A stretch of 64,000 nt of DNA. It comes from Clostridia bacterium. Its GTDB lineage: Bacteria; Bacillota; Clostridia; Oscillospirales; CAG-272. The stretch is taken from positions 48,936 through 112,935 of the forward strand of contig JAFVQU010000006.1 in assembly GCA_017504625.1 (NCBI GenBank), read 5' to 3'. Shown piece after piece: positions 1 to 64,000 of this stretch. Within the stretch, counting starts at the first letter, position 1. Every line of letters starts with the position of its first letter. Below the pieces are notes generated by a model. The model was not told the origin of the DNA. It made no database searches and worked only from the letters and a program-made list of their open reading frames with translations. The translations under genes and the position numbers were made by a program.

Positions 1-145
1 TGATTGTTTAATAAATATATGCCCACGCGTATGCGCGCGCTGCGTTTAGCTTTTTTGAGGGCGTGACAGACGTAACACCGACGTTTTTCGGGTAGCAATG
101 CATGCCGGCATTTAAATCCGCCTTTTGCATATATTAAACGAGAAA

Positions 146-169
146 GCCGCCGACCTTCAAGTCGGCGGC
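146..169 (-). terminator. Intrinsic terminator of the small membrane protein gene
   Basis: A perfect 9-bp stem (146-154 with 161-169) and 6-nt loop lie 16 bp past the stop of the minus-strand gene ending at 185. On the minus strand it is followed by only a short T-run (TTTCTC), so it is a moderate terminator. Bases 1-145 show no gene or strong motif. Confidence 0.6.
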
Positions 170-184
170 GGAGGATTGGGGGAA

Positions 185-493
185 TTATTTTGATCTGCGG
201 TCTATCATGCTTTTGAGAGTGAGAAACTCAACGAGGGTGATAAGAAGGCAAAGAAAAAGTCCGCCAAGAAGCGAGATGCTGCCGTTATCCATACTGCCGA
301 CGACTCCGAAGAAGGAGAAGAAGAGCGCGGTTGCAACGGTTGCCTTTTCGATCTTCACCATAAGCGCGCAGGTGAAGAACGCGACGATGGCGCATATAGC
401 GGAAAGGAGCTTGTCGCCCACGCGCACGTCGGTTATGGAGGGAGCTGACTTGATATTACTATGATAGGTTCTGTTATCCAAATAAGCGTTCAT
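185..493 (-). CDS. Small three-TM membrane protein, divergent from an S24 repressor
   Basis: This encodes 102 aa with a hydrophilic N-terminus (about 1-26) and three hydrophobic segments at about 27-46, 50-66 and 73-93, ending in a basic tail (DRRSK). No family is recognised. The start has a good ribosome-binding site (GAGGT, 8 nt upstream), and a consensus minus-strand promoter sits about 100 nt upstream, so it is a real gene. It is transcribed away from the self-cleaving HTH/S24 regulator at 822-1613 and shares its control region. By analogy with lexA and its divergent neighbour yneA in Bacillus, it may be a damage- or stress-induced membrane effector. That role is inference. Confidence 0.75.
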   Translation of the reverse strand: MNAYLDNRTYHSNIKSAPSITDVRVGDKLLSAICAIVAFFTCALMVKIEKATVATALFFSFFGVVGSMDNGSISLLGGLFLCLLITLVEFLTLKSMIDRRSK

Positions 494-598
494 TGTGTTA
501 CCTCTCGTTTCGGTAATTGTTTATTGAATGGAATCAAACTCGTTCTTAAGCAGGAAAAATTCATCGAAAAATGTCGTAAAATTTCCTTTTGTGATGTC

Positions 599-627
599 AT
601 TATAGCACCAAAAACGGAACTTGTCAA
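599..627 (-). promoter_or_regulatory. Sigma-A promoter for the small membrane protein
   Basis: On the minus strand TTGACA (622-627) and TATAAT (599-604) are separated by 17 bp, a perfect consensus. The spacer contains one copy of the 9-bp repeat AAAACGGAA (611-619, plus-strand reading). Confidence 0.85.
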
Positions 628-703
628 GACTTTTTGAGAAATTTTTTCAAAAATATTTTCAAAAACGGAAAATAATTTTAGAAAAGCACTTGACAAAACG
701 GAA
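611..703. promoter_or_regulatory. Three AAAACGGAA direct repeats: candidate operators
   Basis: Identical 9-mers AAAACGGAA occur at 611-619, 662-670 and 695-703. The first lies in the spacer of the leftward promoter, the third in the spacer of the rightward promoter, and the second between them. No Firmicutes LexA box (GAAC-N4-GTTC) is seen. The arrangement suggests binding sites for the HTH/S24 protein encoded at 822, controlling both genes. The rest of 494-821 (328 bp between the two start codons) holds only the two promoters and their roughly 100-nt leaders. Confidence 0.6.
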
Positions 704-718
704 AATCGGGGTTATAAT
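690..718 (+). promoter_or_regulatory. Sigma-A promoter for the HTH/S24 repressor
   Basis: TTGACA (690-695) and TATAAT (713-718) are separated by exactly 17 bp. The spacer carries a copy of AAAACGGAA (695-703), so a repressor bound there would block its own promoter. Confidence 0.85.
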
Positions 719-821
719 TATTCCAGAAAGAGAAAATTCGGGCGTTGTGCGGAAAAACGTCGACTTGCCGACTGCTCCGTGTCGCACACGCGTATAAATA
801 GAATGAAAGGCAGGGTGCGTG

Positions 822-1613
822 ATGGAATACACCTACATTGACAGAATAAAACAGATAAAAAGCGAGAAGAAGATCACCAACGATCAGCTCTCGGATATGA
901 CCGGTATCCCGCTTGGCACGCTCTCGAAAATTTTGGCGGGAATCAGCGATTCGCCCAAGCTTTCAAACATCGTGGCTATCTGCGCCGCGCTTGAATGCTC
1001 GGTCGATTATATTTTGACGGGCATTCCCGAAAATACGAACAACTACACGCTCGAGGAGCGCGAGATGACTATGATAGAGAATTACCGCAGACTTGACGCG
1101 CATAGCCGCGAGCTTGTCGCGATGGTTATCTCCAAGGAAGCGGAGAGAGCGTCGCACGGCGAGGTAGCAGAGCGCGGACTGGGCATTATCAGAGGCGGAG
1201 CGGCATCGAGAGGCAAGGCGATGAAGAACGCGATAGGTCTTTCGCGCCGCAGCATCAGCCTTTACGATCTTCCCGTATCTGCGGGCACGGGTGTATATCT
1301 CACCGATACCGAGTCGGTTTCGATCAATATTCCCGATAATCCCGATACCTCAGGCGCGGATTTTGCGCTTCGTATCAAGGGCGACAGTATGGAGCCCAAA
1401 TACCGCGACGGCGACGTGCTTCTCGTTGAGGAATGCGACGCGGTCGAGTACGGCGAGCTTGGAATCTTCATTCTCGACGGTGACGGATATTTCAAAAAGT
1501 TCGGCGGTGACAGACTTATCTCGCTCAACGAAAAATACGCCCCCATTCTTCTAAAGAGCTTCGAGAACGTTGCCTGCTGCGGCAGAGTTATCGGCAAGCT
1601 CAAGAGAAAGTGA
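822..1613 (+). CDS. HTH (XRE)-peptidase S24 self-cleaving repressor, LexA/CI-like
   Basis: The protein has 263 aa. An XRE-type helix-turn-helix fills about residues 6-66, a linker follows, and a LexA-like S24 domain runs from about 148 to the C-terminus. The catalytic serine lies in GDSMEP (Ser189). The spacing to the conserved lysine in GYFKKF (Lys226) and to the Ala154-Gly155 bond in VSAGTG matches E. coli LexA exactly (35 residues from cleavage site to Ser, 72 to Lys). Autocleavage is therefore likely. It is not LexA itself, which has a winged helix. ATG 822 is preferred over GTG 819 because the AAAGGCAGGG site then sits about 7 nt away. It probably regulates itself and the divergent membrane protein through the 611-703 repeats. 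Confidence 0.9.
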   Translation: MEYTYIDRIKQIKSEKKITNDQLSDMTGIPLGTLSKILAGISDSPKLSNIVAICAALECSVDYILTGIPENTNNYTLEEREMTMIENYRRLDAHSRELVAMVISKEAERASHGEVAERGLGIIRGGAASRGKAMKNAIGLSRRSISLYDLPVSAGTGVYLTDTESVSINIPDNPDTSGADFALRIKGDSMEPKYRDGDVLLVEECDAVEYGELGIFILDGDGYFKKFGGDRLISLNEKYAPILLKSFENVACCGRVIGKLKRK

Positions 1614-1655
1614 TTTTGCCTTTTGGTACAGATTGAAAATACTTGTGGCATAAAG

Positions 1656-1683
1656 AAAAGGACTGCATTGCAGTCCTTTTTTT
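1656..1683. terminator. Bidirectional intrinsic terminator
   Basis: A 10-bp stem AAAAGGACTG/CAGTCCTTTT (1656-1665 with 1671-1680) with a 5-nt loop is followed by T7. It ends the repressor transcript and, through the A-rich side, the convergent GNAT/NUDIX operon, whose last stop codon overlaps the T-tract. Confidence 0.85.
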
Positions 1684-2134
1684 AATTGTTCGCTTGAGCT
1701 TTAGCGTTACTCATTATATACCTGCTATCTCCGACGGTTTTTGTGACCTCGAAGCCAAGCCGCTTATAGAGTGCGATCGCGCGCTCGTTTCTAATGAAAA
1801 CGTAGAACATCACGGGTGAATTGATCGAAGAACAGCATTTTTTGATCACCGCCGAGCCGATGCCGCGGCTTTGAAATTCCTCGAAAATATAGAGGTCGTC
1901 GAGCTCATATTCGCCGTCCTCATTTTTGTAAAAATGATAGTAGCCCGCCTTTTTGCCGTCGGAGTATATCGTTGTGTATTCGTCGATAGAGCTCTCAAGC
2001 TTTTTGCGCACCCATAAAAGCACCTTTTCGTAGTCGATGCTGTCGATATTTTCGTACTTGTCGATCAGTTGCTTGCAGAGCAAAAATATCTGCTCGGCGT
2101 CGGAGATCGTTGCTTTGTTGTAAGTTGTTTTCAT
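1682..2134 (-). CDS. GNAT family N-acetyltransferase
   Basis: 150 aa. The acetyl-CoA pyrophosphate loop reads QSRGIG (88-93), and the usual C-terminal GNAT block NERAIALYKRLGFE spans 116-129. The substrate cannot be told. The ATG at 2134 overlaps the stop of the upstream GNAT gene as ATGA, implying translational coupling. The longer reading from 2146 would use TTG without a Shine-Dalgarno and is rejected. It is the third gene of a NUDIX-GNAT-GNAT operon. Confidence 0.85.
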   Translation of the reverse strand: MKTTYNKATISDAEQIFLLCKQLIDKYENIDSIDYEKVLLWVRKKLESSIDEYTTIYSDGKKAGYYHFYKNEDGEYELDDLYIFEEFQSRGIGSAVIKKCCSSINSPVMFYVFIRNERAIALYKRLGFEVTKTVGDSRYIMSNAKAQANN

Positions 2135-2658
2135 AATTTGATCCAAAAACGTTTCAGATTTCGGTTGTCGGTGGGCTCGTGTACCGTTGATTCGTAAACG
2201 CCGCCGTTTGCAAGAATTGTCTTTTCGCTGCCAATATTTCCGTCAGCGCAGGTGATCAGTACTTTGTCGATCCCGATCTCGAGGCAATACGGAAGAGCCA
2301 TTTTGAGCATTTCTTTGGCGTAACCACGGCGTCGCTCGGTCGGGCGCACGGAATAACCGATGTGACCTCCGAATTTTTCGAGATAGTCGTTGAAGCAGTG
2401 TCTTACCTGCAGCATTCCGACAAGTCTGTTGTCGCTCTTACGAACCAAAAAGAATTGCGTTGCAGGAACCAGATGAGAGGGAACCGTTTGCCGATCCTCG
2501 TATTCTGCGCACGTCTTTACGTACTCTTCGGGATCTTCAATCCTTCGAAGAGGCCCCGTTCCGTCCATCGAGTCGCCTGCATCGAGAAACTCTTGTCTGT
2601 ACTCTGTGATCTGACTTGCATACTCGACCGTCGGTCGTGTTAAAATAAATTTTTCCAC
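2131..2658 (-). CDS. GNAT acetyltransferase, COG3981-like
   Basis: 175 aa resembling the predicted acetyltransferases of COG3981: an N-terminal segment with PLRRIEDPEEYV, a central beta-strand run (TQFFLVRKSDNRLVGMLQVR), the CoA loop RRRGYAKEML and a C-terminal FWIKL. The substrate is unknown. It starts with GTG, with AAGGAG 10 nt upstream. It lies 43 bp downstream of the NUDIX gene and overlaps the next GNAT gene by 4 bp, so all three are probably one transcript. Confidence 0.85.
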   Translation of the reverse strand: MEKFILTRPTVEYASQITEYRQEFLDAGDSMDGTGPLRRIEDPEEYVKTCAEYEDRQTVPSHLVPATQFFLVRKSDNRLVGMLQVRHCFNDYLEKFGGHIGYSVRPTERRRGYAKEMLKMALPYCLEIGIDKVLITCADGNIGSEKTILANGGVYESTVHEPTDNRNLKRFWIKL

Positions 2659-2701
2659 AGTTTTCGTTCTCCTTATAGCATTTCGGCTTCGTGCTCATAG
2701 T

Positions 2702-3181
2702 TCATCTCTCGTCATTTATAAAGTGCTTGACCGCGTCAGTCGGGTTATTAAGTTCTGTTTTGAAAAATTCGGGATAGATTTTCATATCCTCGTCGGGCAA
2801 CACCCATTTGAGAAATTCGCGGCTGTGATCCTCGGTGAAGCTTTCGCTGACGGGAGTGAAATCGTTGGGGACCTTCATATAGAAGTAGAATGAGATTTCG
2901 TAGACCAGTTTGCCAAAGTTGACTTTGTCGTCGCCGTAAAAATAGTTTTCGTGGACGAATCCGAGGCGGTCGACCTCCATCTTGACGCCTGTTTCCTCAA
3001 AAACCTCGCGAACGATCGCTTCCTCTGCCGTTTCGCCGAACTTGATCCTGCCGCCGACCGAATAGAGATAGTTGTTTCTATCGTTACCGACCATAAGGAT
3101 CTTGCCGTCCTTCATTATTATCGCACCGACGCGGATATTCAAAATTCCGTCGTCGCAGGGAACGCACATATCTTTGCTCAT
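2702..3181 (-). CDS. NUDIX hydrolase
   Basis: 159 aa with a complete Nudix box GX5EX7REUXEEXGU at residues 44-66 (G44, E50, R58-E59, E62-E63, G65). Such enzymes hydrolyse nucleoside diphosphates linked to another moiety; the substrate here cannot be inferred. It is the first gene of the operon with the two acetyltransferases, under a near-consensus promoter at 3216-3244. Small NUDIX/GNAT sets are common in accessory regions of Clostridia. Confidence 0.9.
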   Translation of the reverse strand: MSKDMCVPCDDGILNIRVGAIIMKDGKILMVGNDRNNYLYSVGGRIKFGETAEEAIVREVFEETGVKMEVDRLGFVHENYFYGDDKVNFGKLVYEISFYFYMKVPNDFTPVSESFTEDHSREFLKWVLPDEDMKIYPEFFKTELNNPTDAVKHFINDER

Positions 3182-3215
3182 TTTCTGCCGTCCTTTCGAT
3201 AGTGTTGATAGGTAA

Positions 3216-3244
3216 ATTATACCACTAAATTAGTGCAAAGTCAA
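3216..3244 (-). promoter_or_regulatory. Promoter of the NUDIX-GNAT-GNAT operon
   Basis: Minus strand: TTGACT (3239-3244), 17-bp spacer, TATAAT (3216-3221), about 25 nt before the ribosome-binding site of the NUDIX gene. Confidence 0.8.
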
Positions 3245-3269
3245 TCGGATTTAACCAAAGGTTTAGCGG

Positions 3270-3298
3270 TTGACAAAATAAATAAATGATAGTATAAT
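3270..3298 (+). promoter_or_regulatory. Promoter of the DHH phosphoesterase gene
   Basis: TTGACA (3270-3275), 17-bp spacer, TATAAT (3293-3298). It is divergent from the NUDIX promoter. Because the -10 reaches 3298, the gene cannot start there, which supports the ATG at 3328. Confidence 0.85.
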
Positions 3299-3327
3299 TG
3301 AGGCAAAGAAAATTACGAGGTCGCGGT

Positions 3328-4263
3328 ATGAAGATTGATTTTTATAAAGAAAAGGTTGAAAGGATTATAGCGCTTTGCAAAAATGAGATAGAGGCGGGCG
3401 GCAGGATCGTTGTTACGGGGCACGATATGCCCGACAACGACAGTATTATTTCCTCGGTCATGCTGCGTTATCTTTTGGCAAAGCTGGGCGTTGAAAGCGT
3501 GATTAAATTCGGCACGCGCCCCGACGGAGTGACCTTGCGCGACCAGACCGAGCTTGACAATCTCGGCGGTATCACCTTTGACGGCTTTGATAAGGACGAC
3601 AGGCTTTTGCTTGTCGATCACCACGTTTGCTTTTACAAAAACCGCGTTATCGGATGCGTTGATCACCACGTAACGCCGCCCGAGGCGAATTTTGATTTCA
3701 ATCTCGTCGTCAAGGCTTCGTCCTGCGGCAGAGTTATTTACGATATGGCAGTCGCGGCGGGCGTTGCCGACGATTACCTTGAAAGGCTTGCCGTTATCAG
3801 CGTTTATCTTGACACGCAATCCTGTCAGAGTCTTAAATTCGACAAAAGCGATCTTACGTGGCTTGCAGACGGAGTTGAGCGACTTGGCATCGACGAGAAG
3901 AGAATTATCAAAATGGGCTTTTGCATCTGCGACATCGACGACGGAGCTGAGGTGCTTTCGGGATACGGACTTAAGCGCTATCCATTTGGCGACAAGATCG
4001 GCGCATCGACCTGTGTTCAGATAGATATCGAGAAGGAAGCTGAGTGGCAGGGAGTTATTGACGAGATCGTCGCGATTTTGGTCAAGAGAATGAACGCCGA
4101 GGGCGTTTTCCTTTGGGCATTCGTCGTAAACAAGCCCGAGATCGCGCGCTCCGACATATATTTCATCCGCCCCGACGGCAGTATAGAGATAGTCAAGCTT
4201 GACCGCGTGGCATCGCGCTCACGCGACGTTATCCCTTACGTAAAGCGGGAGGCGGAGAAGTGA
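3328..4263 (+). CDS. DHH-family phosphoesterase, divergent family II pyrophosphatase-like
   Basis: 311 aa with the two-domain layout and length of Mn-dependent (family II) inorganic pyrophosphatases. Visible motifs are GHDMPDNDSI (31-40, metal ligands His/Asp/Asp), LVDHH (95-99), a second DHH (112-114) and LDT near 161. The C-terminal phosphate-binding element, SRKKQVVP in Bacillus PpaC, reads SRSRDVIP here, so one of the paired basic residues is lost. The fold is clear, but the substrate may not be pyrophosphate. ATG 3328 follows ACGAGG by 7 nt and lies downstream of the -10. The gene is monocistronic. Confidence 0.75.
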   Translation: MKIDFYKEKVERIIALCKNEIEAGGRIVVTGHDMPDNDSIISSVMLRYLLAKLGVESVIKFGTRPDGVTLRDQTELDNLGGITFDGFDKDDRLLLVDHHVCFYKNRVIGCVDHHVTPPEANFDFNLVVKASSCGRVIYDMAVAAGVADDYLERLAVISVYLDTQSCQSLKFDKSDLTWLADGVERLGIDEKRIIKMGFCICDIDDGAEVLSGYGLKRYPFGDKIGASTCVQIDIEKEAEWQGVIDEIVAILVKRMNAEGVFLWAFVVNKPEIARSDIYFIRPDGSIEIVKLDRVASRSRDVIPYVKREAEK

Positions 4264-4267
4264 AAAC

Positions 4268-4302
4268 AAAAAAGAACCACGAAAGTCGACTTCTCATAAG
4301 GA
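4268..4302 (+). repeat. Partial copy of the hairpin-cascade repeat end
   Basis: Two blocks directly after the DHH gene, AAAAAAGAACCACG (4268-4281) and ACTTCTCATAAGGA (4289-4302), recur in inverted orientation at 5463-5476 and 5441-5454. The hairpin arms that complete the second copy are missing here. The two ends bracket the A+T-rich HTH gene. Confidence 0.7.
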
Positions 4303-4316
4303 TGTTTGATTTTTCC

Positions 4317-4344
4317 TTGTAGGGACCGGCGTCCTCGACGGTCC
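4317..4344. repeat. 28-bp intergenic palindromic repeat, copy 1
   Basis: A 28-bp unit containing GGACCG and CGGTCC as inverted arms (core GGGACCGGCGTCCTCGACGG) is repeated identically at 10367-10394. Both copies lie just after a stop codon in a non-coding gap, as REP-like elements do. Confidence 0.8.
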
Positions 4345-4381
4345 AAAAAGGCATAGTTGCGCCGCAGAAGACAAATAATTA

Positions 4382-4418
4382 ACCCCGACAGATTTCAATG
4401 TCTGTCGGGGTAGCTTTT
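4382..4418 (+). terminator. Intrinsic terminator between convergent genes
   Basis: An 11-bp stem (4382-4392 with 4401-4411) encloses an 8-nt loop and is followed by AGCTTTTC. It lies between the DHH gene and the convergent HTH gene and may serve both. Confidence 0.65.
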
Positions 4419-4432
4419 CATATGATGAATAC

Positions 4433-5056
4433 TCAAACAGATTTTTTTACTTGAGTTCGAGCTTTTATGAGTCTAATAATTAAATAAATATATATTGCAA
4501 GGTAATAGAGACTGAATCCAATAAACGAAGCAATACAAATAAATATCTTTAAAGGTAATTTTATATCTTTTCTTTTATGTATCTTCAGCGAAAAGAAAAT
4601 TCCCAAAATGATACATGAAATTTCATATAAAATCGCAGGCAAAAAGAATACCATGAGCCATGTTTCACCATAATTCAGTCCTCGTATGAAATCATTGGGA
4701 ATTATTCCAATTAAAATAATCCAAACGAAAAAGGCAACCAACGGAATTAAAGTAAGCGAGAATCTTGCGAACAAAGCTCGTTCAGCTTTATAGTTAATAT
4801 TATGATTGAATGATTTTCTATTTGGGGCTGTTGAAGATAGCTCACCCTTCAATAGTTCATCAACGGTAATTCCCAATATCTCCGCTAGTTTTAGCAACAA
4901 GGCGGTATCAGGATAGCCTCTGCCCGTTTCCCATCGGCTCACCGCTTTATTTGTTACTCCCAACATCAAACCTAGCTCACCTTGGCTCAATCCCTTTTCT
5001 AATCTTAACGTTGCTATTAGATTGCCAACTTTGTAAATATGGTTCAAATCATACAT
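4433..5056 (-). CDS. XRE-family HTH regulator with three C-terminal TM segments
   Basis: 207 aa. An N-terminal Cro/CI-type HTH (about 12-70, with SQGELGLMLGVTNKAVSRWE) is fused to a membrane part with hydrophobic segments at about 99-119, 133-155 and 170-196. This is a common Firmicutes architecture for membrane-tethered regulators whose signals are mostly unknown. ATG 5056 has GGGAGG 8 nt upstream; a longer upstream reading would use the Shine-Dalgarno itself as codons. The gene is visibly A+T-rich compared with its neighbours and is bracketed by repeat ends (4268-4302 and 5441-5476), which suggests acquisition as a unit. No target gene is adjacent. Confidence 0.8.
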   Translation of the reverse strand: MYDLNHIYKVGNLIATLRLEKGLSQGELGLMLGVTNKAVSRWETGRGYPDTALLLKLAEILGITVDELLKGELSSTAPNRKSFNHNINYKAERALFARFSLTLIPLVAFFVWIILIGIIPNDFIRGLNYGETWLMVFFLPAILYEISCIILGIFFSLKIHKRKDIKLPLKIFICIASFIGFSLYYLAIYIYLIIRLIKARTQVKKSV

Positions 5057-5076
5057 CGGTGTCACCTCCCGGTTAG

Positions 5077-5105
5077 AGTATAGCACATATTTAATCAGAA
5101 AGCAA
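5077..5105 (-). promoter_or_regulatory. Promoter of the HTH/membrane regulator
   Basis: Minus strand: TTGCTT (5100-5105), 17-bp spacer, TATACT (5077-5082), placing the transcript start only a few nt upstream of the GGGAGG site. Confidence 0.55.
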
Positions 5106-5159
5106 CCATTTCACTATCTACGAAAAATAGATACAATGCAAAATTACACTCTTCTTTAT

Positions 5160-5476
5160 GTTTTACCGCCAGTTTCGCCTTTGTATTACAAAGGCACAGG
5201 GCAAAGCCCATACCCCTATAATGCTGATTGTATTATATCATAAATCTGCAGAGAAAGCAAGAGTTATATTCCGACTTTGTCGGAGTGATATGATCGCGTG
5301 CGCGATCGTGATATTGAAGCCTTACGGCTCCAGTGATATTTTATTCGCCTCCAAACTCGCGTAGCGAATACCACTCGGCGATAGCCGAATATCACTGCGA
5401 AGCAATAGAACTCGCCGTAGGCGAATAAAACTGCCCAACTTCCTTATGAGAAGTTGGGCAAACGTGGTTCTTTTTT
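5160..5476. repeat. Cascade of about ten mini-hairpins (dispersed non-coding repeat element)
   Basis: This gene-free stretch is built from consecutive short palindromes: GCCTTTG/CAAAGGC (5177-5195), GGGC/GCCC (5199-5209), TCCGAC/GTCGGA (5270-5284), GATCGC/GCGATC (5292-5307), AGCC/GGCT (about 5317-5330), TATTCGC/GCGAATA (5342-5370), TCGGC/GCCGA (about 5375-5388), TGC/GCA (5396-5404), TCGCC/GGCGA (5412-5424) and a 10-bp GCCCAACTTC/GAAGTTGGGC (5433-5459). Spacers between them are variants of GTGATATT or ATATCACT. The last hairpin can terminate the metallophosphoesterase gene that ends at 5482. No convincing protein is encoded between 5057 and 5481. Confidence 0.75.
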
Positions 5477-5481
5477 ATTAC

Positions 5482-8136
5482 TTAGTCTTCTTTCTTTTTC
5501 TTAAGCATTACAGCCGCGCCTGCAGCACAAGCGGCGACTATGCCTACAGCGCCCGAGATTGAAGCGCCGCAGCCTTTGCTTGTCTGAGGCTCGGTAGCTT
5601 CTTCGGTCTTTTCCTCGGTTTTGCCCTCGGTTTTGCCCTCGGTCTCATCGTCGGTCGTTACCTCGGTTTCATCGATCACGATCTCAGAGGAAGCCTCGGT
5701 CTTTGCCTCAGTGGGCTCCTCGGTAGGCTCTTCGGTGGTGGGAGCCTCGGTCGTTTCGGTTTCGATCTCAAAATCCTTAACGTCGGCGAGAGAATCGTAA
5801 AGCTCGGAACGGTAGTTTCCGTTCTCATCGTGAACTCTTACCGCGATGTATCCCTCGTAGTCGGGCGAGATTGTGATGCTTGCATCCTTCGTGTCCTGAA
5901 GCTCGCCGTCAAGGTACCAGGAGTAAGTAAGTCCCTCGGTTATCTTGTGGTCAACCGTGAGGACAAGGCTTCCGTCCTCAGCAGCCTGCTTTTCAACCTC
6001 AAATTTTTCGATAGGACACTTTTCCTTGAAGGTTATTTCGGAAAGGCCCTGAGAGATCCACTGCTCAGTTATGAAATATCTGCCGCGGATAAGGATTCTG
6101 TCGCTGTAGACCTCGGCGATAAGGCCCTGAGTAAGATCGCCGGGCTGTTTTGAGCGTCCTGAATAGTAGTCGCTTTCGTCGTTTGCCTTCCATACGTCGT
6201 CGATGACTGCGCCGTCGTTGACGTAGGAGGGAGTGATCTGCGCGCCGTTGACCGTGTTCTGCGTTTCGGAGTCGACGGTGTAGTGCGTGTCACCGGAAAT
6301 ATAGATTACGTTGGGGTGAAGTGCAAGTATTTCCTCAAGCTTTGCGTCGTTGTCGTATCCGCCCTGGTAGTTCTGACCGATGTGCGATACCTTATGCCTG
6401 AGCGGAACGTGGCAGAGCACGAAGATAGGCTTTCCGCTTTCCTCCGCTCTGAAAAGCTCCTTTTCAACCCATTCAAGCTGGGCGTCGTCTATCTTGTAGT
6501 ATCCCTCGTTGGGAACTGCAAGGAAGACGTACTGATGTCCCTGGATCTCGGTCGCATAGTAGTCGATGTCGGGAGCTACGCGTTCAATGTCGTAATATCC
6601 CTTCTGCTTTGAATACTTGAACCAGTCGTCAAGCCACTCGTCGTAATACTCGTAGGAGAAAAGCGTGTCGTAGTTTTCAAGTCCTTTGTTGATAATATAA
6701 GCGGTCTTATAGTTGGGCTCGTCGTGGTTACCCTTTGCAAAGTAGACGGGCATTTCGTAATCTCTGAAGTATTTTGTTGCGATAGTCCACTGCTTTGCCA
6801 TCGAATGCTCGCCATACCACTGGGTAAAGTCACCGACGACAACGGTGTGGTCAACGGCAAACTTGTTGATCTCTCTGAGTGCCGCGAGCTGCGAGGCGCG
6901 GAGCGAGAGTCCACTCCATCCGATATGTACGTCGGAGATGAATGCGGCAGTATAGAGGGGCTCGCCGTCGGGATGGAGCTTGTGCTCGGGAACGGGCGAA
7001 ACCACGTAATGAGTTCTTACGTCGTCGGTCACGGCAAGTATAATAGCGTTTGCCTCGGGGGGAACTGCAAGGTCCTTATTCAAGGTATAAGTAAGGGGGA
7101 AGTCTGTTCCCGCCGTACTCTTCAAGGGAGAGTAGTCGGCAAGAGGAGAGTATCCGTCGTTATCGTTGCCAAAGCCCCAGCGAAGCTCGACAAGCTTGGC
7201 ATCGCCCAGGACGTCGGCACCCGCAACGATCGTCATAGTACCGTCGGCGTTTCCTGCGCGATCGTTCTCAAAGGCATACTCAAACGATATCTGCTCGGCA
7301 TCTACCATATTTATTACCTCGTATTCCATAAGTATCTTATGTGCTATTTCCGAAGTGTCAACGGTGTCTCCGGGACGGTATATTTTCTCGTTACACATCC
7401 AACCGGCAATAGACGATGACGGGAATTTGTAATCGTTGCCGGAGGGGATAGTCATGGAAAGCGAGCCGCCGTCATTGACTATAAACGCATTATCGGGATA
7501 ATACCAGAGCTGTATATCGTCAATGTAATGATAGCAGGTTGCGTGGTAATCTATTTCGTAGCTTAAAAGGTTGCTTGCATTCTCGGGAACAGAGAAGGAG
7601 GAGGTAATGCTTACCCAGCCGCCAGCCGCGGTGAGTATGCTCTGACAATCCTTGACGTGATCGACGGTCACCACGGTCCCATCGCTATAGGTAATCATGT
7701 CCGAAAGATCGAAGAGATTGGTCTTTGAGGGATTTTTCGCGGCAACCTTATAGGTTACTACGATAGTACCCTTATCAAGCTTGACTCCCTCGCTTTCGTT
7801 GAAGCGGATAACCGTGCGCGTGGGCTTGTCGGGATATCCCGCCATATGTATGTAGCCGCCGTAGGGATTTGCATTGATCCATTTTTCGTCTTCAACCGAA
7901 ATATCGGCGGACGAAAGAAGGCTTGACTCAAATCCCGTCAACTCGACGGTTTTGGTTTCAAAGTCGGTGTAACAGAGAAGAACGCCTTTTTCTGTATCAA
8001 TAGTTGATCCATCCGTTTGCCTGATTACCTTTGCGCTGTCAGAGGCAAAGGCAGTGAGTGCGGAAGATGCAACGGTTGCAACAAGAACGATGCACGCGAG
8101 CATGATCGACATGAGGCGAGTGATGATTTTTTTCAT
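5482..8136 (-). CDS. Secreted, C-terminally anchored calcineurin-like metallophosphoesterase
   Basis: 884 aa. The signal peptide covers about 1-31 (MKKIITRLMS..., ending AFA). Residues about 40-390 look like beta-rich carbohydrate- or adhesion-type modules. A metallophosphoesterase domain follows at about 397-660 with DVH (402-404), GDFTQ (435), GNHDE (469), CHVP (575) and GDTH (615). After it come an Ig-like segment, a Thr/Glu-rich spacer (TEAPTTEEPTEEP...), and a tail of KGCG (854-857), a hydrophobic helix and KKKKED. The tail resembles a surface-anchor signal but is not LPXTG. The ATG at 8136 has AAGGAG 5 nt upstream; the longer reading begins before the transcript start. Substrate unknown; extracellular phosphate or nucleotide scavenging is possible. 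Confidence 0.85.
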   Translation of the reverse strand: MKKIITRLMSIMLACIVLVATVASSALTAFASDSAKVIRQTDGSTIDTEKGVLLCYTDFETKTVELTGFESSLLSSADISVEDEKWINANPYGGYIHMAGYPDKPTRTVIRFNESEGVKLDKGTIVVTYKVAAKNPSKTNLFDLSDMITYSDGTVVTVDHVKDCQSILTAAGGWVSITSSFSVPENASNLLSYEIDYHATCYHYIDDIQLWYYPDNAFIVNDGGSLSMTIPSGNDYKFPSSSIAGWMCNEKIYRPGDTVDTSEIAHKILMEYEVINMVDAEQISFEYAFENDRAGNADGTMTIVAGADVLGDAKLVELRWGFGNDNDGYSPLADYSPLKSTAGTDFPLTYTLNKDLAVPPEANAIILAVTDDVRTHYVVSPVPEHKLHPDGEPLYTAAFISDVHIGWSGLSLRASQLAALREINKFAVDHTVVVGDFTQWYGEHSMAKQWTIATKYFRDYEMPVYFAKGNHDEPNYKTAYIINKGLENYDTLFSYEYYDEWLDDWFKYSKQKGYYDIERVAPDIDYYATEIQGHQYVFLAVPNEGYYKIDDAQLEWVEKELFRAEESGKPIFVLCHVPLRHKVSHIGQNYQGGYDNDAKLEEILALHPNVIYISGDTHYTVDSETQNTVNGAQITPSYVNDGAVIDDVWKANDESDYYSGRSKQPGDLTQGLIAEVYSDRILIRGRYFITEQWISQGLSEITFKEKCPIEKFEVEKQAAEDGSLVLTVDHKITEGLTYSWYLDGELQDTKDASITISPDYEGYIAVRVHDENGNYRSELYDSLADVKDFEIETETTEAPTTEEPTEEPTEAKTEASSEIVIDETEVTTDDETEGKTEGKTEEKTEEATEPQTSKGCGASISGAVGIVAACAAGAAVMLKKKKED

Positions 8137-8178
8137 AGCTTCTCCTTGAGAAAAAAACATTTTTTGCTTGATACATTG

Positions 8179-8207
8179 AGTATATCTCAAAAATACTATT
8201 TTGTCAA
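8179..8207 (-). promoter_or_regulatory. Promoter of the metallophosphoesterase gene
   Basis: Minus strand: TTGACA (8202-8207), 17-bp spacer, TATACT (8179-8184), 43 bp before the start codon. It separates this transcript from the upstream gene at 8215-9081. Confidence 0.85.
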
Positions 8208-8214
8208 TAAATTT

Positions 8215-9081
8215 TTAAAAATTAACTTTTTTATATGCCGCGGCGCGTCCGATATTGCCGGCAGGCGAGAGCAGACCGATAGCCGTGAGTGATTTTACTA
8301 TTGAATAGGCGTCCATGCCGTATATCTTTGATTTTGACGAGAAATCTTTTACGGTAAAGTGTTCGGGCAGATCGTCGGGAATGAACGTGCGGTAATCGTC
8401 AACTCCTCTGAATACGTGCGCGCGGAGAAGCGAGATGGGAATAAGCTCGTATTTTTTGTATCGCGGACGCTTGCCATCCGCGGCGAGATTTTTCTTGTAC
8501 TGCTCGCCCTCGATCATAAGTATGACGAGAGAAAAGCGGGGCGAGGAGATAAAATCGGTGAGATAATAAAGCTCACCTGCAAGGTCGCGAAGCGAGCCCT
8601 TTTGCGGAGATTTTTTGCGCGCCCCGATACTGCCGTCGCGGCTTATCGTGCTTATCCACTTGCTCTCGGCTATTGGGTGGATGAGGACAATATTGTAATT
8701 CGTGTTATCAAGTATCCATTGGATTTTGGACTTCAGCGGGCCAAACGAGCCTGTCTGTATCTCGTAGACCGTGCCGTCACGCAGCACGTCGGCGACAAAT
8801 TTGCGCGTTTTGCGTTTTTCGCTCTTGTCGTCTGCGCCGTCCTGATCTTCCTTTGAGATACAGCCCGCGCTGCCGTCTATTTTTATTTCGTGACAAGAGG
8901 TATCGGGGCAGATAAAGCGTTTTATCGCGGCGTGCATCTGCTTTTCTCCAAGTCTGCCGATGCCGTCGTAGCCGCCGTCGTCGTTTATCGTCTCGGTCAT
9001 CACGTCAAGGACGATGCGGCGAAATTTCAGTTTGTCGGCATCCGATATATTAAAATTCAAAAAATTTTGATTTTCCTGCAT
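8215..9081 (-). CDS. Unrecognised protein, possibly PD-(D/E)XK-like
   Basis: 288 aa, no family recognised. Residues about 45-56 (GEKQMHAAIKRF) form a helix with an acidic residue. At about 95-120 the pattern VADVL...VYEIQTGSFGPLK recalls the D-x(n)-E-x-Q version of the PD-(D/E)XK nuclease core, as in CoiA-like proteins. The last 50 residues (KSKIYGMDAYSIVKSLTAIGLL...) look like a small winged helix. It has its own promoter at 9145-9172 and no operon partner. The nuclease-like reading is inference; it could be a regulator or a restriction-related protein. Confidence 0.65.
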   Translation of the reverse strand: MQENQNFLNFNISDADKLKFRRIVLDVMTETINDDGGYDGIGRLGEKQMHAAIKRFICPDTSCHEIKIDGSAGCISKEDQDGADDKSEKRKTRKFVADVLRDGTVYEIQTGSFGPLKSKIQWILDNTNYNIVLIHPIAESKWISTISRDGSIGARKKSPQKGSLRDLAGELYYLTDFISSPRFSLVILMIEGEQYKKNLAADGKRPRYKKYELIPISLLRAHVFRGVDDYRTFIPDDLPEHFTVKDFSSKSKIYGMDAYSIVKSLTAIGLLSPAGNIGRAAAYKKVNF

Positions 9082-9144
9082 AAAAAAGGAAGCCGCCTTT
9101 CGTTTTTCGTTGACACATCGTTTGACTGTTTTCCGTCAATACTA

Positions 9145-9172
9145 ATTTTATCACAAAATTGAAATTTGTCAA
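9145..9172 (-). promoter_or_regulatory. Promoter of the gene at 8215-9081
   Basis: Minus strand: TTGACA (9167-9172), 16-bp spacer, TAAAAT (9145-9150), about 65 bp before the ATG. Confidence 0.7.
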
Positions 9173-9283
9173 CTGCCGTATCAGTATTTGTTAGACATTA
9201 CTCTGCCTTGTAACAGCACAATAATACTGCGGCACAAAGTAAAGCTTTGAGGCGGCGAATACTTCGTATAAAGGAAGATGGAC

Positions 9284-10357
9284 ATGATGAAAAAAATAAA
9301 AAATCAAAGGCTTTGCCGCGCGATCTGCTTAGTGCTTTGTGCGACATTTACGCTCGGATTTTGCATGGGGCTTTTCGCTCTGTCGGGCGCGGCGGCTGAC
9401 AGATCATATAAGGAAATGAAGCTTATCCCCGGCGGCGTGCCGTTTGGAGTAAAATTCAGCACCGACGGCGTCGTGGTGATCGGATTTTCCGATATCGACG
9501 AGCTTTCAAAGTCGCAAAATCCCGCCTATATCGCGGGCCTGCGACCAAAGGATATAATCACCGAGATCGACGGAGTAAAGGTCAACGACTCGGCTCAGCT
9601 TATAAAACTGATTGAAGACTCGGGAGGCAGAGCGGTCAGCCTGACTTACAAGCGCGCGGGCAACGAGAAAAAAATCACTCTGACTCCGGTTTTTTCAAAA
9701 AACGAGAATAAATACAAGACGGGAATATGGGTGCGCGACAGCGGCGCGGGAATTGGAACTGTGACCTATATTTGTCCCGACACAAAGGAGTTTGGCGGAC
9801 TCGGGCACGGTATTTGTGACGGCGAGACGGGTGAGCTGATACCCATGAGCCGAGGAATCGTCAGCGACGTCAAGATAAATCAGATAAAGAAGGGAATTGC
9901 GGGCGTGCCTGGTGAGATCAAGGGGCATTTTGGGATCGAGCGATGGGGAAGCCTCGTGCAAAACACCGATTGCGGAGTTTTCGGCGTGCTGTCTAAAATA
10001 CCCGAAGGCGTTGGCGAGGTGGTACCGCTAATGACGAGGAGCGAGCTGAAATCTGGAGAAGCCGAGATAATCTGTACGCTTGACGACGGCGTGCGTCAGA
10101 GCTACAAGATCGAAATATCGACGATAAACCGCGACTCTACAAACTCGAAAAGCTTTGTGATCAAAATAAAGGATCCTGCGCTCATTGAAAAAACGGGCGG
10201 AATCGTGCAGGGAATGAGCGGCTCGCCGATCATTCAGAACGGCAAGCTTTGCGGCGCGGTCACGCACGTTATGATAAACGATCCCACCGTGGGGTATGGG
10301 ATTTTCATTGAAAATATGTTAAATGCCGCAAATATTCCCATGGCAAAGGCATCTTAA
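9284..10357 (+). CDS. spoIVB: SpoIVB sporulation peptidase (S55)
   Basis: 357 aa: an N-terminal membrane anchor or signal (about 10-37), a PDZ domain (about 55-130, with AGLRPKDIITEIDG) and a C-terminal S55 serine peptidase. The peptidase shows LGHGICD and GMSGSPIIQNGKLCGAVTHV, with catalytic Ser at about 314. In Bacillus, SpoIVB is secreted from the forespore and cleaves SpoIVFA to release SpoIVFB, which activates pro-sigma-K. The start at 9284 is chosen because AAGGAA lies 7 nt upstream; the ATG at 9278 is too close. The gene stands alone here, whereas in Bacillus spoIVB lies near recN and spo0A. It is a strong sign that the organism sporulates. Confidence 0.95.
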   Translation: MMKKIKNQRLCRAICLVLCATFTLGFCMGLFALSGAAADRSYKEMKLIPGGVPFGVKFSTDGVVVIGFSDIDELSKSQNPAYIAGLRPKDIITEIDGVKVNDSAQLIKLIEDSGGRAVSLTYKRAGNEKKITLTPVFSKNENKYKTGIWVRDSGAGIGTVTYICPDTKEFGGLGHGICDGETGELIPMSRGIVSDVKINQIKKGIAGVPGEIKGHFGIERWGSLVQNTDCGVFGVLSKIPEGVGEVVPLMTRSELKSGEAEIICTLDDGVRQSYKIEISTINRDSTNSKSFVIKIKDPALIEKTGGIVQGMSGSPIIQNGKLCGAVTHVMINDPTVGYGIFIENMLNAANIPMAKAS

Positions 10358-10366
10358 CCCCTAAAA

Positions 10367-10394
10367 TTGTAGGGACCGGCGTCCTCGACGGTCC
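10367..10394. repeat. 28-bp intergenic palindromic repeat, copy 2
   Basis: Identical over 28 bp to 4317-4344 and in the same orientation relative to the preceding plus-strand gene, 10 bp after the spoIVB stop codon. Confidence 0.8.
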
Positions 10395-10421
10395 GAAAAA
10401 TGCAAAATCAAACAAAAAGTT

Positions 10422-10470
10422 GTCCCTATTTGAACCACCGTGCGAGTGAGTCTTATAGGGACGTTTTTTT
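10422..10470 (+). terminator. Terminator after spoIVB
   Basis: GTCCCTAT (10422-10429) pairs with ATAGGGAC (10455-10462) around a long loop and is followed by G and a T7 run. Confidence 0.65.
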
Positions 10471-10506
10471 CATAAATTGTTCCTCGTTAACTGTACATTT
10501 AGCAAT

Positions 10507-11262
10507 CTATTTCCGGTATTCCTTGGGGCTTTGTCCTATAATAGATTTAAAATTTCTATTAAAATTTCTGAGTGAAGCATACCCGCAATCACATGCGCAC
10601 TCAAGTATCGTTTTGTTGGTGTTTTTCAGAAGATAGCAGGCTTTGTTGATCTTGTACCTATTTACGTATGACGTGTAGCATATCCCGGTAGCTTCTTTGA
10701 AATAACGCGACAGATATGCTCCATTATATCCAAGCGTATGACCAAGAGCATTCAAATTGTATTCCTTATCATAATTGTTTTCGACAAAATCGAATATGTC
10801 GTATAAAAGCCCTTGTTCTCCAACACATTTTTCTACGTACTCAGCAGTTTCATCAAATAAGGAACAGATTCCGTAAAGTATAGCCTTTTTCTTTATGACC
10901 GAGGATGCTTCGTTGATATCAAGAAATTGAGATATCAAATAATCAGGAATATTTATCTTATTTTCAACGGGAAGTTTCGAGGAGTATTTCCGACTGTACG
11001 CGCTGACAATATCGGATGAAAAAATGACCAAGATGTGCTTGCTCTTTTCACTTTTCAAGCTGTGTATCTGCTCAGGAAATATAAGCACTCCCTCGCCTGA
11101 TGAAAGCTCGTAATCGGTTTCGGCAACTGTTACGGACATTTTTCCCTCAAAAATTACTATGAACTCAAAAGAATGATGCATATGGGAAGGAAATGAAAAA
11201 TTTTCTCCCGTTTCCTTGCAAAAATATTCAGATATTCCAAAATGTTGATTCTGATAAAACAT
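10507..11262 (-). CDS. AraC-family transcriptional regulator of the xylose genes
   Basis: 251 aa. An N-terminal cupin-like sensor (HMHHSFEFIVIFEGKMSVTV, then a segment rich in E and P before IHSL) is followed by a double HTH in the last about 100 residues (YLSRYFKEATGICYTSYVNRYKINKACYLL and FNRNFKSIIGQSPKEYR). The gene is divergent from xylB-xylA-xylosidase with about 120 bp between start codons, so it probably activates that operon with a pentose or oligosaccharide as ligand (inference). ATG 11262 follows GAGGG. The base composition is more A+T-rich than that of the surrounding genes, which hints at transfer together with the xylose genes. Confidence 0.85.
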   Translation of the reverse strand: MFYQNQHFGISEYFCKETGENFSFPSHMHHSFEFIVIFEGKMSVTVAETDYELSSGEGVLIFPEQIHSLKSEKSKHILVIFSSDIVSAYSRKYSSKLPVENKINIPDYLISQFLDINEASSVIKKKAILYGICSLFDETAEYVEKCVGEQGLLYDIFDFVENNYDKEYNLNALGHTLGYNGAYLSRYFKEATGICYTSYVNRYKINKACYLLKNTNKTILECACDCGYASLRNFNRNFKSIIGQSPKEYRK

Positions 11263-11309
11263 ATTTCCCTCAAAAGTATAATTTCGTCTATAATTGTACA
11301 CGTTTTTAC

Positions 11310-11338
11310 TGGAATTGTCAAGAAAAAAGTGTTATAAT
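11310..11338 (+). promoter_or_regulatory. Candidate activator-dependent promoter of xylB
   Basis: A perfect TATAAT lies at 11333-11338, but the -35 at 17 bp (TGGAAT) is poor, which fits control by the divergent AraC protein. GTAC-centred palindromes flank it (TGTACA near 11296, GTGTAC near 11347) and could be operator half-sites. Confidence 0.45.
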
Positions 11339-11381
11339 ACCATTAAGTGTACTTTATTTTATACGCAAAGAAGGAAAAATC

Positions 11382-12857
11382 ATGGAATTTTACATAGGAA
11401 TTGACCTTGGGACTTCATCAGCCAAGCTAATGCTTGTTGACGGTGAAGGGCAAATAAAGCAAACAGTAACAAAGGAATATCCAGTTTTCTATCCTCATTC
11501 GTGTTGGAGTGAGCAGAATGCAGAGGATTGGTGGAGCGCAATTTGCGAAGCACTTCCCGAATTGCTTGATGGGTTTGACGGACAATCTGTCAAAGGTATC
11601 GGAGTTGCGGGACAGATGCACGGACTTGTGGTGCTTGATAGTGAAGATAATGTCATTCGTCCTTCAATCCTTTGGAACGACGGAAGAACGGATAAAGAGA
11701 CGGCGTATCTCAATGAGGTAATAGGCAAGGAAAAGCTCTTTGAGTACACGGGAAATATCGCCTTTGCGGGATTTACCGCCCCCAAGATAATGTGGCTTCG
11801 CGAAAATGAACCCGAGAATTTTGCCAAGATAAGCAAGATAATGCTTCCAAAGGACTACATAAATTATCTTCTTACGGGAACACACAGCACCGACTACTCC
11901 GATGCGGCCGGTATGCTTCTTCTTGATGTTAAAAACAAATGTTGGTCAAAGGAAATGCTCGATATCTGCGGAATTAGCGAAAGCCAAATGTCCAAGCTTT
12001 ATGAGAGCTTCGAGGTCGTTGGAACGGTAAAAAAGGAAATTGCCGACAAATTCGGGATTGCTCAAGATGCCGTAGTCGTTGCGGGTGCGGGAGATAATGC
12101 AGCGGCAGCCGTAGGAACAGGAACGGTTGGAGATGGAAAATGCAACATTTCTCTTGGCACATCAGGAACGATCTTTGTATCCAGCCATTGTTTTTCGGGC
12201 AGCGAAAAGCAAGCCATTCATTCCTTTTGCCATGCAGACGGTGGGTATCATCTTATGGGGTGTATTCTTTCAGCGGCGTCCTGTAACAAATGGTTTTGCG
12301 ACGAGATACTGAATACTAAAGACTATAAAGCAGAAGAACAAGCCATAGGTGAGCTTGGCAAGAACGAGGTTTTCTTCCTGCCATATCTTATGGGAGAGAG
12401 AAGCCCTATAAATGACGTTAATGCTACGGGAATGTTTATCGGACTCCGACCGAATACCTCACGTGCGGACGTGTACCAAGCTATTCTTGAAGGTGTAGCT
12501 TTTGCGATAAAGGACAACCTTGAAATAATCAAGCAGTTCGGCATTGATGTAAAAAGCAGCGCTCTTTGCGGCGGCGGAGCGAAGTCAAAAATATGGCGAG
12601 AGATACTCGCAAATGTGCTTGATATAGAGCTGAATATCCCCGTAACGGAGCAAGGTCCCGGTTACGGCTCGGCAATTCTCGCCATGGTGGGATCGGGACA
12701 GTTTGATAGTGTAAAGACGGCTACCGACAAGTTCTTTGAAATAAAGGAAACGGTTCTGCCCAACAAGGAGCTTGTAGCACTTTACGCTGACAGATATAAA
12801 AAACACCGCAAGATATATCCTGCGGTTAAGGATTTATATAAAGAGATAAAGGAGTAA
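11382..12857 (+). CDS. xylB: Xylulokinase
   Basis: 491 aa, normal length for a FGGY sugar kinase. It phosphorylates D-xylulose to xylulose 5-phosphate in the cytoplasm. Signatures are the N-terminal phosphate loop [17 protein letters not shown], the sugar-binding [19 protein letters not shown], and the second ATPase motif [11 protein letters not shown]; the C-terminal [14 protein letters not shown] is the FGGY block. ATG 11382 follows AAGGA by 7 nt. It is the first gene of xylB-xylA-beta-xylosidase; only 4 bp separate it from xylA. Confidence 0.95.
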
Positions 12858-12861
12858 GACA

Positions 12862-14178
12862 ATGGCTGAAATTTTCAAGAACATTCCCGAAATAAAGTAT
12901 GAGGGAAAAAACACCAAAAACCCTCTTGCGTTCAGATACTACGACGCAGACAGAGTAATTATGGGCAAGAAAATGAGCGAGCATCTGCCCTTTGCCATGG
13001 CTTGGTGGCACAATCTCTGCGCGGCGGGCACAGATATGTTCGGCAGAGATACGGCAGACAAGAGCTTTGGTGCCGAAAAAGGCACGATGGAACACGCAAA
13101 AGCCAAGGTCGATGCAGGGTTTGAATTTATGCAAAAGCTCGGCATCAAATATTTCTGCTTCCATGACGTTGATATAGTACCCGAGGCTGAGGACATCAAC
13201 GAGACCAACCGCCGCCTTGACGAGATAACCGACTACATACTTGAGAAGATGCGCGGTACGGACATCAAGTGCCTTTGGGGCACAGCGAATATGTTCTCCA
13301 ATCCCCGCTTTATGAACGGTGCGGGAAGCACAAATTCTGTTGACGTTTACTGCTTTGCGGCGGCGCAGATAAAGAAAGCGCTTGAGCTTACTGTCAAGCT
13401 CGGCGGCAAGGGCTACGTATTCTGGGGCGGTCGTGAGGGATATGAAACTCTCCTTAACACCGATGTTAAGTTCGAGCAAGAAAACATTGCCAACCTTATG
13501 AGAATGGCTGTTGAATACGGAAGAAGCATCGGCTTTACGGGTGACTTCTACATCGAGCCTAAGCCCAAGGAGCCTATGAAGCATCAGTATGATTTTGATG
13601 CGGCAACGGCTATCGGCTTTTTGCGTCAGTACGGACTTGACAAGGACTTCAAGATGAACATTGAGGCAAACCACGCAACACTTGCGGGACATACCTTCCG
13701 TCACGAATTGAGAATTTCCGCTATAAACGGAATGCTCGGCTCTATCGACGCAAATCAGGGCGACTATCTGCTCGGCTGGGATACCGACGAGTTCCCCTAC
13801 GATGTTTACGAAAGCACTATGTGTATGTATGAGGTGCTGAAGGCAGGCGGACTTACCGGCGGTTTCAACTTTGACGCGAAGAACCGCAGACCGAGCAACA
13901 CCTATGAGGATATGTTCCACGCCTATATTCTCGGTATGGATACCTTTGCTCTCGGACTTATCAAGGCGGCAGAGCTTATCGAGGACGGCGAGCTTGACGC
14001 ATTTGTTGAGAAGAAATACGAGAGCTTTAAGAGCGAACTTGGACAGAGGATAAGAAGCGGAAATACCACACTTGATGAGCTTGCAACTCGCGCACAGCAA
14101 ATGGGTACTTGCCCCACTCCCGACAGCGGCAGACAAGAATATTTAGAAAGCATTATAAACAGAGCATTGTTTAGCTAA
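12862..14178 (+). CDS. xylA: Xylose isomerase
   Basis: 438 aa, class II length. It converts D-xylose to D-xylulose with two divalent metals. Catalytic His101 and Asp104 are in FHDVD, metal ligand Glu232 and Lys234 in YIEPKPKEP, and the later metal site is in [14 protein letters not shown] with the FRHELR segment after it. It sits 4 bp after xylB and 14 bp before the GH120 gene. The order kinase-isomerase-xylosidase makes a compact route from xylo-oligosaccharides to xylulose 5-phosphate. Confidence 0.97.
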
Positions 14179-14192
14179 TATGGAGAATTGCT

Positions 14193-16118
14193 ATGATCTA
14201 CTACGTATCAAATAACGGAAATGACAGCGCTTTAGGAACGCAAGAAGCACCGTTTCTGACCATAAGCCGCGCCGCAGAGCTTGCCGTGGCAGGCGACACC
14301 GTGCGCGTATTTGGTGGAGTGTACCGCGAGAGCGTTGCGCCAAAAAACGGCGGTTTTAGCGACAGCGAGCGCATCACATACGAGGCGGCGAATGGAGAAA
14401 GACCGATAATAAAGGGCTCGGAGCAGATCACTGCTTGGGAGCAGGTTGAGGAGCACGTGTGGAGGAGCGTTATTCCGAACTCGTTGTTTGGGGATTTCAA
14501 TCCCTTTAAAGAAAAGGTCGAGGGAGATTGGTTCGTTATCCCCGAGGACCATGACGTGCATCTTGGTGACGTTTATCTAAACGGACAATCTATGTACGAG
14601 GCACCAAGCCTTGATGAGCTTCGCAAGGCTGAAATGCGCACTGAGGGATATCATCATCCTTGGACGAAGGAGAAGATACTGCACCCCGAGCAAACGGTTT
14701 ATCAATGGTATGCCGAGGTGAGCGACGACGTCACTCTGCTTTACGGCAATTTCGGCGAGTACGATCCGAACTGCGAGGTCGTTGAGATAAACGTGCGACA
14801 AAGCTGCTTTTATCCCGAGAAAACAGGTGTGGATTACATAACCGTGCGCGGCTTTGAGATGGCTCACGCCGCAACGCCGTGGGCGCCTCCGACTGCCGAT
14901 CAGATAGGAATGCTGGGCCCTAACTGGAGCCGCGGCTGGATAATTGAGGACAATATTTTGCACGATGCAAAGTGCTCTGCCATAAGTCTTGGCAAGGATG
15001 GCTCGACCGGACACAATATGCACAGCAGATTTATGAAAAAGCCGGGATATCAGTATCAGCAGGAGGCGGTATTTCTTGCTCTGCGCAACGGTTGGAGCAA
15101 GGATACGGTTGGCTCTCACTTGGTGAGAAACAACGTGATCTACGATTGCGGTCAGGCAGGAATTGTCGGACATATGGGCTGTATTTTCAGCAAAATTGAG
15201 CACAATCACATCTATAACGTCAATCAGAAGCAGGAATTCTGGGGACACGAGGTGGCGGGAATAAAGCTTCACGCCGCGATAGACACGATTATAGAAAATA
15301 ACAATATACATAATTGCAATCTCGGCATGTGGCTTGATTGGCAGGCGCAGGGAATGAGGATCACGAGAAATCTCTTTTACAGTAACGTGCGCGACTTTTT
15401 CATTGAGGTGACTCACGGGCCTTGCCTTGTTGACAACAATCTTTTCCTCTCGCCGATCACGCTTCAGGAGGCGGCGCAGGGAACAGCATACGTGCACAAT
15501 ATTTTTGCGGGCCCTGCGGGTCATTACAGCGTTCTTGACCGAGCAACGCCCTATCATTACCCTCACTCGACCGCTGTTGCGGGATTTGCCCTCACCTTTG
15601 GCGGTGATTACCGTGTGATCAACAATATGATGACGGGGCAGATGCAGGAGGACGGAGTGTATAAATATCCCGGTTGTCTTTGGGACAAGTATTCAGTCCC
15701 CGAGGAATACATGCCTGCCATAGCAAAATACGGCATTTATACCGACGAGGATAAATATTTCAAGGTGCCGCAAGCGGTGTGGATAGAGGAGAACGCATAT
15801 TCGGGTTGTACAAAGCCTTTTAGATGTGAGGTGTCACCCATAATTGCCGAGAAAATCGAGGCATCGATCTCAGAGAGCGGCGGCGAGTGGGTGCTTACCC
15901 TGACCGTTTCCGATGACGTGGTAAATGCATCCTGCAAAGAGGTTAGCACCGAACGACTTGGCGCGCCGAGAATAGTTGAGGCGCGATACGAGGCTCCCGA
16001 CGGGACTGACGTTGACCTTTCCGTCGATATCTGCGGCAAGAGGCGCGGAGAGAGAATTATCCCCGGTGCCTTCGCAAGACTTTCTGTAGGCGTGAACAAA
16101 ATAACCGTTTGGAAGTAA
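14193..16118 (+). CDS. GH120 beta-xylosidase
   Basis: 641 aa with repeated beta-strand turns of a right-handed parallel beta-helix. It matches glycoside hydrolase family 120, typified by XylC of Thermoanaerobacterium saccharolyticum, in length and in conserved blocks such as GFEMAHAATPWAPPTADQ and NPF. The expected nucleophile is Asp382 in GMWLDWQAQG and the acid/base Glu405 in FFIEVTHGP; both fall at the family's numbering. There is no signal peptide, so it should hydrolyse imported xylo-oligosaccharides in the cytoplasm and feed xylA-xylB. No sugar transporter is in the window. Confidence 0.9.
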   Translation: MIYYVSNNGNDSALGTQEAPFLTISRAAELAVAGDTVRVFGGVYRESVAPKNGGFSDSERITYEAANGERPIIKGSEQITAWEQVEEHVWRSVIPNSLFGDFNPFKEKVEGDWFVIPEDHDVHLGDVYLNGQSMYEAPSLDELRKAEMRTEGYHHPWTKEKILHPEQTVYQWYAEVSDDVTLLYGNFGEYDPNCEVVEINVRQSCFYPEKTGVDYITVRGFEMAHAATPWAPPTADQIGMLGPNWSRGWIIEDNILHDAKCSAISLGKDGSTGHNMHSRFMKKPGYQYQQEAVFLALRNGWSKDTVGSHLVRNNVIYDCGQAGIVGHMGCIFSKIEHNHIYNVNQKQEFWGHEVAGIKLHAAIDTIIENNNIHNCNLGMWLDWQAQGMRITRNLFYSNVRDFFIEVTHGPCLVDNNLFLSPITLQEAAQGTAYVHNIFAGPAGHYSVLDRATPYHYPHSTAVAGFALTFGGDYRVINNMMTGQMQEDGVYKYPGCLWDKYSVPEEYMPAIAKYGIYTDEDKYFKVPQAVWIEENAYSGCTKPFRCEVSPIIAEKIEASISESGGEWVLTLTVSDDVVNASCKEVSTERLGAPRIVEARYEAPDGTDVDLSVDICGKRRGERIIPGAFARLSVGVNKITVWK

Positions 16119-16131
16119 TAAATGAAATAGC

Positions 16132-16163
16132 AAAAAGGCAACGCCGAGTGGCGTTGCCTTTTT
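16132..16163. terminator. Bidirectional terminator between the xylosidase and GRE genes
   Basis: A perfect 14-bp stem (16132-16145 with 16150-16163), loop GAGT, with A5 and T5 at its ends, serves both convergent transcripts. Confidence 0.9.
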
Positions 16164-16175
16164 GGTTGTTAGAAA

Positions 16176-18344
16176 TCATAATTCGTCGTGCTCAAGGCGG
16201 CTGATTATCTCACGCTGGATTATCGGTGAGAGGTCTACGAAGTAGTCGCTGTAGCCCGCCACACGAACCATCAGGGTCTTGTAGTAAGCGGGGCGCTCAA
16301 GCGCGTCAAGCAGGGTTTCCTGATCGATTACGTTGAACTGCGCCTCAAAGTTGCCGTTTCTCATAAATTCCTTGATAAACGCCTTGATCTCGGGAAGTGA
16401 CTCGCGCATCATCTTCTTGCTGAAGCGGAAGTTGGTCGCAACGCCGCCGATAGCGTGATGTTGGGGTATCTTTGATGTCGAGTGCATAAGCGCGACGGGG
16501 CCGTTTTTATCCATTCCCTGAACTGAGCCAAGACATTCCGAGAGAGCTTCTCCCTGAAGTCTGCCGTCGGGCGTTGCTGCGCTCTTCTGACCGAGCACGC
16601 CGTGCTGGATCCACGCAAAATAGCTTGGGTGGAAGCTGCCGTTTCGGACGCAGGTGTTGAATTTCTTAAGCTCCTCGTTCATATAGAGGAAGAGGTCCTT
16701 TCCAATCTCGTCGCTCTCGTCAAGGTCGTTACCGAACTTCGCGCACCTGTTGAGCAGGAATGCTCGGAGCCTTTCCTCACCCTCAAAGTTACCCTTGATG
16801 GCATCGCGAATCTCCTCAAGCGTTGCGCGCTTTTCCTCGTAAACTACGCGGCGGATCGCAACCACCGAGTCAATAAGGTTGATAAAGCCCGGGAAGCAGG
16901 GGTAGATAAAGCTGTATCTTGCGCCGTCGTTAGCCGCATCCTTGCCCATGGCAAGACAGTCGTTGATGAAGCAGGAAACGAGGGGGAGAGAGGTGTATCT
17001 CTTGCGGTAGAGGATATAGTCCTGTATTGCGGATAACTCGCCGACAAGAATATTGTCGATGGTTTCCTTAATCGCGGCATAGAATTTTTCAAAGGTGTCA
17101 AGCGTTGCAAGATCATAATTTTGTATACGCTCGCGCATAAAGTCATTGCCGAAGATCTTTTCGCCACCGTTGAAGATATATTCAAGTCCCTTGTTGAGAT
17201 TGATATAGGGTGTAGCGACCATAATGTTTGAGCTCGCGATGGGGGTAAGCTCGACACAGGTGCTGTGAATGTAGTAGTTTGCGTCCTCCTCGCTCACACC
17301 CGCCTCGCGCAAGCCCTTGATAGCGATCTCGTCGTTAAATATCGAGGGTCGGGTGTATCCCTTTGCGATTATCTCAAGGCAGAGAGTGAGCAGATCGTCG
17401 GGCATATCCTCATTATAGCATACCGCAACCGAGGGGTTGACGAGTCCCGTAGTTTCAATAGCCTTTACAAACATATATGAAAGCTCGTTCCAGTTGCTCT
17501 CGCCGTTTCTCTTTCTGCCGCCGACCATTATTGCCGCGGGCCACGAGCCGTAGATGTTGTTGTGCTTGAAGTAGAGGTCCTCGATGAGCATAAAGACCTC
17601 GTCGTCGGTAGTGATGCCCGCCTCAATATCGCGCTTGTAGAAGGGATAGAGGTAATTGTCGGGTCTGCCGCAGAGCGAGCTGTCGCCGAGTATCTGTACG
17701 ACAAGCTGCATAAACCATACCGACTGTATCGCCTCGCGGAAGCTTTGCGCGGGGTGCGCGGGCACGCGCTCAAGCGTTTTTATCATTGCCTCAAGCTCAC
17801 CGCGGCGGCATTCGTCGTCGGTTTCGGCAAGCTGGCGCTTTGCCTCGTCGATATAACGCTGCTCAAGGCGGAGAACTGCCTCAAGGCTATCGAGGCAAGC
17901 GCCGTAAAAGGCTCTTTTTTCGGCGCACTCGGAGTCGGAGAGCTTAACGCGCGAAAGATGCTCCTTCACCTCGTCGATAACGCCGAGGATACCTTTTCGG
18001 AGCAGCTTTTCGTAGTCAATGACGCGATGTCCCGTGTTCGAGGGCGCGGAGCCGTTGATAGTGCCGCGCGGAGCTATCGAGTCGATGTGCTTGTTTCTTT
18101 CCTCATGCTCCTCAACCGTGCGGTAAATAAAGGGAGGAAATGCGCCCGCCAGGATATCGTCCTCGTGTATGTAGACGGGGCAATAATCGATCATTCCCGC
18201 ATCGATCTTGCCGCGCATGCGCTCGTGGATGTTGATGTGCTTGTTTTTATTGTATGCCTCAAGCTGCGCGACCGTTATGTCGTAGCTGTATCGCGTATGG
18301 CGAAGCCTGTGTCTTATTCTTTCTTTTCTTTCCTCGGTAAACAT
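16176..18344 (-). CDS. Glycyl radical enzyme, dehydratase/lyase type, substrate unknown
   Basis: 722 aa, somewhat short for the PFL-like superfamily. The glycyl radical loop is VRVAGYSDYF (Gly697). The catalytic cysteine is in STCVELTP (Cys363), followed two residues later by Glu365. The C-x-E arrangement is that of GRE eliminases such as glycerol, propanediol and hydroxyproline dehydratases; pyruvate formate-lyase instead has a Cys-Cys pair. It lies 9 bp downstream of its activase in one operon and starts at an ATG after GAGGAC. The neighbouring pentose operon suggests a polyol or sugar-derived substrate, but this is only context. An arylacetate decarboxylase-like or novel activity cannot be excluded. 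Confidence 0.85.
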   Translation of the reverse strand: MFTEERKERIRHRLRHTRYSYDITVAQLEAYNKNKHINIHERMRGKIDAGMIDYCPVYIHEDDILAGAFPPFIYRTVEEHEERNKHIDSIAPRGTINGSAPSNTGHRVIDYEKLLRKGILGVIDEVKEHLSRVKLSDSECAEKRAFYGACLDSLEAVLRLEQRYIDEAKRQLAETDDECRRGELEAMIKTLERVPAHPAQSFREAIQSVWFMQLVVQILGDSSLCGRPDNYLYPFYKRDIEAGITTDDEVFMLIEDLYFKHNNIYGSWPAAIMVGGRKRNGESNWNELSYMFVKAIETTGLVNPSVAVCYNEDMPDDLLTLCLEIIAKGYTRPSIFNDEIAIKGLREAGVSEEDANYYIHSTCVELTPIASSNIMVATPYINLNKGLEYIFNGGEKIFGNDFMRERIQNYDLATLDTFEKFYAAIKETIDNILVGELSAIQDYILYRKRYTSLPLVSCFINDCLAMGKDAANDGARYSFIYPCFPGFINLIDSVVAIRRVVYEEKRATLEEIRDAIKGNFEGEERLRAFLLNRCAKFGNDLDESDEIGKDLFLYMNEELKKFNTCVRNGSFHPSYFAWIQHGVLGQKSAATPDGRLQGEALSECLGSVQGMDKNGPVALMHSTSKIPQHHAIGGVATNFRFSKKMMRESLPEIKAFIKEFMRNGNFEAQFNVIDQETLLDALERPAYYKTLMVRVAGYSDYFVDLSPIIQREIISRLEHDEL

Positions 18345-18353
18345 GTGTTGTCC

Positions 18354-19214
18354 TCACTCTATCAAAGAATTCAGATGGTTCATTTTGTCCTTGGTCGGCT
18401 CTGAAAGCTCCGCCGCCCCGAAAACGCGACCTTGACTTTCGTATTTCGACGCACAGATGTTATGGAAGGGGAGGAGCGTATGCTTTATATCGACTCCAAG
18501 GCTTTTTACGATGCTGTTTATTGCGGTTACGTCCTCGTCGCCGTCATTAAAATCGGGAATTATCGGGGTGCGAACCTCGTACAATTTACCCGTCTTGGCA
18601 AGGCGCGAAAGGTTTTCGATTATTCTCTCGTTGCCCACACCCGTGCCTTTTTTGTGTATCTCGGTGTCTGCGTGCTTAAGGTCGCAGATGAAAATGTCGC
18701 AATAGGGGAGTATTTTCTCAATGTTATCCCACGGCACGCACAAAGCGCTCTCAACCGCGGTCTGAATGCCCTCGGCGTTGCACATTTTCATTACCTCTGC
18801 AACAAAATTGGGTTGAAGGAGTGGCTCGCCGCCCGAGAAGGTAACTCCGCCGCCTGAGCCTTGAAACAGGCTTTTGTCCTTTATTATTATCCTTGCCGCC
18901 TCGTCTGCGGTGATGTCCCTGCCGATAAGCTCTATCGCCTCGGCAAAGCACTCCTCGGCGCATCTTCCGCAAAGAGCGCACGCGTCACCTTGAAGCGCGC
19001 GAATGCCGTTTTGCGCGTTGGGACAGACCTTGTTGCACTCACCGCATCCAATGCACTTGTGGGCATAGAAGGCAAGCGTATTTTTTGAGTCCTGCGACTC
19101 TGGGTTGTGGCACCAGAAGCAACGAAGGTTGCAGCCCTTCATAAAAAATACCGTTCTGATACCCGGCCCGTCGTGGACTGAAAATGGTTGAATATTACAT
19201 ATCCTGCCGATCAT
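18354..19214 (-). CDS. Glycyl radical enzyme activase (radical SAM)
   Basis: 286 aa. The radical SAM motif is CNLRCFWC (28, 32, 35), followed by two ferredoxin-like 4Fe-4S motifs at 54-64 (CIGCGECNKVC) and 79-89 (CALCGRCAEEC). The FSGGEPLLQP motif and later strands are standard. These auxiliary clusters mark activases of dehydratase-type GREs rather than PflA, which lacks them. It abstracts hydrogen from Gly697 of the adjacent enzyme. Transcribed first in the operon, with ACGGAG 6 nt before the ATG. Confidence 0.93.
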   Translation of the reverse strand: MIGRICNIQPFSVHDGPGIRTVFFMKGCNLRCFWCHNPESQDSKNTLAFYAHKCIGCGECNKVCPNAQNGIRALQGDACALCGRCAEECFAEAIELIGRDITADEAARIIIKDKSLFQGSGGGVTFSGGEPLLQPNFVAEVMKMCNAEGIQTAVESALCVPWDNIEKILPYCDIFICDLKHADTEIHKKGTGVGNERIIENLSRLAKTGKLYEVRTPIIPDFNDGDEDVTAINSIVKSLGVDIKHTLLPFHNICASKYESQGRVFGAAELSEPTKDKMNHLNSLIE

Positions 19215-19258
19215 AAAAAAGCTCCGTAAAAGTCAATTTTTCAGGTAAGCGCAAAATG

Positions 19259-19735
19259 TCAATTCTCGCCCTTTGTGTCCTCTGCCGCCTGCTTTGCCTT
19301 TTCGTACTCGTCATCGGCAACCTTGCGCGCGTCGTTGAACTGCTCCATGACCGAGAGGTCAAGTGCCTCGGCGTTTTCCTTCATTTTCTTTTCAGCCTCG
19401 GCTTTCTCGTCCTCGCGCGCCTTTTTCTCGGCTTCCTTTGCGTCGCGTCTTGCTTTGTCGGTAGCCTGAAGCTCGGAAAGCTCTTTATGTATATTATCGA
19501 GCTTTTCAAGAGAATCCGATATCTTTTCGGCAAGCTCCTCGGACGGCGCGCCCTCGGTCTGACGAAGTCTTATATATGCAAGTCTGCCAAGACGCTTGTA
19601 TTCAAGGTCGCGCTCTGACTCCTTGTTCGCTATCTTTATTTTGAGCGAAGCTGTGTCGGTAAGCTCGCGCGTTTTTGATGCGGTCTTGTCGGCAAATTTG
19701 CCGATACTCTTTTTTATTTCATCCCAATTTGGCAT
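19259..19735 (-). CDS. Coiled-coil protein of unknown function
   Basis: 158 aa, highly charged, no signal or TM segment. The N-terminal about 60 residues (KFADKTASKTRELTDTASLKIKIANKESERDLEYKRLGRLAY, given here only for its pattern of T/S/K-rich helix then heptads) match the general look of small Firmicutes proteins with a leading amphipathic helix and a coiled coil. The second half (about 70-135) is a long K/E/A-rich coiled coil. Function unknown. The gene has a consensus promoter with a 10-bp palindrome at its start (19763-19815). Confidence 0.75.
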   Translation of the reverse strand: MPNWDEIKKSIGKFADKTASKTRELTDTASLKIKIANKESERDLEYKRLGRLAYIRLRQTEGAPSEELAEKISDSLEKLDNIHKELSELQATDKARRDAKEAEKKAREDEKAEAEKKMKENAEALDLSVMEQFNDARKVADDEYEKAKQAAEDTKGEN

Positions 19736-19762
19736 ATTTTTATCCGCCTTTCAAGTGAATTG

Positions 19763-19815
19763 AAATGAGCATTTATGCTCATTTTGAGTATATCATATCG
19801 AAGAAAATATGTCAA
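19763..19815 (-). promoter_or_regulatory. Promoter with start-site palindrome for the coiled-coil gene
   Basis: Minus strand: TTGACA (19810-19815), 17-bp spacer, TATACT (19787-19792). Just downstream, AAATGAGCAT/ATGCTCATTT (19763-19772 with 19775-19784) forms a perfect 10-bp inverted repeat spanning about +1 to +20. It could be an operator or a 5'-end mRNA hairpin. Confidence 0.75.
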
Positions 19816-19963
19816 GGTAAAATCATTTTTTTAATATGTAAAATTATGTCAGATTGCGCGGCGAATTTATTATTTTTTTTTGCGCAAAATATAATTGACG
19901 TAGCTTTTCCGAAAAAAGAAGGAAGGGCGTGAGGACGAAAGACGAAAGGAAGCTGACAAGGAT

Positions 19964-20407
19964 ATGAATATTGACAAAAAAGCATATAAAAAATACGCCG
20001 ACGCGCACGCGCCCGCCTCTCCGATAGTGAAGAATTGCATTTTCGCTTTTCTTATCGGCGGCACGATATGCACCATAGGACAATTTTTACTTTATATTTT
20101 CCGTGACGTAGCGGGACTTGCGCAAAAGGAGGCGGGAACGCTTTGCTCGGTGACGCTTATTTTCATCGCGGTAACGCTCAGCGGTCTTGGTATTTTCGAG
20201 CGAATAGCCAAGCGCGCGGGAGGAGGTACGCTCGTGCCTATCACGGGGTTTGCAAACAGTGTCGTTTCACCCGCAATTGATGCGAAGGCGGAGGGTCTGG
20301 TGCTTGGTATCGGCGCGAAAATTTTTATCATCGCGGGCCCCGTGCTGCTTTACGGCACGCTTGCGGGCGCTGTCTACGGAGTGATATATTTTTTGAGAAA
20401 TCATTGA
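19964..20407 (+). CDS. spoVAC: Stage V sporulation protein AC
   Basis: 147 aa, usual length for SpoVAC, with four hydrophobic segments and the family-typical start (HAPASPIVKNCIFAFLIGGTICTIGQ). SpoVAC is part of the forespore inner-membrane channel that moves Ca-dipicolinate and acts as a mechanosensitive element. The usual partners spoVAD and spoVAE/AEB are not adjacent: the next gene is convergent and unrelated. Either they lie elsewhere or the locus has been split. Confidence 0.9.
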   Translation: MNIDKKAYKKYADAHAPASPIVKNCIFAFLIGGTICTIGQFLLYIFRDVAGLAQKEAGTLCSVTLIFIAVTLSGLGIFERIAKRAGGGTLVPITGFANSVVSPAIDAKAEGLVLGIGAKIFIIAGPVLLYGTLAGAVYGVIYFLRNH

Positions 20408-20418
20408 ATATAAAAGAA

Positions 20419-20449
20419 AAAACGTCACCTGTGCGGTGGCGTTTTTGCT
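20419..20449 (+). terminator. Terminator after spoVAC
   Basis: A 9-bp stem AACGTCACC/GGTGGCGTT (one G-U pair) flanked by A- and T-runs, loop TGTGC. It can also serve the convergent gene ending at 20474. Confidence 0.8.
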
Positions 20450-20473
20450 TTGCGCTCGTTAATATAAAGCGTG

Positions 20474-21004
20474 CTAATTTATCACGGACAGCGCCGCCTT
20501 TTTTGCCGTCTTTGCGTCGGCAGAGATGATGAGCAGGACGTAGTTATGGCATACGTTTACCTCGGCGTTATCGATATAATTGGCGTATTTTTCCTCGCCC
20601 TTGACCGTCTTGACGGTATTTAAGCGGCGGTAGAGCAGTCGCGCGGTATCATCGGCGGTCACGGGAGTGTCGCAGAGGATGGCGACAATCTCGCATGGGT
20701 GCGCGGAGCTTGGCATAAAAAACGCGAAATCTATCCAGCCGTCAAAAAGTGAGATGTGCTTGCCCTCGCCGAAAAGTGAGCTTAGCAGCGAGTCGGGAAT
20801 ATAGCCGTCCTCACCCTCGTCTGCCGAACTTGAATATATCTTGCCTGCGGGGAGTCCTATCTCAATATCGGTAACGGCTTTCACGATGTCCTCGCAGGGA
20901 ACCGTCTTATCTGCGTGCGCGCAGGCGCAGAGAGAGAGCAGTGCGGCAAAAATCAGAAGAATTGCCGCAAAAAGCCTTGATTTTCGTTTGAAAAAGCGTT
21001 TCAT
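20474..21004 (-). CDS. Putative lipoprotein, DUF4358-like
   Basis: 176 aa. A basic N-terminus (MKRFFKRKSR) and hydrophobic helix end in LCACAH; Cys28 gives a plausible lipobox. The mature part begins with charged residues, and its overall pattern (short secreted domain, NYVLLIISADAKTAKKA near the C-terminus) resembles DUF4358 proteins of Clostridia. That family call is tentative and the function unknown. It lies downstream of rlmH but is separated from it by a terminator (21041-21072). Confidence 0.65.
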   Translation of the reverse strand: MKRFFKRKSRLFAAILLIFAALLSLCACAHADKTVPCEDIVKAVTDIEIGLPAGKIYSSSADEGEDGYIPDSLLSSLFGEGKHISLFDGWIDFAFFMPSSAHPCEIVAILCDTPVTADDTARLLYRRLNTVKTVKGEEKYANYIDNAEVNVCHNYVLLIISADAKTAKKAALSVIN

Positions 21005-21040
21005 TTGATCACCTCGGTATATTCTATGAGAGAGGCGATA

Positions 21041-21072
21041 AAAAAAGACGCGGACGTAATTTCCGTCCGCGT
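21041..21072 (-). terminator. Terminator of the galK-walJ-rlmH operon
   Basis: The stem ACGCGGACG/CGTCCGCGT (21048-21056 with 21064-21072) is followed on the minus strand by a T-run at 21041-21046, 9 bp past the rlmH stop. Confidence 0.8.
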
Positions 21073-21080
21073 TTTGCTTG

Positions 21081-21560
21081 TTACTTATGATATTTCGTGC
21101 CCTTGGTGATGCTCATACAGCGGTAGACCGCCTCGATGAGAAGCACGCGCATAAGCTGGTGGGGGAAGGTGAGCTTTGACACCGATAGCTTTAGGTCGGC
21201 GCGCGATTTGACCTCGTTTGAAAGTCCGTGCGACGAGCCGATGACAAAGCAAAGCTCGTTCGCGCTTTGGAAAGCCTTGTCAAAAACGGCGGCAAGCTCG
21301 GGCGAGTCGTACTGATTTCCCTCAACGCACATTGCTATCTTATAGGATTTGTCGGGCATTGCGGCGATGATCTGCTTTGCCTCCTCGTCAAGCGCGCGCT
21401 TGATCTCGCTCTCCGACGGATCCTGCGGCAGCTTTGCTTCCTTTAAGTTGACCTGCTCAACGCGGCAAAAGCCCGAGAGCCTTTTTTCATATTCGGATAC
21501 GGCGGCGCGGAGGTAGTCCTCCTTGAGCGTGCCGACCGTGATAAATCTTATGGTTGCCAC
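21081..21560 (-). CDS. rlmH: 23S rRNA (pseudouridine1915-N3)-methyltransferase RlmH
   Basis: 159 aa, full length. SPOUT-family knot motifs are clear: CFVIGSSHGLS (SAM-binding) and the C-terminal KLTFPHQLMRVLLIEAVYRC...GTKYHK. It methylates pseudouridine 1915 in helix 69 of 23S rRNA. It lies directly after walJ, as in the wal region of Bacillus and Staphylococcus where rlmH also follows walJ. Confidence 0.96.
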   Translation of the reverse strand: MATIRFITVGTLKEDYLRAAVSEYEKRLSGFCRVEQVNLKEAKLPQDPSESEIKRALDEEAKQIIAAMPDKSYKIAMCVEGNQYDSPELAAVFDKAFQSANELCFVIGSSHGLSNEVKSRADLKLSVSKLTFPHQLMRVLLIEAVYRCMSITKGTKYHK

Positions 21561-21587
21561 GGATATTTCCTCTTTTTTGGTAAGTTT

Positions 21588-22391
21588 TTATTCGTCCCCG
21601 CCGATAAGCCAGGTAGGCTCATACTGCGACGCGACGGCAATTTTTACGCTGTCGTCGGCAACAGCCCCCCTCGTTTCGTTGAAGGCAAGCTCAGGCAGGT
21701 TGTTTTCCTCGCTCAAGTGCGCGAGCATTATCGCGCGCGCGCCGTTTATCGCAAGCGCTGACGCAAGCGAGGCGCAATCGGCGTTTGACAAATGCCCGTG
21801 ACGCGAGGCAATACGCGCCTTGAGGTCAACGGGATAAGGCCCGTCGCGCAGCATATCGAGATCGTGATTTGATTCGATGACCGCGTATTTTGCGCCGAGC
21901 ATATTTTTGAGCATTTTATCGGTGACGTATCCCGTGTCGGTTGCGTAGGCGATAGAGATCTCCTTGCCATCTCCGTTGGTAAAGGTCAGCTTGTAGCCCA
22001 CGCTTGCAAGACTGTCGTGCGGAGTGGGGAATGCCTTTACCGTCAAACCCTTTACCGATGCGGTGAAGCTGCTTTTTTCATAGACGTTAAGGCAAAGGCA
22101 GAGCTTTTCGTCACGAAGTCCGTTATAGATCTGCGCGCTTTGGAGAGTGAGGTGTATCGGGATGCTGTGCTTGTGCGAGAGCACCTGCAGAGCGGATACG
22201 TGATCGTTATGCTCGTGTGTGATAAAGATAGCGTCGATATTGTCAATATCCTCGCCTATTGACGAGAGAGCCGCGCAAAGCTGCTTTGCGTTTCTGCCCG
22301 CGTCGATAAGTATTTTCGCTCCGCCCGCCTCGATAAAGACCGAGTTGCCCTTAGAGCCCGAGTAGAGCGAGCAAATTCTTGTTTTTTCCAT
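21588..22391 (-). CDS. walJ: WalJ/YycJ-type MBL-fold metallohydrolase
   Basis: 267 aa. The metallo-beta-lactamase signature THEHNDH (58-64) supplies the metal ligands; further ligands are in PTPHDS and IESNHD, and the C-terminal HGHLSN is typical of YycJ. WalJ proteins are implicated in coordinating replication with cell division and may be DNA exonucleases. The gene lies 3 bp after the small membrane protein and 27 bp before rlmH. The WalRK two-component genes are not in this window. Confidence 0.88.
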   Translation of the reverse strand: MEKTRICSLYSGSKGNSVFIEAGGAKILIDAGRNAKQLCAALSSIGEDIDNIDAIFITHEHNDHVSALQVLSHKHSIPIHLTLQSAQIYNGLRDEKLCLCLNVYEKSSFTASVKGLTVKAFPTPHDSLASVGYKLTFTNGDGKEISIAYATDTGYVTDKMLKNMLGAKYAVIESNHDLDMLRDGPYPVDLKARIASRHGHLSNADCASLASALAINGARAIMLAHLSEENNLPELAFNETRGAVADDSVKIAVASQYEPTWLIGGDE

Positions 22392-22394
22392 AGG

Positions 22395-22856
22395 TCACGC
22401 TCCGATCACGGTGAATGTGACGGTCAAAATAATGCCGTAAAGCATATTTTTGAGAAAGCCGTCCCAGACGAAAAGGTAGAGCGCGTCTGCCATAAGCGTG
22501 ATAAGAAAGGGAATTATGACCGAGAGCATCCATTTTGACTTTTCCTGTCGGCGCACTCCGTCCTCGATGTATTCCTGCTTTTTTTCATTGCTCCAGCTAT
22601 CAGGTAGCATATCGGGTGTCATACCCTTGCGCGAAAAAGCGCGGTTGTAGGCTATGTAGGCGATGAGAAAGCCGCCGAAGATAAGCATATATCCGAATGT
22701 AACGATAAAGGAAACTATCGGGATGTTAAGCCCCATTGCGCCGTAGTAGATAAAGAGGAGCAAAAGCGAATTTATAACGAGCGAGATGGCAAGCCTTTTC
22801 GTTTTTGGCGAAAGCGGCTTTTGTTCGGGTCTGTTCGATCTGTTGTTGCTTTTCAT
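22395..22856 (-). CDS. Four-TM membrane protein of unknown function
   Basis: 153 aa. Hydrophobic segments lie at about 22-40, 45-66, 108-126 and 133-150, with a charged cytoplasmic loop between the second and third (PDSWSNEKKQEYIEDGVRRQ). No family recognised. The ATG at 22856 follows the galK stop by 4 bp and its stop lies 3 bp before walJ, so it is an operon member. An in-frame upstream extension would run through galK and is rejected. Confidence 0.75.
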   Translation of the reverse strand: MKSNNRSNRPEQKPLSPKTKRLAISLVINSLLLLFIYYGAMGLNIPIVSFIVTFGYMLIFGGFLIAYIAYNRAFSRKGMTPDMLPDSWSNEKKQEYIEDGVRRQEKSKWMLSVIIPFLITLMADALYLFVWDGFLKNMLYGIILTVTFTVIGA

Positions 22857-22860
22857 AGCG

Positions 22861-24144
22861 TCAGATAACCCTTGCCGCGCCCTCGGGTCTGATGAGCAGC
22901 ACGAGGCACGCGCCATCTCCAAAGCAGGCGTCCATTGCCGCCTTGAACTGTGCAACCTTGTCCGCGGGTACGAAAGCCTGAATAGTTCCCGCAAAGCCGC
23001 CGCCGTGAACTCTCCATGCCGCGCGGCAGTCCTTAAGCACGCGCTCGGCAAGGCAGAGAGCAAGAGAGAGTCCTTGCTCGGCAACATTTTTGGAGGTGTA
23101 TACGTTCTGAAGATAGCAGAAGGAGGAGCGTCCCGACGCCTTCACGTTTTCAAAGAACGTGTCGATATCGCCGTCAAGGAGAGCTTTTTTCTGAGTTGCT
23201 ACGCGGCGGTTCTCCTCGATAAAGTGGAGTGCGCGGAGAATTGCGCGGTCACCGAGCTTTTCGCGGAGTGTGGGGAGCGCGGATATGAGCGCGTCCTCGT
23301 CGACCTCGCGCAAAACCTCCTTGCCGAAATGCGCCGCAACTGCCTTCATCTCTGAGGGAATAGATGCGTACTCGTCGGTAAGGTCGGCGTGATTTCCGCC
23401 CGTGTTGACGATGCAAAGATTATAGCCCGCGCCGGAAATGTCAAAGTTTATAGGCTCGATTATCGGGTTTTTAACGTCGGAAAAGTCAATAGCGACAATG
23501 CCGCCGACCGCGCAGGCAACCTGATCCATAAGTCCGCAGGGCTTGCCGAAGAAGGTGTTTTCGGCGTACTGCGAGAGCTTCGCGATCTCTACGTTGTCGA
23601 TATTTCCGTTATTGTATAAGTGATTTTCAATAGTTCCGATCATGTCCTCAAACGCCGCGGAGGAGGAAAGTCCCGAGCCCTTAAGCACGGTTGAGGTAGC
23701 ATAAGCGACGAAGCCGCCGACCGTGTGACCGTTCTCACGAAGCCCCGCGCACATGCCCGCGATGATAGACTCGCTCGTGCCGAATTTATTTTCGTCGGGC
23801 GCTACGTATTCGTTTATATTTACGCTGTCCTTGCCAAAGCCCTCGCTCTTTACGGTAACGATGCCGTCGGTCGTGGGTGCGGCGATAGCGATGATGTCAA
23901 GATTTATCGAGGCGGCGACCACGCATCCGCGGTTGTGGTCGGTATGGTTGCCCGAAAGCTCGCTTCTTCCTGCGACCGTGTATACGCTGACGTCGCGGTC
24001 AGCGCCGAATTCGGCGGTGAAGCTGTTTATTGCGTCAATATATCTTGCCTTTGCAGAGTCAAGGCTCGACTCACCGTAAAGCGAAATAAGCTTCTCGTCA
24101 AGAGAGCCGTCTGCGATTACTTTTATAAGATCGGTTGATTTCAT
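22861..24144 (-). CDS. galK: Galactokinase (GHMP family)
   Basis: 427 aa. GHMP motif I with the galactokinase signature is GRSELSGNHTDHNRG (59-73), motif II LKGSGLSSSAAFE (about 154-166) and motif III VHGGGFAGTIQAFV near the C-terminus. It phosphorylates galactose at C1 for the Leloir pathway; GalT and GalE are not nearby. ATG 24144 has GGAGG 7 nt upstream, so the ten extra residues of the longer reading are not used. It leads an operon with a membrane protein, walJ and rlmH, an unusual grouping. Confidence 0.9.
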   Translation of the reverse strand: MKSTDLIKVIADGSLDEKLISLYGESSLDSAKARYIDAINSFTAEFGADRDVSVYTVAGRSELSGNHTDHNRGCVVAASINLDIIAIAAPTTDGIVTVKSEGFGKDSVNINEYVAPDENKFGTSESIIAGMCAGLRENGHTVGGFVAYATSTVLKGSGLSSSAAFEDMIGTIENHLYNNGNIDNVEIAKLSQYAENTFFGKPCGLMDQVACAVGGIVAIDFSDVKNPIIEPINFDISGAGYNLCIVNTGGNHADLTDEYASIPSEMKAVAAHFGKEVLREVDEDALISALPTLREKLGDRAILRALHFIEENRRVATQKKALLDGDIDTFFENVKASGRSSFCYLQNVYTSKNVAEQGLSLALCLAERVLKDCRAAWRVHGGGFAGTIQAFVPADKVAQFKAAMDACFGDGACLVLLIRPEGAARVI

Positions 24145-24182
24145 ATTTTTTCCTCCGTGTTTAAAAATAAACATACAAATAA

Positions 24183-24211
24183 ATTATATCATATTCTTTT
24201 CGCTTCCGCAA
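24183..24211 (-). promoter_or_regulatory. Promoter of the galK operon
   Basis: Minus strand: TTGCGG (24206-24211), 17-bp spacer, TATAAT (24183-24188). Confidence 0.6.
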
Positions 24212-24267
24212 TAGACTTTTTTACTTTTATATTTCGATTTTTTATCAAATTTGCGGTAAGAAAAGAA

Positions 24268-24293
24268 AAAACGGACCCGTGAGAGTCCGTTTT
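24268..24293 (-). terminator. Terminator of the AbrB-family gene
   Basis: The stem AAAACGGAC/GTCCGTTTT (24268-24276 with 24285-24293) with an 8-nt loop is followed on the minus strand by TTTTCTTTTC. Confidence 0.8.
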
Positions 24294-24304
24294 ATAGGTA
24301 GCTG

Positions 24305-24550
24305 TCAGAAGGATGCCTTTATCTTTGCCAGACAATCCTCGCAAACGCGCTTGCCGCTGAAATATACGACGTTGTCGGCGTTGTTGCAGAAGATGCAGGA
24401 GGGCTGATATTTCTGAAGAATTATCTTGTTTTCGTCGGTGAATATCTCAAGAGAGTCCTTCTCGTTTATGTCCATTATCTGTCTTATGCTGATGGGAAGC
24501 ACTATTCTTCCAAGCTCGTCAACTTTTCTAACTACACCTGTCGATTTCAT
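24305..24550 (-). CDS. AbrB-family transition-state regulator with Cys4 tail
   Basis: 81 aa. The N-terminal swapped-hairpin SpoVT/AbrB DNA-binding domain is clear (TGVVRKVDELGRIVLPISIR). The C-terminal third carries CIFC and CEDC pairs, a zinc-ribbon-like element common in clostridial AbrB paralogues and absent from Bacillus AbrB. Such proteins repress stationary-phase and sporulation genes. It has a consensus promoter (24604-24632), and two 13-bp direct repeats lie just upstream. Confidence 0.9.
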   Translation of the reverse strand: MKSTGVVRKVDELGRIVLPISIRQIMDINEKDSLEIFTDENKIILQKYQPSCIFCNNADNVVYFSGKRVCEDCLAKIKASF

Positions 24551-24603
24551 TTTTATATTCTCCTTTTTTTCGGGTTTTGCGACCTTTTATTTTTTACAGG
24601 TAC

Positions 24604-24632
24604 ATTTTATCACAAGGAAATTTGTCTGTCAA
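24604..24632 (-). promoter_or_regulatory. Promoter of the AbrB-family gene
   Basis: Minus strand: TTGACA (24627-24632), 17-bp spacer, TAAAAT (24604-24609). Confidence 0.75.
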
Positions 24633-24638
24633 GGGCAA

Positions 24639-24681
24639 AAAATGGAAATTAATGGTTTGTTTACAATTAAAATGGAAATTA
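24639..24681. promoter_or_regulatory. Two AAAATGGAAATTA direct repeats upstream of the AbrB gene
   Basis: The 13-mer AAAATGGAAATTA occurs at 24639-24651 and 24669-24681, 30 bp apart (close to three helical turns), just upstream of the leftward -35. A TATAAT at 24686-24691 on the plus strand may belong to a weak rightward promoter. This is a candidate binding site for AbrB itself or another regulator. Confidence 0.5.
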
Positions 24682-24847
24682 TGGGTATAATTTGTCGGAG
24701 CTTGTCGAAATCGGTCAAAGCTTGCGAAAAGTAAGGAGAGCCTTGCGGCGCAAAAGAAAGCTATGACTGATTGTCGGGCGGGAAATCGGGCGAGAATAGG
24801 ATAAAAACGCGGCGGAAAAGTGAGCGCGGCACACATGGAGGACAGAG

Positions 24848-25117
24848 ATGATAAAGGGAGCTCAGAAAAGAATGATAGTGGTAAAAACGGGGGACAGCGC
24901 GGTGTTTGAGGAGGTATATTTCGTTATGCGCAGGGAGTCAAGCGCGGAAAGGCTTGACATGCTTGCCGAGGCGAACAGAATAATCGAAAGCTGCGGCGGT
25001 AACAGAAAAAGAGGCAAAAGCAAAAAGCTGAGAGCGGTATTCTGGTCGCTTGGCATCTTTCTTTGCGGCGGCGCGGTGGGCGGACTTATAAGCGCGATAG
25101 CGGGGCTTGCTTTCTGA
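24848..25117 (+). CDS. Small single-TM protein of unknown function
   Basis: 89 aa. A soluble N-terminal part (VVKTGDSAVFEEVYFVMRRE...) with a helical ANRIIESCG segment is followed by a basic stretch (RKRGKSKKL) and one C-terminal hydrophobic helix (about 66-88, rich in G/A). GGAGG lies 6 nt before the ATG, so expression is credible. No family recognised. It stands between the divergent AbrB gene and the RNase J transcript. Confidence 0.7.
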   Translation: MIKGAQKRMIVVKTGDSAVFEEVYFVMRRESSAERLDMLAEANRIIESCGGNRKRGKSKKLRAVFWSLGIFLCGGAVGGLISAIAGLAF

Positions 25118-25165
25118 GCCGTCGAGGCGGTCGGGCTTTGTCAGAGTCTGTCGGCAAGTCAACTG

Positions 25166-25194
25166 TTGACAAACGGCACTTTTTATTGTATAAT
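25166..25194 (+). promoter_or_regulatory. Promoter of the RNase J gene
   Basis: TTGACA (25166-25171), 17-bp spacer, TATAAT (25189-25194), a perfect consensus 234 bp before the start codon, so the transcript has a long leader. Confidence 0.85.
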
Positions 25195-25200
25195 AATAAA

Positions 25201-25427
25201 AGCGGCGTGCGAGTATTGTTGCGCACGGTCGGTCGGTAAGGAATTATTACGGGTATACCGTTTAAGATATTTGGCGTCACGCGTGTGACGCGAGCATGTA
25301 AAAATATTACGTCGAATATTTCTTCTCTGCGGAACGAAGGCGGGGAGGATACGACGTAAGCGAGCCTTGGGTGACAAGGTTTTTTTGCCGTGCGGAAATT
25401 TACGAAAATAAAATAAGGAGTGTATTT
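25201..25427 (+). promoter_or_regulatory. Long structured leader of the RNase J mRNA with a possible attenuator
   Basis: The 5' UTR of about 227 nt includes the hairpin GCGTCAC/GTGACGC at about 25275-25292 and a terminator-like element: AGCCTTG/CAAGGTT around GGTGA (25363-25381) running into a T-tract to 25386, about 42 nt before the ATG. No known riboswitch consensus was recognised. RNase mRNAs are often autoregulated through their leaders (rne in E. coli), so feedback control is plausible. Confidence 0.5.
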
Positions 25428-27503
25428 ATGGCAAAAACCAAGCAGATTGAAAAAAAGCTTGACGGCGCGGCTGTAGGTGGCGGATCAAAGGAAAAAAAGA
25501 GCGCAACCGCGCCCGCGTTCAGAAGAAAAAAGAATAATCACAAGACGCAAAACAAGCCTGCGGCTAAGAATAGCGCGGCTGAGATAAAGACCGATCCCGA
25601 AAAGGAAGCTGAGAAGGTTTCCGACAAGAAGCAAAAGCCCTCAAAGGTGGCGCAAAAGAGCGCGGCGCAGAAAAAGAACGGTCAGAGCGCGTCTTATCAT
25701 ACTCCTGCAAAGGACGTAAAGAATACGAAGGACGCGAAAAACGCGAAAAATACAAAAAACACAAAAAACACTAAAAACGCTAAAAACGGCAAGAGTGAGG
25801 GCGCAAAGCAATCTCCTCGTGTCAAGATTGAGAAAAACGATAACGCGACGGTGCGCATAATCCCGCTCGGCGGTCTTCACGAGATAGGCAAGAATATGAC
25901 GGCTATCGAGTGCGGCGACGACATAATCGTGGTCGATTGCGGCCTTGCGTTTCCCGACGACGAGATGCCCGGCGTTGACCTCGTTATCCCCGACGTTACC
26001 TATCTTGAGGCAAACGCAAGCCGCGTGCGCGGACTCGTGCTTACTCACGGACACGAGGACCATATCGGCGCGATACCTTACGTGCTTCGCAATATAAATC
26101 CCCCGATATACGGAACTAAGCTCACGCTCGGTATAGTGCGAAACAAATTAAAGGAATTCAAGCTCCCCGTAGCTCCCACGCTCAACTGCGTTGAGGCGGG
26201 AGATACCGTCAGACTTGGCGGTATGGCGGTCGAGTTTATCCACGTCAACCATTCGATCGCGGACGCGTGCGCGCTTGCGATATTCACACCGCTCGGCACC
26301 ATCGTGCATTCGGGCGACTTCAAGCTCGATCTCACCCCCATCGACGGCGAGATCATGGACATCACGCGTCTTGGCGAGCTTGGCCGTGAGGGCGTGCTTT
26401 TGCTTATGTGCGAGTCGACCAACGCAGAGCGACCCGGCTACACCCCGTCCGAGCGCAAGGTCGGAGCATCACTTGAATACATTTTCACGACGCACAAGGA
26501 GCAGAGAATAGTTATCGCGACCTTCTCCTCAAACGTCCACAGAGTTCAGCAGATAATCGACACCGCGGCGCGTCACGGCAGAAAGGTTGCGGTGACGGGA
26601 AGAAGTATGCTCAATATCGTCGGCGCGGCGGTCGAGCTTGGATATATGCAGATACCCGAGGGCGTACTTATCGACATCAGCGAGATGTCAAGCTACAATC
26701 CCGAGCAGATCACTCTCGTTACTACGGGAAGCCAGGGCGAGCCTATGAGCGCGCTTTACCGTATGGCGTTTGGCGAGCATCGTGACGTAAGGCTTGATAT
26801 GAACGACGTCGTCGTCATCTCATCATCGCCTATCCCGGGCAACGAAAAGCTTGTCGGCAGGATCGTAAACGAGCTTTGCAAGGTCGGCGTTGAGGTCATC
26901 CGCGACTCGTCGGTTGAGGTTCACGTTTCGGGACACGCGTGTCAGGAGGAGATCAAGCTCATGCTTGCGCTCACAAGACCCAAATATTATATGCCCGTGC
27001 ACGGCGAGTACAAGCATCTTGCGGCAAACCGCGCGCTTGCGCTCTCAATGGGTATCGAGTCGCAAAATATATTCGTATCCGATATAGGAAACGTGCTTGA
27101 GATAGACAGGCGCGGCGCGAAGATCGACGGTACGGTAAACGCGGGCAGAGTGCTTGTCGACGGCTACGGAGTCGGCGACGTAGGCAATATCGTGCTTCGT
27201 GACAGACTTCTGCTTTCTCAGGACGGACTTATCGTCGTGGTCGCTACCGTCAGCTCGGACGGCGGATATCTGCTCTCGGGCCCCGACATCGTTTCGCGCG
27301 GATTTATCTACGTCCGTGAGTCCGAGGAGTTTATGGAGGAGCTTCGCCGTGTGGCATACGCCTCGATAGAGTGCTGTCTTAACTCGAGAAGCCGCTCCGA
27401 TTGGTATCAGATCAAGGGCAAGGTCAAGGAGGATATGACCAAGTTCATTTTTGCCAAGACCCGTCGCAGACCTATGATCATACCCATGATAATGAACGTG
27501 TAA
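25428..27503 (+). CDS. rnj: Ribonuclease J with a lysine-rich N-terminal extension
   Basis: 691 aa. From about residue 141 it is a standard RNase J: TVRIIPLGGLHEIGKN, THGHEDHIGA (206-215, metal ligands), beta-CASP (ATFSSNVHRVQQI, VTGRSM, SGHACQEEIKLML, PVHGEYKHL) and a C-terminal domain. It combines endonuclease and 5'-3' exonuclease activity in mRNA decay and rRNA maturation. Residues 1-140 are a low-complexity Lys/Ala/Asn/Thr-rich extension with KNT/KNA triplet repeats (about 98-121). Basic disordered extensions occur on RNase J in some lineages and may bind RNA or partners. ATG 25428 follows AAGGAG. Confidence 0.95.
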   Translation: MAKTKQIEKKLDGAAVGGGSKEKKSATAPAFRRKKNNHKTQNKPAAKNSAAEIKTDPEKEAEKVSDKKQKPSKVAQKSAAQKKNGQSASYHTPAKDVKNTKDAKNAKNTKNTKNTKNAKNGKSEGAKQSPRVKIEKNDNATVRIIPLGGLHEIGKNMTAIECGDDIIVVDCGLAFPDDEMPGVDLVIPDVTYLEANASRVRGLVLTHGHEDHIGAIPYVLRNINPPIYGTKLTLGIVRNKLKEFKLPVAPTLNCVEAGDTVRLGGMAVEFIHVNHSIADACALAIFTPLGTIVHSGDFKLDLTPIDGEIMDITRLGELGREGVLLLMCESTNAERPGYTPSERKVGASLEYIFTTHKEQRIVIATFSSNVHRVQQIIDTAARHGRKVAVTGRSMLNIVGAAVELGYMQIPEGVLIDISEMSSYNPEQITLVTTGSQGEPMSALYRMAFGEHRDVRLDMNDVVVISSSPIPGNEKLVGRIVNELCKVGVEVIRDSSVEVHVSGHACQEEIKLMLALTRPKYYMPVHGEYKHLAANRALALSMGIESQNIFVSDIGNVLEIDRRGAKIDGTVNAGRVLVDGYGVGDVGNIVLRDRLLLSQDGLIVVVATVSSDGGYLLSGPDIVSRGFIYVRESEEFMEELRRVAYASIECCLNSRSRSDWYQIKGKVKEDMTKFIFAKTRRRPMIIPMIMNV
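25733..25793 (+). repeat. In-frame 9-nt repeat in the RNase J extension
   Basis: Tandem degenerate 9-nt units encode Lys-Asn-(Thr/Ala) triplets. The unit length keeps frame, so copy-number change would alter only extension length. Confidence 0.7.
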
Positions 27504-27602
27504 GGCGTTGATTTGCATAAAACGGGGCGCGGATCGCGGCACAAACGATAAAAATTTTCGTTTCGTTCACAATCTATTAAACAAAGCGCCCGTTTGTGAT
27601 AT

Positions 27603-27643
27603 TATAATATATAAGTTGATTATTTCCGACAGATAAGTCGGAA
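27603..27643 (+). promoter_or_regulatory. -10 element and 5'-UTR hairpin of the SurA-like gene
   Basis: A TATAAT lies at 27603-27608 with only a weak -35 (TTAAAC, 19-bp spacing). TTCCGAC/GTCGGAA (27624-27630 with 27637-27643) forms a hairpin in the leader about 30 nt before the start codon. Confidence 0.5.
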
Positions 27644-27676
27644 GACGATAAAAACAATGAAAAGGTGGAACCTATA

Positions 27677-29509
27677 ATGGGAAAAGGAAACAGAAACAGC
27701 CAAAGAAGACTTGAGGAGCTTCAGCAGAACTCCGAAAGAATTGCGGCTAACAAGAAAAAAGCAGACAATAAGAAGAAGGGTGACAGAGCGGTCACTATCG
27801 CGCTCGCTGCAGTTGCTCTTATAGTAGTTGCGGTACTCGTAGTATCTCTTCTCGCAACCAACGGCGTATTTATCCGTTCCGAAGCGGCTATGAGCACGGC
27901 TAACGTAAAGGTCGACTCCGCTATGATGAACTTCTTCTTCAACAATTATCTTTCCAGCTGGTATACCAACTACAGCTCGTATCTCAGCGCAGGATATTTC
28001 TCTCTCGACCCCTCCTACAGCCTTAAGCTTCAGAACTACGGCGCGGGATATGAGATCTACTTCCTCGGTGAGTACACGGGTACTTGGTACAACTACTTCC
28101 TTGATCAGGTATGCAAGGAGGTTGAGACCTACATCATCTACGCTGAGGGCGCTATCGCCGCAGGCCTTACCTTGACCGACGAGGATAAGACTCAGATCGA
28201 CGAGCTTATCGCGGGCATCAAGGCAGGACTTAAGGAAGCAAAGGCAAGCTTCAGCGATTGGTACGGCAAGGGCGTTAAGGAAAGCGACGTTCGCCGCGCT
28301 TACGAGCTTGTATTCCTCGCAGAGAACTTCATGGAGTATAAGCAGGCAGAGCTTGAGAAGGGCCTTGACGCTGACGGCTCGGCAATCGATAAGTACGTTG
28401 AGGAAAACAAGTCCAAGTTCTATACCGCAGACGTTCTTAAGTTTACTATAACTACTCTCTCCAAGAACTTTGGTAATGACGCAGCGTACGATCTTGCTAC
28501 CCAGATGGCAGTTGACGCCGCAAATAAGATCGCAGCAGCTACCACTCCCGAGGAGTTTGCACAGCTCGTAAAGGAATACGAGGATTCCAAGAAGACCTCT
28601 ACAAGCACTGAGACCGAGAACACTACCGAGGAAACCGAGGAGACCACCGAGTCTGCTGAGGCAACCGAGGAGACCGAGGAAACCACCGAGGCAACCGAGG
28701 AGACCGAGGAGACCACCGAGGCAACTGAGGAGACTCTTGACACCGATAAGTACAAGACAACCATTACCTACAACGTAGCAGACGATCTTGGCAAGTGGCT
28801 CTTCGAGGAGAAGGCAACCGCCAACACCACCAAGGTTATCGAGGCAACTGCCGACAAGACCGAGACCGTTAAGGGCGAGACCAAGCCCGACGGCACCAAG
28901 ACCGAGGACACTCAGGTTGCTTACGAGGAGCATACCGTAACCGTTTACCTCGTTATCGAGCCTATGCACGTTGACAAGGATCTTACCAAGAACTGCGGTT
29001 ACTTTATCTCTGACGACAAGGCGCTCGTTGAGGAGTTCCTTAACAAGGTAAAGGATTCCGTAAAAACCTACGAGGAGTTCCAGAAGGCTGCTGAGGCGTT
29101 CAACACCAAGCTTCACGAGGGCCACGATCACGAAGACGAGAACGCAACCGAGCCTGTAATCATGTTCGAGGGCGTTGAGGAGCTTCAGGACGGATATTTC
29201 CCCGACTCCTACAGTGTGCTTGGCGAATGGATCGATGCTAATGACAGAGAAGAGAACACCTTCTCCGACATCGTTGAGATCAAGATCGATGACAAGACCA
29301 CCTACTATGGCTTTGGTTACTTTGAAAAGTACGGTAACGAGACCTGGTACGTAAACGGCTACGCTTACACTCTTGACGAGCAGTTCCAGGGTTGGGTAGC
29401 AGAGCAGAAGACCGCTACTCCCATCACCGTTAATAACAAGGCACTTACAAACAGCATCACTCCCCTTATGTACGCCTCCAACGAGAGCCACGAGGGACAC
29501 GATCACTGA
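27677..29509 (+). CDS. Membrane-anchored SurA/PrsA-like protein with TE-rich insert
   Basis: 610 aa. A cytoplasmic Lys-rich N-terminus (1-37) is followed by one TM helix (about 38-60) and a large extracytoplasmic part. The region to about 300 has the helical layout of SurA N-terminal/parvulin-type chaperones (Tyr-rich helix, DEDKTQIDELI, then EENKSKFYTADVLKFTI). Residues about 310-360 are an acidic Thr/Glu repeat with a 10-residue period (EATEETEETT). His-rich patches HEGHDHED (about 479) and a C-terminal HEGHDH could bind metal. It is likely a foldase-like surface protein; catalytic activity is unproven. ATG 27677 has AAAGGTGG 8 nt upstream. Confidence 0.7.
   Translation: MGKGNRNSQRRLEELQQNSERIAANKKKADNKKKGDRAVTIALAAVALIVVAVLVVSLLATNGVFIRSEAAMSTANVKVDSAMMNFFFNNYLSSWYTNYSSYLSAGYFSLDPSYSLKLQNYGAGYEIYFLGEYTGTWYNYFLDQVCKEVETYIIYAEGAIAAGLTLTDEDKTQIDELIAGIKAGLKEAKASFSDWYGKGVKESDVRRAYELVFLAENFMEYKQAELEKGLDADGSAIDKYVEENKSKFYTADVLKFTITTLSKNFGNDAAYDLATQMAVDAANKIAAATTPEEFAQLVKEYEDSKKTSTSTETENTTEETEETTESAEATEETEETTEATEETEETTEATEETLDTDKYKTTITYNVADDLGKWLFEEKATANTTKVIEATADKTETVKGETKPDGTKTEDTQVAYEEHTVTVYLVIEPMHVDKDLTKNCGYFISDDKALVEEFLNKVKDSVKTYEEFQKAAEAFNTKLHEGHDHEDENATEPVIMFEGVEELQDGYFPDSYSVLGEWIDANDREENTFSDIVEIKIDDKTTYYGFGYFEKYGNETWYVNGYAYTLDEQFQGWVAEQKTATPITVNNKALTNSITPLMYASNESHEGHDH
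28608..28740 (+). repeat. 30-bp coding repeat in the SurA-like gene
   Basis: Approximately 2.7 near-identical 30-bp units encode EATEETEETT. It is an in-frame low-complexity linker. The opposite strand is open over a long stretch because of this bias, but is not a gene. Confidence 0.75.
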
Positions 29510-29520
29510 TAAAATCAATC

Positions 29521-29549
29521 GGGGCTGACGGCACTTGCGCGTCAGCCCC
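29521..29549 (+). terminator. Stable hairpin after the SurA-like gene
   Basis: A perfect 10-bp G/C-rich stem (29521-29530 with 29540-29549) with a 9-nt loop. There is no following T-tract, so it may protect the 3' end or terminate with help. Confidence 0.55.
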
Positions 29550-29639
29550 ATAAATCAAGTATGTCAAGACGCATTGCCACGGCATACTATGTAAATAATA
29601 TTTAGTAAGGACGCACGCGTCCGAAAGGAACTTTTTATT

Positions 29640-30320
29640 ATGGTACTTGAAACCAAGCAGACCACAATAGCATACAGATGCCCCAAATGCGGCGCGGGAG
29701 TTATGAGCGTCGTGGGACTTTTCACTCTTTCGGGTGATATGGTAAAGCTCAAGTGTACCTGCGGAGAGAGCGAGATGCAGGCGACTCTTCGCCGCGAGGA
29801 TAAGCAGGTCAGACTCAGCGTTCCCTGCATATTCTGCAACAAGCCTCACAGCTTTAACGTGAGCGAAAATCTCTTTTTTGGAAAGGACGTTTTCCTGCTC
29901 CCCTGTCCTTATTCGGATATCAATATCGGCTTTGTGGGAGAGCTTAATCAGGTCAAGGCGGAGCTTGCGCGCACCGAGCTTGAGCTGCTTGACATGCTTG
30001 AGGAGAACGGCATCGACGATTTCCGCAGTCTTCACGGCGATGAGAACGATCTTCCCGATCCGCAGATAGTTGACGTTATCGCTTATATCATAGGCGATCT
30101 TGACGCAGAGGGCAAGATATATTGCAAATGCTTCCCCGAGGGAAGAGAGCCTCTGCCCGACGGTGAGATGGACAGAGAGGACAGTGAATACGAGATCGAG
30201 GTTACCGACGACGGAATAAAGGTAAGCTGCAAATGCTGCGGCGCGTCAAAGGTCATTCCCACCGACTCAATGCTCTCGGCTCACGCATTTCTCAACAGCG
30301 ATTATTTAAGACTTGAATAA
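29640..30320 (+). CDS. Cysteine-rich zinc-ribbon protein of unknown function
   Basis: 226 aa. Paired cysteines occur as CPKC (14-17), CTC (39-41), CIFC (63-66), CKC in the second half and CKCC near the C-terminus, which suggests two or more zinc ribbons. A helical segment (NQVKAELARTELELLDMLEENGI) sits between them. No signal or TM. The AAAGGAAC site lies before the ATG, and strong hairpins border the gene on both sides, so it is monocistronic. It looks like a conserved clostridial protein, but no function is recognised. Confidence 0.75.
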   Translation: MVLETKQTTIAYRCPKCGAGVMSVVGLFTLSGDMVKLKCTCGESEMQATLRREDKQVRLSVPCIFCNKPHSFNVSENLFFGKDVFLLPCPYSDINIGFVGELNQVKAELARTELELLDMLEENGIDDFRSLHGDENDLPDPQIVDVIAYIIGDLDAEGKIYCKCFPEGREPLPDGEMDREDSEYEIEVTDDGIKVSCKCCGASKVIPTDSMLSAHAFLNSDYLRLE

Positions 30321-30332
30321 ATTGAACAAAAA

Positions 30333-30368
30333 CCGAGCCGACCGTGAAAGGTCGGCTCGGGCTTTTTA
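30333..30368. terminator. Bidirectional terminator
   Basis: A perfect 11-bp stem (30333-30343 with 30350-30360), loop GTGAAA, followed by GCTTTTTATT; it separates the zinc-ribbon gene from the convergent miniprotein gene. Confidence 0.9.
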
Positions 30369-30372
30369 TTTG

Positions 30373-30486
30373 TTATCTGTTGCAGCAGCAGCTGATAACG
30401 AGGAGCGCGATGAGAATGATCCAGATCCAGTTGTTGTCGAAAAGACCGCAAAGACAGCCGGTGTTGCATCCACAGTTAGAGTTCAT
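30373..30486 (-). CDS. 37-aa cysteine-rich membrane miniprotein
   Basis: A short gene of 37 aa beginning MNSNCGCNTGCLCG, with one hydrophobic helix (WIWIILIALLVI) and ending CCCNR. AAAGGA lies 7 nt before the ATG at 30486, and a strong terminator follows the stop, which support a real gene. It resembles the small Cys/Gly-rich and YjcZ-like proteins often found in spore formers, possibly spore-surface or membrane components; that is inference. An in-frame upstream extension to 30657 lacks a ribosome-binding site and family character. Confidence 0.65.
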   Translation of the reverse strand: MNSNCGCNTGCLCGLFDNNWIWIILIALLVISCCCNR

Positions 30487-30826
30487 AAAAAATTCCTTTC
30501 TGCCGCGGTTGCGGCGCAAAAATTGATGATGAATTTTGGCGTGAGGAAAATTCGCGCGGAAACAATGCATCTTGCCTCCGTAGAAAATAACCTTCACGCT
30601 GTCCTCCATGAAAGGTGTAGGTATTTTTGACGAGAATTGTTGTATTCTCACTATCATAATATGTCGCCGATAAGATTAGGTGAGTGGATTTTGTCGCGGA
30701 GAGGAGAAAAATAATGATCCCCGCGCGGCAAAAAAATTCTCAAAAGCTATTGTGCAAAAGGCGATTATATGGTAAAATATATAATGATGTAATATGCAAA
30801 TTATTGTTTTTGGAGAAAAATAAAAG
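30487..30826. promoter_or_regulatory. Intergenic region with the lepA promoter
   Basis: 340 bp without a convincing gene. On the plus strand TTGTGC (30750-30755), 17 bp, TAAAAT (30773-30778) is the best lepA promoter; an overlapping TATAAT lies at 30780-30785. A palindrome GAGAAT/ATTCTC is at 30634-30651. No RNA family was recognised. Confidence 0.5.
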
Positions 30827-32647
30827 ATGTCAAGATCCGACAGAATGAAAAAAATCAGAAACTTTTCAATAATTGCTCATATCGACCACGGCAAATCAAC
30901 GCTTGCAGACCGAATTCTTGAGTCCACTCAGGCGGTGTCAAAGCGTGAGATGGAGGAGCAGGTGCTCGATAACATGGAGCTTGAAAAGGAAAGAGGAATC
31001 ACGATCAAGGCGAGAGCGGTAAAGCTTGATTACACCGCGCCCGACGGTGAGAAGTACGTTTTCAACCTTATCGACACCCCCGGTCACGTTGACTTTAACT
31101 ACGAGGTTTCGCGCTCGCTCAACGCGTGCGACGGCGCGCTCTTGGTGGTTGACGCAACGCAGGGAATCGAGGCACAGACGCTTGCAAACGCTTATCTTGC
31201 CGTTGACGCAAATCTTGAGATCATTCCCGTTATAAATAAGATCGACCTTCCAAGCGCGGATATCGAGCGCGCGAGAAGCGAGGTCGAGGATCAGATAGGT
31301 ATTCCCGCGGAGGGCTGTCCTGCCGTGTCGGCAAAGACCGGACTTAATATCGAGCAGGTGCTCGAGGCGGTAGTGCGCGATATTCCCGCGCCCACGGGCG
31401 ACGAGGATGCTCCTCTCAAGGCTCTTATCTTCGACTCCTATTACGACAGCTATCTCGGCGTAGTAGTAAACGTGCGTCTTATCGACGGAAAGATATGCGC
31501 GGGCGACAAGATAAGACTTATGAGCACGGGACGAGAGTTTGAGGTAGTCGAGGTCGGCACTATGGAGGCGTTCGGACTTTGCAAGTGCGATTGCTTGCAG
31601 GCGGGCGAGGTTGGATATATCACCGCGTCGATAAAGAGCGTAGGAGATACGCGTGTCGGTGATACGGTTACTCTTGCCGACAATCCCGCAAGCGAGGCGC
31701 TTCCCGGCTTTAAGGCGGTTCAGCCTATGGTTTTCGCGGGTATTTATCCCGCTGACGGCGCAAGATACGGCGATCTTCGCGACGCGCTTGAAAAGCTAAG
31801 GCTTAACGACGCGGCGCTCACCTTTGAGCCCGAAACCTCAATTGCGCTCGGATTTGGCTTCCGTTGCGGCTTCCTCGGACTTCTCCACATGGAGATCATT
31901 GAGGAGCGACTTGAGCGCGAGTTCAATCTTGATCTTATAACCACCGCACCCGGCGTTATTTACGAGGTAAAGACGCGCGGCGGCGAAACCGTGATGATAG
32001 ACAATCCCTCAAATTTCCCGACCGCAGACGTCATTGAGGTCGCAAAGGAGCCGCTCGTCAAGGCGAGCATCATCACGCCCACCGAGTACGTTGGCGGACT
32101 TATGGATCTTTGTCAGGATCGCCGCGGAGTTTTCCACGATATGAAGTACCTTGACAGCACGAGAGTGGAGCTACATTACGATCTTCCGCTTAACGAGATC
32201 ATATACGATTTCTTTGACGCGCTCAAGTCGCGCTCGCGCGGATACGCGTCGCTTGACTACGAGCTGAAGGGCTACGAGCCATCGAAGCTCGTCAAGCTCG
32301 ACTTCTTACTCAACGGCGAGCAGGTCGACGCGCTTTCCTTTATAGTGCATGAGGAAAAGGCATACGGCAGAGCGAGAAGAATTGCCGAAAAGCTCAAGGA
32401 CAATATCCCGCGTCAGCTCTTTGAGGTGCCGATCCAGGCGGCGATAGGCTCAAAGGTAATCGCGAGAGAAACGGTAAAGGCGATGCGTAAGGACGTCCTT
32501 GCCAAGTGCTACGGCGGCGATATCACGAGAAAGAAGAAGCTGCTGGAAAAGCAGAAGGAAGGTAAGAAGAAGATGCGCCAGCTCGGCTCGGTTCAGGTAT
32601 CTCCCGAGGCGTTTATGGCGGTGCTTAAGCTTGGCGATGATGACTGA
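30827..32647 (+). CDS. lepA: Elongation factor 4 (LepA)
   Basis: 606 aa, full length. The N-terminal GTPase shows AHIDHGKST (G1), [12 protein letters not shown] (G3) and NKIDLPSAD (G4). Domains II, III and V follow, and the LepA-specific C-terminal domain ends with the lysine-rich [20 protein letters not shown]. It back-translocates or remodels stalled ribosomes. Its stop overlaps the start of hemW, the common lepA-hemW pair of Firmicutes. Confidence 0.98.
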
Positions 32648-33827
32648 TAAGGTCGGAACTGTGATTGAAAAGGTCAAAAACGTGACCGATAAGGTCGGAA
32701 TTTATATTCACGTGCCGTTTTGTCGGTCAAAGTGCTATTATTGCGATTTTTGCTCGGAATGCGGCACGAATAAGGACACTGTCGACGCTTACGTTGACGC
32801 GGCTTGCCGCGAGATAGACGCGGTGGCGGCTTCTGTTCGTGAAACGCGCGGCGGCGCGCGCTTGCCCGTGGCGGACACGGTATATTTTGGCGGCGGAACG
32901 CCGACCTTGCTTGATCCCGAGCAGTTTGAAAGGCTCATTTTGGCGGTAAGGCGCAATTTCGGCGTCGCCGAGGGCGCGGAGATCACCGCCGAGGCAAACC
33001 CCAAGACCGCAGACCGCGAAAAGCTTGCAGCTATGCGACGCGCGGGGATAAACCGCCTCAGCATCGGCATGCAAAGCACCCACGACGGCGAGCTGAGGGC
33101 GCTTGGCAGAATTCATAATTTTGCCGATTTTGAAAGGATCTTTGCCGACGCGAGAGAGGTCGGATTTGACAATATTTCGGCTGATCTTATGTACGGAATT
33201 CCCGAGCAGACCGAGGAGAGTTTTTGCGAGTCGGTAAGACGGCTTGCGGCTATGGATCCCGAGCATATTTCGTCCTACTGTCTGACGGTCGAGGAGGGAA
33301 CTAACTTCTACCGCCGACGCGACAGTTTAAATCTGCCCGACGAGGACGAGGTTGCCTCAATGTATCGCAAAATGAGTAATATTTTGTCCGAGAACGGATA
33401 TAATAAATATGAAATCAGTAATTTTGCGAAGGTTGGCAGGGCATCGAGGCATAATCTCAAATATTGGGAATATGATGATTATATCGGCATAGGCGTAGCG
33501 GCGCATTCCTTCTTCGGCGGTGTCCGAAGCTCGCATTCGCGCGATATCGAGGGCTATATCAGGGGCGAAAATATTATTGACGATACCCAAAAAATCGAGG
33601 GCGACGAGGCGGTATCCGAGTACGTTATGCTTGCGATGCGGCTCTCACGTGGAGTGGATATTGCAAAATTCAAGGCGAATTTCGGGCTTGATTTTTATGA
33701 AAAATTTGGCGGGAAAATCGCAAAATTTTCACCCGAATTTATCGAAAAAAACGAAAAAAATTGCCGCTTTACAAGCGAAGGAATGTTCGTCAGCAACTAT
33801 ATTCTCTCGGAAATGCTCGAATTTTGA
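32637..33827 (+). CDS. hemW: HemW, radical SAM heme chaperone-like protein
   Basis: 396 aa. The radical SAM motif is [17 protein letters not shown], with [46 protein letters not shown] and the C-terminal HemW domain ([20 protein letters not shown]). HemW proteins insert heme rather than oxidise coproporphyrinogen. The ATG ATG at 32637/32640 overlaps the end of lepA by 11 or 8 bp, without its own strong ribosome-binding site, so expression is probably coupled. The first about 18 residues are a variable extension. Confidence 0.92.
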
Positions 33828-33884
33828 AAATTTGCGTAATTTAACAAAATTTCAAAATTTGGGGTAATGTTGCACAAAAAACTA

Positions 33885-33913
33885 TTGACAAAATCACTTC
33901 AGTGTGATACAAT
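33885..33913 (+). promoter_or_regulatory. Promoter of the DUF1292 gene
   Basis: TTGACA (33885-33890), 17-bp spacer, TACAAT (33908-33913). Confidence 0.8.
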
Positions 33914-33985
33914 ATACTCAAGAAAAAACACAAAAACACCTTACATATATTTTATAGCGAGGCGTGGAAAGGACGGTAAAGACCA

Positions 33986-34315
33986 ATGAACGATATGGAA
34001 AAGAACCTTGATACGCAGAACCTCTCCGATGATGAGAGCGTGTTCTGCACCCTTACCGACGAGGACGGGAAGGAGATAGATTTTGAGATAATAGGTGAGG
34101 CCGAGATCGACGGCGCGATCTATTACGCAATGAGCCCCGTTGGCGAGGAAAGCGAAAACGAGGACGGTATAGTTGAATACGTGCTTCTCAAAAAGAGTGT
34201 AGACGAAAATGGCGAAGACGTGCTCGTCACCGTTGACGATGAAGATGAATTTGATAAGGTCGCTAACTTTTTCGACGATTTCCTTGATGACGAAGCAGAT
34301 TACGATATCAACTGA
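33986..34315 (+). CDS. DUF1292 family acidic protein
   Basis: 109 aa, strongly acidic. The pattern VFCTLTDEDGKEIDFEIIGEAEIDGAIYYAM...VLLKKSVDENGEDVLVTVDDEDEFDKV is that of DUF1292 (YrzB-like) proteins of Firmicutes, which usually lie near ruvX-alaS. Function unknown. Here it has its own promoter and is followed by a structured RNA rather than by the usual neighbours. Confidence 0.85.
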   Translation: MNDMEKNLDTQNLSDDESVFCTLTDEDGKEIDFEIIGEAEIDGAIYYAMSPVGEESENEDGIVEYVLLKKSVDENGEDVLVTVDDEDEFDKVANFFDDFLDDEADYDIN

Positions 34316-34439
34316 TGCCGATAGGTAAACAAACATACTTTTACAATTGAATATTACTTAAAATTGAATATTTAAAATCCTGCTTAGCTCGTGATATCCG
34401 CTTGATTGAGACCTACGAATGATTAAAGGAGCTCGAAAT

Positions 34440-34625
34440 AAATTGAGCAATGGTTTGCAGACCTCCCCATACCTGTCGTGTTGACTTGTCCCCACAGGCC
34501 ATGGGACGTTGGGAGCAGTAAAGTTGCGCATAGAGCACCGCCCTGGAGAAACAGGGTTCCATTTCTTCGGGTACACGGCTCGGTGGGGGAACATACAAAA
34601 AGCACCGCTTGTGCGGTGCTTTTTT
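34440..34625 (+). ncRNA. ssrS: Structured RNA, probably 6S RNA
   Basis: No protein fits this stretch, and it ends in a strong terminator. The RNA can fold with an outer stem CCCC (about 34465-34468) to GGGG (about 34586-34589), an inner CACCG/CGGTG (34536-34540 with 34581-34585), a hairpin CCCTG/CAGGG with loop GAGAAA (34541-34556) and a 5'-side hairpin GTCCC/GGGAC (34488-34507). This long rod with internal bubble, length about 180 nt and a GAGCACCGCCCTG-CAGGGTTCC segment resemble clostridial 6S RNA, which sequesters sigma-A holoenzyme. The 5' end is not defined; no clear promoter precedes it. Bases 34316-34440 hold two TTGAATATT repeats and nothing else clear. Confidence 0.6.
34597..34625 (+). 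terminator. Terminator of the structured RNA
   Basis: The 12-bp stem AAAAAGCACCGC/GCGGTGCTTTTT (34597-34608 with 34613-34624) with loop TTGT ends in T6. Confidence 0.92.
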
Positions 34626-34671
34626 GCCGCCTTTTGGCGAGAAAAATTCAGCGAAAACGGCAAAAACCCTC

Positions 34672-34700
34672 TTGAAATATGGGAAAGTATGTGCTATAAT
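34672..34700 (+). promoter_or_regulatory. Promoter of pgi
   Basis: TTGAAA (34672-34677), 17-bp spacer, TATAAT (34695-34700). Confidence 0.8.
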
Positions 34701-34755
34701 ATATCTATTCCATTAAAGAAAAGGCGGCGTTTCAGTCGCGGAACGGAGAATTTTT

Positions 34756-36093
34756 ATGGCAATCAAGTTAAGTGACAAATATCTCTCGCAGTTTATTGCG
34801 GAGCACGAATATGAAAATATCAAGCCTGCTTTGGCGGCGGCTCACAAGCAGATCGTCGAGCGCAGCGGCGCGGGCAACGATTTCCTCGGCTGGATCGACC
34901 TCCCCGAGAACTACGACAAGGAAGAATTCGCGCGCATCAAGGTTGCGGCTGAAAAGATCAAAAAGGACTGTGACGTATTCATCGTCATCGGTATCGGCGG
35001 CTCTTATCTCGGCGCAAGAGCGGTTATCGAATTCCTCAAGTCCCCCAACTACAACAATATAAAGAAGGACACCCCCGACATCTATTTCGCGGGCTGCGAT
35101 ATAAGCGCGGTTTCTATGACAGAGCTTCTTGAGATCTGCGAGGGCAAGGATGTCTGCATCAACGTTATCTCAAAGTCGGGTACTACCACCGAGCCTGCGG
35201 TTGCTTTCAGAGTTTTCCGTGAAATTCTTGAAAAGAAGTATGGCAAGGAGGGCGCAAGAGAGAGAATTTTCGTGACGACCGACAAGGCGAGAGGAACTCT
35301 CAAGGGCTTCTCGGACAAGAGCGGTTATGAAACCTTCGTCGTTCCCGACGACGTTGGAGGCAGATTCTCGGTGCTTACCGCGGTCGGACTTTTGCCCGTG
35401 GCGGTTGCGGGAATTGACATCGACGCGCTTATGGCGGGCGCGCAGGACGCAAGAGTTGCATACTCTGACGGCGACATGGAAAAGAACGACGCGTACAAGT
35501 ATGCGGCGATCAGAAATATCCTTTACCGCAAGGGCAAGGTGACCGAAATTCTCGTAGGCTACGAAACCTACGCAAAGATGCTCAACGAGTGGTGGAAGCA
35601 GCTCTACGGCGAGAGCGAGGGCAAGGATCAGAAGGGAATTTTCCCCGCGTCCGTGATCTTCTCGACCGATCTTCATTCGCTCGGTCAGTTCATTCAGGAC
35701 GGAAACAGAAACCTCTTTGAGACCGTGCTTTCTATCGAGGACAACGGCATCGAGTTCAAGATCCCCCACGACGAGAACAATATCGACGGACTTAACTTCC
35801 TCTCGGGCGTTGATCTTAACAAGGTCAAGAAGACCGCTATGCAGGGAACTCTGCTCGCTCACGTTGACGGCGGCGTGCCCAACATTCTCCTTGAGATGAA
35901 GGACAGAAGCGCGTATTCGCTCGGCTATCTCATCTACTTCTTCGAGATCGCTTGCGCGGTTTCGGGCTATATGCTCGGCGTAAATCCCTTCGATCAGCCC
36001 GGCGTTGAGGCGTACAAGAAGAATATGTTCGCGCTTCTCGGCAAGCCCGGATACGAGGAGCTTGCGCGCGCTCTTGAGGAAAAGCTCAAATAA
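34756..36093 (+). CDS. pgi: Glucose-6-phosphate isomerase
   Basis: 445 aa, the Firmicutes-length form. It interconverts glucose 6-phosphate and fructose 6-phosphate. Phosphoglucose isomerase signatures include [41 protein letters not shown], the [22 protein letters not shown]-type block and the C-terminal [20 protein letters not shown] with the catalytic lysine. CGGAGA lies upstream of the ATG. Monocistronic with its own promoter. Confidence 0.97.
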
Positions 36094-36128
36094 TCGGCAT
36101 TTTATAAATAATTTTGCACAAATTTTCA

Positions 36129-36165
36129 GTTTACACTTGCAAATGCTTGTAAACTATGCTATAAT
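36129..36165 (+). promoter_or_regulatory. Promoter with overlapping GTTTACA/TGTAAAC inverted repeat
   Basis: TTGCAA (36137-36142), 17-bp spacer, TATAAT (36160-36165). The arms GTTTACA (36129-36135) and TGTAAAC (36148-36154) form a perfect 7-bp inverted repeat that surrounds the -35 and enters the spacer, the position of a repressor site. Confidence 0.65.
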
Positions 36166-36227
36166 GTTATAAAGATAATAAAAAACTCATTTTTTTGCCG
36201 CATGATGCGGCGGAAAGGACGGCAAAT

Positions 36228-36635
36228 ATGCTTAAATTAATTATCGGTGTTAAGGGAACGGGCAAGACCAAGACCCTCATATCTATGGTAAACGAGGCTG
36301 CTGAAAAGAGCCAGGGTACCGTTGTTTGTATCGAAAAGGGAGTAGGTCTCCGCTTTGACGTTAAGTACAGCGCTCGCCTTATTAACACTAACGAATATCT
36401 TATTTTTGACGCAGAGGCTCTTTACGGCTTCGTTGCAGGTATTCTCGCAAGCAACCACGACGTGACCGATCTCTTTATCGACGGCGCGCTCAAGATCGCT
36501 AACAACGATACGGTAGCTTTCGAGGCATTCCTTAAGGCAGTTGACGAGCTTACAAGCAAGATGGAAGTAAATGTTGTTATGACCTCCTCCATTCCTTGTG
36601 AGGATGCAAGCGACATCGTTAAAAAGTATATCTGA
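36228..36635 (+). CDS. Small P-loop protein
   Basis: 135 aa. A Walker A motif GVKGTGKT (7-14) starts the protein, and TDLFIDGALK and VNVVMTSS look like Walker B-type strands. The size and the simple alpha/beta layout match small clostridial P-loop proteins, sometimes annotated as PilT-like, but no motor function is supported. ATG 36228 has AAAGGA upstream. It is preceded by a promoter with a repressor-like palindrome and followed by tandem hairpins. Confidence 0.7.
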   Translation: MLKLIIGVKGTGKTKTLISMVNEAAEKSQGTVVCIEKGVGLRFDVKYSARLINTNEYLIFDAEALYGFVAGILASNHDVTDLFIDGALKIANNDTVAFEAFLKAVDELTSKMEVNVVMTSSIPCEDASDIVKKYI

Positions 36636-36652
36636 TAGAGTAAAAACATACC

Positions 36653-36718
36653 TTGGCGCGTGCTGTGCCAAGTGACCGGGGTGTAAGCAGATTTGTTTGC
36701 ACCCCGTCAGTCTTTTTT
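36653..36718 (+). terminator. Tandem hairpins with terminator running into the Lrp ribosome-binding site
   Basis: CTTGGC/GCCAAG (36653-36658 with 36667-36672) is followed by CGGGGTG/CACCCCG (36677-36683 with 36700-36706) and T6 (36713-36718). The next base begins GGAGG of the Lrp-family gene, so the element either ends the P-loop transcript or attenuates the downstream operon. Confidence 0.75.
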
Positions 36719-36731
36719 GGAGGATAAAAAT

Positions 36732-37214
36732 ATGAACACACAGGTGCTTAAAATACTTGCTGACAACGCAAGATGTCCTATTGACGATATCGCGGTGATG
36801 TCGGGACTTACAAAAGCTGAGGTCGAAAAGGAGATAAAGGAGCTTGAAATGGCAGGCTTTATCAAGGGCTATAAGACTGTCATCAACTGGGAAAAGATAG
36901 ACGATTCTACCGTTTCCGCGCTTATCGAGCTTAAGGTAATTCCTCAGGCGGAGCTTGGCTTTGAGGGAGTTGCCGAGGCTATCATGAAATACAAGGAGGT
37001 CGAGACCGTTTATCTTATGTCGGGCTCTTACGACCTCACGGTTATCGTTAAGGGCAAGACCTTCCAGGAGGTTGCGCGCTTCGTTGCAAAGGAGCTGGCG
37101 ACCATGGACGGCGTGACCTCAACGGCAACTCATTTCGTGCTTCGCAGATACAAGGAGCTTGACGTTGAGCTTGTCGACGGCGAGCGCGACGACAGAGGTG
37201 CTTATTCCTTATGA
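36732..37214 (+). CDS. Lrp/AsnC-family transcriptional regulator
   Basis: 160 aa. The N-terminal winged HTH (VLKILADNARCPIDDIAVMSGLTKAEVEKEIKELE, a helical pattern) is followed by the RAM ligand-binding domain (residues about 65-145), which usually senses an amino acid. ATG 36732 with GGAGG 8 nt upstream is chosen over an upstream start in the hairpin region. Its last codon overlaps the start of the aminotransferase gene as ATGA, a pairing frequent in Clostridia; it likely controls that gene. Confidence 0.9.
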   Translation: MNTQVLKILADNARCPIDDIAVMSGLTKAEVEKEIKELEMAGFIKGYKTVINWEKIDDSTVSALIELKVIPQAELGFEGVAEAIMKYKEVETVYLMSGSYDLTVIVKGKTFQEVARFVAKELATMDGVTSTATHFVLRRYKELDVELVDGERDDRGAYSL

Positions 37215-38389
37215 TCGACTACGGCAAGATACTCAATCCGACGGTAAGTCGCGATATTAAGCCGTCGGGAATAAGAAAATTTTTCGATATTGCGGCGACG
37301 ATGGACGACGTGATATCGCTTGGCGTTGGTGAGCCCGATTTTCCTACGCCCTGGCACATTCGCCGCGCGGGAATAAAATCGCTTGAGGAGAGCCGAACGA
37401 GATACACCTCGAATTCGGGACTTATCGAGCTTCGCCGCGAGATCTGCGCGTTTTTAAAGAGAAAATATTCGCTTGACTACGCGCCCGATAGCGAGGTGCT
37501 TGTCACTGTCGGCGGCAGTGAGGGAATTGACGCGGCAATACGCGCGCTTGTCGCTTACGGCGACGAGGTCATTATTCCTCAGCCGAGCTTCGTTTGCTAC
37601 GAGCCTATCGTGCGTCTTTCGGGCGGTGTTCCCGTAGTTGTAAATCTTAAGGCGGAAAACGAGTTTCGCCTTACGGCAGAAGAGCTGCGCGCGGCTATAA
37701 CGCCGAGGACCAAGCTGCTTATTTTCCCGTTCCCCTGTAACCCGACGGGTGCTATAATGGAGAGGGAGGACGTTGAGAGGATCGCGGAGGTGCTTCGCGG
37801 CACCGATATCTGCGTGCTTTCCGACGAGATATATTCAGAGCTTACCTACGGCGGCAAAAAGCATATTTCCATCGCGTCGCTTGAGGGCATGAAGGAGAGA
37901 ACCGTCGTTATCAACGGCTTTTCAAAGACCTACTCGATGACGGGCTGGAGAATGGGCTATGCCTGCGCTCCCGCGCCGATAATTTCGCAGATGACTAAGA
38001 TCCATCAGTTTGCCATTATGAGCGCGCCGACGACGGCGCAGTACGCGTCTATCGAGGCGCTCCGATACGGCGACTCGGACATTGAGAGCATGCTCTCGGA
38101 GTACGATATGAGAAGGCGTCTTATCGTCAGCGGATTTAACAAGCTCGGTATGGATTGCTTTGAGCCTAAGGGCGCGTTTTACTGCTTCCCGTCGATAAAG
38201 AGGACGGGCATGACGAGTGAGGAGTTCTGCGAGAGGTTGCTTTACGAGAAAAAGGTTGCGGTGGTTCCCGGAAACGCCTTCGGAGATTGCGGAGAGGGAT
38301 TTGTCCGCGTGTCGTATTGCTACTCGACCGACCATATTAAAGAGGCGCTTCGCCGCATAGGCGAGTTCTTATCTGAGCTTGAAAAGTAA
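37211..38389 (+). CDS. PLP-dependent class I/II aminotransferase
   Basis: 392 aa, fold type I. The Schiff-base lysine is Lys239 in NGFSKTYSMTGWRMG; FPCNPTG, DEIYSEL and the C-terminal RVSYC arginine region are present. It resembles PatA/aspartate aminotransferase-like enzymes; the amino acid specificity cannot be read. It is translationally coupled to the Lrp regulator. Confidence 0.93.
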   Translation: MIDYGKILNPTVSRDIKPSGIRKFFDIAATMDDVISLGVGEPDFPTPWHIRRAGIKSLEESRTRYTSNSGLIELRREICAFLKRKYSLDYAPDSEVLVTVGGSEGIDAAIRALVAYGDEVIIPQPSFVCYEPIVRLSGGVPVVVNLKAENEFRLTAEELRAAITPRTKLLIFPFPCNPTGAIMEREDVERIAEVLRGTDICVLSDEIYSELTYGGKKHISIASLEGMKERTVVINGFSKTYSMTGWRMGYACAPAPIISQMTKIHQFAIMSAPTTAQYASIEALRYGDSDIESMLSEYDMRRRLIVSGFNKLGMDCFEPKGAFYCFPSIKRTGMTSEEFCERLLYEKKVAVVPGNAFGDCGEGFVRVSYCYSTDHIKEALRRIGEFLSELEK

Positions 38390-38406
38390 AAAAAGCGAGA
38401 GTGAAA

Positions 38407-39141
38407 ATGGAAAAAATTCAAAAAAAAGCCGCAGCTGACAAGCGGCTGATATCCTTGTGCGCGATAGCATTTGCGCTTCTTTACGCGCTTTGCGTTTTCG
38501 TCATTGAGCCGCTCTATCTCGGAGCTAAGGCCGACGTTGCGTATACCGAGGCTGCGGCTGACGTGCTGAACTACGCCTACCTTATTTTCGAGGCGGTCGC
38601 AATCTATATTTGCTATGCGGTCGTAATATTCATCATGCACAGGTCGGGCGAGCGCGCGACGTCGAGGGTAGTGCTTGTTTTCGTCCTTGCGTCATTCTTG
38701 AAATATCTTGGCAAAACGGCGGTAAGCTGGTATTTTGGCGGCGCGATCCCGCTTGCGTGGTATTGGGATATTATCGACGCGCTATGGTGGACTGCGCTTG
38801 AGCTTGTCCAGCTTACGATAGTCCGCGCCTTTATAAAAAAAGCGCTTGCGAGGACGGCAAAAAAGGACGGCGAGCTGAAATTTACAAGGCTTTACGACCG
38901 CGAAAACCGACTTGTGAGGGCGGCTATGAGCGCGGCAGTCACGACGACGGTGATAAGACTTGCTCTCCGCATTTTTGACGATGCGACGGCGATACTTATG
39001 TACGGCTTGCCAAAGAGCGCTGCGACCTGGTTACTTATGCTGATATCATATATCGCGACCTTGATAGTGGGTATTCTGTGCTATTTTGCGATCGTTCTGG
39101 CGCTGTACCTTTTTGCTTCAAAATACGGTGATGCCGATTGA
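38407..39141 (+). CDS. Polytopic membrane protein of unknown function
   Basis: 244 aa with about six hydrophobic segments (roughly 15-36, 50-74, 85-108, 113-137, 168-190 and 208-236) and a central charged loop (KKDGELKFTRLYDRENR). No family recognised. ATG 38407 is preferred to the GTG at 38401; the ribosome-binding site (GAGAGTG) is weak. It follows the aminotransferase by 17 bp and is probably co-transcribed, then ended by a strong terminator. Confidence 0.7.
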   Translation: MEKIQKKAAADKRLISLCAIAFALLYALCVFVIEPLYLGAKADVAYTEAAADVLNYAYLIFEAVAIYICYAVVIFIMHRSGERATSRVVLVFVLASFLKYLGKTAVSWYFGGAIPLAWYWDIIDALWWTALELVQLTIVRAFIKKALARTAKKDGELKFTRLYDRENRLVRAAMSAAVTTTVIRLALRIFDDATAILMYGLPKSAATWLLMLISYIATLIVGILCYFAIVLALYLFASKYGDAD

Positions 39142-39162
39142 AGCTTTAATAAATTCGAGGTT

Positions 39163-39201
39163 CCGTTCCTGTCTTTTAAAGGGCAGGAACGGGCTTTTTT
39201 T
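39163..39201 (+). terminator. Terminator of the Lrp-aminotransferase operon
   Basis: The 9-bp stem CCGTTCCTG/CAGGAACGG (39163-39171 with 39184-39192) is followed by GCTTTTTTT. Confidence 0.9.
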
Positions 39202-39273
39202 CTTTTTTGGACTTTTTATGCCTCAAAAACCACAAAAAAGCACTAAAAAACTTTATATTATTTATTAAATCTA

Positions 39274-39303
39274 TTGACTTTAGGGTGATTTATTTGTTAT
39301 AAT
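39274..39303 (+). promoter_or_regulatory. Promoter of cdaA
   Basis: TTGACT (39274-39279), 18-bp spacer, TATAAT (39298-39303). The leader is about 65 nt. Confidence 0.75.
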
Positions 39304-39375
39304 ATAAAGTGAATAATTATTATCTAATATAATAATTTATATAGAGTTTTGGCATCAGGAAAAGGGGTGTTTTAT

Positions 39376-40344
39376 TTGTTTGATAAATTCGTTCTTTTTG
39401 GGGAATCGCTTATCAAGTTTTTGAAGGATTATATTATTTTCCCGCTTCGGAACATCGAATTTGTGAATATAGTTGACATACTGCTTTTGACCGTACTTAT
39501 TTACTGGGTATATAAGTTCGTCAAGGAAAGGCACGCGGGCAGGATAGTTATCGGTATTCTGCTTGTGGTTGCTATGTATGTCATAAGCGACCTTTTCGGT
39601 ATGATAGCGATAAATTCAATACTCAAGAACTTCTACGCGGTAGGTATTATCGCGCTCTGCGTGCTTTTCCAGCCCGAGCTTCGTGACGTGCTTGAGGAAT
39701 TCGGCGCGACGACCTCTATGAACATAAAGAGGTTCAGAAATCACCACTCTGCCGACGACGACAAGGTGCTTCATATGGTAGAGGAGGTATCTGCGGCGGC
39801 GTTTGAGCTTTCGCAGAAGAGAGAGGGCGCGCTTATCGTCCTCGAGAGAGTCGGCAGACTTCGCAATCAGATGTCCGAGGGCACGGTTATTGACGCCGAG
39901 GTTTCAAAGGAGCTGCTTTGCAACATCTTCGTCAATCGCTCACCCCTTCACGACGGCGCGGTAATTATAAGAGATTGCCGCATAGTTTCGGCATCAAATA
40001 AGTCAAAGACCATCGCGGAAAATTCAAGGCTCGTGTCGGGACTTGGAACACGCCACCGCGCGGCGCTCAAGATAAGTGAGGTCAGCGACGCGGTAGTCGT
40101 TATCGTGTCCGAGGAAACGGGAACTATCTCGATAGCGAACAACAAGCTGCTAAAACGCGGCTATAACGATATAGGCAAAAGGGGAAGACATAAGTCGGGC
40201 GACCTTCGTGACGACCTTTTCCTGCTTATGACGGGTAAGACCGTGCTTGATATGATGTCACCCGAAAGTCCCGAGGAGCATAAGGAAGAAGAAAAGCTCC
40301 AGGGCATTGAAAATATCCAAGAGGGAGGAGATGCGACGAAATGA
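39376..40344 (+). CDS. cdaA: Diadenylate cyclase CdaA
   Basis: 322 aa. Three N-terminal TM helices are followed by the DAC domain with LHDGAVII (about 192) and GTRHRAA (about 225), the two catalytic motifs that make c-di-AMP from ATP. The start is probably TTG 39376, placed 8 nt after AAAGGGG; no suitable ATG precedes the first TM. The C-terminal about 50 residues are a charged extension. It overlaps cdaR by 4 bp. CdaR regulates it, and c-di-AMP controls potassium and osmolyte homeostasis. Confidence 0.96.
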   Translation: MFDKFVLFGESLIKFLKDYIIFPLRNIEFVNIVDILLLTVLIYWVYKFVKERHAGRIVIGILLVVAMYVISDLFGMIAINSILKNFYAVGIIALCVLFQPELRDVLEEFGATTSMNIKRFRNHHSADDDKVLHMVEEVSAAAFELSQKREGALIVLERVGRLRNQMSEGTVIDAEVSKELLCNIFVNRSPLHDGAVIIRDCRIVSASNKSKTIAENSRLVSGLGTRHRAALKISEVSDAVVVIVSEETGTISIANNKLLKRGYNDIGKRGRHKSGDLRDDLFLLMTGKTVLDMMSPESPEEHKEEEKLQGIENIQEGGDATK

Positions 40345-41642
40345 AGCAACACGATTTCAGAGCCGAGGTTGACGAATACGGCAAAACGAAAATAGTCGTC
40401 GCGGACGCTCCCAAAAGAAGAAAGATAGATATAGTCCCCATGATAGTCTGCTTCTTTATCGCGCTTTTCATGTGGATATATATGATAAATCTCAACGACA
40501 CCGGCGTTACGGCGACTATGACGCTCCCTATCGAGATTGAGGGAATTGACGAGCTTCGCGCAAACTCGGGCATGATGCTCTACGGCGTGGACAAGGAGGA
40601 GGTCGTTATCACCGTCAAGGGCTCGAACCGAGATATCAAGCGATTTACTCAGGCAGATTACCGCGCCTCGATAAACGTGGGCGATATTACTCAGTCGGGC
40701 AGACACAGCCGCACGGTTTTGATAAGCGTGCCGACGGGCTCGACTATCACGGTTGAAACGAAGGAGCATTTGTCGGTCAACTTCTATACCGACGTGAATA
40801 TTACCAAGAAGGTGCCCTTTGACTTCGTTCAGGGCAACTGGATAACCAATCCGAGCTACACCTACACGATAGAGAAGAACGCGGACTTCGTTGACGTTTC
40901 GGGTCCTAAGTCGATAATTGATACGATAGAAGCGGCAAGGTTCCGCATTCCCGACGACAAGTACGAGACCGGTACCAATTTCTCGGGCTTTGCGCTCTCC
41001 TTCCTTGACAAGAACGGTGACAGCGTGACGTACGACAGCAGCGTAGTGAACTATTCCACGAGCAACATTTCGGTCAAGGTTATAGTCAGCACGAAAAAGC
41101 TTATTCCGCTTGAGATCAAATTGCCAGAAGGCGTAAGCGGAATACACGCAAATCCCGGAATTGACAGTATTTACGTTCAGGGTGACCCCTACCTTTTGGC
41201 TTCGGTCAACAAGTACACGGTCACGCTCAGCGAGGAGGACATCGCGGCGGGCGGAACTATACTGTTCACCCTTACGGGTGAGGATCTTCCGGGCGGCGTA
41301 AGCTTTGTTACTCCCGACCAGATCTTGAGAATAACTATAGTGCCTCTTGAGCTTGAAGGAAGCGACGCTGCTAACGCGGACGTGAGTGAACCCGAGGAAA
41401 GCTCATATTACGTGAGTGAAACCGAGGAAAGCTCAGATTACTCGATCGGAGAAGAAACGAGCGGAAGCGACGTGACCGAAAACACCGCAGAGGCAACCGA
41501 GGATACCGCAGTGGCAACCGAGGATACCGCAGAGGCAACCGAGGATACCACAGTGGCAAATGAGGATACCGCGGAGGTGACCGAAAATACCACGGAGGTG
41601 ACCGAAAATACCACGGAGGCAAACGAAAATGCCACAGAGTAA
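40341..41642 (+). CDS. cdaR: CdaR, YbbR-domain regulator of CdaA
   Basis: 433 aa. One N-terminal TM helix (about 31-51, IVPMIVCFFIALFMWIYM) is followed by tandem extracytoplasmic YbbR domains (about 55-340) and a C-terminal tail of about 70 residues composed of 7-residue Thr/Glu repeats. CdaR binds CdaA and modulates c-di-AMP synthesis. The ATGA overlap with cdaA shows coupling. In many Firmicutes glmM follows; here a COG2509 oxidoreductase overlaps instead. Confidence 0.93.
   Translation: MKQHDFRAEVDEYGKTKIVVADAPKRRKIDIVPMIVCFFIALFMWIYMINLNDTGVTATMTLPIEIEGIDELRANSGMMLYGVDKEEVVITVKGSNRDIKRFTQADYRASINVGDITQSGRHSRTVLISVPTGSTITVETKEHLSVNFYTDVNITKKVPFDFVQGNWITNPSYTYTIEKNADFVDVSGPKSIIDTIEAARFRIPDDKYETGTNFSGFALSFLDKNGDSVTYDSSVVNYSTSNISVKVIVSTKKLIPLEIKLPEGVSGIHANPGIDSIYVQGDPYLLASVNKYTVTLSEEDIAAGGTILFTLTGEDLPGGVSFVTPDQILRITIVPLELEGSDAANADVSEPEESSYYVSETEESSDYSIGEETSGSDVTENTAEATEDTAVATEDTAEATEDTTVANEDTAEVTENTTEVTENTTEANENATE
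41472..41640 (+). repeat. 21-bp tandem coding repeat in cdaR
   Basis: About eight degenerate 21-bp units encode the heptad E-A/V-T-E-D/N-T-A/T. The unit keeps the frame, so slippage would change tail length only. The last unit contains the ribosome-binding site and start of the next gene. Confidence 0.8.
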
Positions 41643-43260
41643 AAGAGTATTCATACTCGACGGCATTGCGTTATCTCCCGACGACGATCCATCAAAGGCG
41701 CTTGACACGGCGAGAAAAAAATTTCGGTCGGTCGGAGTGTCGGATAAGGATCTTGAGCTTAGCATATACAAAAAATCGGTCGACGCGAGAAAAAAGAGCG
41801 ATATTAAGCTCGTTTACTCGGTCATGGCTACCCCGAAGGGCGAGAGCGGAGTAATATCGGGCAGACTTGAGCGCATAGGCGCGCGAGAGCTGACGCTTGA
41901 AGCACTCTCCTTTGAATACGGCAACGAAAGGCTTAAGGCGCGGCCGCTGGTGGTCGGCATGGGCCCCGCGGGACTCTTTTGTGCCTTGCTCCTTGCCGAG
42001 CAGGGATACAGTCCGATAATAATCGACAGAGGCGACTCGGTCTATGATAGAGTAGAGTCGCTCTCTCGTTTTTACAGGGAGCATACGCTTGACGTTGAGT
42101 CGAATATACAGTTTGGCGCGGGCGGTGCGGGAACGTTTTCGGACGGAAAGCTATTGACGAGGATTAACGACCCGAAATGCTCGCTCGTTCTTGAAACCTT
42201 CAAAAAATTCGGCGCGCCCGAGGATATTACGCTCAAGGCAAAGCCGCATATAGGCACGGACATACTGAGAGCGGTGATAGACAATATGCTCTCGCACCTT
42301 GAAGGGTTGGGGGCTGAGGTCATTTACAGATGCAGACTTGACAGTCTGTGCGAAAACCCCGACGGCAGTGTGACGGCGCATACGACACGCGGCGATATCG
42401 TCTGCGGCGCGGTAGTCCTGGCTCTCGGACACAGCGCGAGAGATACTTACAAAAAGCTTATTGAAGATCAGTTTGCAATAGTGCCGAAGCCTATTTCGGT
42501 CGGTGTGAGAATAGAGCACAGACGCGCGGATATTGAAAAGGCTCTTTACGGAGATCTGGCGGGACACGCGGCGCTTGGAGCTGCCGAGTACGTGCTTTCC
42601 GACACGAAGGGCGAGCGCGGCGTTTACACCTTCTGTATGTGCCCGGGCGGCGAGGTCGTCGCGGCGGCAAGCGAGGAGGGCGGAGTCGTGGTCAACGGTA
42701 TGAGCTCGTACGCGCGTGACGGAGTGAACTCCAACTGCGCGGTGGCGGTATCTATCCGCCCTGACGAGTTTGAGGCGGTTGACGGAAACGGAGCGCTTGG
42801 CGCGATTGAATTCCAGAGAGCGATAGAGCGACGCGCATATATGGCGGGCGGTGGAGGATACGCCGTACCCGTGCAGACTGTGGGCGATTTTACGTCGGGC
42901 AGATCGGGAAGCCAGCCTTCCTACGTTATGCCGACCTATATGAACGGAGAAAACTTCAAGGTGGCGTCGCTTGACGACGTATTGCCCGAGGCAGTTTGCA
43001 GGTCGCTCCGTTACGGACTTGCAAGCTTTGATAAAAAGATAAACGGATTTGCACGCCCCGACGCGCTTTTGTCGGCGGCAGAAACGAGAACCTCTGCTCC
43101 CGTAAGAATTTTGAGGGGAGAGAATATGACCGCGCTTGGCAAGGAGAATATTTATCCTTGCGGCGAGGGCGCGGGATACGCGGGTGGAATCACCAGCGCG
43201 GCGGTTGACGGCATCAAGGTCGCTATGGCGATGATCGGAAAATACCGCCCGATCGAATAA
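41629..43260 (+). CDS. FAD-dependent oxidoreductase, COG2509
   Basis: 543 aa. An N-terminal about 100-residue region with a ferredoxin-like look precedes the FAD-binding GMGPAGLFCALLLAEQGY dinucleotide fold; GAGGAGTFSDGKL and the C-terminal PCGEGAGYAGGITSAAVDG are hallmarks of COG2509 dehydrogenases. Substrate unknown. It overlaps cdaR by 14 bp, with GGAGG embedded in the cdaR repeat, so its translation is tied to the c-di-AMP operon. Confidence 0.88.
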   Translation: MPQSKRVFILDGIALSPDDDPSKALDTARKKFRSVGVSDKDLELSIYKKSVDARKKSDIKLVYSVMATPKGESGVISGRLERIGARELTLEALSFEYGNERLKARPLVVGMGPAGLFCALLLAEQGYSPIIIDRGDSVYDRVESLSRFYREHTLDVESNIQFGAGGAGTFSDGKLLTRINDPKCSLVLETFKKFGAPEDITLKAKPHIGTDILRAVIDNMLSHLEGLGAEVIYRCRLDSLCENPDGSVTAHTTRGDIVCGAVVLALGHSARDTYKKLIEDQFAIVPKPISVGVRIEHRRADIEKALYGDLAGHAALGAAEYVLSDTKGERGVYTFCMCPGGEVVAAASEEGGVVVNGMSSYARDGVNSNCAVAVSIRPDEFEAVDGNGALGAIEFQRAIERRAYMAGGGGYAVPVQTVGDFTSGRSGSQPSYVMPTYMNGENFKVASLDDVLPEAVCRSLRYGLASFDKKINGFARPDALLSAAETRTSAPVRILRGENMTALGKENIYPCGEGAGYAGGITSAAVDGIKVAMAMIGKYRPIE

Positions 43261-43301
43261 AAGGTCGGATAATTGCTTGAAAGCATAAAGTGATTTTGCA
43301 A

Positions 43302-43325
43302 GCCTCCCTTTACACGAAGGGAGGC
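43302..43325 (+). terminator. Hairpin after the COG2509 gene
   Basis: The 9-bp stem GCCTCCCTT/AAGGGAGGC (43302-43310 with 43317-43325) lacks a T-tract. The remaining gap to recJ holds a GATGC/GCATC palindrome near 43390-43406 and no clear consensus promoter. Confidence 0.5.
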
Positions 43326-43440
43326 GCGCGAAATAAGACATTACGGCTTATTTGGAGAGCCGTGGGCTTTGCGCCGCTATGACGGCGTTTGATGCATCAC
43401 GCATCATATTGACTTTGATTATAATTTTTGGAGAATATAG

Positions 43441-45618
43441 ATGAAGTTTACTGATGAGAAAAAGGTCTGGTCGTTGCGGTATACGCCCGGAAATTGCGAG
43501 GTTGACACCGCTATTGACTCAATTTCGGCAGAGCTTGGCATTTCAAGAGTAGCGGCAAGACTTATTTACAACAGAGGACACAGGGATATCCCTGCGTCAA
43601 GGGATTTTCTCAATACCACGCTTGACATCCTTCACGATCCCTACGTTATGAAGGATATGGAAAAGGCGGTCGCAAGAATTGAGAAGGCAATTGAAAACGG
43701 GGAAAAGATCACGGTCTACGGCGACTACGACGTTGACGGAGTGACCGCGGTTACCTTGATATATCTCTATCTTCGCTCGCTCGGCGCAAACGTAGATTAC
43801 TACATTCCGTCAAGAGCGAAGGAGGGCTACGGTGTTTCAAGGGTAGCCATAGACAAGCTCTGTGAGAGAGGAACAAAGCTTATCGTTACCGTTGATACGG
43901 GTATTACGGCAAACGACGAGGTCGATTACGCGCGCGCGCTCGGCATCGACACGGTCGTGACCGACCACCACGAGTGCCACGGCACGCTGCCTACGGCTTG
44001 CGCGGTGGTAAACCCCCACAGGCCCGATTGCCCCTATCCCTTTAAGGAGCTTGCGGGTGTCGGAGTCGTATTCAAGCTTGCTTGCGCGTATGAATTAAGA
44101 CGCTCTGCGGGTGAGGATTTTGTTTCCGTAATGGAGAGAATGTGCGCGCGCTACGTCGATCTCGTTGCTATCGGAACGGTTGCCGACGTTATGCCGCTTA
44201 TCGACGAGAACAGAATTATCGTCAAGCGCGGTCTTGAAATGATCGAGCAGACTGACAGATGCGGCCTTGCGGCGCTTATCGACGCCATCAACAACGCGGG
44301 CAACGGCGAGCGCGTGGTAGCAAAGAAGCGCAAGGTCAACGCGGGCTTTATCGGATTTGGCATTGCGCCGAGGATAAACGCGGCGGGCAGAATAAGCTCG
44401 GCGCAAAAGGCGGTCGCTCTGCTTTTGTCGGAGAACAAGAGCGAGGCGGCGGGAATGGCGCGCGAGCTTTGCGAGATAAATCTTCGCCGTCAGGCAGAGG
44501 AGAACACCATCGCCGAGCAGGCTTACGCCAAGATCGCAGAAAAGCATAATTTTGAAACTGACAGAGTTATCGTGCTCGATCACGACGAGTGGCAGCAGGG
44601 AATAATAGGTATAGTCGCGTCGAGAATAACCGAGAAATTCGGGCTTCCCTCTATCCTTATCTCCTTTGACGGCGCGGTTTCGGGCGAGCCGAGCGGCTTA
44701 GACGTCGGAAAGGGCTCGGGCAGAAGCATCAAGGGAATGAATCTCGTTGAGGCGCTTGACCATTGCCGCGATCTGCTCGTCAGATTCGGCGGACACGAGC
44801 TTGCGGCGGGACTTTCGGTGACGAGAGATAAGGTCGACGAGTTCAGACGAAAGATAAACGAATACGCAAGAGAAAGGCTGACCGAGAATCTCTCGGTTAT
44901 GAGATACGAGGCAGATTGCGTTCTTGAGAGCGCGGATATAACCGTAAGAACGGTAAACGAGATCAATATGCTCGAGCCGTTTGGCGTGGCAAATCAGACT
45001 CCCTCGTTTATCGTGCGCGAGCTTACTCTTGACAAGATAATTCCCATGGGCGCGGGCAAGCACTCAAAGCTTATGCTCACGCTTGACGGACGCAGCTATC
45101 AGGCGGTATATTTCGGCACGAGCGCGGGCGAGCTTGATTTTTATCCGGGCGAGAAGCTTGATCTTTTGTGCCAGATAGGGCTTAACGAATTCAGGGGGCA
45201 GACAAGCCTTCAGCTTATCGTTCAGGACGTAAGACTTGCCGACAGCGAAAGAGAAAAATACGAGGGCGAGATCGAGAGATACAGGGAGATAGTCGGTGGC
45301 GCGAGCTTTGAATACGCCGAGAATATCATTCCTTCAAGATCGGACGCGGCGGAGCTTTACAAATTTTTCGTAAAGGAAAACGCAGCGGGAAATTACAGAT
45401 TTACATACAGAATGCTTCAGTCACAGCTTGCGCGAAGCAGACATAATATGAATTATTCAAAGCTGAGATTTGCGCTCATGATACTTCGTGATATGCAGGT
45501 CTGCAGCCTTGACGAGAGCACCGAGGATGTCGTATCGGTAGAGGTACGCCCGAGGGCAGAGAAAACCAGCATAGAAAAATCAAGCACCTACCGCACCTTA
45601 AGCGAGCAGATGGCGTAG
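43441..45618 (+). CDS. recJ: Single-stranded-DNA exonuclease RecJ
   Basis: 725 aa. DHH phosphoesterase motifs are GDYDVDG (94-100), VDTG (151-154) and TDHHE (174-178); DHHA1 features (GFGIAPRINAAGRI, RFGGHELAAGLS) and an OB-fold follow. A C-terminal extension of about 170 residues follows the core, as in Firmicutes RecJ. It degrades ssDNA 5' to 3' in repair. GGAG lies before the ATG. It is followed 37 bp later by rel. Confidence 0.96.
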   Translation: MKFTDEKKVWSLRYTPGNCEVDTAIDSISAELGISRVAARLIYNRGHRDIPASRDFLNTTLDILHDPYVMKDMEKAVARIEKAIENGEKITVYGDYDVDGVTAVTLIYLYLRSLGANVDYYIPSRAKEGYGVSRVAIDKLCERGTKLIVTVDTGITANDEVDYARALGIDTVVTDHHECHGTLPTACAVVNPHRPDCPYPFKELAGVGVVFKLACAYELRRSAGEDFVSVMERMCARYVDLVAIGTVADVMPLIDENRIIVKRGLEMIEQTDRCGLAALIDAINNAGNGERVVAKKRKVNAGFIGFGIAPRINAAGRISSAQKAVALLLSENKSEAAGMARELCEINLRRQAEENTIAEQAYAKIAEKHNFETDRVIVLDHDEWQQGIIGIVASRITEKFGLPSILISFDGAVSGEPSGLDVGKGSGRSIKGMNLVEALDHCRDLLVRFGGHELAAGLSVTRDKVDEFRRKINEYARERLTENLSVMRYEADCVLESADITVRTVNEINMLEPFGVANQTPSFIVRELTLDKIIPMGAGKHSKLMLTLDGRSYQAVYFGTSAGELDFYPGEKLDLLCQIGLNEFRGQTSLQLIVQDVRLADSEREKYEGEIERYREIVGGASFEYAENIIPSRSDAAELYKFFVKENAAGNYRFTYRMLQSQLARSRHNMNYSKLRFALMILRDMQVCSLDESTEDVVSVEVRPRAEKTSIEKSSTYRTLSEQMA

Positions 45619-45655
45619 CGGCGGGGCTTGAGAGCCATTTTTACGGGAGCAGATT

Positions 45656-47884
45656 ATGAACGAGAACAATGAGAGGATCGAGATGAGTGTCAAGAGATTG
45701 ATCGACCTGTTGAAGATTACGGGTAAAAATTACGATCTTGACAAGATAAACACGGCGTACGAGTATGCCGCGGCACTTCACGAGGGGCAGTTCCGCGCAA
45801 GCGGTGAGCCTTATATTTCGCATCCTCTGGCAGTTGCGGAGATAGTTGCGGGACTTGAGCTTGACACCGACTCTATCTGCGCGGCGCTTTTGCACGATAC
45901 GGTCGAGGACTGCTCGGACAGGACCGACTTAAAGGAGATCAAAAAAATATTCGGTGAGGACGTGGCGATACTCGTTGACGGACTTACAAAGATCGTTGAC
46001 ATGCAGGTCGACGACAAGGAGGAGCAGGAGATCGAGAACATCCGAAAAATGCTTCTCGCTATGTCGCGCGACGTAAGAGTTATATTCATCAAGCTCTGCG
46101 ACAGACTTCACAATATGAGAACGCTTGAGGCAAAGCCCGAGCATAAGAGAAGGATAACCGCGCTTGAAACGATGCAGGTCTACGCACCCTTGGCGCACCG
46201 ACTTGGTATGCAGAAGATCAAGCAGGAGCTTGAAAACATCGGTCTTCGCCACCTCGACCCCATCGGTTATAGCGAGGTCAAGGAGAATATTGAGAAGAAG
46301 TACGGCACGAGCTTAAACTTCATTGAGCATATAAGAACGCAGATATCAAGCAAGCTTGGTGAAAACAAGATAAACTTCTATCTTGAGGGACGAATCAAGA
46401 CGGTCTACAGCCTTTACAAGAAGATGTATAATCAGAACAAGGCGTTTGACCAGATATACGACTTCTACGCCCTCAGAGTTATCGTTGATACCGAGCTTGA
46501 GTGCTACACCGTGCTTGGTATCATTCACGAGATGTTCAAGTCTATCCCGGGTAGATTCAAGGACTACATCTCAACGCCGAAGCCCAATATGTACCGCTCG
46601 CTTCACACTACGGTCATCGGACGCGACGGTATACCCTTTGAGGTACAGATAAGAACGCGCGAGATGCACCATATCGCAGAATACGGTGTGGCGGCGCATT
46701 GGAAGTACAAGTCGGGAGCGTCGAGCAAGGAGGAGATGGATAAGAAGCTTGAGTGGATCGCCAAGCTCATTGAAACCGAGGACAACGCGCGCGATCCCGA
46801 GGAGTTCATCCACGCGCTCAAGACCGACATTTTCCACGACGAAGTATTCGTCTTTACCCCCAAGGGCGACGTTATCGCAATGCCTCAGGGCGCAACTGTT
46901 ATTGACTTTGCGTACTCTATCCACTCTGCCGTCGGTAACAAGATGATCGGCGCGAAGATAAACGGAATGATAGTGCCTATCGATCGCGTCGTGCAGAACG
47001 GTGAGATCGTTGAGATCTTGACCTCCTCCACCACAAAGGGCCCGAGCCGAGATTGGCTGGGCATCGTCAAGACGAGCGAGGCGAGATCCAAGATCCGCCA
47101 GTGGTTCAAGAAGGAGCAGAGGGACGAGAACATCGAGCTTGGCAAGTCGATGGTCGACGCCGAGATCAAGAAGCACGGCGTAAGAATAAGCGAGGCAGAG
47201 AAGAACGAGATAATCGGCTCTATCGCGCAGAGGATCGGATTTATGAGCTCCTACGACCTTTATAATACGGTCGGATACGGCGGAATTTCGGTCAACAAGT
47301 TCTCAACCAAGCTCAAGGAAGAGCTTAACAAGATAGCCGAGGCTCAGGCTGAGCCCGTCGTTATCACCGAGGAGGACATGGTTCAGAAGAGCAAGCCCCG
47401 CCACCTCAAGTCGAACAGCGGAATTATCGTTGACGGCGAGGTCGGTTGTCAGGTCAAGTTCGCAAAGTGCTGCAATCCTCTCCCTGGCGACGACGTTATC
47501 GGATTTATTACCAAGGGTTACGGAATTTCTATTCATAAAAAGGACTGCCCCAACGTTATTGAGGGCAGAAAGAACGAGGCGACGCTTGACAGATGGGTCA
47601 CGGCGCACTGGGAAAGCGCCGACGAGAGCGCCGGTTCAAAGAGTGTTTACGAGGCACTCCTCCAGCTCTTTACCGAGGATAGAGTCGGTATGCTTGCCGA
47701 CATTGCCGTCGCGCTTGCAGATATGAAGGTGGCTATCCTGCACGTCAACTCGCAAAAGCGCGCTAACGGCAGATGTATCATCAGTCTTAAGGTCAGCTGC
47801 AAGAATATCGAGCATTACAACTCTATCGTTTCGCGCCTGCGCTCACTCGACGGAGTTGAGAGTGTAGCCCGCGGATTTTCGTGA
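45656..47884 (+). CDS. rel: Bifunctional (p)ppGpp synthetase/hydrolase Rel
   Basis: 742 aa. The HD hydrolase keeps its metal site (His56, HDTVED at 80-85), so hydrolysis should be active. The synthetase domain (about 240-350, with FKDYISTPKPNMYRSLHTTVIG) is intact, followed by TGS (VFTPKGDVIAMPQGATVIDFAY), helical and zinc-finger segments, and a C-terminal ACT domain. It controls the stringent response. The order recJ-rel-dtd is common in Firmicutes. Confidence 0.97.
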   Translation: MNENNERIEMSVKRLIDLLKITGKNYDLDKINTAYEYAAALHEGQFRASGEPYISHPLAVAEIVAGLELDTDSICAALLHDTVEDCSDRTDLKEIKKIFGEDVAILVDGLTKIVDMQVDDKEEQEIENIRKMLLAMSRDVRVIFIKLCDRLHNMRTLEAKPEHKRRITALETMQVYAPLAHRLGMQKIKQELENIGLRHLDPIGYSEVKENIEKKYGTSLNFIEHIRTQISSKLGENKINFYLEGRIKTVYSLYKKMYNQNKAFDQIYDFYALRVIVDTELECYTVLGIIHEMFKSIPGRFKDYISTPKPNMYRSLHTTVIGRDGIPFEVQIRTREMHHIAEYGVAAHWKYKSGASSKEEMDKKLEWIAKLIETEDNARDPEEFIHALKTDIFHDEVFVFTPKGDVIAMPQGATVIDFAYSIHSAVGNKMIGAKINGMIVPIDRVVQNGEIVEILTSSTTKGPSRDWLGIVKTSEARSKIRQWFKKEQRDENIELGKSMVDAEIKKHGVRISEAEKNEIIGSIAQRIGFMSSYDLYNTVGYGGISVNKFSTKLKEELNKIAEAQAEPVVITEEDMVQKSKPRHLKSNSGIIVDGEVGCQVKFAKCCNPLPGDDVIGFITKGYGISIHKKDCPNVIEGRKNEATLDRWVTAHWESADESAGSKSVYEALLQLFTEDRVGMLADIAVALADMKVAILHVNSQKRANGRCIISLKVSCKNIEHYNSIVSRLRSLDGVESVARGFS

Positions 47885-47895
47885 GGGGAGGCGGT

Positions 47896-47921
47896 GTGAC
47901 TTTTCTTGAAAGAAAAGTCAC
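47896..47921. repeat. Hairpin repeat with CTTGAAAG core
   Basis: GTGACTTTTCT pairs with AGAAAAGTCAC (47896-47906 with 47911-47921) around TGAA, 12 bp after the rel stop. It shares the (C)TT-GAA-AG loop type with the longer hairpin at 63306-63350; both follow stop codons. Confidence 0.65.
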
Positions 47922-48027
47922 CAAAAGAACTTCACACGGACAAGGTTAAAGGCTCTCGCCGAAAGGGTTTTAAAAAGGGCTTGATAGGAAAACTAAATTT
48001 ATATAAGTTGTTTTAAGGTTAAGAAAA

Positions 48028-48489
48028 ATGAAAGCAGTACTTCAAAGAGTAAGTGAAGCGTCGGTCAAGGTTGACGGCGCGGTGGTTGGAAGCTGCGGCG
48101 CGGGGTTGATGATTTTGCTCGGCGTAGCGCAGGGAGATAGCGAGGAGGACGCAAGATTACTTGCGACAAAAATTGCAAATCTCCGTATTTTCTGCGACGG
48201 CGCGGGAAAAATGAATTTGTCGGTCAAGGATATTGACGGCGAGGCGCTCGTGATCTCGCAGTTCACTCTTATGGCAAACTACAAAAAGGGCAACCGCCCC
48301 GACTATCTTGAGTCCGCCCCGCCTGCCGAGGCTGATCGGCTTTACGAATATTTCAAGTCGCTTATGGCGGTCGAGCTACGTCACGTCGGATGCGGAATAT
48401 TCGGCGCTGATATGAAGGTATCGCTTACAAACGACGGCCCCGTGACAATAGTTATGGACAGTGAGGTCTTGAAAAAGAAAAAGGCGTAA
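48028..48489 (+). CDS. dtd: D-aminoacyl-tRNA deacylase
   Basis: 153 aa. SQFTLMA (77-83) and NDGPVT (135-140) are the conserved active-site motifs of DTD. It hydrolyses D-amino acids from tRNA. It is placed after rel, the usual context. Confidence 0.97.
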   Translation: MKAVLQRVSEASVKVDGAVVGSCGAGLMILLGVAQGDSEEDARLLATKIANLRIFCDGAGKMNLSVKDIDGEALVISQFTLMANYKKGNRPDYLESAPPAEADRLYEYFKSLMAVELRHVGCGIFGADMKVSLTNDGPVTIVMDSEVLKKKKA

Positions 48490-48564
48490 AGCGGCTTGAA
48501 TGACGGCTTTTCGCTATGAAAACGCTTGACAAAATCAAGAAAATGAAAGAGAAGGATCAAAGCT

Positions 48565-50058
48565 ATGAAGCTTGAAGTGATCGGAAACATAAATAAATAC
48601 TACGTGCAGACGCTTTGCATGATATTCTTCCCGGGAGAGAAATTTTCCGAGAAGGAGGAGGCGCGCGACGACTCGCCCGAGCTTTCTCTCATGCTCAGCG
48701 AGAGGGAGGACGGACTTTGCGTCTTTGCCGAGCTTAGCATCGGTGACAGGAGCGCAAGCTGTGAAAAAATATATCCCCTGCGCGACGACGTGACCTACGA
48801 CAGACTCAAAAAGATCGCCGTCGGTGACGCGGTCTTGTCAATCTGCCGCGAGGTCGTCAATTACAGACCGTCCTGGGGAATGCTCGTCGGAGTAAGACCG
48901 AGCAAGGTAGCAACCGAAATGCTCTCTGAGGGTATGTCAAAGACCAAGGTCAAAAAGACGCTTGTCAGCGACTACTTCGTAATACCCAAAAAGGCGGCGC
49001 TTGCTGTTGACGTGGCTCTTGCCGAGGCAGAATTCGTTCAGGCAGTTGATCCGCTTGCGTGCAGCGTATATATTTCAATACCTTTCTGCCCGACCAGATG
49101 CGCATATTGCTCCTTCGTGTCATATACTTCAAAGAGGCTGCTTGACACGATACCCGACTATCTCTTAATGCTTGAGGACGAGATAAATATGACCTTTGAC
49201 GAGATAAGGAGGCTTGGACTTCACGTCAAGACGGTTTATATCGGCGGCGGTACGCCCACGACTCTTGACGAGGTACAGCTAAAGCATCTTTTGTCGGTCA
49301 TAGATAAGAATATTGACGTATCGACGCTTGAGGAATACACGCTTGAGGCGGGACGCCCCGACACGATAACCGAGGAGAAGATGCGTATCGCGCGCGAGTT
49401 TGGCGTTAACAGAATAAGCGTAAATCCGCAGACGCTCAACGACGACGTGCTTCGTCTTATCGGCCGCGCGCACACTGCCGACGATTTCCTCCGCGCTTAC
49501 GAGATGGCAAGAAAATCGGGAATTCCGATAATCAACACCGACGTTATCGCGGGCTTGCCCGGTGATAAATTCGCAAGCTTCTCGGATTCGTTTGACAAAA
49601 TAATCAAGCTTCGTCCCGAAAATATAACCGTACATACCTTCAGCGTAAAGAAGGCGAGCGACGCGCTCAAGAGCTTCAGCCACGTTTACTCGGCAAGGGG
49701 CGGCGACGTCGGTAAATGCGTTGACTACTCGCAGATAACCGCTATGCACGAGGGCTACGCGCCCTACTATATGTACCGTCAGAAGAACACGGTCGGCAAT
49801 TTTGAAAACGTCGGCTTTGCCATTGACGGCAAAAAGGGACTTTACAACATCTATATGATGGAGGAGATACACTCAATTTTCGCGTGCGGCGCGGGCGCGG
49901 TGTCAAAATTCGTTGATTTTGCCCCCGTAAACGGCGAAAAGAGAGTGATAGAGCGCTTCTTTAATCAGAAATACCCGTATGAATACTTATCGGACAACAA
50001 AAACGAGCAAAAGATAGAGGCGGCTCGTGAATTCTACGTCCGCAGAGGGCTCGTTTAA
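48565..50058 (+). CDS. hemZ: HemZ-type radical SAM protein
   Basis: 497 aa. A roughly 165-residue N-terminal domain precedes the radical SAM motif CPTRCAYC (175, 179, 182). YIGGGTPTTLDE, NRISVNPQTLNDDVLRLIGRAHT and the HemN-type ENITVHTFSVKKAS follow. Length and N-terminal domain match HemZ (coproporphyrinogen III dehydrogenase-like) of Firmicutes. No other heme genes are in the window, so the substrate is uncertain. AGAAGGA precedes the ATG. Confidence 0.9.
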   Translation: MKLEVIGNINKYYVQTLCMIFFPGEKFSEKEEARDDSPELSLMLSEREDGLCVFAELSIGDRSASCEKIYPLRDDVTYDRLKKIAVGDAVLSICREVVNYRPSWGMLVGVRPSKVATEMLSEGMSKTKVKKTLVSDYFVIPKKAALAVDVALAEAEFVQAVDPLACSVYISIPFCPTRCAYCSFVSYTSKRLLDTIPDYLLMLEDEINMTFDEIRRLGLHVKTVYIGGGTPTTLDEVQLKHLLSVIDKNIDVSTLEEYTLEAGRPDTITEEKMRIAREFGVNRISVNPQTLNDDVLRLIGRAHTADDFLRAYEMARKSGIPIINTDVIAGLPGDKFASFSDSFDKIIKLRPENITVHTFSVKKASDALKSFSHVYSARGGDVGKCVDYSQITAMHEGYAPYYMYRQKNTVGNFENVGFAIDGKKGLYNIYMMEEIHSIFACGAGAVSKFVDFAPVNGEKRVIERFFNQKYPYEYLSDNKNEQKIEAAREFYVRRGLV

Positions 50059-50118
50059 TCAGAGAGGACGTCCGAGCGTATTTTTCGGAGCTGAACATAC
50101 AATTTATTGGAGGTTAAT

Positions 50119-51048
50119 ATGCCGAAAAATAATTTGGAATTTGAAAACAGAGGAAAATATAAGCAGGGCTATAAAAAAATCGACGCGGACTTTGTAAAGG
50201 AGTGCGAGGCGCGCTTTGAGGAAGGACTATCGAAGGCGGTAAAAGCCTTTATGGAGAACAACTCCTCGCGTGTGATAGGTCTTACGGGGCCTACCTGCTC
50301 GGGAAAGACGACGGCGGCGAAGAAGCTGATCGAATATCTTGGCGACGAGCAAAAGAGGGTGCATATCATCTCGCTTGACGACTTTTACAAGGCGATATAT
50401 TCGCGAAAGGATCTCAAGGACGCAGATCTTTCAAAGGTCGATTTCGATTCGCCCGACACGCTTGATATTGCCGAGCTTGAACGCTTTACCGCCGAGCTTT
50501 TCGAGGGCGGAATTGCCAAAAAGCCTGTCTTTAATTTTGAAACGGGTGAGCGCGACGAATACGAGCAGATAATATCCGACGATGACGACGTTTATATCTT
50601 CGAGGGCATTCAGGTGCTTTATCCGTCGGTTCTGTCAATTATTGAAAAGCACGGCGGCAGTATTCTTTGCGTGCGCCCCGAAAGCGCGATAACGATAGGT
50701 GACGAGGTATTTGAGCCGAATTTTATCCGTCTTTGCCGCAGACTCGTCAGAGATAACAATTTCAGAGCATCAAGCGCCGAGTTCACCTTCACGGTCTGGG
50801 ACGGTGTGAGAAGAAACGAGGAGGAAAACATTTTCCCGTTTATTTCGCACTGCGCGCTCGTCATCGACACCACGCTTGAATATGAAATGAATATTTTGGC
50901 TCCGTACCTGAGAAAATTGCTCTCTCGGATGAGCGAGGGTGACGAGCATTATAAAAAGAGCGTTGAGATACTCAAGGCGATTGAAAATATCGAGGGGATC
51001 GACAGCTCTGTGATCGAGAAAAACTCGCTTTACAAGGAATTCGTCTGA
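50119..51048 (+). CDS. Uridine kinase/phosphoribulokinase-like protein
   Basis: 309 aa. Walker A is GPTCSGKTT (57-65), HIISLDDFYK follows as in uridine kinases, and DDDVYIFEGIQVLYP is the Walker B/lid region. At this length it exceeds ordinary uridine kinase (about 210 aa), having N- and C-terminal additions; the substrate may differ. ATG 50119 with GGAGG 6 nt upstream is preferred to the TTG at 50107. Confidence 0.85.
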   Translation: MPKNNLEFENRGKYKQGYKKIDADFVKECEARFEEGLSKAVKAFMENNSSRVIGLTGPTCSGKTTAAKKLIEYLGDEQKRVHIISLDDFYKAIYSRKDLKDADLSKVDFDSPDTLDIAELERFTAELFEGGIAKKPVFNFETGERDEYEQIISDDDDVYIFEGIQVLYPSVLSIIEKHGGSILCVRPESAITIGDEVFEPNFIRLCRRLVRDNNFRASSAEFTFTVWDGVRRNEEENIFPFISHCALVIDTTLEYEMNILAPYLRKLLSRMSEGDEHYKKSVEILKAIENIEGIDSSVIEKNSLYKEFV

Positions 51049-51071
51049 CAAAGGCAGAAGGGAATTTGAAA

Positions 51072-52358
51072 ATGAGCATTTTATTTAAAAACGTAAACCT
51101 TACCGAGAGCTACGGCTACGTTGGCACGGTAAACGTACTTGTTGAAGATAAAAAAATAACCTATATTGGCAAGGAAATGCCCGAATTTACCGCCGACAAG
51201 GTGGTGGAGGGCAACGGAAATTTGCTCCTGCCCGCGTTCTATAACGCGCATTGCCACAGTGCGATGACGCTTTTCCGCGGCTTTGGCGATGATCTGCCCT
51301 TGCAGAGATGGCTCAACGAAAAGGTCTTTCCCGCGGAGGAGAGGCTTAACGACGAGAGAGTTGAGCTTGGCACACGACTTGCTATTGCCGAGATGATAAG
51401 AAACGGTGTCGTTTCCTTCTCGGATATGTACTTTTTCCTTAATGCAAGCGCGAAGGCGGTGCTTGAGAGCGGAATGAAGGCAAACCTTTCGCGCTCGATA
51501 GTTTCGTTTGATAAGGGTGCGGACTTTACGAAGGACTCGCGCGTCAGAGAGGCGATGGATAACTTCAAGACCTGGCACGGCGCGGGTGACGGACGCATCA
51601 AGATAGATATGTCTATCCACGCCGAGTACACAAACGTAGAGGGCTGCTGCAGATATCTCGGTCAGCTTGCGCGCGAGTGCGGTGTGGGAATGCAGATACA
51701 CCTGTCTGAAACCTTGTCAGAGCATGAGGAGTGTATCGCGCGTTACGGCAAAACGCCGACGAGATTTTTCCTTGACGCAGGCGTGCTTGACGTTCCCACG
51801 ACGGCGGCGCATTGCGTTTACGTTGACGACGACGACATCGCGATAATGGCGGAGAAGGGAGTTACGGCGGCGCACAACCCCGTAAGCAACTTAAAGCTTG
51901 GAAGCGGCGTTATGAAATATAAGAAAATGAAGGAGGCGGGCGTGAATATCGCGCTCGGCACCGACGGAGTTGCATCTAACAACCGACTTAGCGTATTGCG
52001 CGAGCTTCAGTACGCCGCGCTGATACACAAGGGAGTTAATTGCGACGCCGCGGCAACCTGCGCCGCCGATATGATAAGGGCGGCAACGAGAAACGGCGCG
52101 ATCTCCCAGGGTAGATTTGACTCAGGAGAGATAGCCGTGGGCATGAGAGCAGACCTTATATTGCTCGATATGGGCTCGATAAACAATATTCCGTCCTACA
52201 ATTTTGAGTCTACGGTTGCGTACAGCGCATCTGAGAGCGACGTGCTTATGACACTTTGCGACGGAAGAATACTTTACGAGAACGGCACATATACTTCACT
52301 TGACGAGGAGCTTTTGCGACACGATGCAAAGAGAGTGATCTCGCACTATTTCGATTAA
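51072..52358 (+). CDS. Amidohydrolase, MTA/SAH deaminase-like
   Basis: 428 aa. Metal-binding HCH (60-62, in NAHCHSAMTLFRGFGDDLPLQ), a His in SIHAEYT, HLSET, AAHCVYVDDDDI and GTDGVASNN correspond to the 5-methylthioadenosine/S-adenosylhomocysteine deaminase family (MtaD/TrzN group). It would deaminate purine-type nucleosides. ATG 51072 follows AAGGGA. The upstream kinase is also nucleoside-like, which suggests a nucleoside-salvage pair. Confidence 0.87.
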   Translation: MSILFKNVNLTESYGYVGTVNVLVEDKKITYIGKEMPEFTADKVVEGNGNLLLPAFYNAHCHSAMTLFRGFGDDLPLQRWLNEKVFPAEERLNDERVELGTRLAIAEMIRNGVVSFSDMYFFLNASAKAVLESGMKANLSRSIVSFDKGADFTKDSRVREAMDNFKTWHGAGDGRIKIDMSIHAEYTNVEGCCRYLGQLARECGVGMQIHLSETLSEHEECIARYGKTPTRFFLDAGVLDVPTTAAHCVYVDDDDIAIMAEKGVTAAHNPVSNLKLGSGVMKYKKMKEAGVNIALGTDGVASNNRLSVLRELQYAALIHKGVNCDAAATCAADMIRAATRNGAISQGRFDSGEIAVGMRADLILLDMGSINNIPSYNFESTVAYSASESDVLMTLCDGRILYENGTYTSLDEELLRHDAKRVISHYFD

Positions 52359-52371
52359 GTGAGGCGATACT

Positions 52372-54057
52372 ATGACGGAGCTTGAGATAAGAGGGAAAAG
52401 GCAGGATAAGAGCGACGGATTTGCGTCGGGAGTGCTTATTTTATCGCTTTCCACCGTCATAGTCAAGATAATCGGACTTATATACAAGATACCCATGCTC
52501 ACGCTTCTCGGGAGTGAGGGCATGGGATATTTTAATTCTGCGTATGAGATATATACGCTTTTCGGCGTGGTGTCGACAGCGGGCTTGCCTGTTGCCATGT
52601 CGGTGCTTATCGCACGGGCAAGGTGCGGTGGCGAGTTGACCGAAAAAAAGATATTTTCGGCGGCGATGACGCTCTTTTTATCACTTGGAGTTGTCGGAAG
52701 CCTTCTGATGCTTGGCTTAGCGCCGATATTTTCGTCGGCTCTCGGGAGCGACAGGGCGGTCTTTTGTATGATCGCGATAAGCCCGACCGTGTTTTTTATA
52801 TGTCTATCCAGCGTGTACCGAGGCTTTTTTCAAGGGCTTGGCAGAATGCGCGAGACGGCGATATCTCAGGTCATTGAGGCGGCGTTAAAGCTTATATTGG
52901 GGCTTGTTTTTGCCTATATCGCGCTGAGGTGCGGATATAGCGCGCCGAAGGTCGCCGCCTGTGCGGTGATGGGGCTTGTCGCGGGGAGCGCGGCATCGGC
53001 TCTTTATCTCGCGCTCTCAAAAAGGGCGCACGGTCGTAGCCTCAACGGCGCGGACAGGTGTGGTGCGGACGGTCGATGCCCGAAGAACGAGTGCTCGGAC
53101 ACTCTCGGCATTGAAAAAAAGTCGGAACAAGGCCGCAGAAGGATCTGCCGCGAGCTACTCACGATCGCGATACCGATAACGCTTTCGTCGGCGGTCATCA
53201 GTATAACCAAAATAATTGACATGACGGTCATTCTCCGTCGCATGCAGGATATAGGATACCAGAGCGCAGAGGCTTTTTCGGTGTACGGAAGCTATACGAC
53301 GCTTGCTCTGCCGCTTTTCAGCCTTGCCCCCGCGCTTATAAGCTCGGTGGCTCTGCCGCTCGTGCCCGCGCTCGCGTCCGCGGTCGCAAGAGGTGACAAG
53401 GACGAACAGGTCGCGGTGGTCGGCGATGCGGTAAGGCTCACTATGATCATTTCAATGCCGATCTCACTCGGGCTTTCACTCTTTTCGCGCGAGATACTGT
53501 CGCTGATTTTCGCATGGCAGGAGAGCGCTGTCGCGCTTTCAGCTCCGCTTTTGTCAATACTTGCTCTGTCGGTGCCGCTTGCCTGTCTTATCACGGTCGA
53601 GAGCGCGATACTTCAGGCGTATTCAAGGGCGGGCTTGCCGATAATATCAATGCTCGCAGGCTCGGCGATAAAGCTTTTAACGGCGTATTTCTTAATAGGC
53701 GATCCCGATATATGTATCGTGGGCGCGCCGATAAGCACTTTTTTCTGCGATCTTGTTATCAACGCGATAAATTGGGTATTTATCGGCAGACTTTTGCCGC
53801 GAGGACTTGACTTTGGCACGATCGCAAAGCCGTTTTTTGCGGCGTTTATGTCGGTCGGCGTATCAAGACTTGCTCTTGCGGCTCTTGCGGCTCGCTTTGG
53901 CTCGTCGGGCGTGATGACGCTTGGCGCGGTCGCGCTGTCTGCGCTTATCTATCTGCCGCTTTCATTTTTTGTGGGCGCGGTAAGGCGCGAGGATATCGCG
54001 AGAATGCCGATAATAAATAAAAGATTTTCCCGTAAGCTTGAAAATAAAATCATATAA
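52372..54057 (+). CDS. SpoVB/YabM-type polysaccharide flippase (MATE/MOP)
   Basis: 561 aa with about 14 hydrophobic segments and the MOP-superfamily pattern GLIYKIPMLTLLGSEGMGYFNSAYEIY. It belongs to the SpoVB/MurJ-like group that flips lipid-linked glycans. A hydrophilic loop at about 218-255 (ADRCGADGRCPKNECSD) is an unusual, cysteine-bearing insertion. Its place before mazG, S4, yabP, yabQ and divIC mirrors yabM of Bacillus. GAGG precedes the ATG. Confidence 0.88.
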   Translation: MTELEIRGKRQDKSDGFASGVLILSLSTVIVKIIGLIYKIPMLTLLGSEGMGYFNSAYEIYTLFGVVSTAGLPVAMSVLIARARCGGELTEKKIFSAAMTLFLSLGVVGSLLMLGLAPIFSSALGSDRAVFCMIAISPTVFFICLSSVYRGFFQGLGRMRETAISQVIEAALKLILGLVFAYIALRCGYSAPKVAACAVMGLVAGSAASALYLALSKRAHGRSLNGADRCGADGRCPKNECSDTLGIEKKSEQGRRRICRELLTIAIPITLSSAVISITKIIDMTVILRRMQDIGYQSAEAFSVYGSYTTLALPLFSLAPALISSVALPLVPALASAVARGDKDEQVAVVGDAVRLTMIISMPISLGLSLFSREILSLIFAWQESAVALSAPLLSILALSVPLACLITVESAILQAYSRAGLPIISMLAGSAIKLLTAYFLIGDPDICIVGAPISTFFCDLVINAINWVFIGRLLPRGLDFGTIAKPFFAAFMSVGVSRLALAALAARFGSSGVMTLGAVALSALIYLPLSFFVGAVRREDIARMPIINKRFSRKLENKII

Positions 54058-54077
54058 ATATATAAAGGAAGTAAAAA

Positions 54078-54902
54078 ATGAAAAACTGTTTTTCCCCCGA
54101 AGAAAGAAAAGAAAAGATCGAATATTTGCTCGGAAAGGAGAGCTACGATTTTGACGACCTCGTTCTTATCGTGAGCTTGCTGCGCAGCGAGGGCGGCTGT
54201 CCCTGGGACATCGAGCAGACGCACAAGAGCTTGCGTAAGGGATTTATCGAGGAGACCTACGAGGTCATCGAGGCTATCGACACCGAAAACCCCACTCTTT
54301 TGCGCGAGGAGCTTGGCGACGTACTGCTCCAGATCGTCTTTCACGCCGATATTGAGCGCGAGGAGGGAAGATTTGACATGTCGGGCGTTTCAAACGATAT
54401 CTGCGCCAAGCTTATCCACCGCCACCCGCACGTTTTCGGCGAGGTCAAGGTCAGCGACACCGCCGAGGTGCTGAGCAACTGGGAAAAGATCAAGGGCGTT
54501 GAAAAGCAGAGGGTTACTCACACCGATAAGCTCCGTTCGATACCGCCCATGCTCCCCGCTCTTATGCGCGCGCAAAAAGTCGGCAAGAAGGCGTCCTTCT
54601 TTGATTTTGGTACGACCGAGGAGGTCATCGCAAAGCTTTACGAGGAGATAGACGAGGTCAAGGCGGCTATTGCCGAGGGCAACGGCGCTCATATCGAGGA
54701 GGAGATAGGCGACCTTCTCCTGACCGTCACAAGCCTTGCCCGCAAGGTACACGTTGACTCCGAGGAGGCGATGAACAAGGCGACGAACAAGTTTATTGAC
54801 CGTTTTGAAAGGGTTGAGGACGCGACGATATCCGAGGGCAAGGACATAGAAAAAATGACTATGACCGAGCTTGACGCGATCTGGAATCGCATCAAAGCGT
54901 AA
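54078..54902 (+). CDS. mazG: Nucleotide pyrophosphohydrolase MazG
   Basis: 274 aa. Two MazG repeats are visible; the first keeps the EEXXE-EXXD signature (E58, E59, E62, E78, D81), as does the second (EEIGDLL). It hydrolyses non-canonical NTPs. Unlike YabN of Bacillus it lacks the N-terminal tetrapyrrole-methylase-like domain. The gene lies 20 bp after the flippase. Confidence 0.95.
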   Translation: MKNCFSPEERKEKIEYLLGKESYDFDDLVLIVSLLRSEGGCPWDIEQTHKSLRKGFIEETYEVIEAIDTENPTLLREELGDVLLQIVFHADIEREEGRFDMSGVSNDICAKLIHRHPHVFGEVKVSDTAEVLSNWEKIKGVEKQRVTHTDKLRSIPPMLPALMRAQKVGKKASFFDFGTTEEVIAKLYEEIDEVKAAIAEGNGAHIEEEIGDLLLTVTSLARKVHVDSEEAMNKATNKFIDRFERVEDATISEGKDIEKMTMTELDAIWNRIKA

Positions 54903-54972
54903 AAATAGGCAAAAACCCTTTAAAAACATACAAAAAATCATTAAAAAATCTTAAAAAAATTTAAAAAACCTA

Positions 54973-55001
54973 TTGAAATCGCTTGCTTTATATGGTATAA
55001 T
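54973..55001 (+). promoter_or_regulatory. Promoter of hup
   Basis: TTGAAA (54973-54978), 17-bp spacer, TATAAT (54996-55001), with a leader of about 90 nt. Confidence 0.8.
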
Positions 55002-55099
55002 TAACTAAACAAAATAATCGTATCGGCGACAAAGGTGGTGCTTTTGCCCAACTTCTCGTCATACGGTGACAAAAATAAAAAAGAAAGAGGTTCTAAATT

Positions 55100-55375
55100 A
55101 TGAACAAGCTCCAGCTCACAGACGCACTTGCACAGAAGGCAGGCATGACAAAGGTTGACGCCGCTAAGGCAGTTAACGCAATTATCGAGGTTATCGGCGA
55201 CGCACTCGCAGCAGGCGATGACGTTAAGGTTACCGGCTTCGGCGCATTCGAGGTAAAGGAGAGAGCAGCAAGAACCGGTAGAAACCCCAAGACCGGTGAG
55301 GCAGTAGCTATCCCCGCTTCCAAGTACGTTGCTTTCAGCGCAGGTAGCCAGCTTAAGGACAAGGTTAACGGTTAA
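55100..55375 (+). CDS. hup: HU-family DNA-binding protein
   Basis: 91 aa. A typical HU: N-terminal dimerisation helices, GFGAFEVKERAARTGRNPKTGE at the base of the DNA-binding arm, and C-terminal VAFSAGSQLKDKVN. It bends and compacts DNA. A strong promoter and codon usage fit abundant expression. RqcP starts 11 bp after its stop. Confidence 0.97.
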   Translation: MNKLQLTDALAQKAGMTKVDAAKAVNAIIEVIGDALAAGDDVKVTGFGAFEVKERAARTGRNPKTGEAVAIPASKYVAFSAGSQLKDKVNG

Positions 55376-55386
55376 TTTTTAACCCG

Positions 55387-55629
55387 ATGCGACTTGACAA
55401 ATATCTTAAGGTTTCAAGGATCATAAAGAGAAGAACGGTGGCTAACGATGCGTGCGACGCAGCTCACGTTACCGTCAACGACAAGCCTGCCAAGGCGTCC
55501 TACGACGTCAAGGAGGGCGACGTTATCTGCGTCAGCTTCGGACAGAGAACGCTTAAAGTGAGAGTTCTCGACGTTCGCGAGCATGCCGCAAAGGCAGACG
55601 CGTCTTCGCTTTACGAGGTAATTGAATAA
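55387..55629 (+). CDS. rqcP: S4-domain RNA-binding protein RqcP (YabO)
   Basis: 80 aa. The S4 motif MRLDKYLKVSRIIKRRTVANDACDAAHVTVN occupies the N-terminal half in a helix-loop-strand pattern. RqcP acts with RqcH in adding alanine tails to stalled nascent chains in Firmicutes ribosome quality control. Sits between hup and the yabP hairpin. Confidence 0.92.
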   Translation: MRLDKYLKVSRIIKRRTVANDACDAAHVTVNDKPAKASYDVKEGDVICVSFGQRTLKVRVLDVREHAAKADASSLYEVIE

Positions 55630-55638
55630 TTAAAGATC

Positions 55639-55684
55639 CCTCCGCATAGAATGTACCGATCGGTACTTTATGCGGAGGTTTTTT
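55639..55684 (+). promoter_or_regulatory. Hairpin that sequesters the yabP ribosome-binding site and ends in a U-tract
   Basis: CCTCCGCATA (55639-55648) pairs with TATGCGGAGG (55669-55678); an inner palindrome GTACCGATCGGTAC (55653-55666) extends the stem. The 3' arm contains GGAGG of yabP, and T6 (55679-55684) lies directly before its ATG. So the element is both terminator-like and Shine-Dalgarno-masking. CATAGAAT (55645-55652) with ATA at 55626-55628 (16-bp gap) resembles a sigma-E promoter; its start point near 55659 would remove the 5' arm. Confidence 0.7.
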
Positions 55685-55969
55685 ATGGGCAATATTGACG
55701 TGGGCAAGGCGCATTCGTTTATCTCGCGGATGCGCGAGGGAATTGAGATAGAGGGAGTTTGCGACGTTATAAGCTTTGACGAGAGCGGCGTATCGCTTGA
55801 AACCGTGTGCGGAAATATGGCGATAGAGGGAGAAGGTCTGCACGTCACCGTGCTTGATATTACGAGCGGGCGCGTGGTGATCGAGGGCAGAATATCGGGA
55901 GCTTACTATTTTGACAGCAAGCCGACGGTCAAGCGCGGTCTGTTTGGCGGCGCGAGAAGATCGGACTGA
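55685..55969 (+). CDS. yabP: Spore cortex/coat-associated protein YabP
   Basis: 94 aa. YabP/YqfC-like small beta-rich protein (REGIEIEGVCDVISFDESGVSLETVCGNMAIEGEGLHV). In Bacillus it is needed for sporulation and is made in the mother cell. The ATG at 55685 has GGAGG 6 nt upstream, but that site lies in a hairpin arm (55639-55678). It is followed 7 bp later by yabQ. Confidence 0.9.
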   Translation: MGNIDVGKAHSFISRMREGIEIEGVCDVISFDESGVSLETVCGNMAIEGEGLHVTVLDITSGRVVIEGRISGAYYFDSKPTVKRGLFGGARRSD

Positions 55970-55976
55970 TAGCGGC

Positions 55977-56591
55977 ATGATTGATCTTGAGCAAAGCGTC
56001 GTCATTGAGCTTTATATCAAGGCGTTTCTTGTTGGAGTTGCCTTTGGCGTTCTTTACGACGTGATAAGATTTTTCAAGCTCATCATCGGAGTGAGGTACG
56101 GCGCGCAAGATGCGTACCTGCCCGAATCGAAGGCGAAAAGGGTGGCGGTCTACGTCGTAAGCTTTGTCACCGACACACTTTTCTGGCTTTTTATCGGTGT
56201 CGCGTCTGTGTTGCTTTTTTACAACGTCAGCGGCGGTGTTTTCCGCGGTAGCGTGTACCCTTGCCTGCTTTTCGGACTTGCGCTTTATTATTTTTCACTC
56301 GGCAGACTGACGCTTGCGCTCTCAAGGCGGCTGATCTCGCTTGTCCGCCGCGCTTTCTCTTTTCTCAGAAGGCTTGTTGCCGTGCCGCTTCGCGCCGCAA
56401 AAAGAGCGATTTTTCACGTTTATCACTTGACAATAGGCAAAATTATTGTTAAAATAAAGGGGAAGATAATCGCGGCGAAGGAAAGGCGGCGGTCGGCGGC
56501 AGAGCAGATCGCATCCTGCGCGGGAGAGGAGGAGCAAAACAGTGAAGACGAAGGACGGCCTTACAAAAAATACGGACGCATCAGCTTTTGA
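55977..56591 (+). CDS. yabQ: Spore cortex biosynthesis protein YabQ
   Basis: 204 aa. Four hydrophobic segments in the first about 125 residues (AFLVGVAFGVLYDVIRF and so on) are typical of YabQ, followed by a basic, probably cytoplasmic, C-terminal part. It is required for cortex formation. The start ATG 55977 has a weak ribosome-binding site, so coupling to yabP is likely. It overlaps divIC by 50 bp. Confidence 0.88.
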   Translation: MIDLEQSVVIELYIKAFLVGVAFGVLYDVIRFFKLIIGVRYGAQDAYLPESKAKRVAVYVVSFVTDTLFWLFIGVASVLLFYNVSGGVFRGSVYPCLLFGLALYYFSLGRLTLALSRRLISLVRRAFSFLRRLVAVPLRAAKRAIFHVYHLTIGKIIVKIKGKIIAAKERRRSAAEQIASCAGEEEQNSEDEGRPYKKYGRISF

Positions 56592-56901
56592 TGAGCCGTC
56601 GGGCTCGGTCAAGGGCGCGCTTAGGATCCCGTTCGTCAAGGTGATGCTCAGGGTAATTCCCGCTCTGCTCCTCGTGGCTTCTATCGGAATGTTTATCACG
56701 GGTATGATGAAATACGACGAGCTTGGCAGAAAAAAAGAGGAGCTTGAACGCCGTGTCGACGCGCTCGAATACGAGATAGACGAGCTTGAATTTCTGCTTG
56801 ACTGCCCGATAGATTACGATTATATCGTCCGCGTGGCGAGGGATAAGCTCGGACTGCATCTCCCCAACGAAATAGTATATTATAACGACGTAAACGATTA
56901 A
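56542..56901 (+). CDS. divIC: Septum formation initiator DivIC/FtsB
   Basis: 119 aa. A short cytoplasmic N-terminus, one TM helix (about 33-55) and a coiled coil (about 58-80, KKEELERRVDALEYEIDELE), then the CPIDYDYIVRVARDKLGL motif of the DivIC/FtsB family. It forms the divisome complex with FtsL and DivIB. It starts at GTG 56542 with GGAGG upstream, inside yabQ. Confidence 0.92.
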   Translation: MKTKDGLTKNTDASAFDEPSGSVKGALRIPFVKVMLRVIPALLLVASIGMFITGMMKYDELGRKKEELERRVDALEYEIDELEFLLDCPIDYDYIVRVARDKLGLHLPNEIVYYNDVND

Positions 56902-56904
56902 ATA

Positions 56905-56938
56905 AAAAAGGCTTACACCGAGGGGTGTAAGCCTTTTT
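56905..56938. terminator. Bidirectional terminator after divIC
   Basis: A perfect 15-bp stem (56905-56919 with 56924-56938), loop GAGG, bounded by A5 and T5, ends the long plus-strand run and the convergent transporter operon. Confidence 0.93.
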
Positions 56939-56941
56939 CGT

Positions 56942-57898
56942 TTACATATAAAGTATTTTTTCAACCAATTGGAGTATGAGCGGCAGAGTCAGAACCGAGA
57001 GTAGCGACGTTGTGCCGACACAAAGCGAGGAGTAGCCCGCGTCAAGATTGTAGGTTTCCGAGAGCATCGTGACCGACGAGGCGATAGGAAGTGCCGCGGC
57101 GGCAGAGAAGAAGATCGCGTAAAGCTCGGGCACGTGGCATATCTTGCATATAAGCGCGATGATAATGGGGAGTACGATGAGGCGCACGAGATTGACGTAG
57201 TAGATCTTCCACGAGCAGACCATTTTTTTGACGCTCTGCGTTGCGATAAGCGAGCCGATGATAAGCACCGAGATCGGCGTGCAGAGGTTGTTGAGATACT
57301 GGAGCGAGTCGCCAAGGAATTTTGGCATTTCAAATCCGATTGCGGGGTGCTTGAGGAGGTAGAGCGCAAATCCGATGACGCAGGGCACCGTTCCAAAGTT
57401 GAGGAGCACCTTTTTGATCGTGATCTTGATGTCGTCGCGTCCGCGCGCGAAAATTCCAAGTCCGAGCGTCCAGAAAAGCACGTTGAAGCTGATTGTCAGG
57501 AATGACGCAAGGAAAAGTCCCTGCGGGCCGAGGAGTGCCTCAAAGATTGGGAAACCGATAAAGGCGGAGTTTGCGAAAATGAGAGAAAGCTCGGTTATCT
57601 TCTGCTCGTCGGGTACTTTTTTAAGCGGAAGCGCCGCGCAGTGAGCGAGAAGAAACATAACGAGGTGGAAAACAAAGCCTGCGACGACCATAATTCCCGC
57701 AATTTTGAGGTTTTCATTTGAGTATTCCGCCTTTGAGAGCGCGTTGATTATCATTGCGGGCTGACCGACCTTGAGTATGAGGGCGGAGAGCTTTTTGGAT
57801 GCCACGTCGTCGATAATTCCTGCCTTACGGCAGATAAAGCCGACCGCCATTATGACGGCGAGCGTCGCGACTACCGTGTTTAGTGCTGTAAAGTCCAT
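56942..57898 (-). CDS. AEC family transporter (auxin efflux carrier fold)
   Basis: 318 aa, about ten hydrophobic segments in two inverted halves. The MAVGFICRKAGIIDD start, FANSAFIGFPIFEALLG and the C-terminal LPIASSVTMLSETY segment fit the AEC (MdcF/YwkB-like) family. The substrate may be an organic acid such as malate; not determinable. It lies 2 bp after the uracil-DNA glycosylase in one operon, with GGAGG before the ATG. Confidence 0.9.
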   Translation of the reverse strand: MDFTALNTVVATLAVIMAVGFICRKAGIIDDVASKKLSALILKVGQPAMIINALSKAEYSNENLKIAGIMVVAGFVFHLVMFLLAHCAALPLKKVPDEQKITELSLIFANSAFIGFPIFEALLGPQGLFLASFLTISFNVLFWTLGLGIFARGRDDIKITIKKVLLNFGTVPCVIGFALYLLKHPAIGFEMPKFLGDSLQYLNNLCTPISVLIIGSLIATQSVKKMVCSWKIYYVNLVRLIVLPIIIALICKICHVPELYAIFFSAAAALPIASSVTMLSETYNLDAGYSSLCVGTTSLLSVLTLPLILQLVEKILYM

Positions 57899-57900
57899 TT

Positions 57901-58449
57901 TTATTCCTCCGAAAGCTTTTCCTTGATTTTTTGCATATCGAGGAGCATATCTTCCTTCTTTCTCGGATCGCGGAGGAGCGCCGCGGGGTGATAGACCGCG
58001 GTCATAAGGTAGTTGCCCTTTTTAAACCACGTGCCGTGCTCCTGTGTGATCTTGAAGTCGGGCTTTATGAGCTTCATTGCCGAAATCCTGCCGAGGCAGA
58101 CGATGATCTTGGGGTTGATGATAGCGACCTGCTCGCGCAAATAGTCGATGCACTGCTCCTCCTCCTCGGGCAGAGGATCACGGTTTTTTGGGGGGCGGCA
58201 CTTGAGTATGTTGGCTATGTAGACCTCGTCGCGACTGATGTCAACTGCTTCAAGGAATTTGTCAAGCAGCTGACCTGCTCTGCCCACGAAGGGGATGCCC
58301 GAAAGATCCTCCTTTTCGCCCGGCGCTTCGCCGACGAACATAAGGGTGGCTTTTTCGCTACCTACTCCGAAAACGCAGTTGGTACGGGTTTGCGCAAGTG
58401 AGCAACGCTGACAGGCTTCACATTTTTTCTTCAATTCTTCAAGGCTCAT
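57901..58449 (-). CDS. Family 4 uracil-DNA glycosylase
   Basis: 182 aa. Four cysteines (13, 16, 84, 100) are placed as in Fe-S-containing family 4 UDGs. GEAPGEKED and [13 protein letters not shown] are the uracil-binding and family motifs, and HPAALLR near the C-terminus completes the active site. It excises uracil from DNA. Operon with the AEC transporter. Confidence 0.95.
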
Positions 58450-58486
58450 TGTCTTTACCGTCCTTTAAAATCTTCATATTAGATTT

Positions 58487-58527
58487 ATTATAACAAAAAA
58501 GGCTCCCCTTTGCAATAGCGGGGGAGC
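58487..58527 (-). promoter_or_regulatory. UDG promoter overlapping the mecA terminator
   Basis: Minus strand: GCTCCCC/GGGGAGC (58521-58527 with 58502-58508) followed by a T-run (58494-58500) terminates the mecA transcript. The UDG promoter TTGCAA (58510-58515), 17 bp, TATAAT (58487-58492) has its -35 in the loop of that hairpin. Confidence 0.75.
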
Positions 58528-58578
58528 GTTTTTCTTGTGTTTTTGAGAAATTTATTTTAACGGCGCACGGCTCTGCCC

Positions 58579-59172
58579 CTAAAACCTTGACAGCACCTCT
58601 ATCGCTCTATCTGAACAGATGGTTTTGCACCGCTCGTCTATGTAAGAGGAGAGCATGCCTGGGTTTTCGCGATTGCCGAATTCAAGGATAAAGGTCAGCT
58701 TATCAAGCCTTGAGTAAAGCGACTGCCCGACGTTGTAAAGCATCAGGTACGCCCGACCGTCACCGTCGGCAAACGCCGCGCTCCTGTACGGAGCCTTTAT
58801 CCTTTTAAGCTCGCGGCAGACCGCGATAAGCTCGTTTGCCGAGGGGAAGGAGAACGCCATTTTCGTCGGGGTGTTTTTCTTCTTTCCCTCGTCGGTGCCC
58901 TTTGCCGAGGCTCTCTCGAGCAGGGCGGGGAGCTTGTTTTTGCTTACGAAAAGCTCGCAGCCTCCCTTTTTCGAGGTGTAGAGCTGGATGAATATCTCCG
59001 AGCCCTCGGTCTCAAAGCCGACCTCGTCGCGCGCGCGGTCAAGGATACTGCGTATCGCCTCTCGCGCCTTAAGCTCGGCGCAATCGGTCTCGTCGTTTAT
59101 ATGATATTCGAGCATATCGCGCTCGTCAAGCATTATTTTAAGCTTACTTTTGCTTATAAGTATCAGTTCCAT
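58579..59172 (-). CDS. mecA: MecA-family adaptor protein
   Basis: 197 aa. The N-terminal MELILISKSKLKIMLDERDMLEYHI recognises substrates in this family; a central acidic/Lys linker and C-terminal domain (SANELIAVCREL...LYSRLDKLTFILEFG) would bind ClpC. It delivers substrates to ClpCP. It is a monocistronic gene with promoter at 59233-59261 and GGAGG before the ATG. Confidence 0.88.
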   Translation of the reverse strand: MELILISKSKLKIMLDERDMLEYHINDETDCAELKAREAIRSILDRARDEVGFETEGSEIFIQLYTSKKGGCELFVSKNKLPALLERASAKGTDEGKKKNTPTKMAFSFPSANELIAVCRELKRIKAPYRSAAFADGDGRAYLMLYNVGQSLYSRLDKLTFILEFGNRENPGMLSSYIDERCKTICSDRAIEVLSRF

Positions 59173-59232
59173 ACATCATTCCTCCATTCGTTTGAGTATG
59201 CGTGCCGCTACCCGCGGCGGTTATCTACTAAT

Positions 59233-59261
59233 ATTATAATACCTTCGACTGAAAAATGTAA
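59233..59261 (-). promoter_or_regulatory. Promoter of mecA
   Basis: Minus strand: TTACAT (59256-59261), 17-bp spacer, TATAAT (59233-59238). Confidence 0.6.
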
Positions 59262-59294
59262 CCCCTAAAAATATGGTAATTTTGAGGCGCGAGA

Positions 59295-59323
59295 TTGACA
59301 AAGATTTTGCGCGGTGATATAAT
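59295..59323 (+). promoter_or_regulatory. Promoter of the DinG-like helicase
   Basis: TTGACA (59295-59300), 17-bp spacer, TATAAT (59318-59323). It rules out the upstream start at 59295. Confidence 0.88.
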
Positions 59324-59357
59324 TATATATATTATTATTAACTTAAGGAGACGGGCG

Positions 59358-61784
59358 ATGAGATACGATATTGAGCGTGACGAGATAGAGCTGTCGGTAA
59401 ACGAGCTTTGCGACGCGGCAGAGCTTGGCGGTCATATTGATTGCCGTCGCCCGTCTGCAAGCCCAAAGCTCAGAAGCGCAGATGCGCAAAGGGCTTATTC
59501 AATTCTTCAAGCGCGCCATGGAGCGACCTATCACGCCGAGGTCGAGCTTTCAAACACATCAAGGCTTGGCGATATATATTTTCATGTCGCGGGGAGAGCC
59601 GACGGCATACAATTAAATAACGGCGTATATACCGTCGACGAGATAAGGACGGTGTCAAGGGCGCGCTTTATGGGCGGCGTTGTCGACCAAAGACACTCGG
59701 CCGCGCTTTACGCATACGCATATTTTCTCTGTCTGAGCCGCTCTCTTGCCGGAGTGGTCGCGCGCATAGCTTACTACGACACAGAGGAAAATGATGTCAG
59801 CTTCTCTGAGAAATATCTCGACGTGGACACTCTGCGACGCGCGTATTTCGGTCTGCTTGAAAGGATATATTGGCGCGCCGAGATAATGCGAAACCGCATC
59901 CGCGACCGCCTGCCTACGCTCGTAAATATGCGCTTTCCCTACGGAAGCCTCAGAGAGAGCCAGGAGGAGATGATAAAGGAGTGCTACCGCGACATAAAGG
60001 TCGGCACGCGCCTTTTCTGTCAGGCTCCGACGGGCATTGGTAAGACGGTATCAACGCTTTATCCCGCGGTAAGAAGACTTGGCGAGGGCGTTGTTGACAG
60101 AATATTTTATCTGACGGGCAAGGCAAGCATTCGCCGCGAGGCTCTTTCTGCCATGCGTAAGATGAACGACGCGGGCGCGCGTGCGCGGAGCTGCGTTATC
60201 GCCTCGCGCGAGAGTATGTGTATATGCGACGCGGCAAAAAGACGGGGAGGGAAGCTCTCCTCAAGCTGCACGCCCGAGCTTTGCCCCTACGCCGCAAATT
60301 ATTACGGCAAATTGAGGGGCGCGCTCTGCGAGCTTATCGCGGACGGCGAGAGCTTTGACTCGGCAAGCATCAGGGCGATGGCGAAAAAGCACAAGATATG
60401 CCCCTATGAGCTATCTCTTGACCTCTCCGAGCTTTGCGACGTGATAATCTGCGACTATAACTACGTTTTCTCGCCCACGGTTTATTTGAAGAGATATTTT
60501 GACGAAGCCTTTGGCAAAAAGGAAAAATACGTCTTTCTCATCGATGAGGCGCACAATCTGCCCGACCGCGCGCGAGAGATATATTCTTCAAGGCTTTCGT
60601 TTGAGGATTTCAAGGCGGTGGACAGACTTCTTGAGCGCGACGACAGACTGCGCGACGGCATTGAAAACGTCCGCGAGGCATTCGAGAAGCTGGCTCTGCT
60701 TTGCCGCGACAATATGAGATTTACCGAGGACGGCAGGAAAATAGGCTATTTCGTCACGCGCGAGAAGCCGCAGCATTTCAACGAGGCGATAAGCGCGTTT
60801 GGAAAGCTGTGCGACACGTGGCAAAAGGACAATCCCGACCACGCCGCCGTGCTTGCCGTGGAGGACTTGTCGTTTAAAATATTTGAATATAAAAAGATAT
60901 GCGACTGCTTTGACGGCAGATATCTCACGTTTATAAACAGGGACGGCGAGGATATCTCGCTCTTGCTTTACTGCCTTGACCCATCGCATCAGCTCTCGCT
61001 CGCGCTTGACAGAGCCGTGTCGGCGGTGCTTTTCTCGGCAACCTTGACACCGACCGAGTATTTTGCAGATATTCTCGGCGGCGGAAAAAAGAGCGCGGCG
61101 GTCGAGTTTTCATCACCATTCCCGCCAGAAAACCTTTGTATTGCGGCGGTCGACAGTATCAGCACGCGCTTTGAGGACAGGGAAAAGTCGTATAAAAAAA
61201 TTGCGTCCTGCATAGCCGCGACTGTGTCGGCAAGGGTTGGAAATTATATGGTCTTTTTTCCGTCGTACAGCTATATGGAGGCGGTGGGCAAGATATTCCA
61301 CGCAAAATATCCGAAGGTCGAAATAATCGCGCAAAAGCGCAATATGACTTATGCCGACAAGGAAAAATTCCTCTCGGAATTTCGTGAGGACGGCAAGCTC
61401 CGCATTGGCTTTTGCGTGCTTGGCGGCTCGTTTTCCGAGGGCATTGACCTGCCCGGACGCCGTCTTATCGGAGCTATCGTGGTCGGCGTAGGCTTGCCGG
61501 GCATTTCAAATGAGAACAACATAATCCGCGATTATTACGAGGAAAAGTGCGGTCAGGGCTACGATTACGCCTACACCTACCCCGGAATGAACGGCGTTTT
61601 GCAGGCGATAGGCAGAGTGATAAGGCGGCAGGACGACCGAGGGATTGCCGTGCTTATCGACGACAGATACGCCGAGCCGAAGTATCGCGCGCTCTTCCCA
61701 AGGAGCTGGCAAAAGGTGAATTACACCTCGACGGCTGCATCGCTTGCCGAGATCGCGCGGAGATTTTGGAAGAATGAATAAAAA
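59358..61784 (+). CDS. DinG/XPD-like superfamily 2 helicase with N-terminal PD-(D/E)XK-like domain
   Basis: About 808 aa. Residues 1-150 contain EVE (61-63), GRADG (79-83) and VDEIR (93-97), the layout of a Cas4/RecB-like nuclease core with arginine in the lysine place. The helicase begins at about 195: Walker A APTGIGKT (about 222), four cysteines in the Fe-S segment (CICD...SSCTPELCPY, about 285-312), DEAH (about 395) and motif VI near QAIGRVIRR. XPD-type helicases unwind DNA 5' to 3' in repair. ATG 59358 follows AAGGAG. Confidence 0.88.
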
Positions 61785-61918
61785 CCGCTCACGCGTTGAA
61801 AAAATACTCGCAGAGGCTTAAAAATGAATAAACGGCTCATAATTCTTGCAAAAAATCCCGCGTCAAATTGAAAAAAGTGTAAAAAAATAAAAAATTTTGC
61901 AAAAAATCAAAATTAATC

Positions 61919-61947
61919 TTGCTTTTTATAAAAAAGTGTGATATAAT
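61919..61947 (+). promoter_or_regulatory. Promoter of the aminotransferase gene
   Basis: TTGCTT (61919-61924), 17-bp spacer, TATAAT (61942-61947). The rest of 61785-62019 is A+T-rich with no gene seen. Confidence 0.7.
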
Positions 61948-62019
61948 ATCAAATGTTGTGTTGCCCGTGGCGAAATGCGCCCGTCGGCAGTCGGAATTTA
62001 TACTTTTTGGAGATTTTTG

Positions 62020-63297
62020 ATGAAATATTGTGAATTGTCGCGCGAGGCTCTTTGTCTTGAATACGCATCCCTGAAGGCTGAATACGAAAAGGTCAAGGCA
62101 AGCGGTCTTTCGCTTGATATATCGAGAGGTAAGCCCTGCACCGACCAGCTTAATTTGTCCGACGGTATTCTCACCGTGCTTGAGAGTGCTGACGATTGCA
62201 AGACCGAGGCGGGATTTGATTGCCGAAATTACGGACTTTTCGAGGGCGTTCCCGAGGCGCAGAAGCTCTTTTCCGAGCTTCTTGATATCCCGTCCGAGAA
62301 CATTTTGCTTGGCGGCGCGTCCTCGCTCAACTTCATGTACGATACTATCGCGCGCGCAATGCTTTACGGCGTTTGCGGAAGCGAGCGTCCCTGGTGCCGT
62401 GAGGAAAAGGTCAAGTTCTTGTGTCCCGTGCCCGGCTACGACCGTCATTTTATGGTCACCGAGTCGCTCGGAATTGAGATGATAAACGTAAATATGACTC
62501 CCACGGGTCCCGACATGGACGCTGTTGAGGAGCTTGTAAAGGATCCGCTCGTCAAGGGTATCTGGTGCAATCCGAAGTACTCAAACCCCGACGGAATTAC
62601 CTATTCTGACGACACGGTTCGCCGTCTTGCCTCGATGGAGACCGGCGCGCCCGACTTCAGAATCATGTGGGACAACGCCTACGCGGTTCACGACCTTTAC
62701 GACGGTGGCGACGAGCTGCTTGATATAATCGAGGAGTGCATCAAGGCGGGCAACCCCGACAGAGTGCTTTGCTTTTACTCTACCTCAAAGATTACCTATC
62801 CCGGCGGCGGCGTCGCGCTTATGGCGGCAAGCCAGAACAACTTAAAGCAGATAAAGTCGGTCATGAAGGCGCAGACCATCAACTTTGACAGACTAAATCA
62901 GCTCCGTCACGTTCGCTATTTCAAAACTGCCGACGCGATAAAGGAGCATATGAAGAAGCACGCGGCGATAATCGCGCCCAAGTTTGCTCTTGTTAAAGAA
63001 CATCTCTCGCGTGAGCTTGCTCCCCGCAAAATCGCGCATTGGACTGACCCGAACGGCGGCTACTTTATCAGCCTTTTCGTCGAAAAGGGCTGCGCTAAGA
63101 GAGCTTACGCGCTCGCAAAGGAGGCGGGACTTACGCTTACTACCGTCGGCGCGACCTATCCCTACGGATATGACCCCGACGACTCGAATATCCGTATCGC
63201 CCCCACCTATCCAAAGCTCGAGGAGCTTGACGTGGCTATGTCAGTTCTCACGCTCTGCGTCAGAATGGCGGCGTGCGAGAAGTTTTTAAATAATTAA
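62020..63297 (+). CDS. PLP-dependent aminotransferase, PF12897-like
   Basis: 425 aa. [16 protein letters not shown] and [19 protein letters not shown] open it; [14 protein letters not shown], the Schiff-base lysine in [11 protein letters not shown], and IRIAPTYP near the end match the Asp/Ala-type aminotransferase group once called MocR-like (PF12897). There is no HTH domain. It probably transfers amino groups between aspartate or alanine and 2-oxoglutarate. ATG 62020 with TTGGAG upstream. Confidence 0.9.
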
Positions 63298-63305
63298 TGG
63301 AATTA

Positions 63306-63350
63306 TGGGGGAGGAGAAAACTTCTTTGAAAGAAGCTTTCTCCTCCCCCA
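63306..63350. repeat. Very stable 20-bp hairpin repeat after the aminotransferase
   Basis: TGGGGGAGGAGAAA (63306-63319) pairs with its complement at 63337-63350, and CTTCTT pairs with AAGAAG inside; only one mismatch and a 3-nt loop. Same core type as the hairpin at 47896-47921. It probably protects or terminates the transcript. Confidence 0.75.
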
Positions 63351-63398
63351 TGCCCCCACCTTTTTCAAGAACTCCTATAAAAAAGAGAGGGTTTTGCA

Positions 63399-64000
63399 GT
63401 GAAGATAAAACAAAAGGATATAAATCCGTTTGTGAATAGTGACAGTAACAAGCGCTATTACACCTACGATTATTATTTAAAAAAGACCTTTGGCGGCAAA
63501 TGCATGAAGATACCGCTTGACGCGGGGTTTACCTGCCCGAATATTGACGGGCGATGTTCGGTCGGCGGTTGTATTTACTGCTCGCCGAGGGGCAGCGGCG
63601 ATTTTGCCGCCGAGAGCGTGATTCCCGTATCGGAGCAGTTTGAAATAGTCAAAAATCAGCTCTCGTCAAAGTGGAAGACCGACAAATATATCCCCTATTT
63701 TCAGGCGCACACCAACACCTACGCGCCCCTTTGCGTGATAAGGGAAAAGGTCGAGTCGGTGATGGGCAAGGAGGGCGTTGTTGCGCTCAATATCGCGACG
63801 CGAGCCGACTGCCTTGAAAATGACGTGGTGGCGTATCTTGGCGAGCTTGCCGAAAGAACCGTGCTGACCGTTGAGCTTGGGCTTCAGACGGTACACGACG
63901 GCATCGCGCTTGCGATAAACCGCGGTCACACCTACGCCGATTTTCTTGAGGGATATAACAAGCTTCGCGCGGCATCGGACAAGATAAATATCTGTATTCA
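63399..64000 (+). CDS. YhcC-type radical SAM protein (TIGR01212), partial
   Basis: The reading frame is open to the window end (about 200 codons) and is incomplete at its C-terminus. It starts at GTG 63399 with GAGAGG upstream. KTFGGKCMKIPLDAGFTCPN...GGCIYC carries the radical SAM cysteines, and YFQAHTNTYAPL, IATRADCLENDV and ELGLQTVHDGIALAINRGH are family-typical. The family's function is not established; it is an Elp3-like radical SAM protein. Confidence 0.9.
   Translation, partial: MKIKQKDINPFVNSDSNKRYYTYDYYLKKTFGGKCMKIPLDAGFTCPNIDGRCSVGGCIYCSPRGSGDFAAESVIPVSEQFEIVKNQLSSKWKTDKYIPYFQAHTNTYAPLCVIREKVESVMGKEGVVALNIATRADCLENDVVAYLGELAERTVLTVELGLQTVHDGIALAINRGHTYADFLEGYNKLRAASDKINICI

Follow-up and report, generated by a model that had tools for sequence, protein, structure and literature searches.

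In phage T4, the long early transcripts of gene e (lysozyme) and I-TevI carry leaders that hide the ribosome-binding site (RBS); gene e is also transcribed from late promoters that adjoin the RBS, and these transcripts, missing the 5′ portion of the structure, are translated well (PMC3014915). In Bacillus subtilis, read-through RNA from spoIIG is proposed to be kept from translation at sigG (spoIIIG) by a large hairpin, which cannot form in RNA from the sigG promoter, PsigG (PMC5942855).

Here we describe a related arrangement at the hup–rqcP–yabP junction of a Clostridia bacterium from a group of uncultured gut Clostridia, within a 64,000-nt stretch of contig JAFVQU010000006.1 (hereafter, the window). 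As at T4 gene e and I-TevI, the RBS of the sporulation gene yabP would be hidden in a long transcript and freed by a nearby promoter.

Promoter and hairpin at the yabP junction

The genes of the junction were assigned by profile matches (Table 1). YabP and YabQ scored under the NCBIfam cut-offs and over the Pfam cut-offs, and the S4-domain gene is presumably RqcP/YabO, a name that we take from gene order. The sigma-70-type promoter before hup is the presumed source of the vegetative hup–rqcP transcript. The 55-nt gap between rqcP and yabP runs through CCTCC, CATAGAAT, a short loop, TATGCGGAGG and six T to the yabP ATG; a sequence-only reading had claimed that the 3′ arm of a hairpin here is the yabP Shine–Dalgarno sequence (SD) and that its U-tract touches the ATG, and both points are correct. 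Positions 55000–56000 gave no match at E ≤ 1 to Rfam models, which were searched for known leaders and riboswitches.

Table 1. Positions of genes and sequence elements around the hup–rqcP–yabP junction of the window.
Feature	Position	Strand	Remarks
Sigma-70-type promoter TTGAAA-17-TATAAT before hup	54973..55001	+	11/12 consensus matches; putatively active
hup, HU-family DNA-binding protein	55100..55375	+	profile match
rqcP-like S4-domain gene	55387..55629	+	profile match
Sigma-E-type -35, GAATAAT	55624..55630	+	overlaps rqcP stop codon
Anti-SD, CCTCC	55639..55643	+	in promoter spacer, at base of 5′ arm
-10 element, CATAGAAT	55645..55652	+	within 5′ arm of hairpin
Lock hairpin	55639..55678	+	5′ arm 55639-55657, loop 55658-55661, 3′ arm 55662-55678
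Predicted sigma-E transcript start	55659	+	placed from the -10 position, about 7 nt after the -10
yabP SD, GGAGG	55674..55678	+	in 3′ arm of hairpin
T tract, six T	55679..55684	+	U run after stem; also the spacer from SD to start codon
yabP, sporulation protein	55685..55969	+	profile match; ATG 55685-55687
yabQ, spore cortex protein	55980..56591	+	profile match
Sigma-70-type promoter TTGACA-17-TAAAAT inside yabQ	56427..56455	+	11/12 matches; putatively active
divIC-like septum gene	56542..56901	+	profile match; GTG start

The sigma-E consensus combines a KMATATT -35 with a CATACAAT-like -10, 14–15 nt apart. GAATAAT-14-CATAGAAT matches this consensus at the required spacing: the -35 lies exactly 14 nt before the -10, with CCTCC inside that 14-nt spacer. 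The -10 had already been noticed in the 5′ arm, and the -35 is an addition to it. All 12 genomes of the genus have a GAATAAY -35, a spacer of exactly 14 nt, a CATA-type -10 and a paired GGAGG. GAATAAT is retained even in G002 and G006 (L033, L041), where rqcP stops in a different frame (CTGAATAATTGA), so conservation seemingly acts on the DNA motif itself rather than on codons. By our own sigma-E score, which is built on the same consensus, 123 of 143 rqcP–yabP junctions reached at least 9, compared with 3.2% of shuffled segments, and the best sigma-E-like pair was spaced 14 nt in 131 of 144. The genome encodes SigE (344.5 bits against the NF006158 cut-off of 339; 323.7 for TIGR02835, under the cut-off of 348.6), and the SpoIIGA gene adjoins the SigE gene.

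RNA of positions 55630–55687 is predicted to fold at −28 kcal/mol, compared with −9.3 kcal/mol for shuffles (z −7.9; none of 200 as good), with the yabP GGAGG paired to the CCTCC of the promoter spacer and a 2-nt bulge in the 5′ arm. Of the 57 automatically called genes of the window, yabP has the RBS that is costliest to open (14.4 kcal/mol; median 2.6). The anti-SD lies 5′ of the -10, and thus the 5′ arm lies upstream of the predicted start of yabP's own transcript. A transcript from about 55659 had been expected to lack this arm and free the site, and folding predictions agree: the cost to open the SD falls from 14.5 kcal/mol in RNA from rqcP to 1.6 kcal/mol in RNA from about 55659, whose fold is no more stable than that of shuffles (z 0.23). 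Some genomes have a predicted fold in the short RNA as well (L032, 5.5 kcal/mol; L207, 13.7 kcal/mol), and for G002 even the long RNA is predicted to leave the SD open 20% of the time. The sequence-only reading had further called the hairpin a terminator, which stands in part: a stable stem with six U directly after it underlies this putative label, and a simple terminator scan did not list the hairpin.

The sigma-70-like promoter in yabQ sits about 90 nt 5′ of divIC. Were read-through blocked at yabP, divIC would need another promoter, and this one could serve it.

Conservation and co-evolution of the hairpin arms

The sequence-only reading had staked itself on conservation of the hairpin, which is kept in all 12 genomes of the genus. 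For a wider comparison, 247 loci with an rqcP match were reduced to 197 with yabP next, 168 distinct, 167 with a start and 144 testable junctions, 23 being dropped for lack of a usable SD or promoter position or for a gap of more than 130 nt. Each junction was compared with shuffles in which SD and promoter were fixed and the rest was shuffled, keeping base composition and not dinucleotides. The yabP SD was significantly buried (p ≤ 0.05) in 73 of 144 junctions, 38 of which beat all 100 shuffles. Mean SD opening was 7.8 kcal/mol in real junctions, 4.0 in shuffled ones and 2.6 in RNA from the sigma-E start. In a test common to all genes of the operon, 75/144 yabP sites were buried at p ≤ 0.05, compared with 0/97 for rqcP, 4/71 for hup and 2/12 for yabQ. 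The spore gene yqfC, whose product belongs to the same protein family as YabP, was buried in none of the 11 genus genomes scored, the remaining one having no recognised SD.

Under a strict rule for calling a lock (opening of at least 8 kcal/mol, p ≤ 0.05, arm upstream), which was set after the first junction results had been seen, 10/12 junctions were locked in the genus, 45/106 in the family and 6/38 in others; the locked family junctions span 28 of 52 genera. Over half of the family's junctions are thus unlocked by this rule, and numerous relatives whose gene order is the same manage without a lock. The anti-SD arm extends no further than the first base of the -10 in 61 of 73 significant junctions versus 30 of 67 non-significant ones, and its commonest end point is 2 nt before that base (29/73 significant junctions).

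The two arms also change together. With one junction per genus (n = 52), yabP arms paired with their own partners at −11.2 kcal/mol and with partners swapped among genera at −7.9 kcal/mol (0/500 permutations), the compared sequences being related and collapse by genus reducing, not removing, the effect of kinship. The same test on all 142 junctions gave z −15.6, and arms from spoIVA, described below, behaved likewise (own −9.3, swapped −7.2 kcal/mol; n = 70, 0/500 permutations). In some genera, for example at L168 and L143, the stems are quite different and pairing is long. Such co-evolution between genera favours an RNA structure over a fixed DNA operator.

A similar layout at spoIVA and other candidate sites

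Upstream of spoIVA, eight of the 12 genus genomes (L315, L296–L301, L303) have the same promoter-in-lock layout, with none of 100 shuffles as buried: CCTCC, ACTCC or CCTCT lies directly 5′ of CATATA(A/T)T, and GGGAGG precedes the start. In G002 and G006 the promoter is present and the lock absent. The neighbouring gene upstream was profiled in three loci, namely an ABC transporter gene in G000 and murA in G005, both co-directional, and radA in G006, in the opposite direction; elsewhere, orientation was assigned from longest ORFs and codon scores. G003 and G007 (L307, L309) have a co-directional neighbour yet no strong lock, which speaks against a strict rule. By eye, L307 and L309 contain a GC-rich hairpin, GCCGCC-GTTC-GGGCGG, between -10 and SD, inside the transcript.

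The hypothesis that neighbour orientation matters was recorded after the pattern had been seen in the genus and before the family-wide set was assembled (115 loci, 104 distinct analysed). By longest ORF, the lock was present at 18/47 co-directional, 0/18 divergent and 16/39 ambiguous loci (p = 0.0014). Codon scores gave 22/51 co-directional and 2/20 divergent loci (p = 0.011), with 33 ambiguous loci (10 locked) counted in neither class; for both locked divergent loci, the class was set by an ORF more than 1 kb upstream. No lock was found at 29 of the 51 co-directional loci. Locks were present at 20/35 co-directional loci within 250 nt of the neighbour and at 2/16 beyond, a limit chosen after the codon-score result. 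Collapsed by genus, 14/25 co-directional and 1/16 divergent cases were locked (p = 0.002). In the seven genera with both clear orientations, none of nine divergent loci was locked; at least one co-directional locus was locked in four (g1, g5, g67 and g68) and none in g22, g52 and g76. A lock found mainly behind a co-directional gene is expected of a guard against read-through.

A strict search of the genome itself for CTCC-CATANNNT-GGAG gave 11 matches and no excess over the reversed control (13). Among nine distinct sites, a start within 20 nt followed by an ORF of more than 41 aa was found only at yabP (94 aa) and spoIVA (492 aa). Two other sporulation genes were considered as candidates: spoIIIAA was dropped because the start of its profile match differs from the gene start, and spoIID was set aside, having just weak matches in two of the 12 genus genomes. 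In G000 (L331), an ordinary hairpin and T run, seen by eye, stand before the spoIIIAA leader, with no lock.

A further site in the window precedes a 176-aa gene at 20474-21004 (−), with CATAGAAT and CCTC...GAGG directly before the start. Its opening energy is 10.2 kcal/mol (0/40 shuffles as high), and a good sigma-E -35 is absent. The gene lies behind a SPOUT methyltransferase gene and a terminator-like hairpin; its product has a secreted or lipoprotein-like start by eye and no Pfam match.

Interpretation and relation to known systems

We consider it highly probable that selection maintains the yabP hairpin as an RNA lock, bypassed by the sigma-E promoter embedded in it. RNA copied through from hup–rqcP would fold, with GGAGG sequestered by CCTCC, and many read-through transcripts should additionally end, in the genus, at the U run that follows the stem. 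Through SD pairing and termination, we propose, no YabP would be made during growth. In sporulating cells, sigma-E RNA polymerase would use GAATAAT-14-CATAGAAT, a promoter whose spacer and -10 double as the DNA that encodes the 5′ arm; RNA begun at about 55659 would be without the anti-SD arm and would be translated. About 60 bp would then combine the roles of a promoter, of a lock on the ribosome site and, at this junction, of a terminator. Alongside the computed features (sequence, conservation, predicted fold, arm co-evolution and the spoIVA neighbour association), we infer the start site, read-through, termination and translation levels of this model.

The hairpin might merely be the intrinsic terminator of hup–rqcP, its overlap with the yabP RBS being a by-product of tight spacing. 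This would account for the six U after the stem and for T-rich tails (at least five T in eight), which occur at 10/10 locked junctions in the genus, and at 20/34 locked versus 6/69 unlocked spoIVA sites; since a terminator would likewise be retained only behind co-directional genes, the spoIVA result fails to distinguish between the two readings. Outside the genus, however, arms pair with the SD at locked yabP junctions though just 11 of 41 have a T-rich tail, and a plain terminator, free to sit anywhere in the gap (compare that before spoIIIAA in L331), need not end at the SD. We regard this explanation as unlikely. As 30 of those 41 junctions are without a T-rich tail, RBS hiding and not termination is the shared feature, with termination probably added in the genus and at many spoIVA sites.

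A near-perfect repeat over the -10, with a core invariant in the genus, could also be the DNA operator of a sporulation regulator that overlaps the sigma-E promoter. Between genera, however, the arm sequence shifts with complementarity kept and loops vary, as suits an RNA rather than a fixed site for a protein, and at spoIVA the presence of the repeat tracks the direction of the upstream gene; an operator is thus very improbable. As for chance complementarity between an SD-like GGAGG and C-rich promoter spacers, any GGAGG can pair with CCTCC, and the strict motif search in the genome gave no excess. Against this stand the shuffles in which SD, promoter and composition were preserved, the swapped-arm permutations and the other RBSs of the operon; with relatedness incompletely corrected, they leave us giving chance almost no credence. 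The interpretation of the yabP hairpin as a lock is supported, with a putative start at about 55659 and two proposed expression states.

The comparative evidence points to spore genes lying among growth genes that are guarded from accidental expression by hairpins which the developmental promoter bypasses. It is conceivable, if a little short of probable, that promoter-embedded RBS locks are a general form of insulation in these Clostridia, selection placing an anti-SD arm in the sigma-E promoter spacer of any mother-cell gene that comes to sit directly behind a co-directional growth gene, and the arm being lost when the neighbour turns; the type of RNA polymerase that starts a message would then decide whether it can be translated. 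Such a rule predicts lock-bearing spore genes from sequence, lends itself to testing in one genome after another and proposes sigma-E starts in uncultured bacteria.

A search of open-access literature by titles and abstract openings found no report of such a lock at yabP or spoIVA. The T4 leaders serve a phage late sigma factor and a phage time course, whereas the yabP lock involves a sporulation sigma factor, a U run in the genus and retention at a second gene in step with neighbour direction. The sigG read-through hairpin, reportedly first described by Sun et al. in 1991, concerns a sigma-F/G gene preceded by another sporulation operon; here, growth genes precede genes of sigma-E type and, unlike at sigG, the promoter spacer and -10 form the arm itself, in a layout that recurs at yabP and spoIVA in many genera. 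Intrinsic (Rho-independent) terminators resemble the genus hairpin in having a U run behind a stable stem, but here the 3′ arm is the SD, the U run extends up to the start codon, and most locked junctions outside the genus are without the T-rich tail. The logic of an RBS lock on read-through RNA is known; what sets the present case apart is its use at sigma-E-type genes, the promoter spacer and -10 as the arm, the optional termination, the recurrence across genera and the association with neighbour direction.
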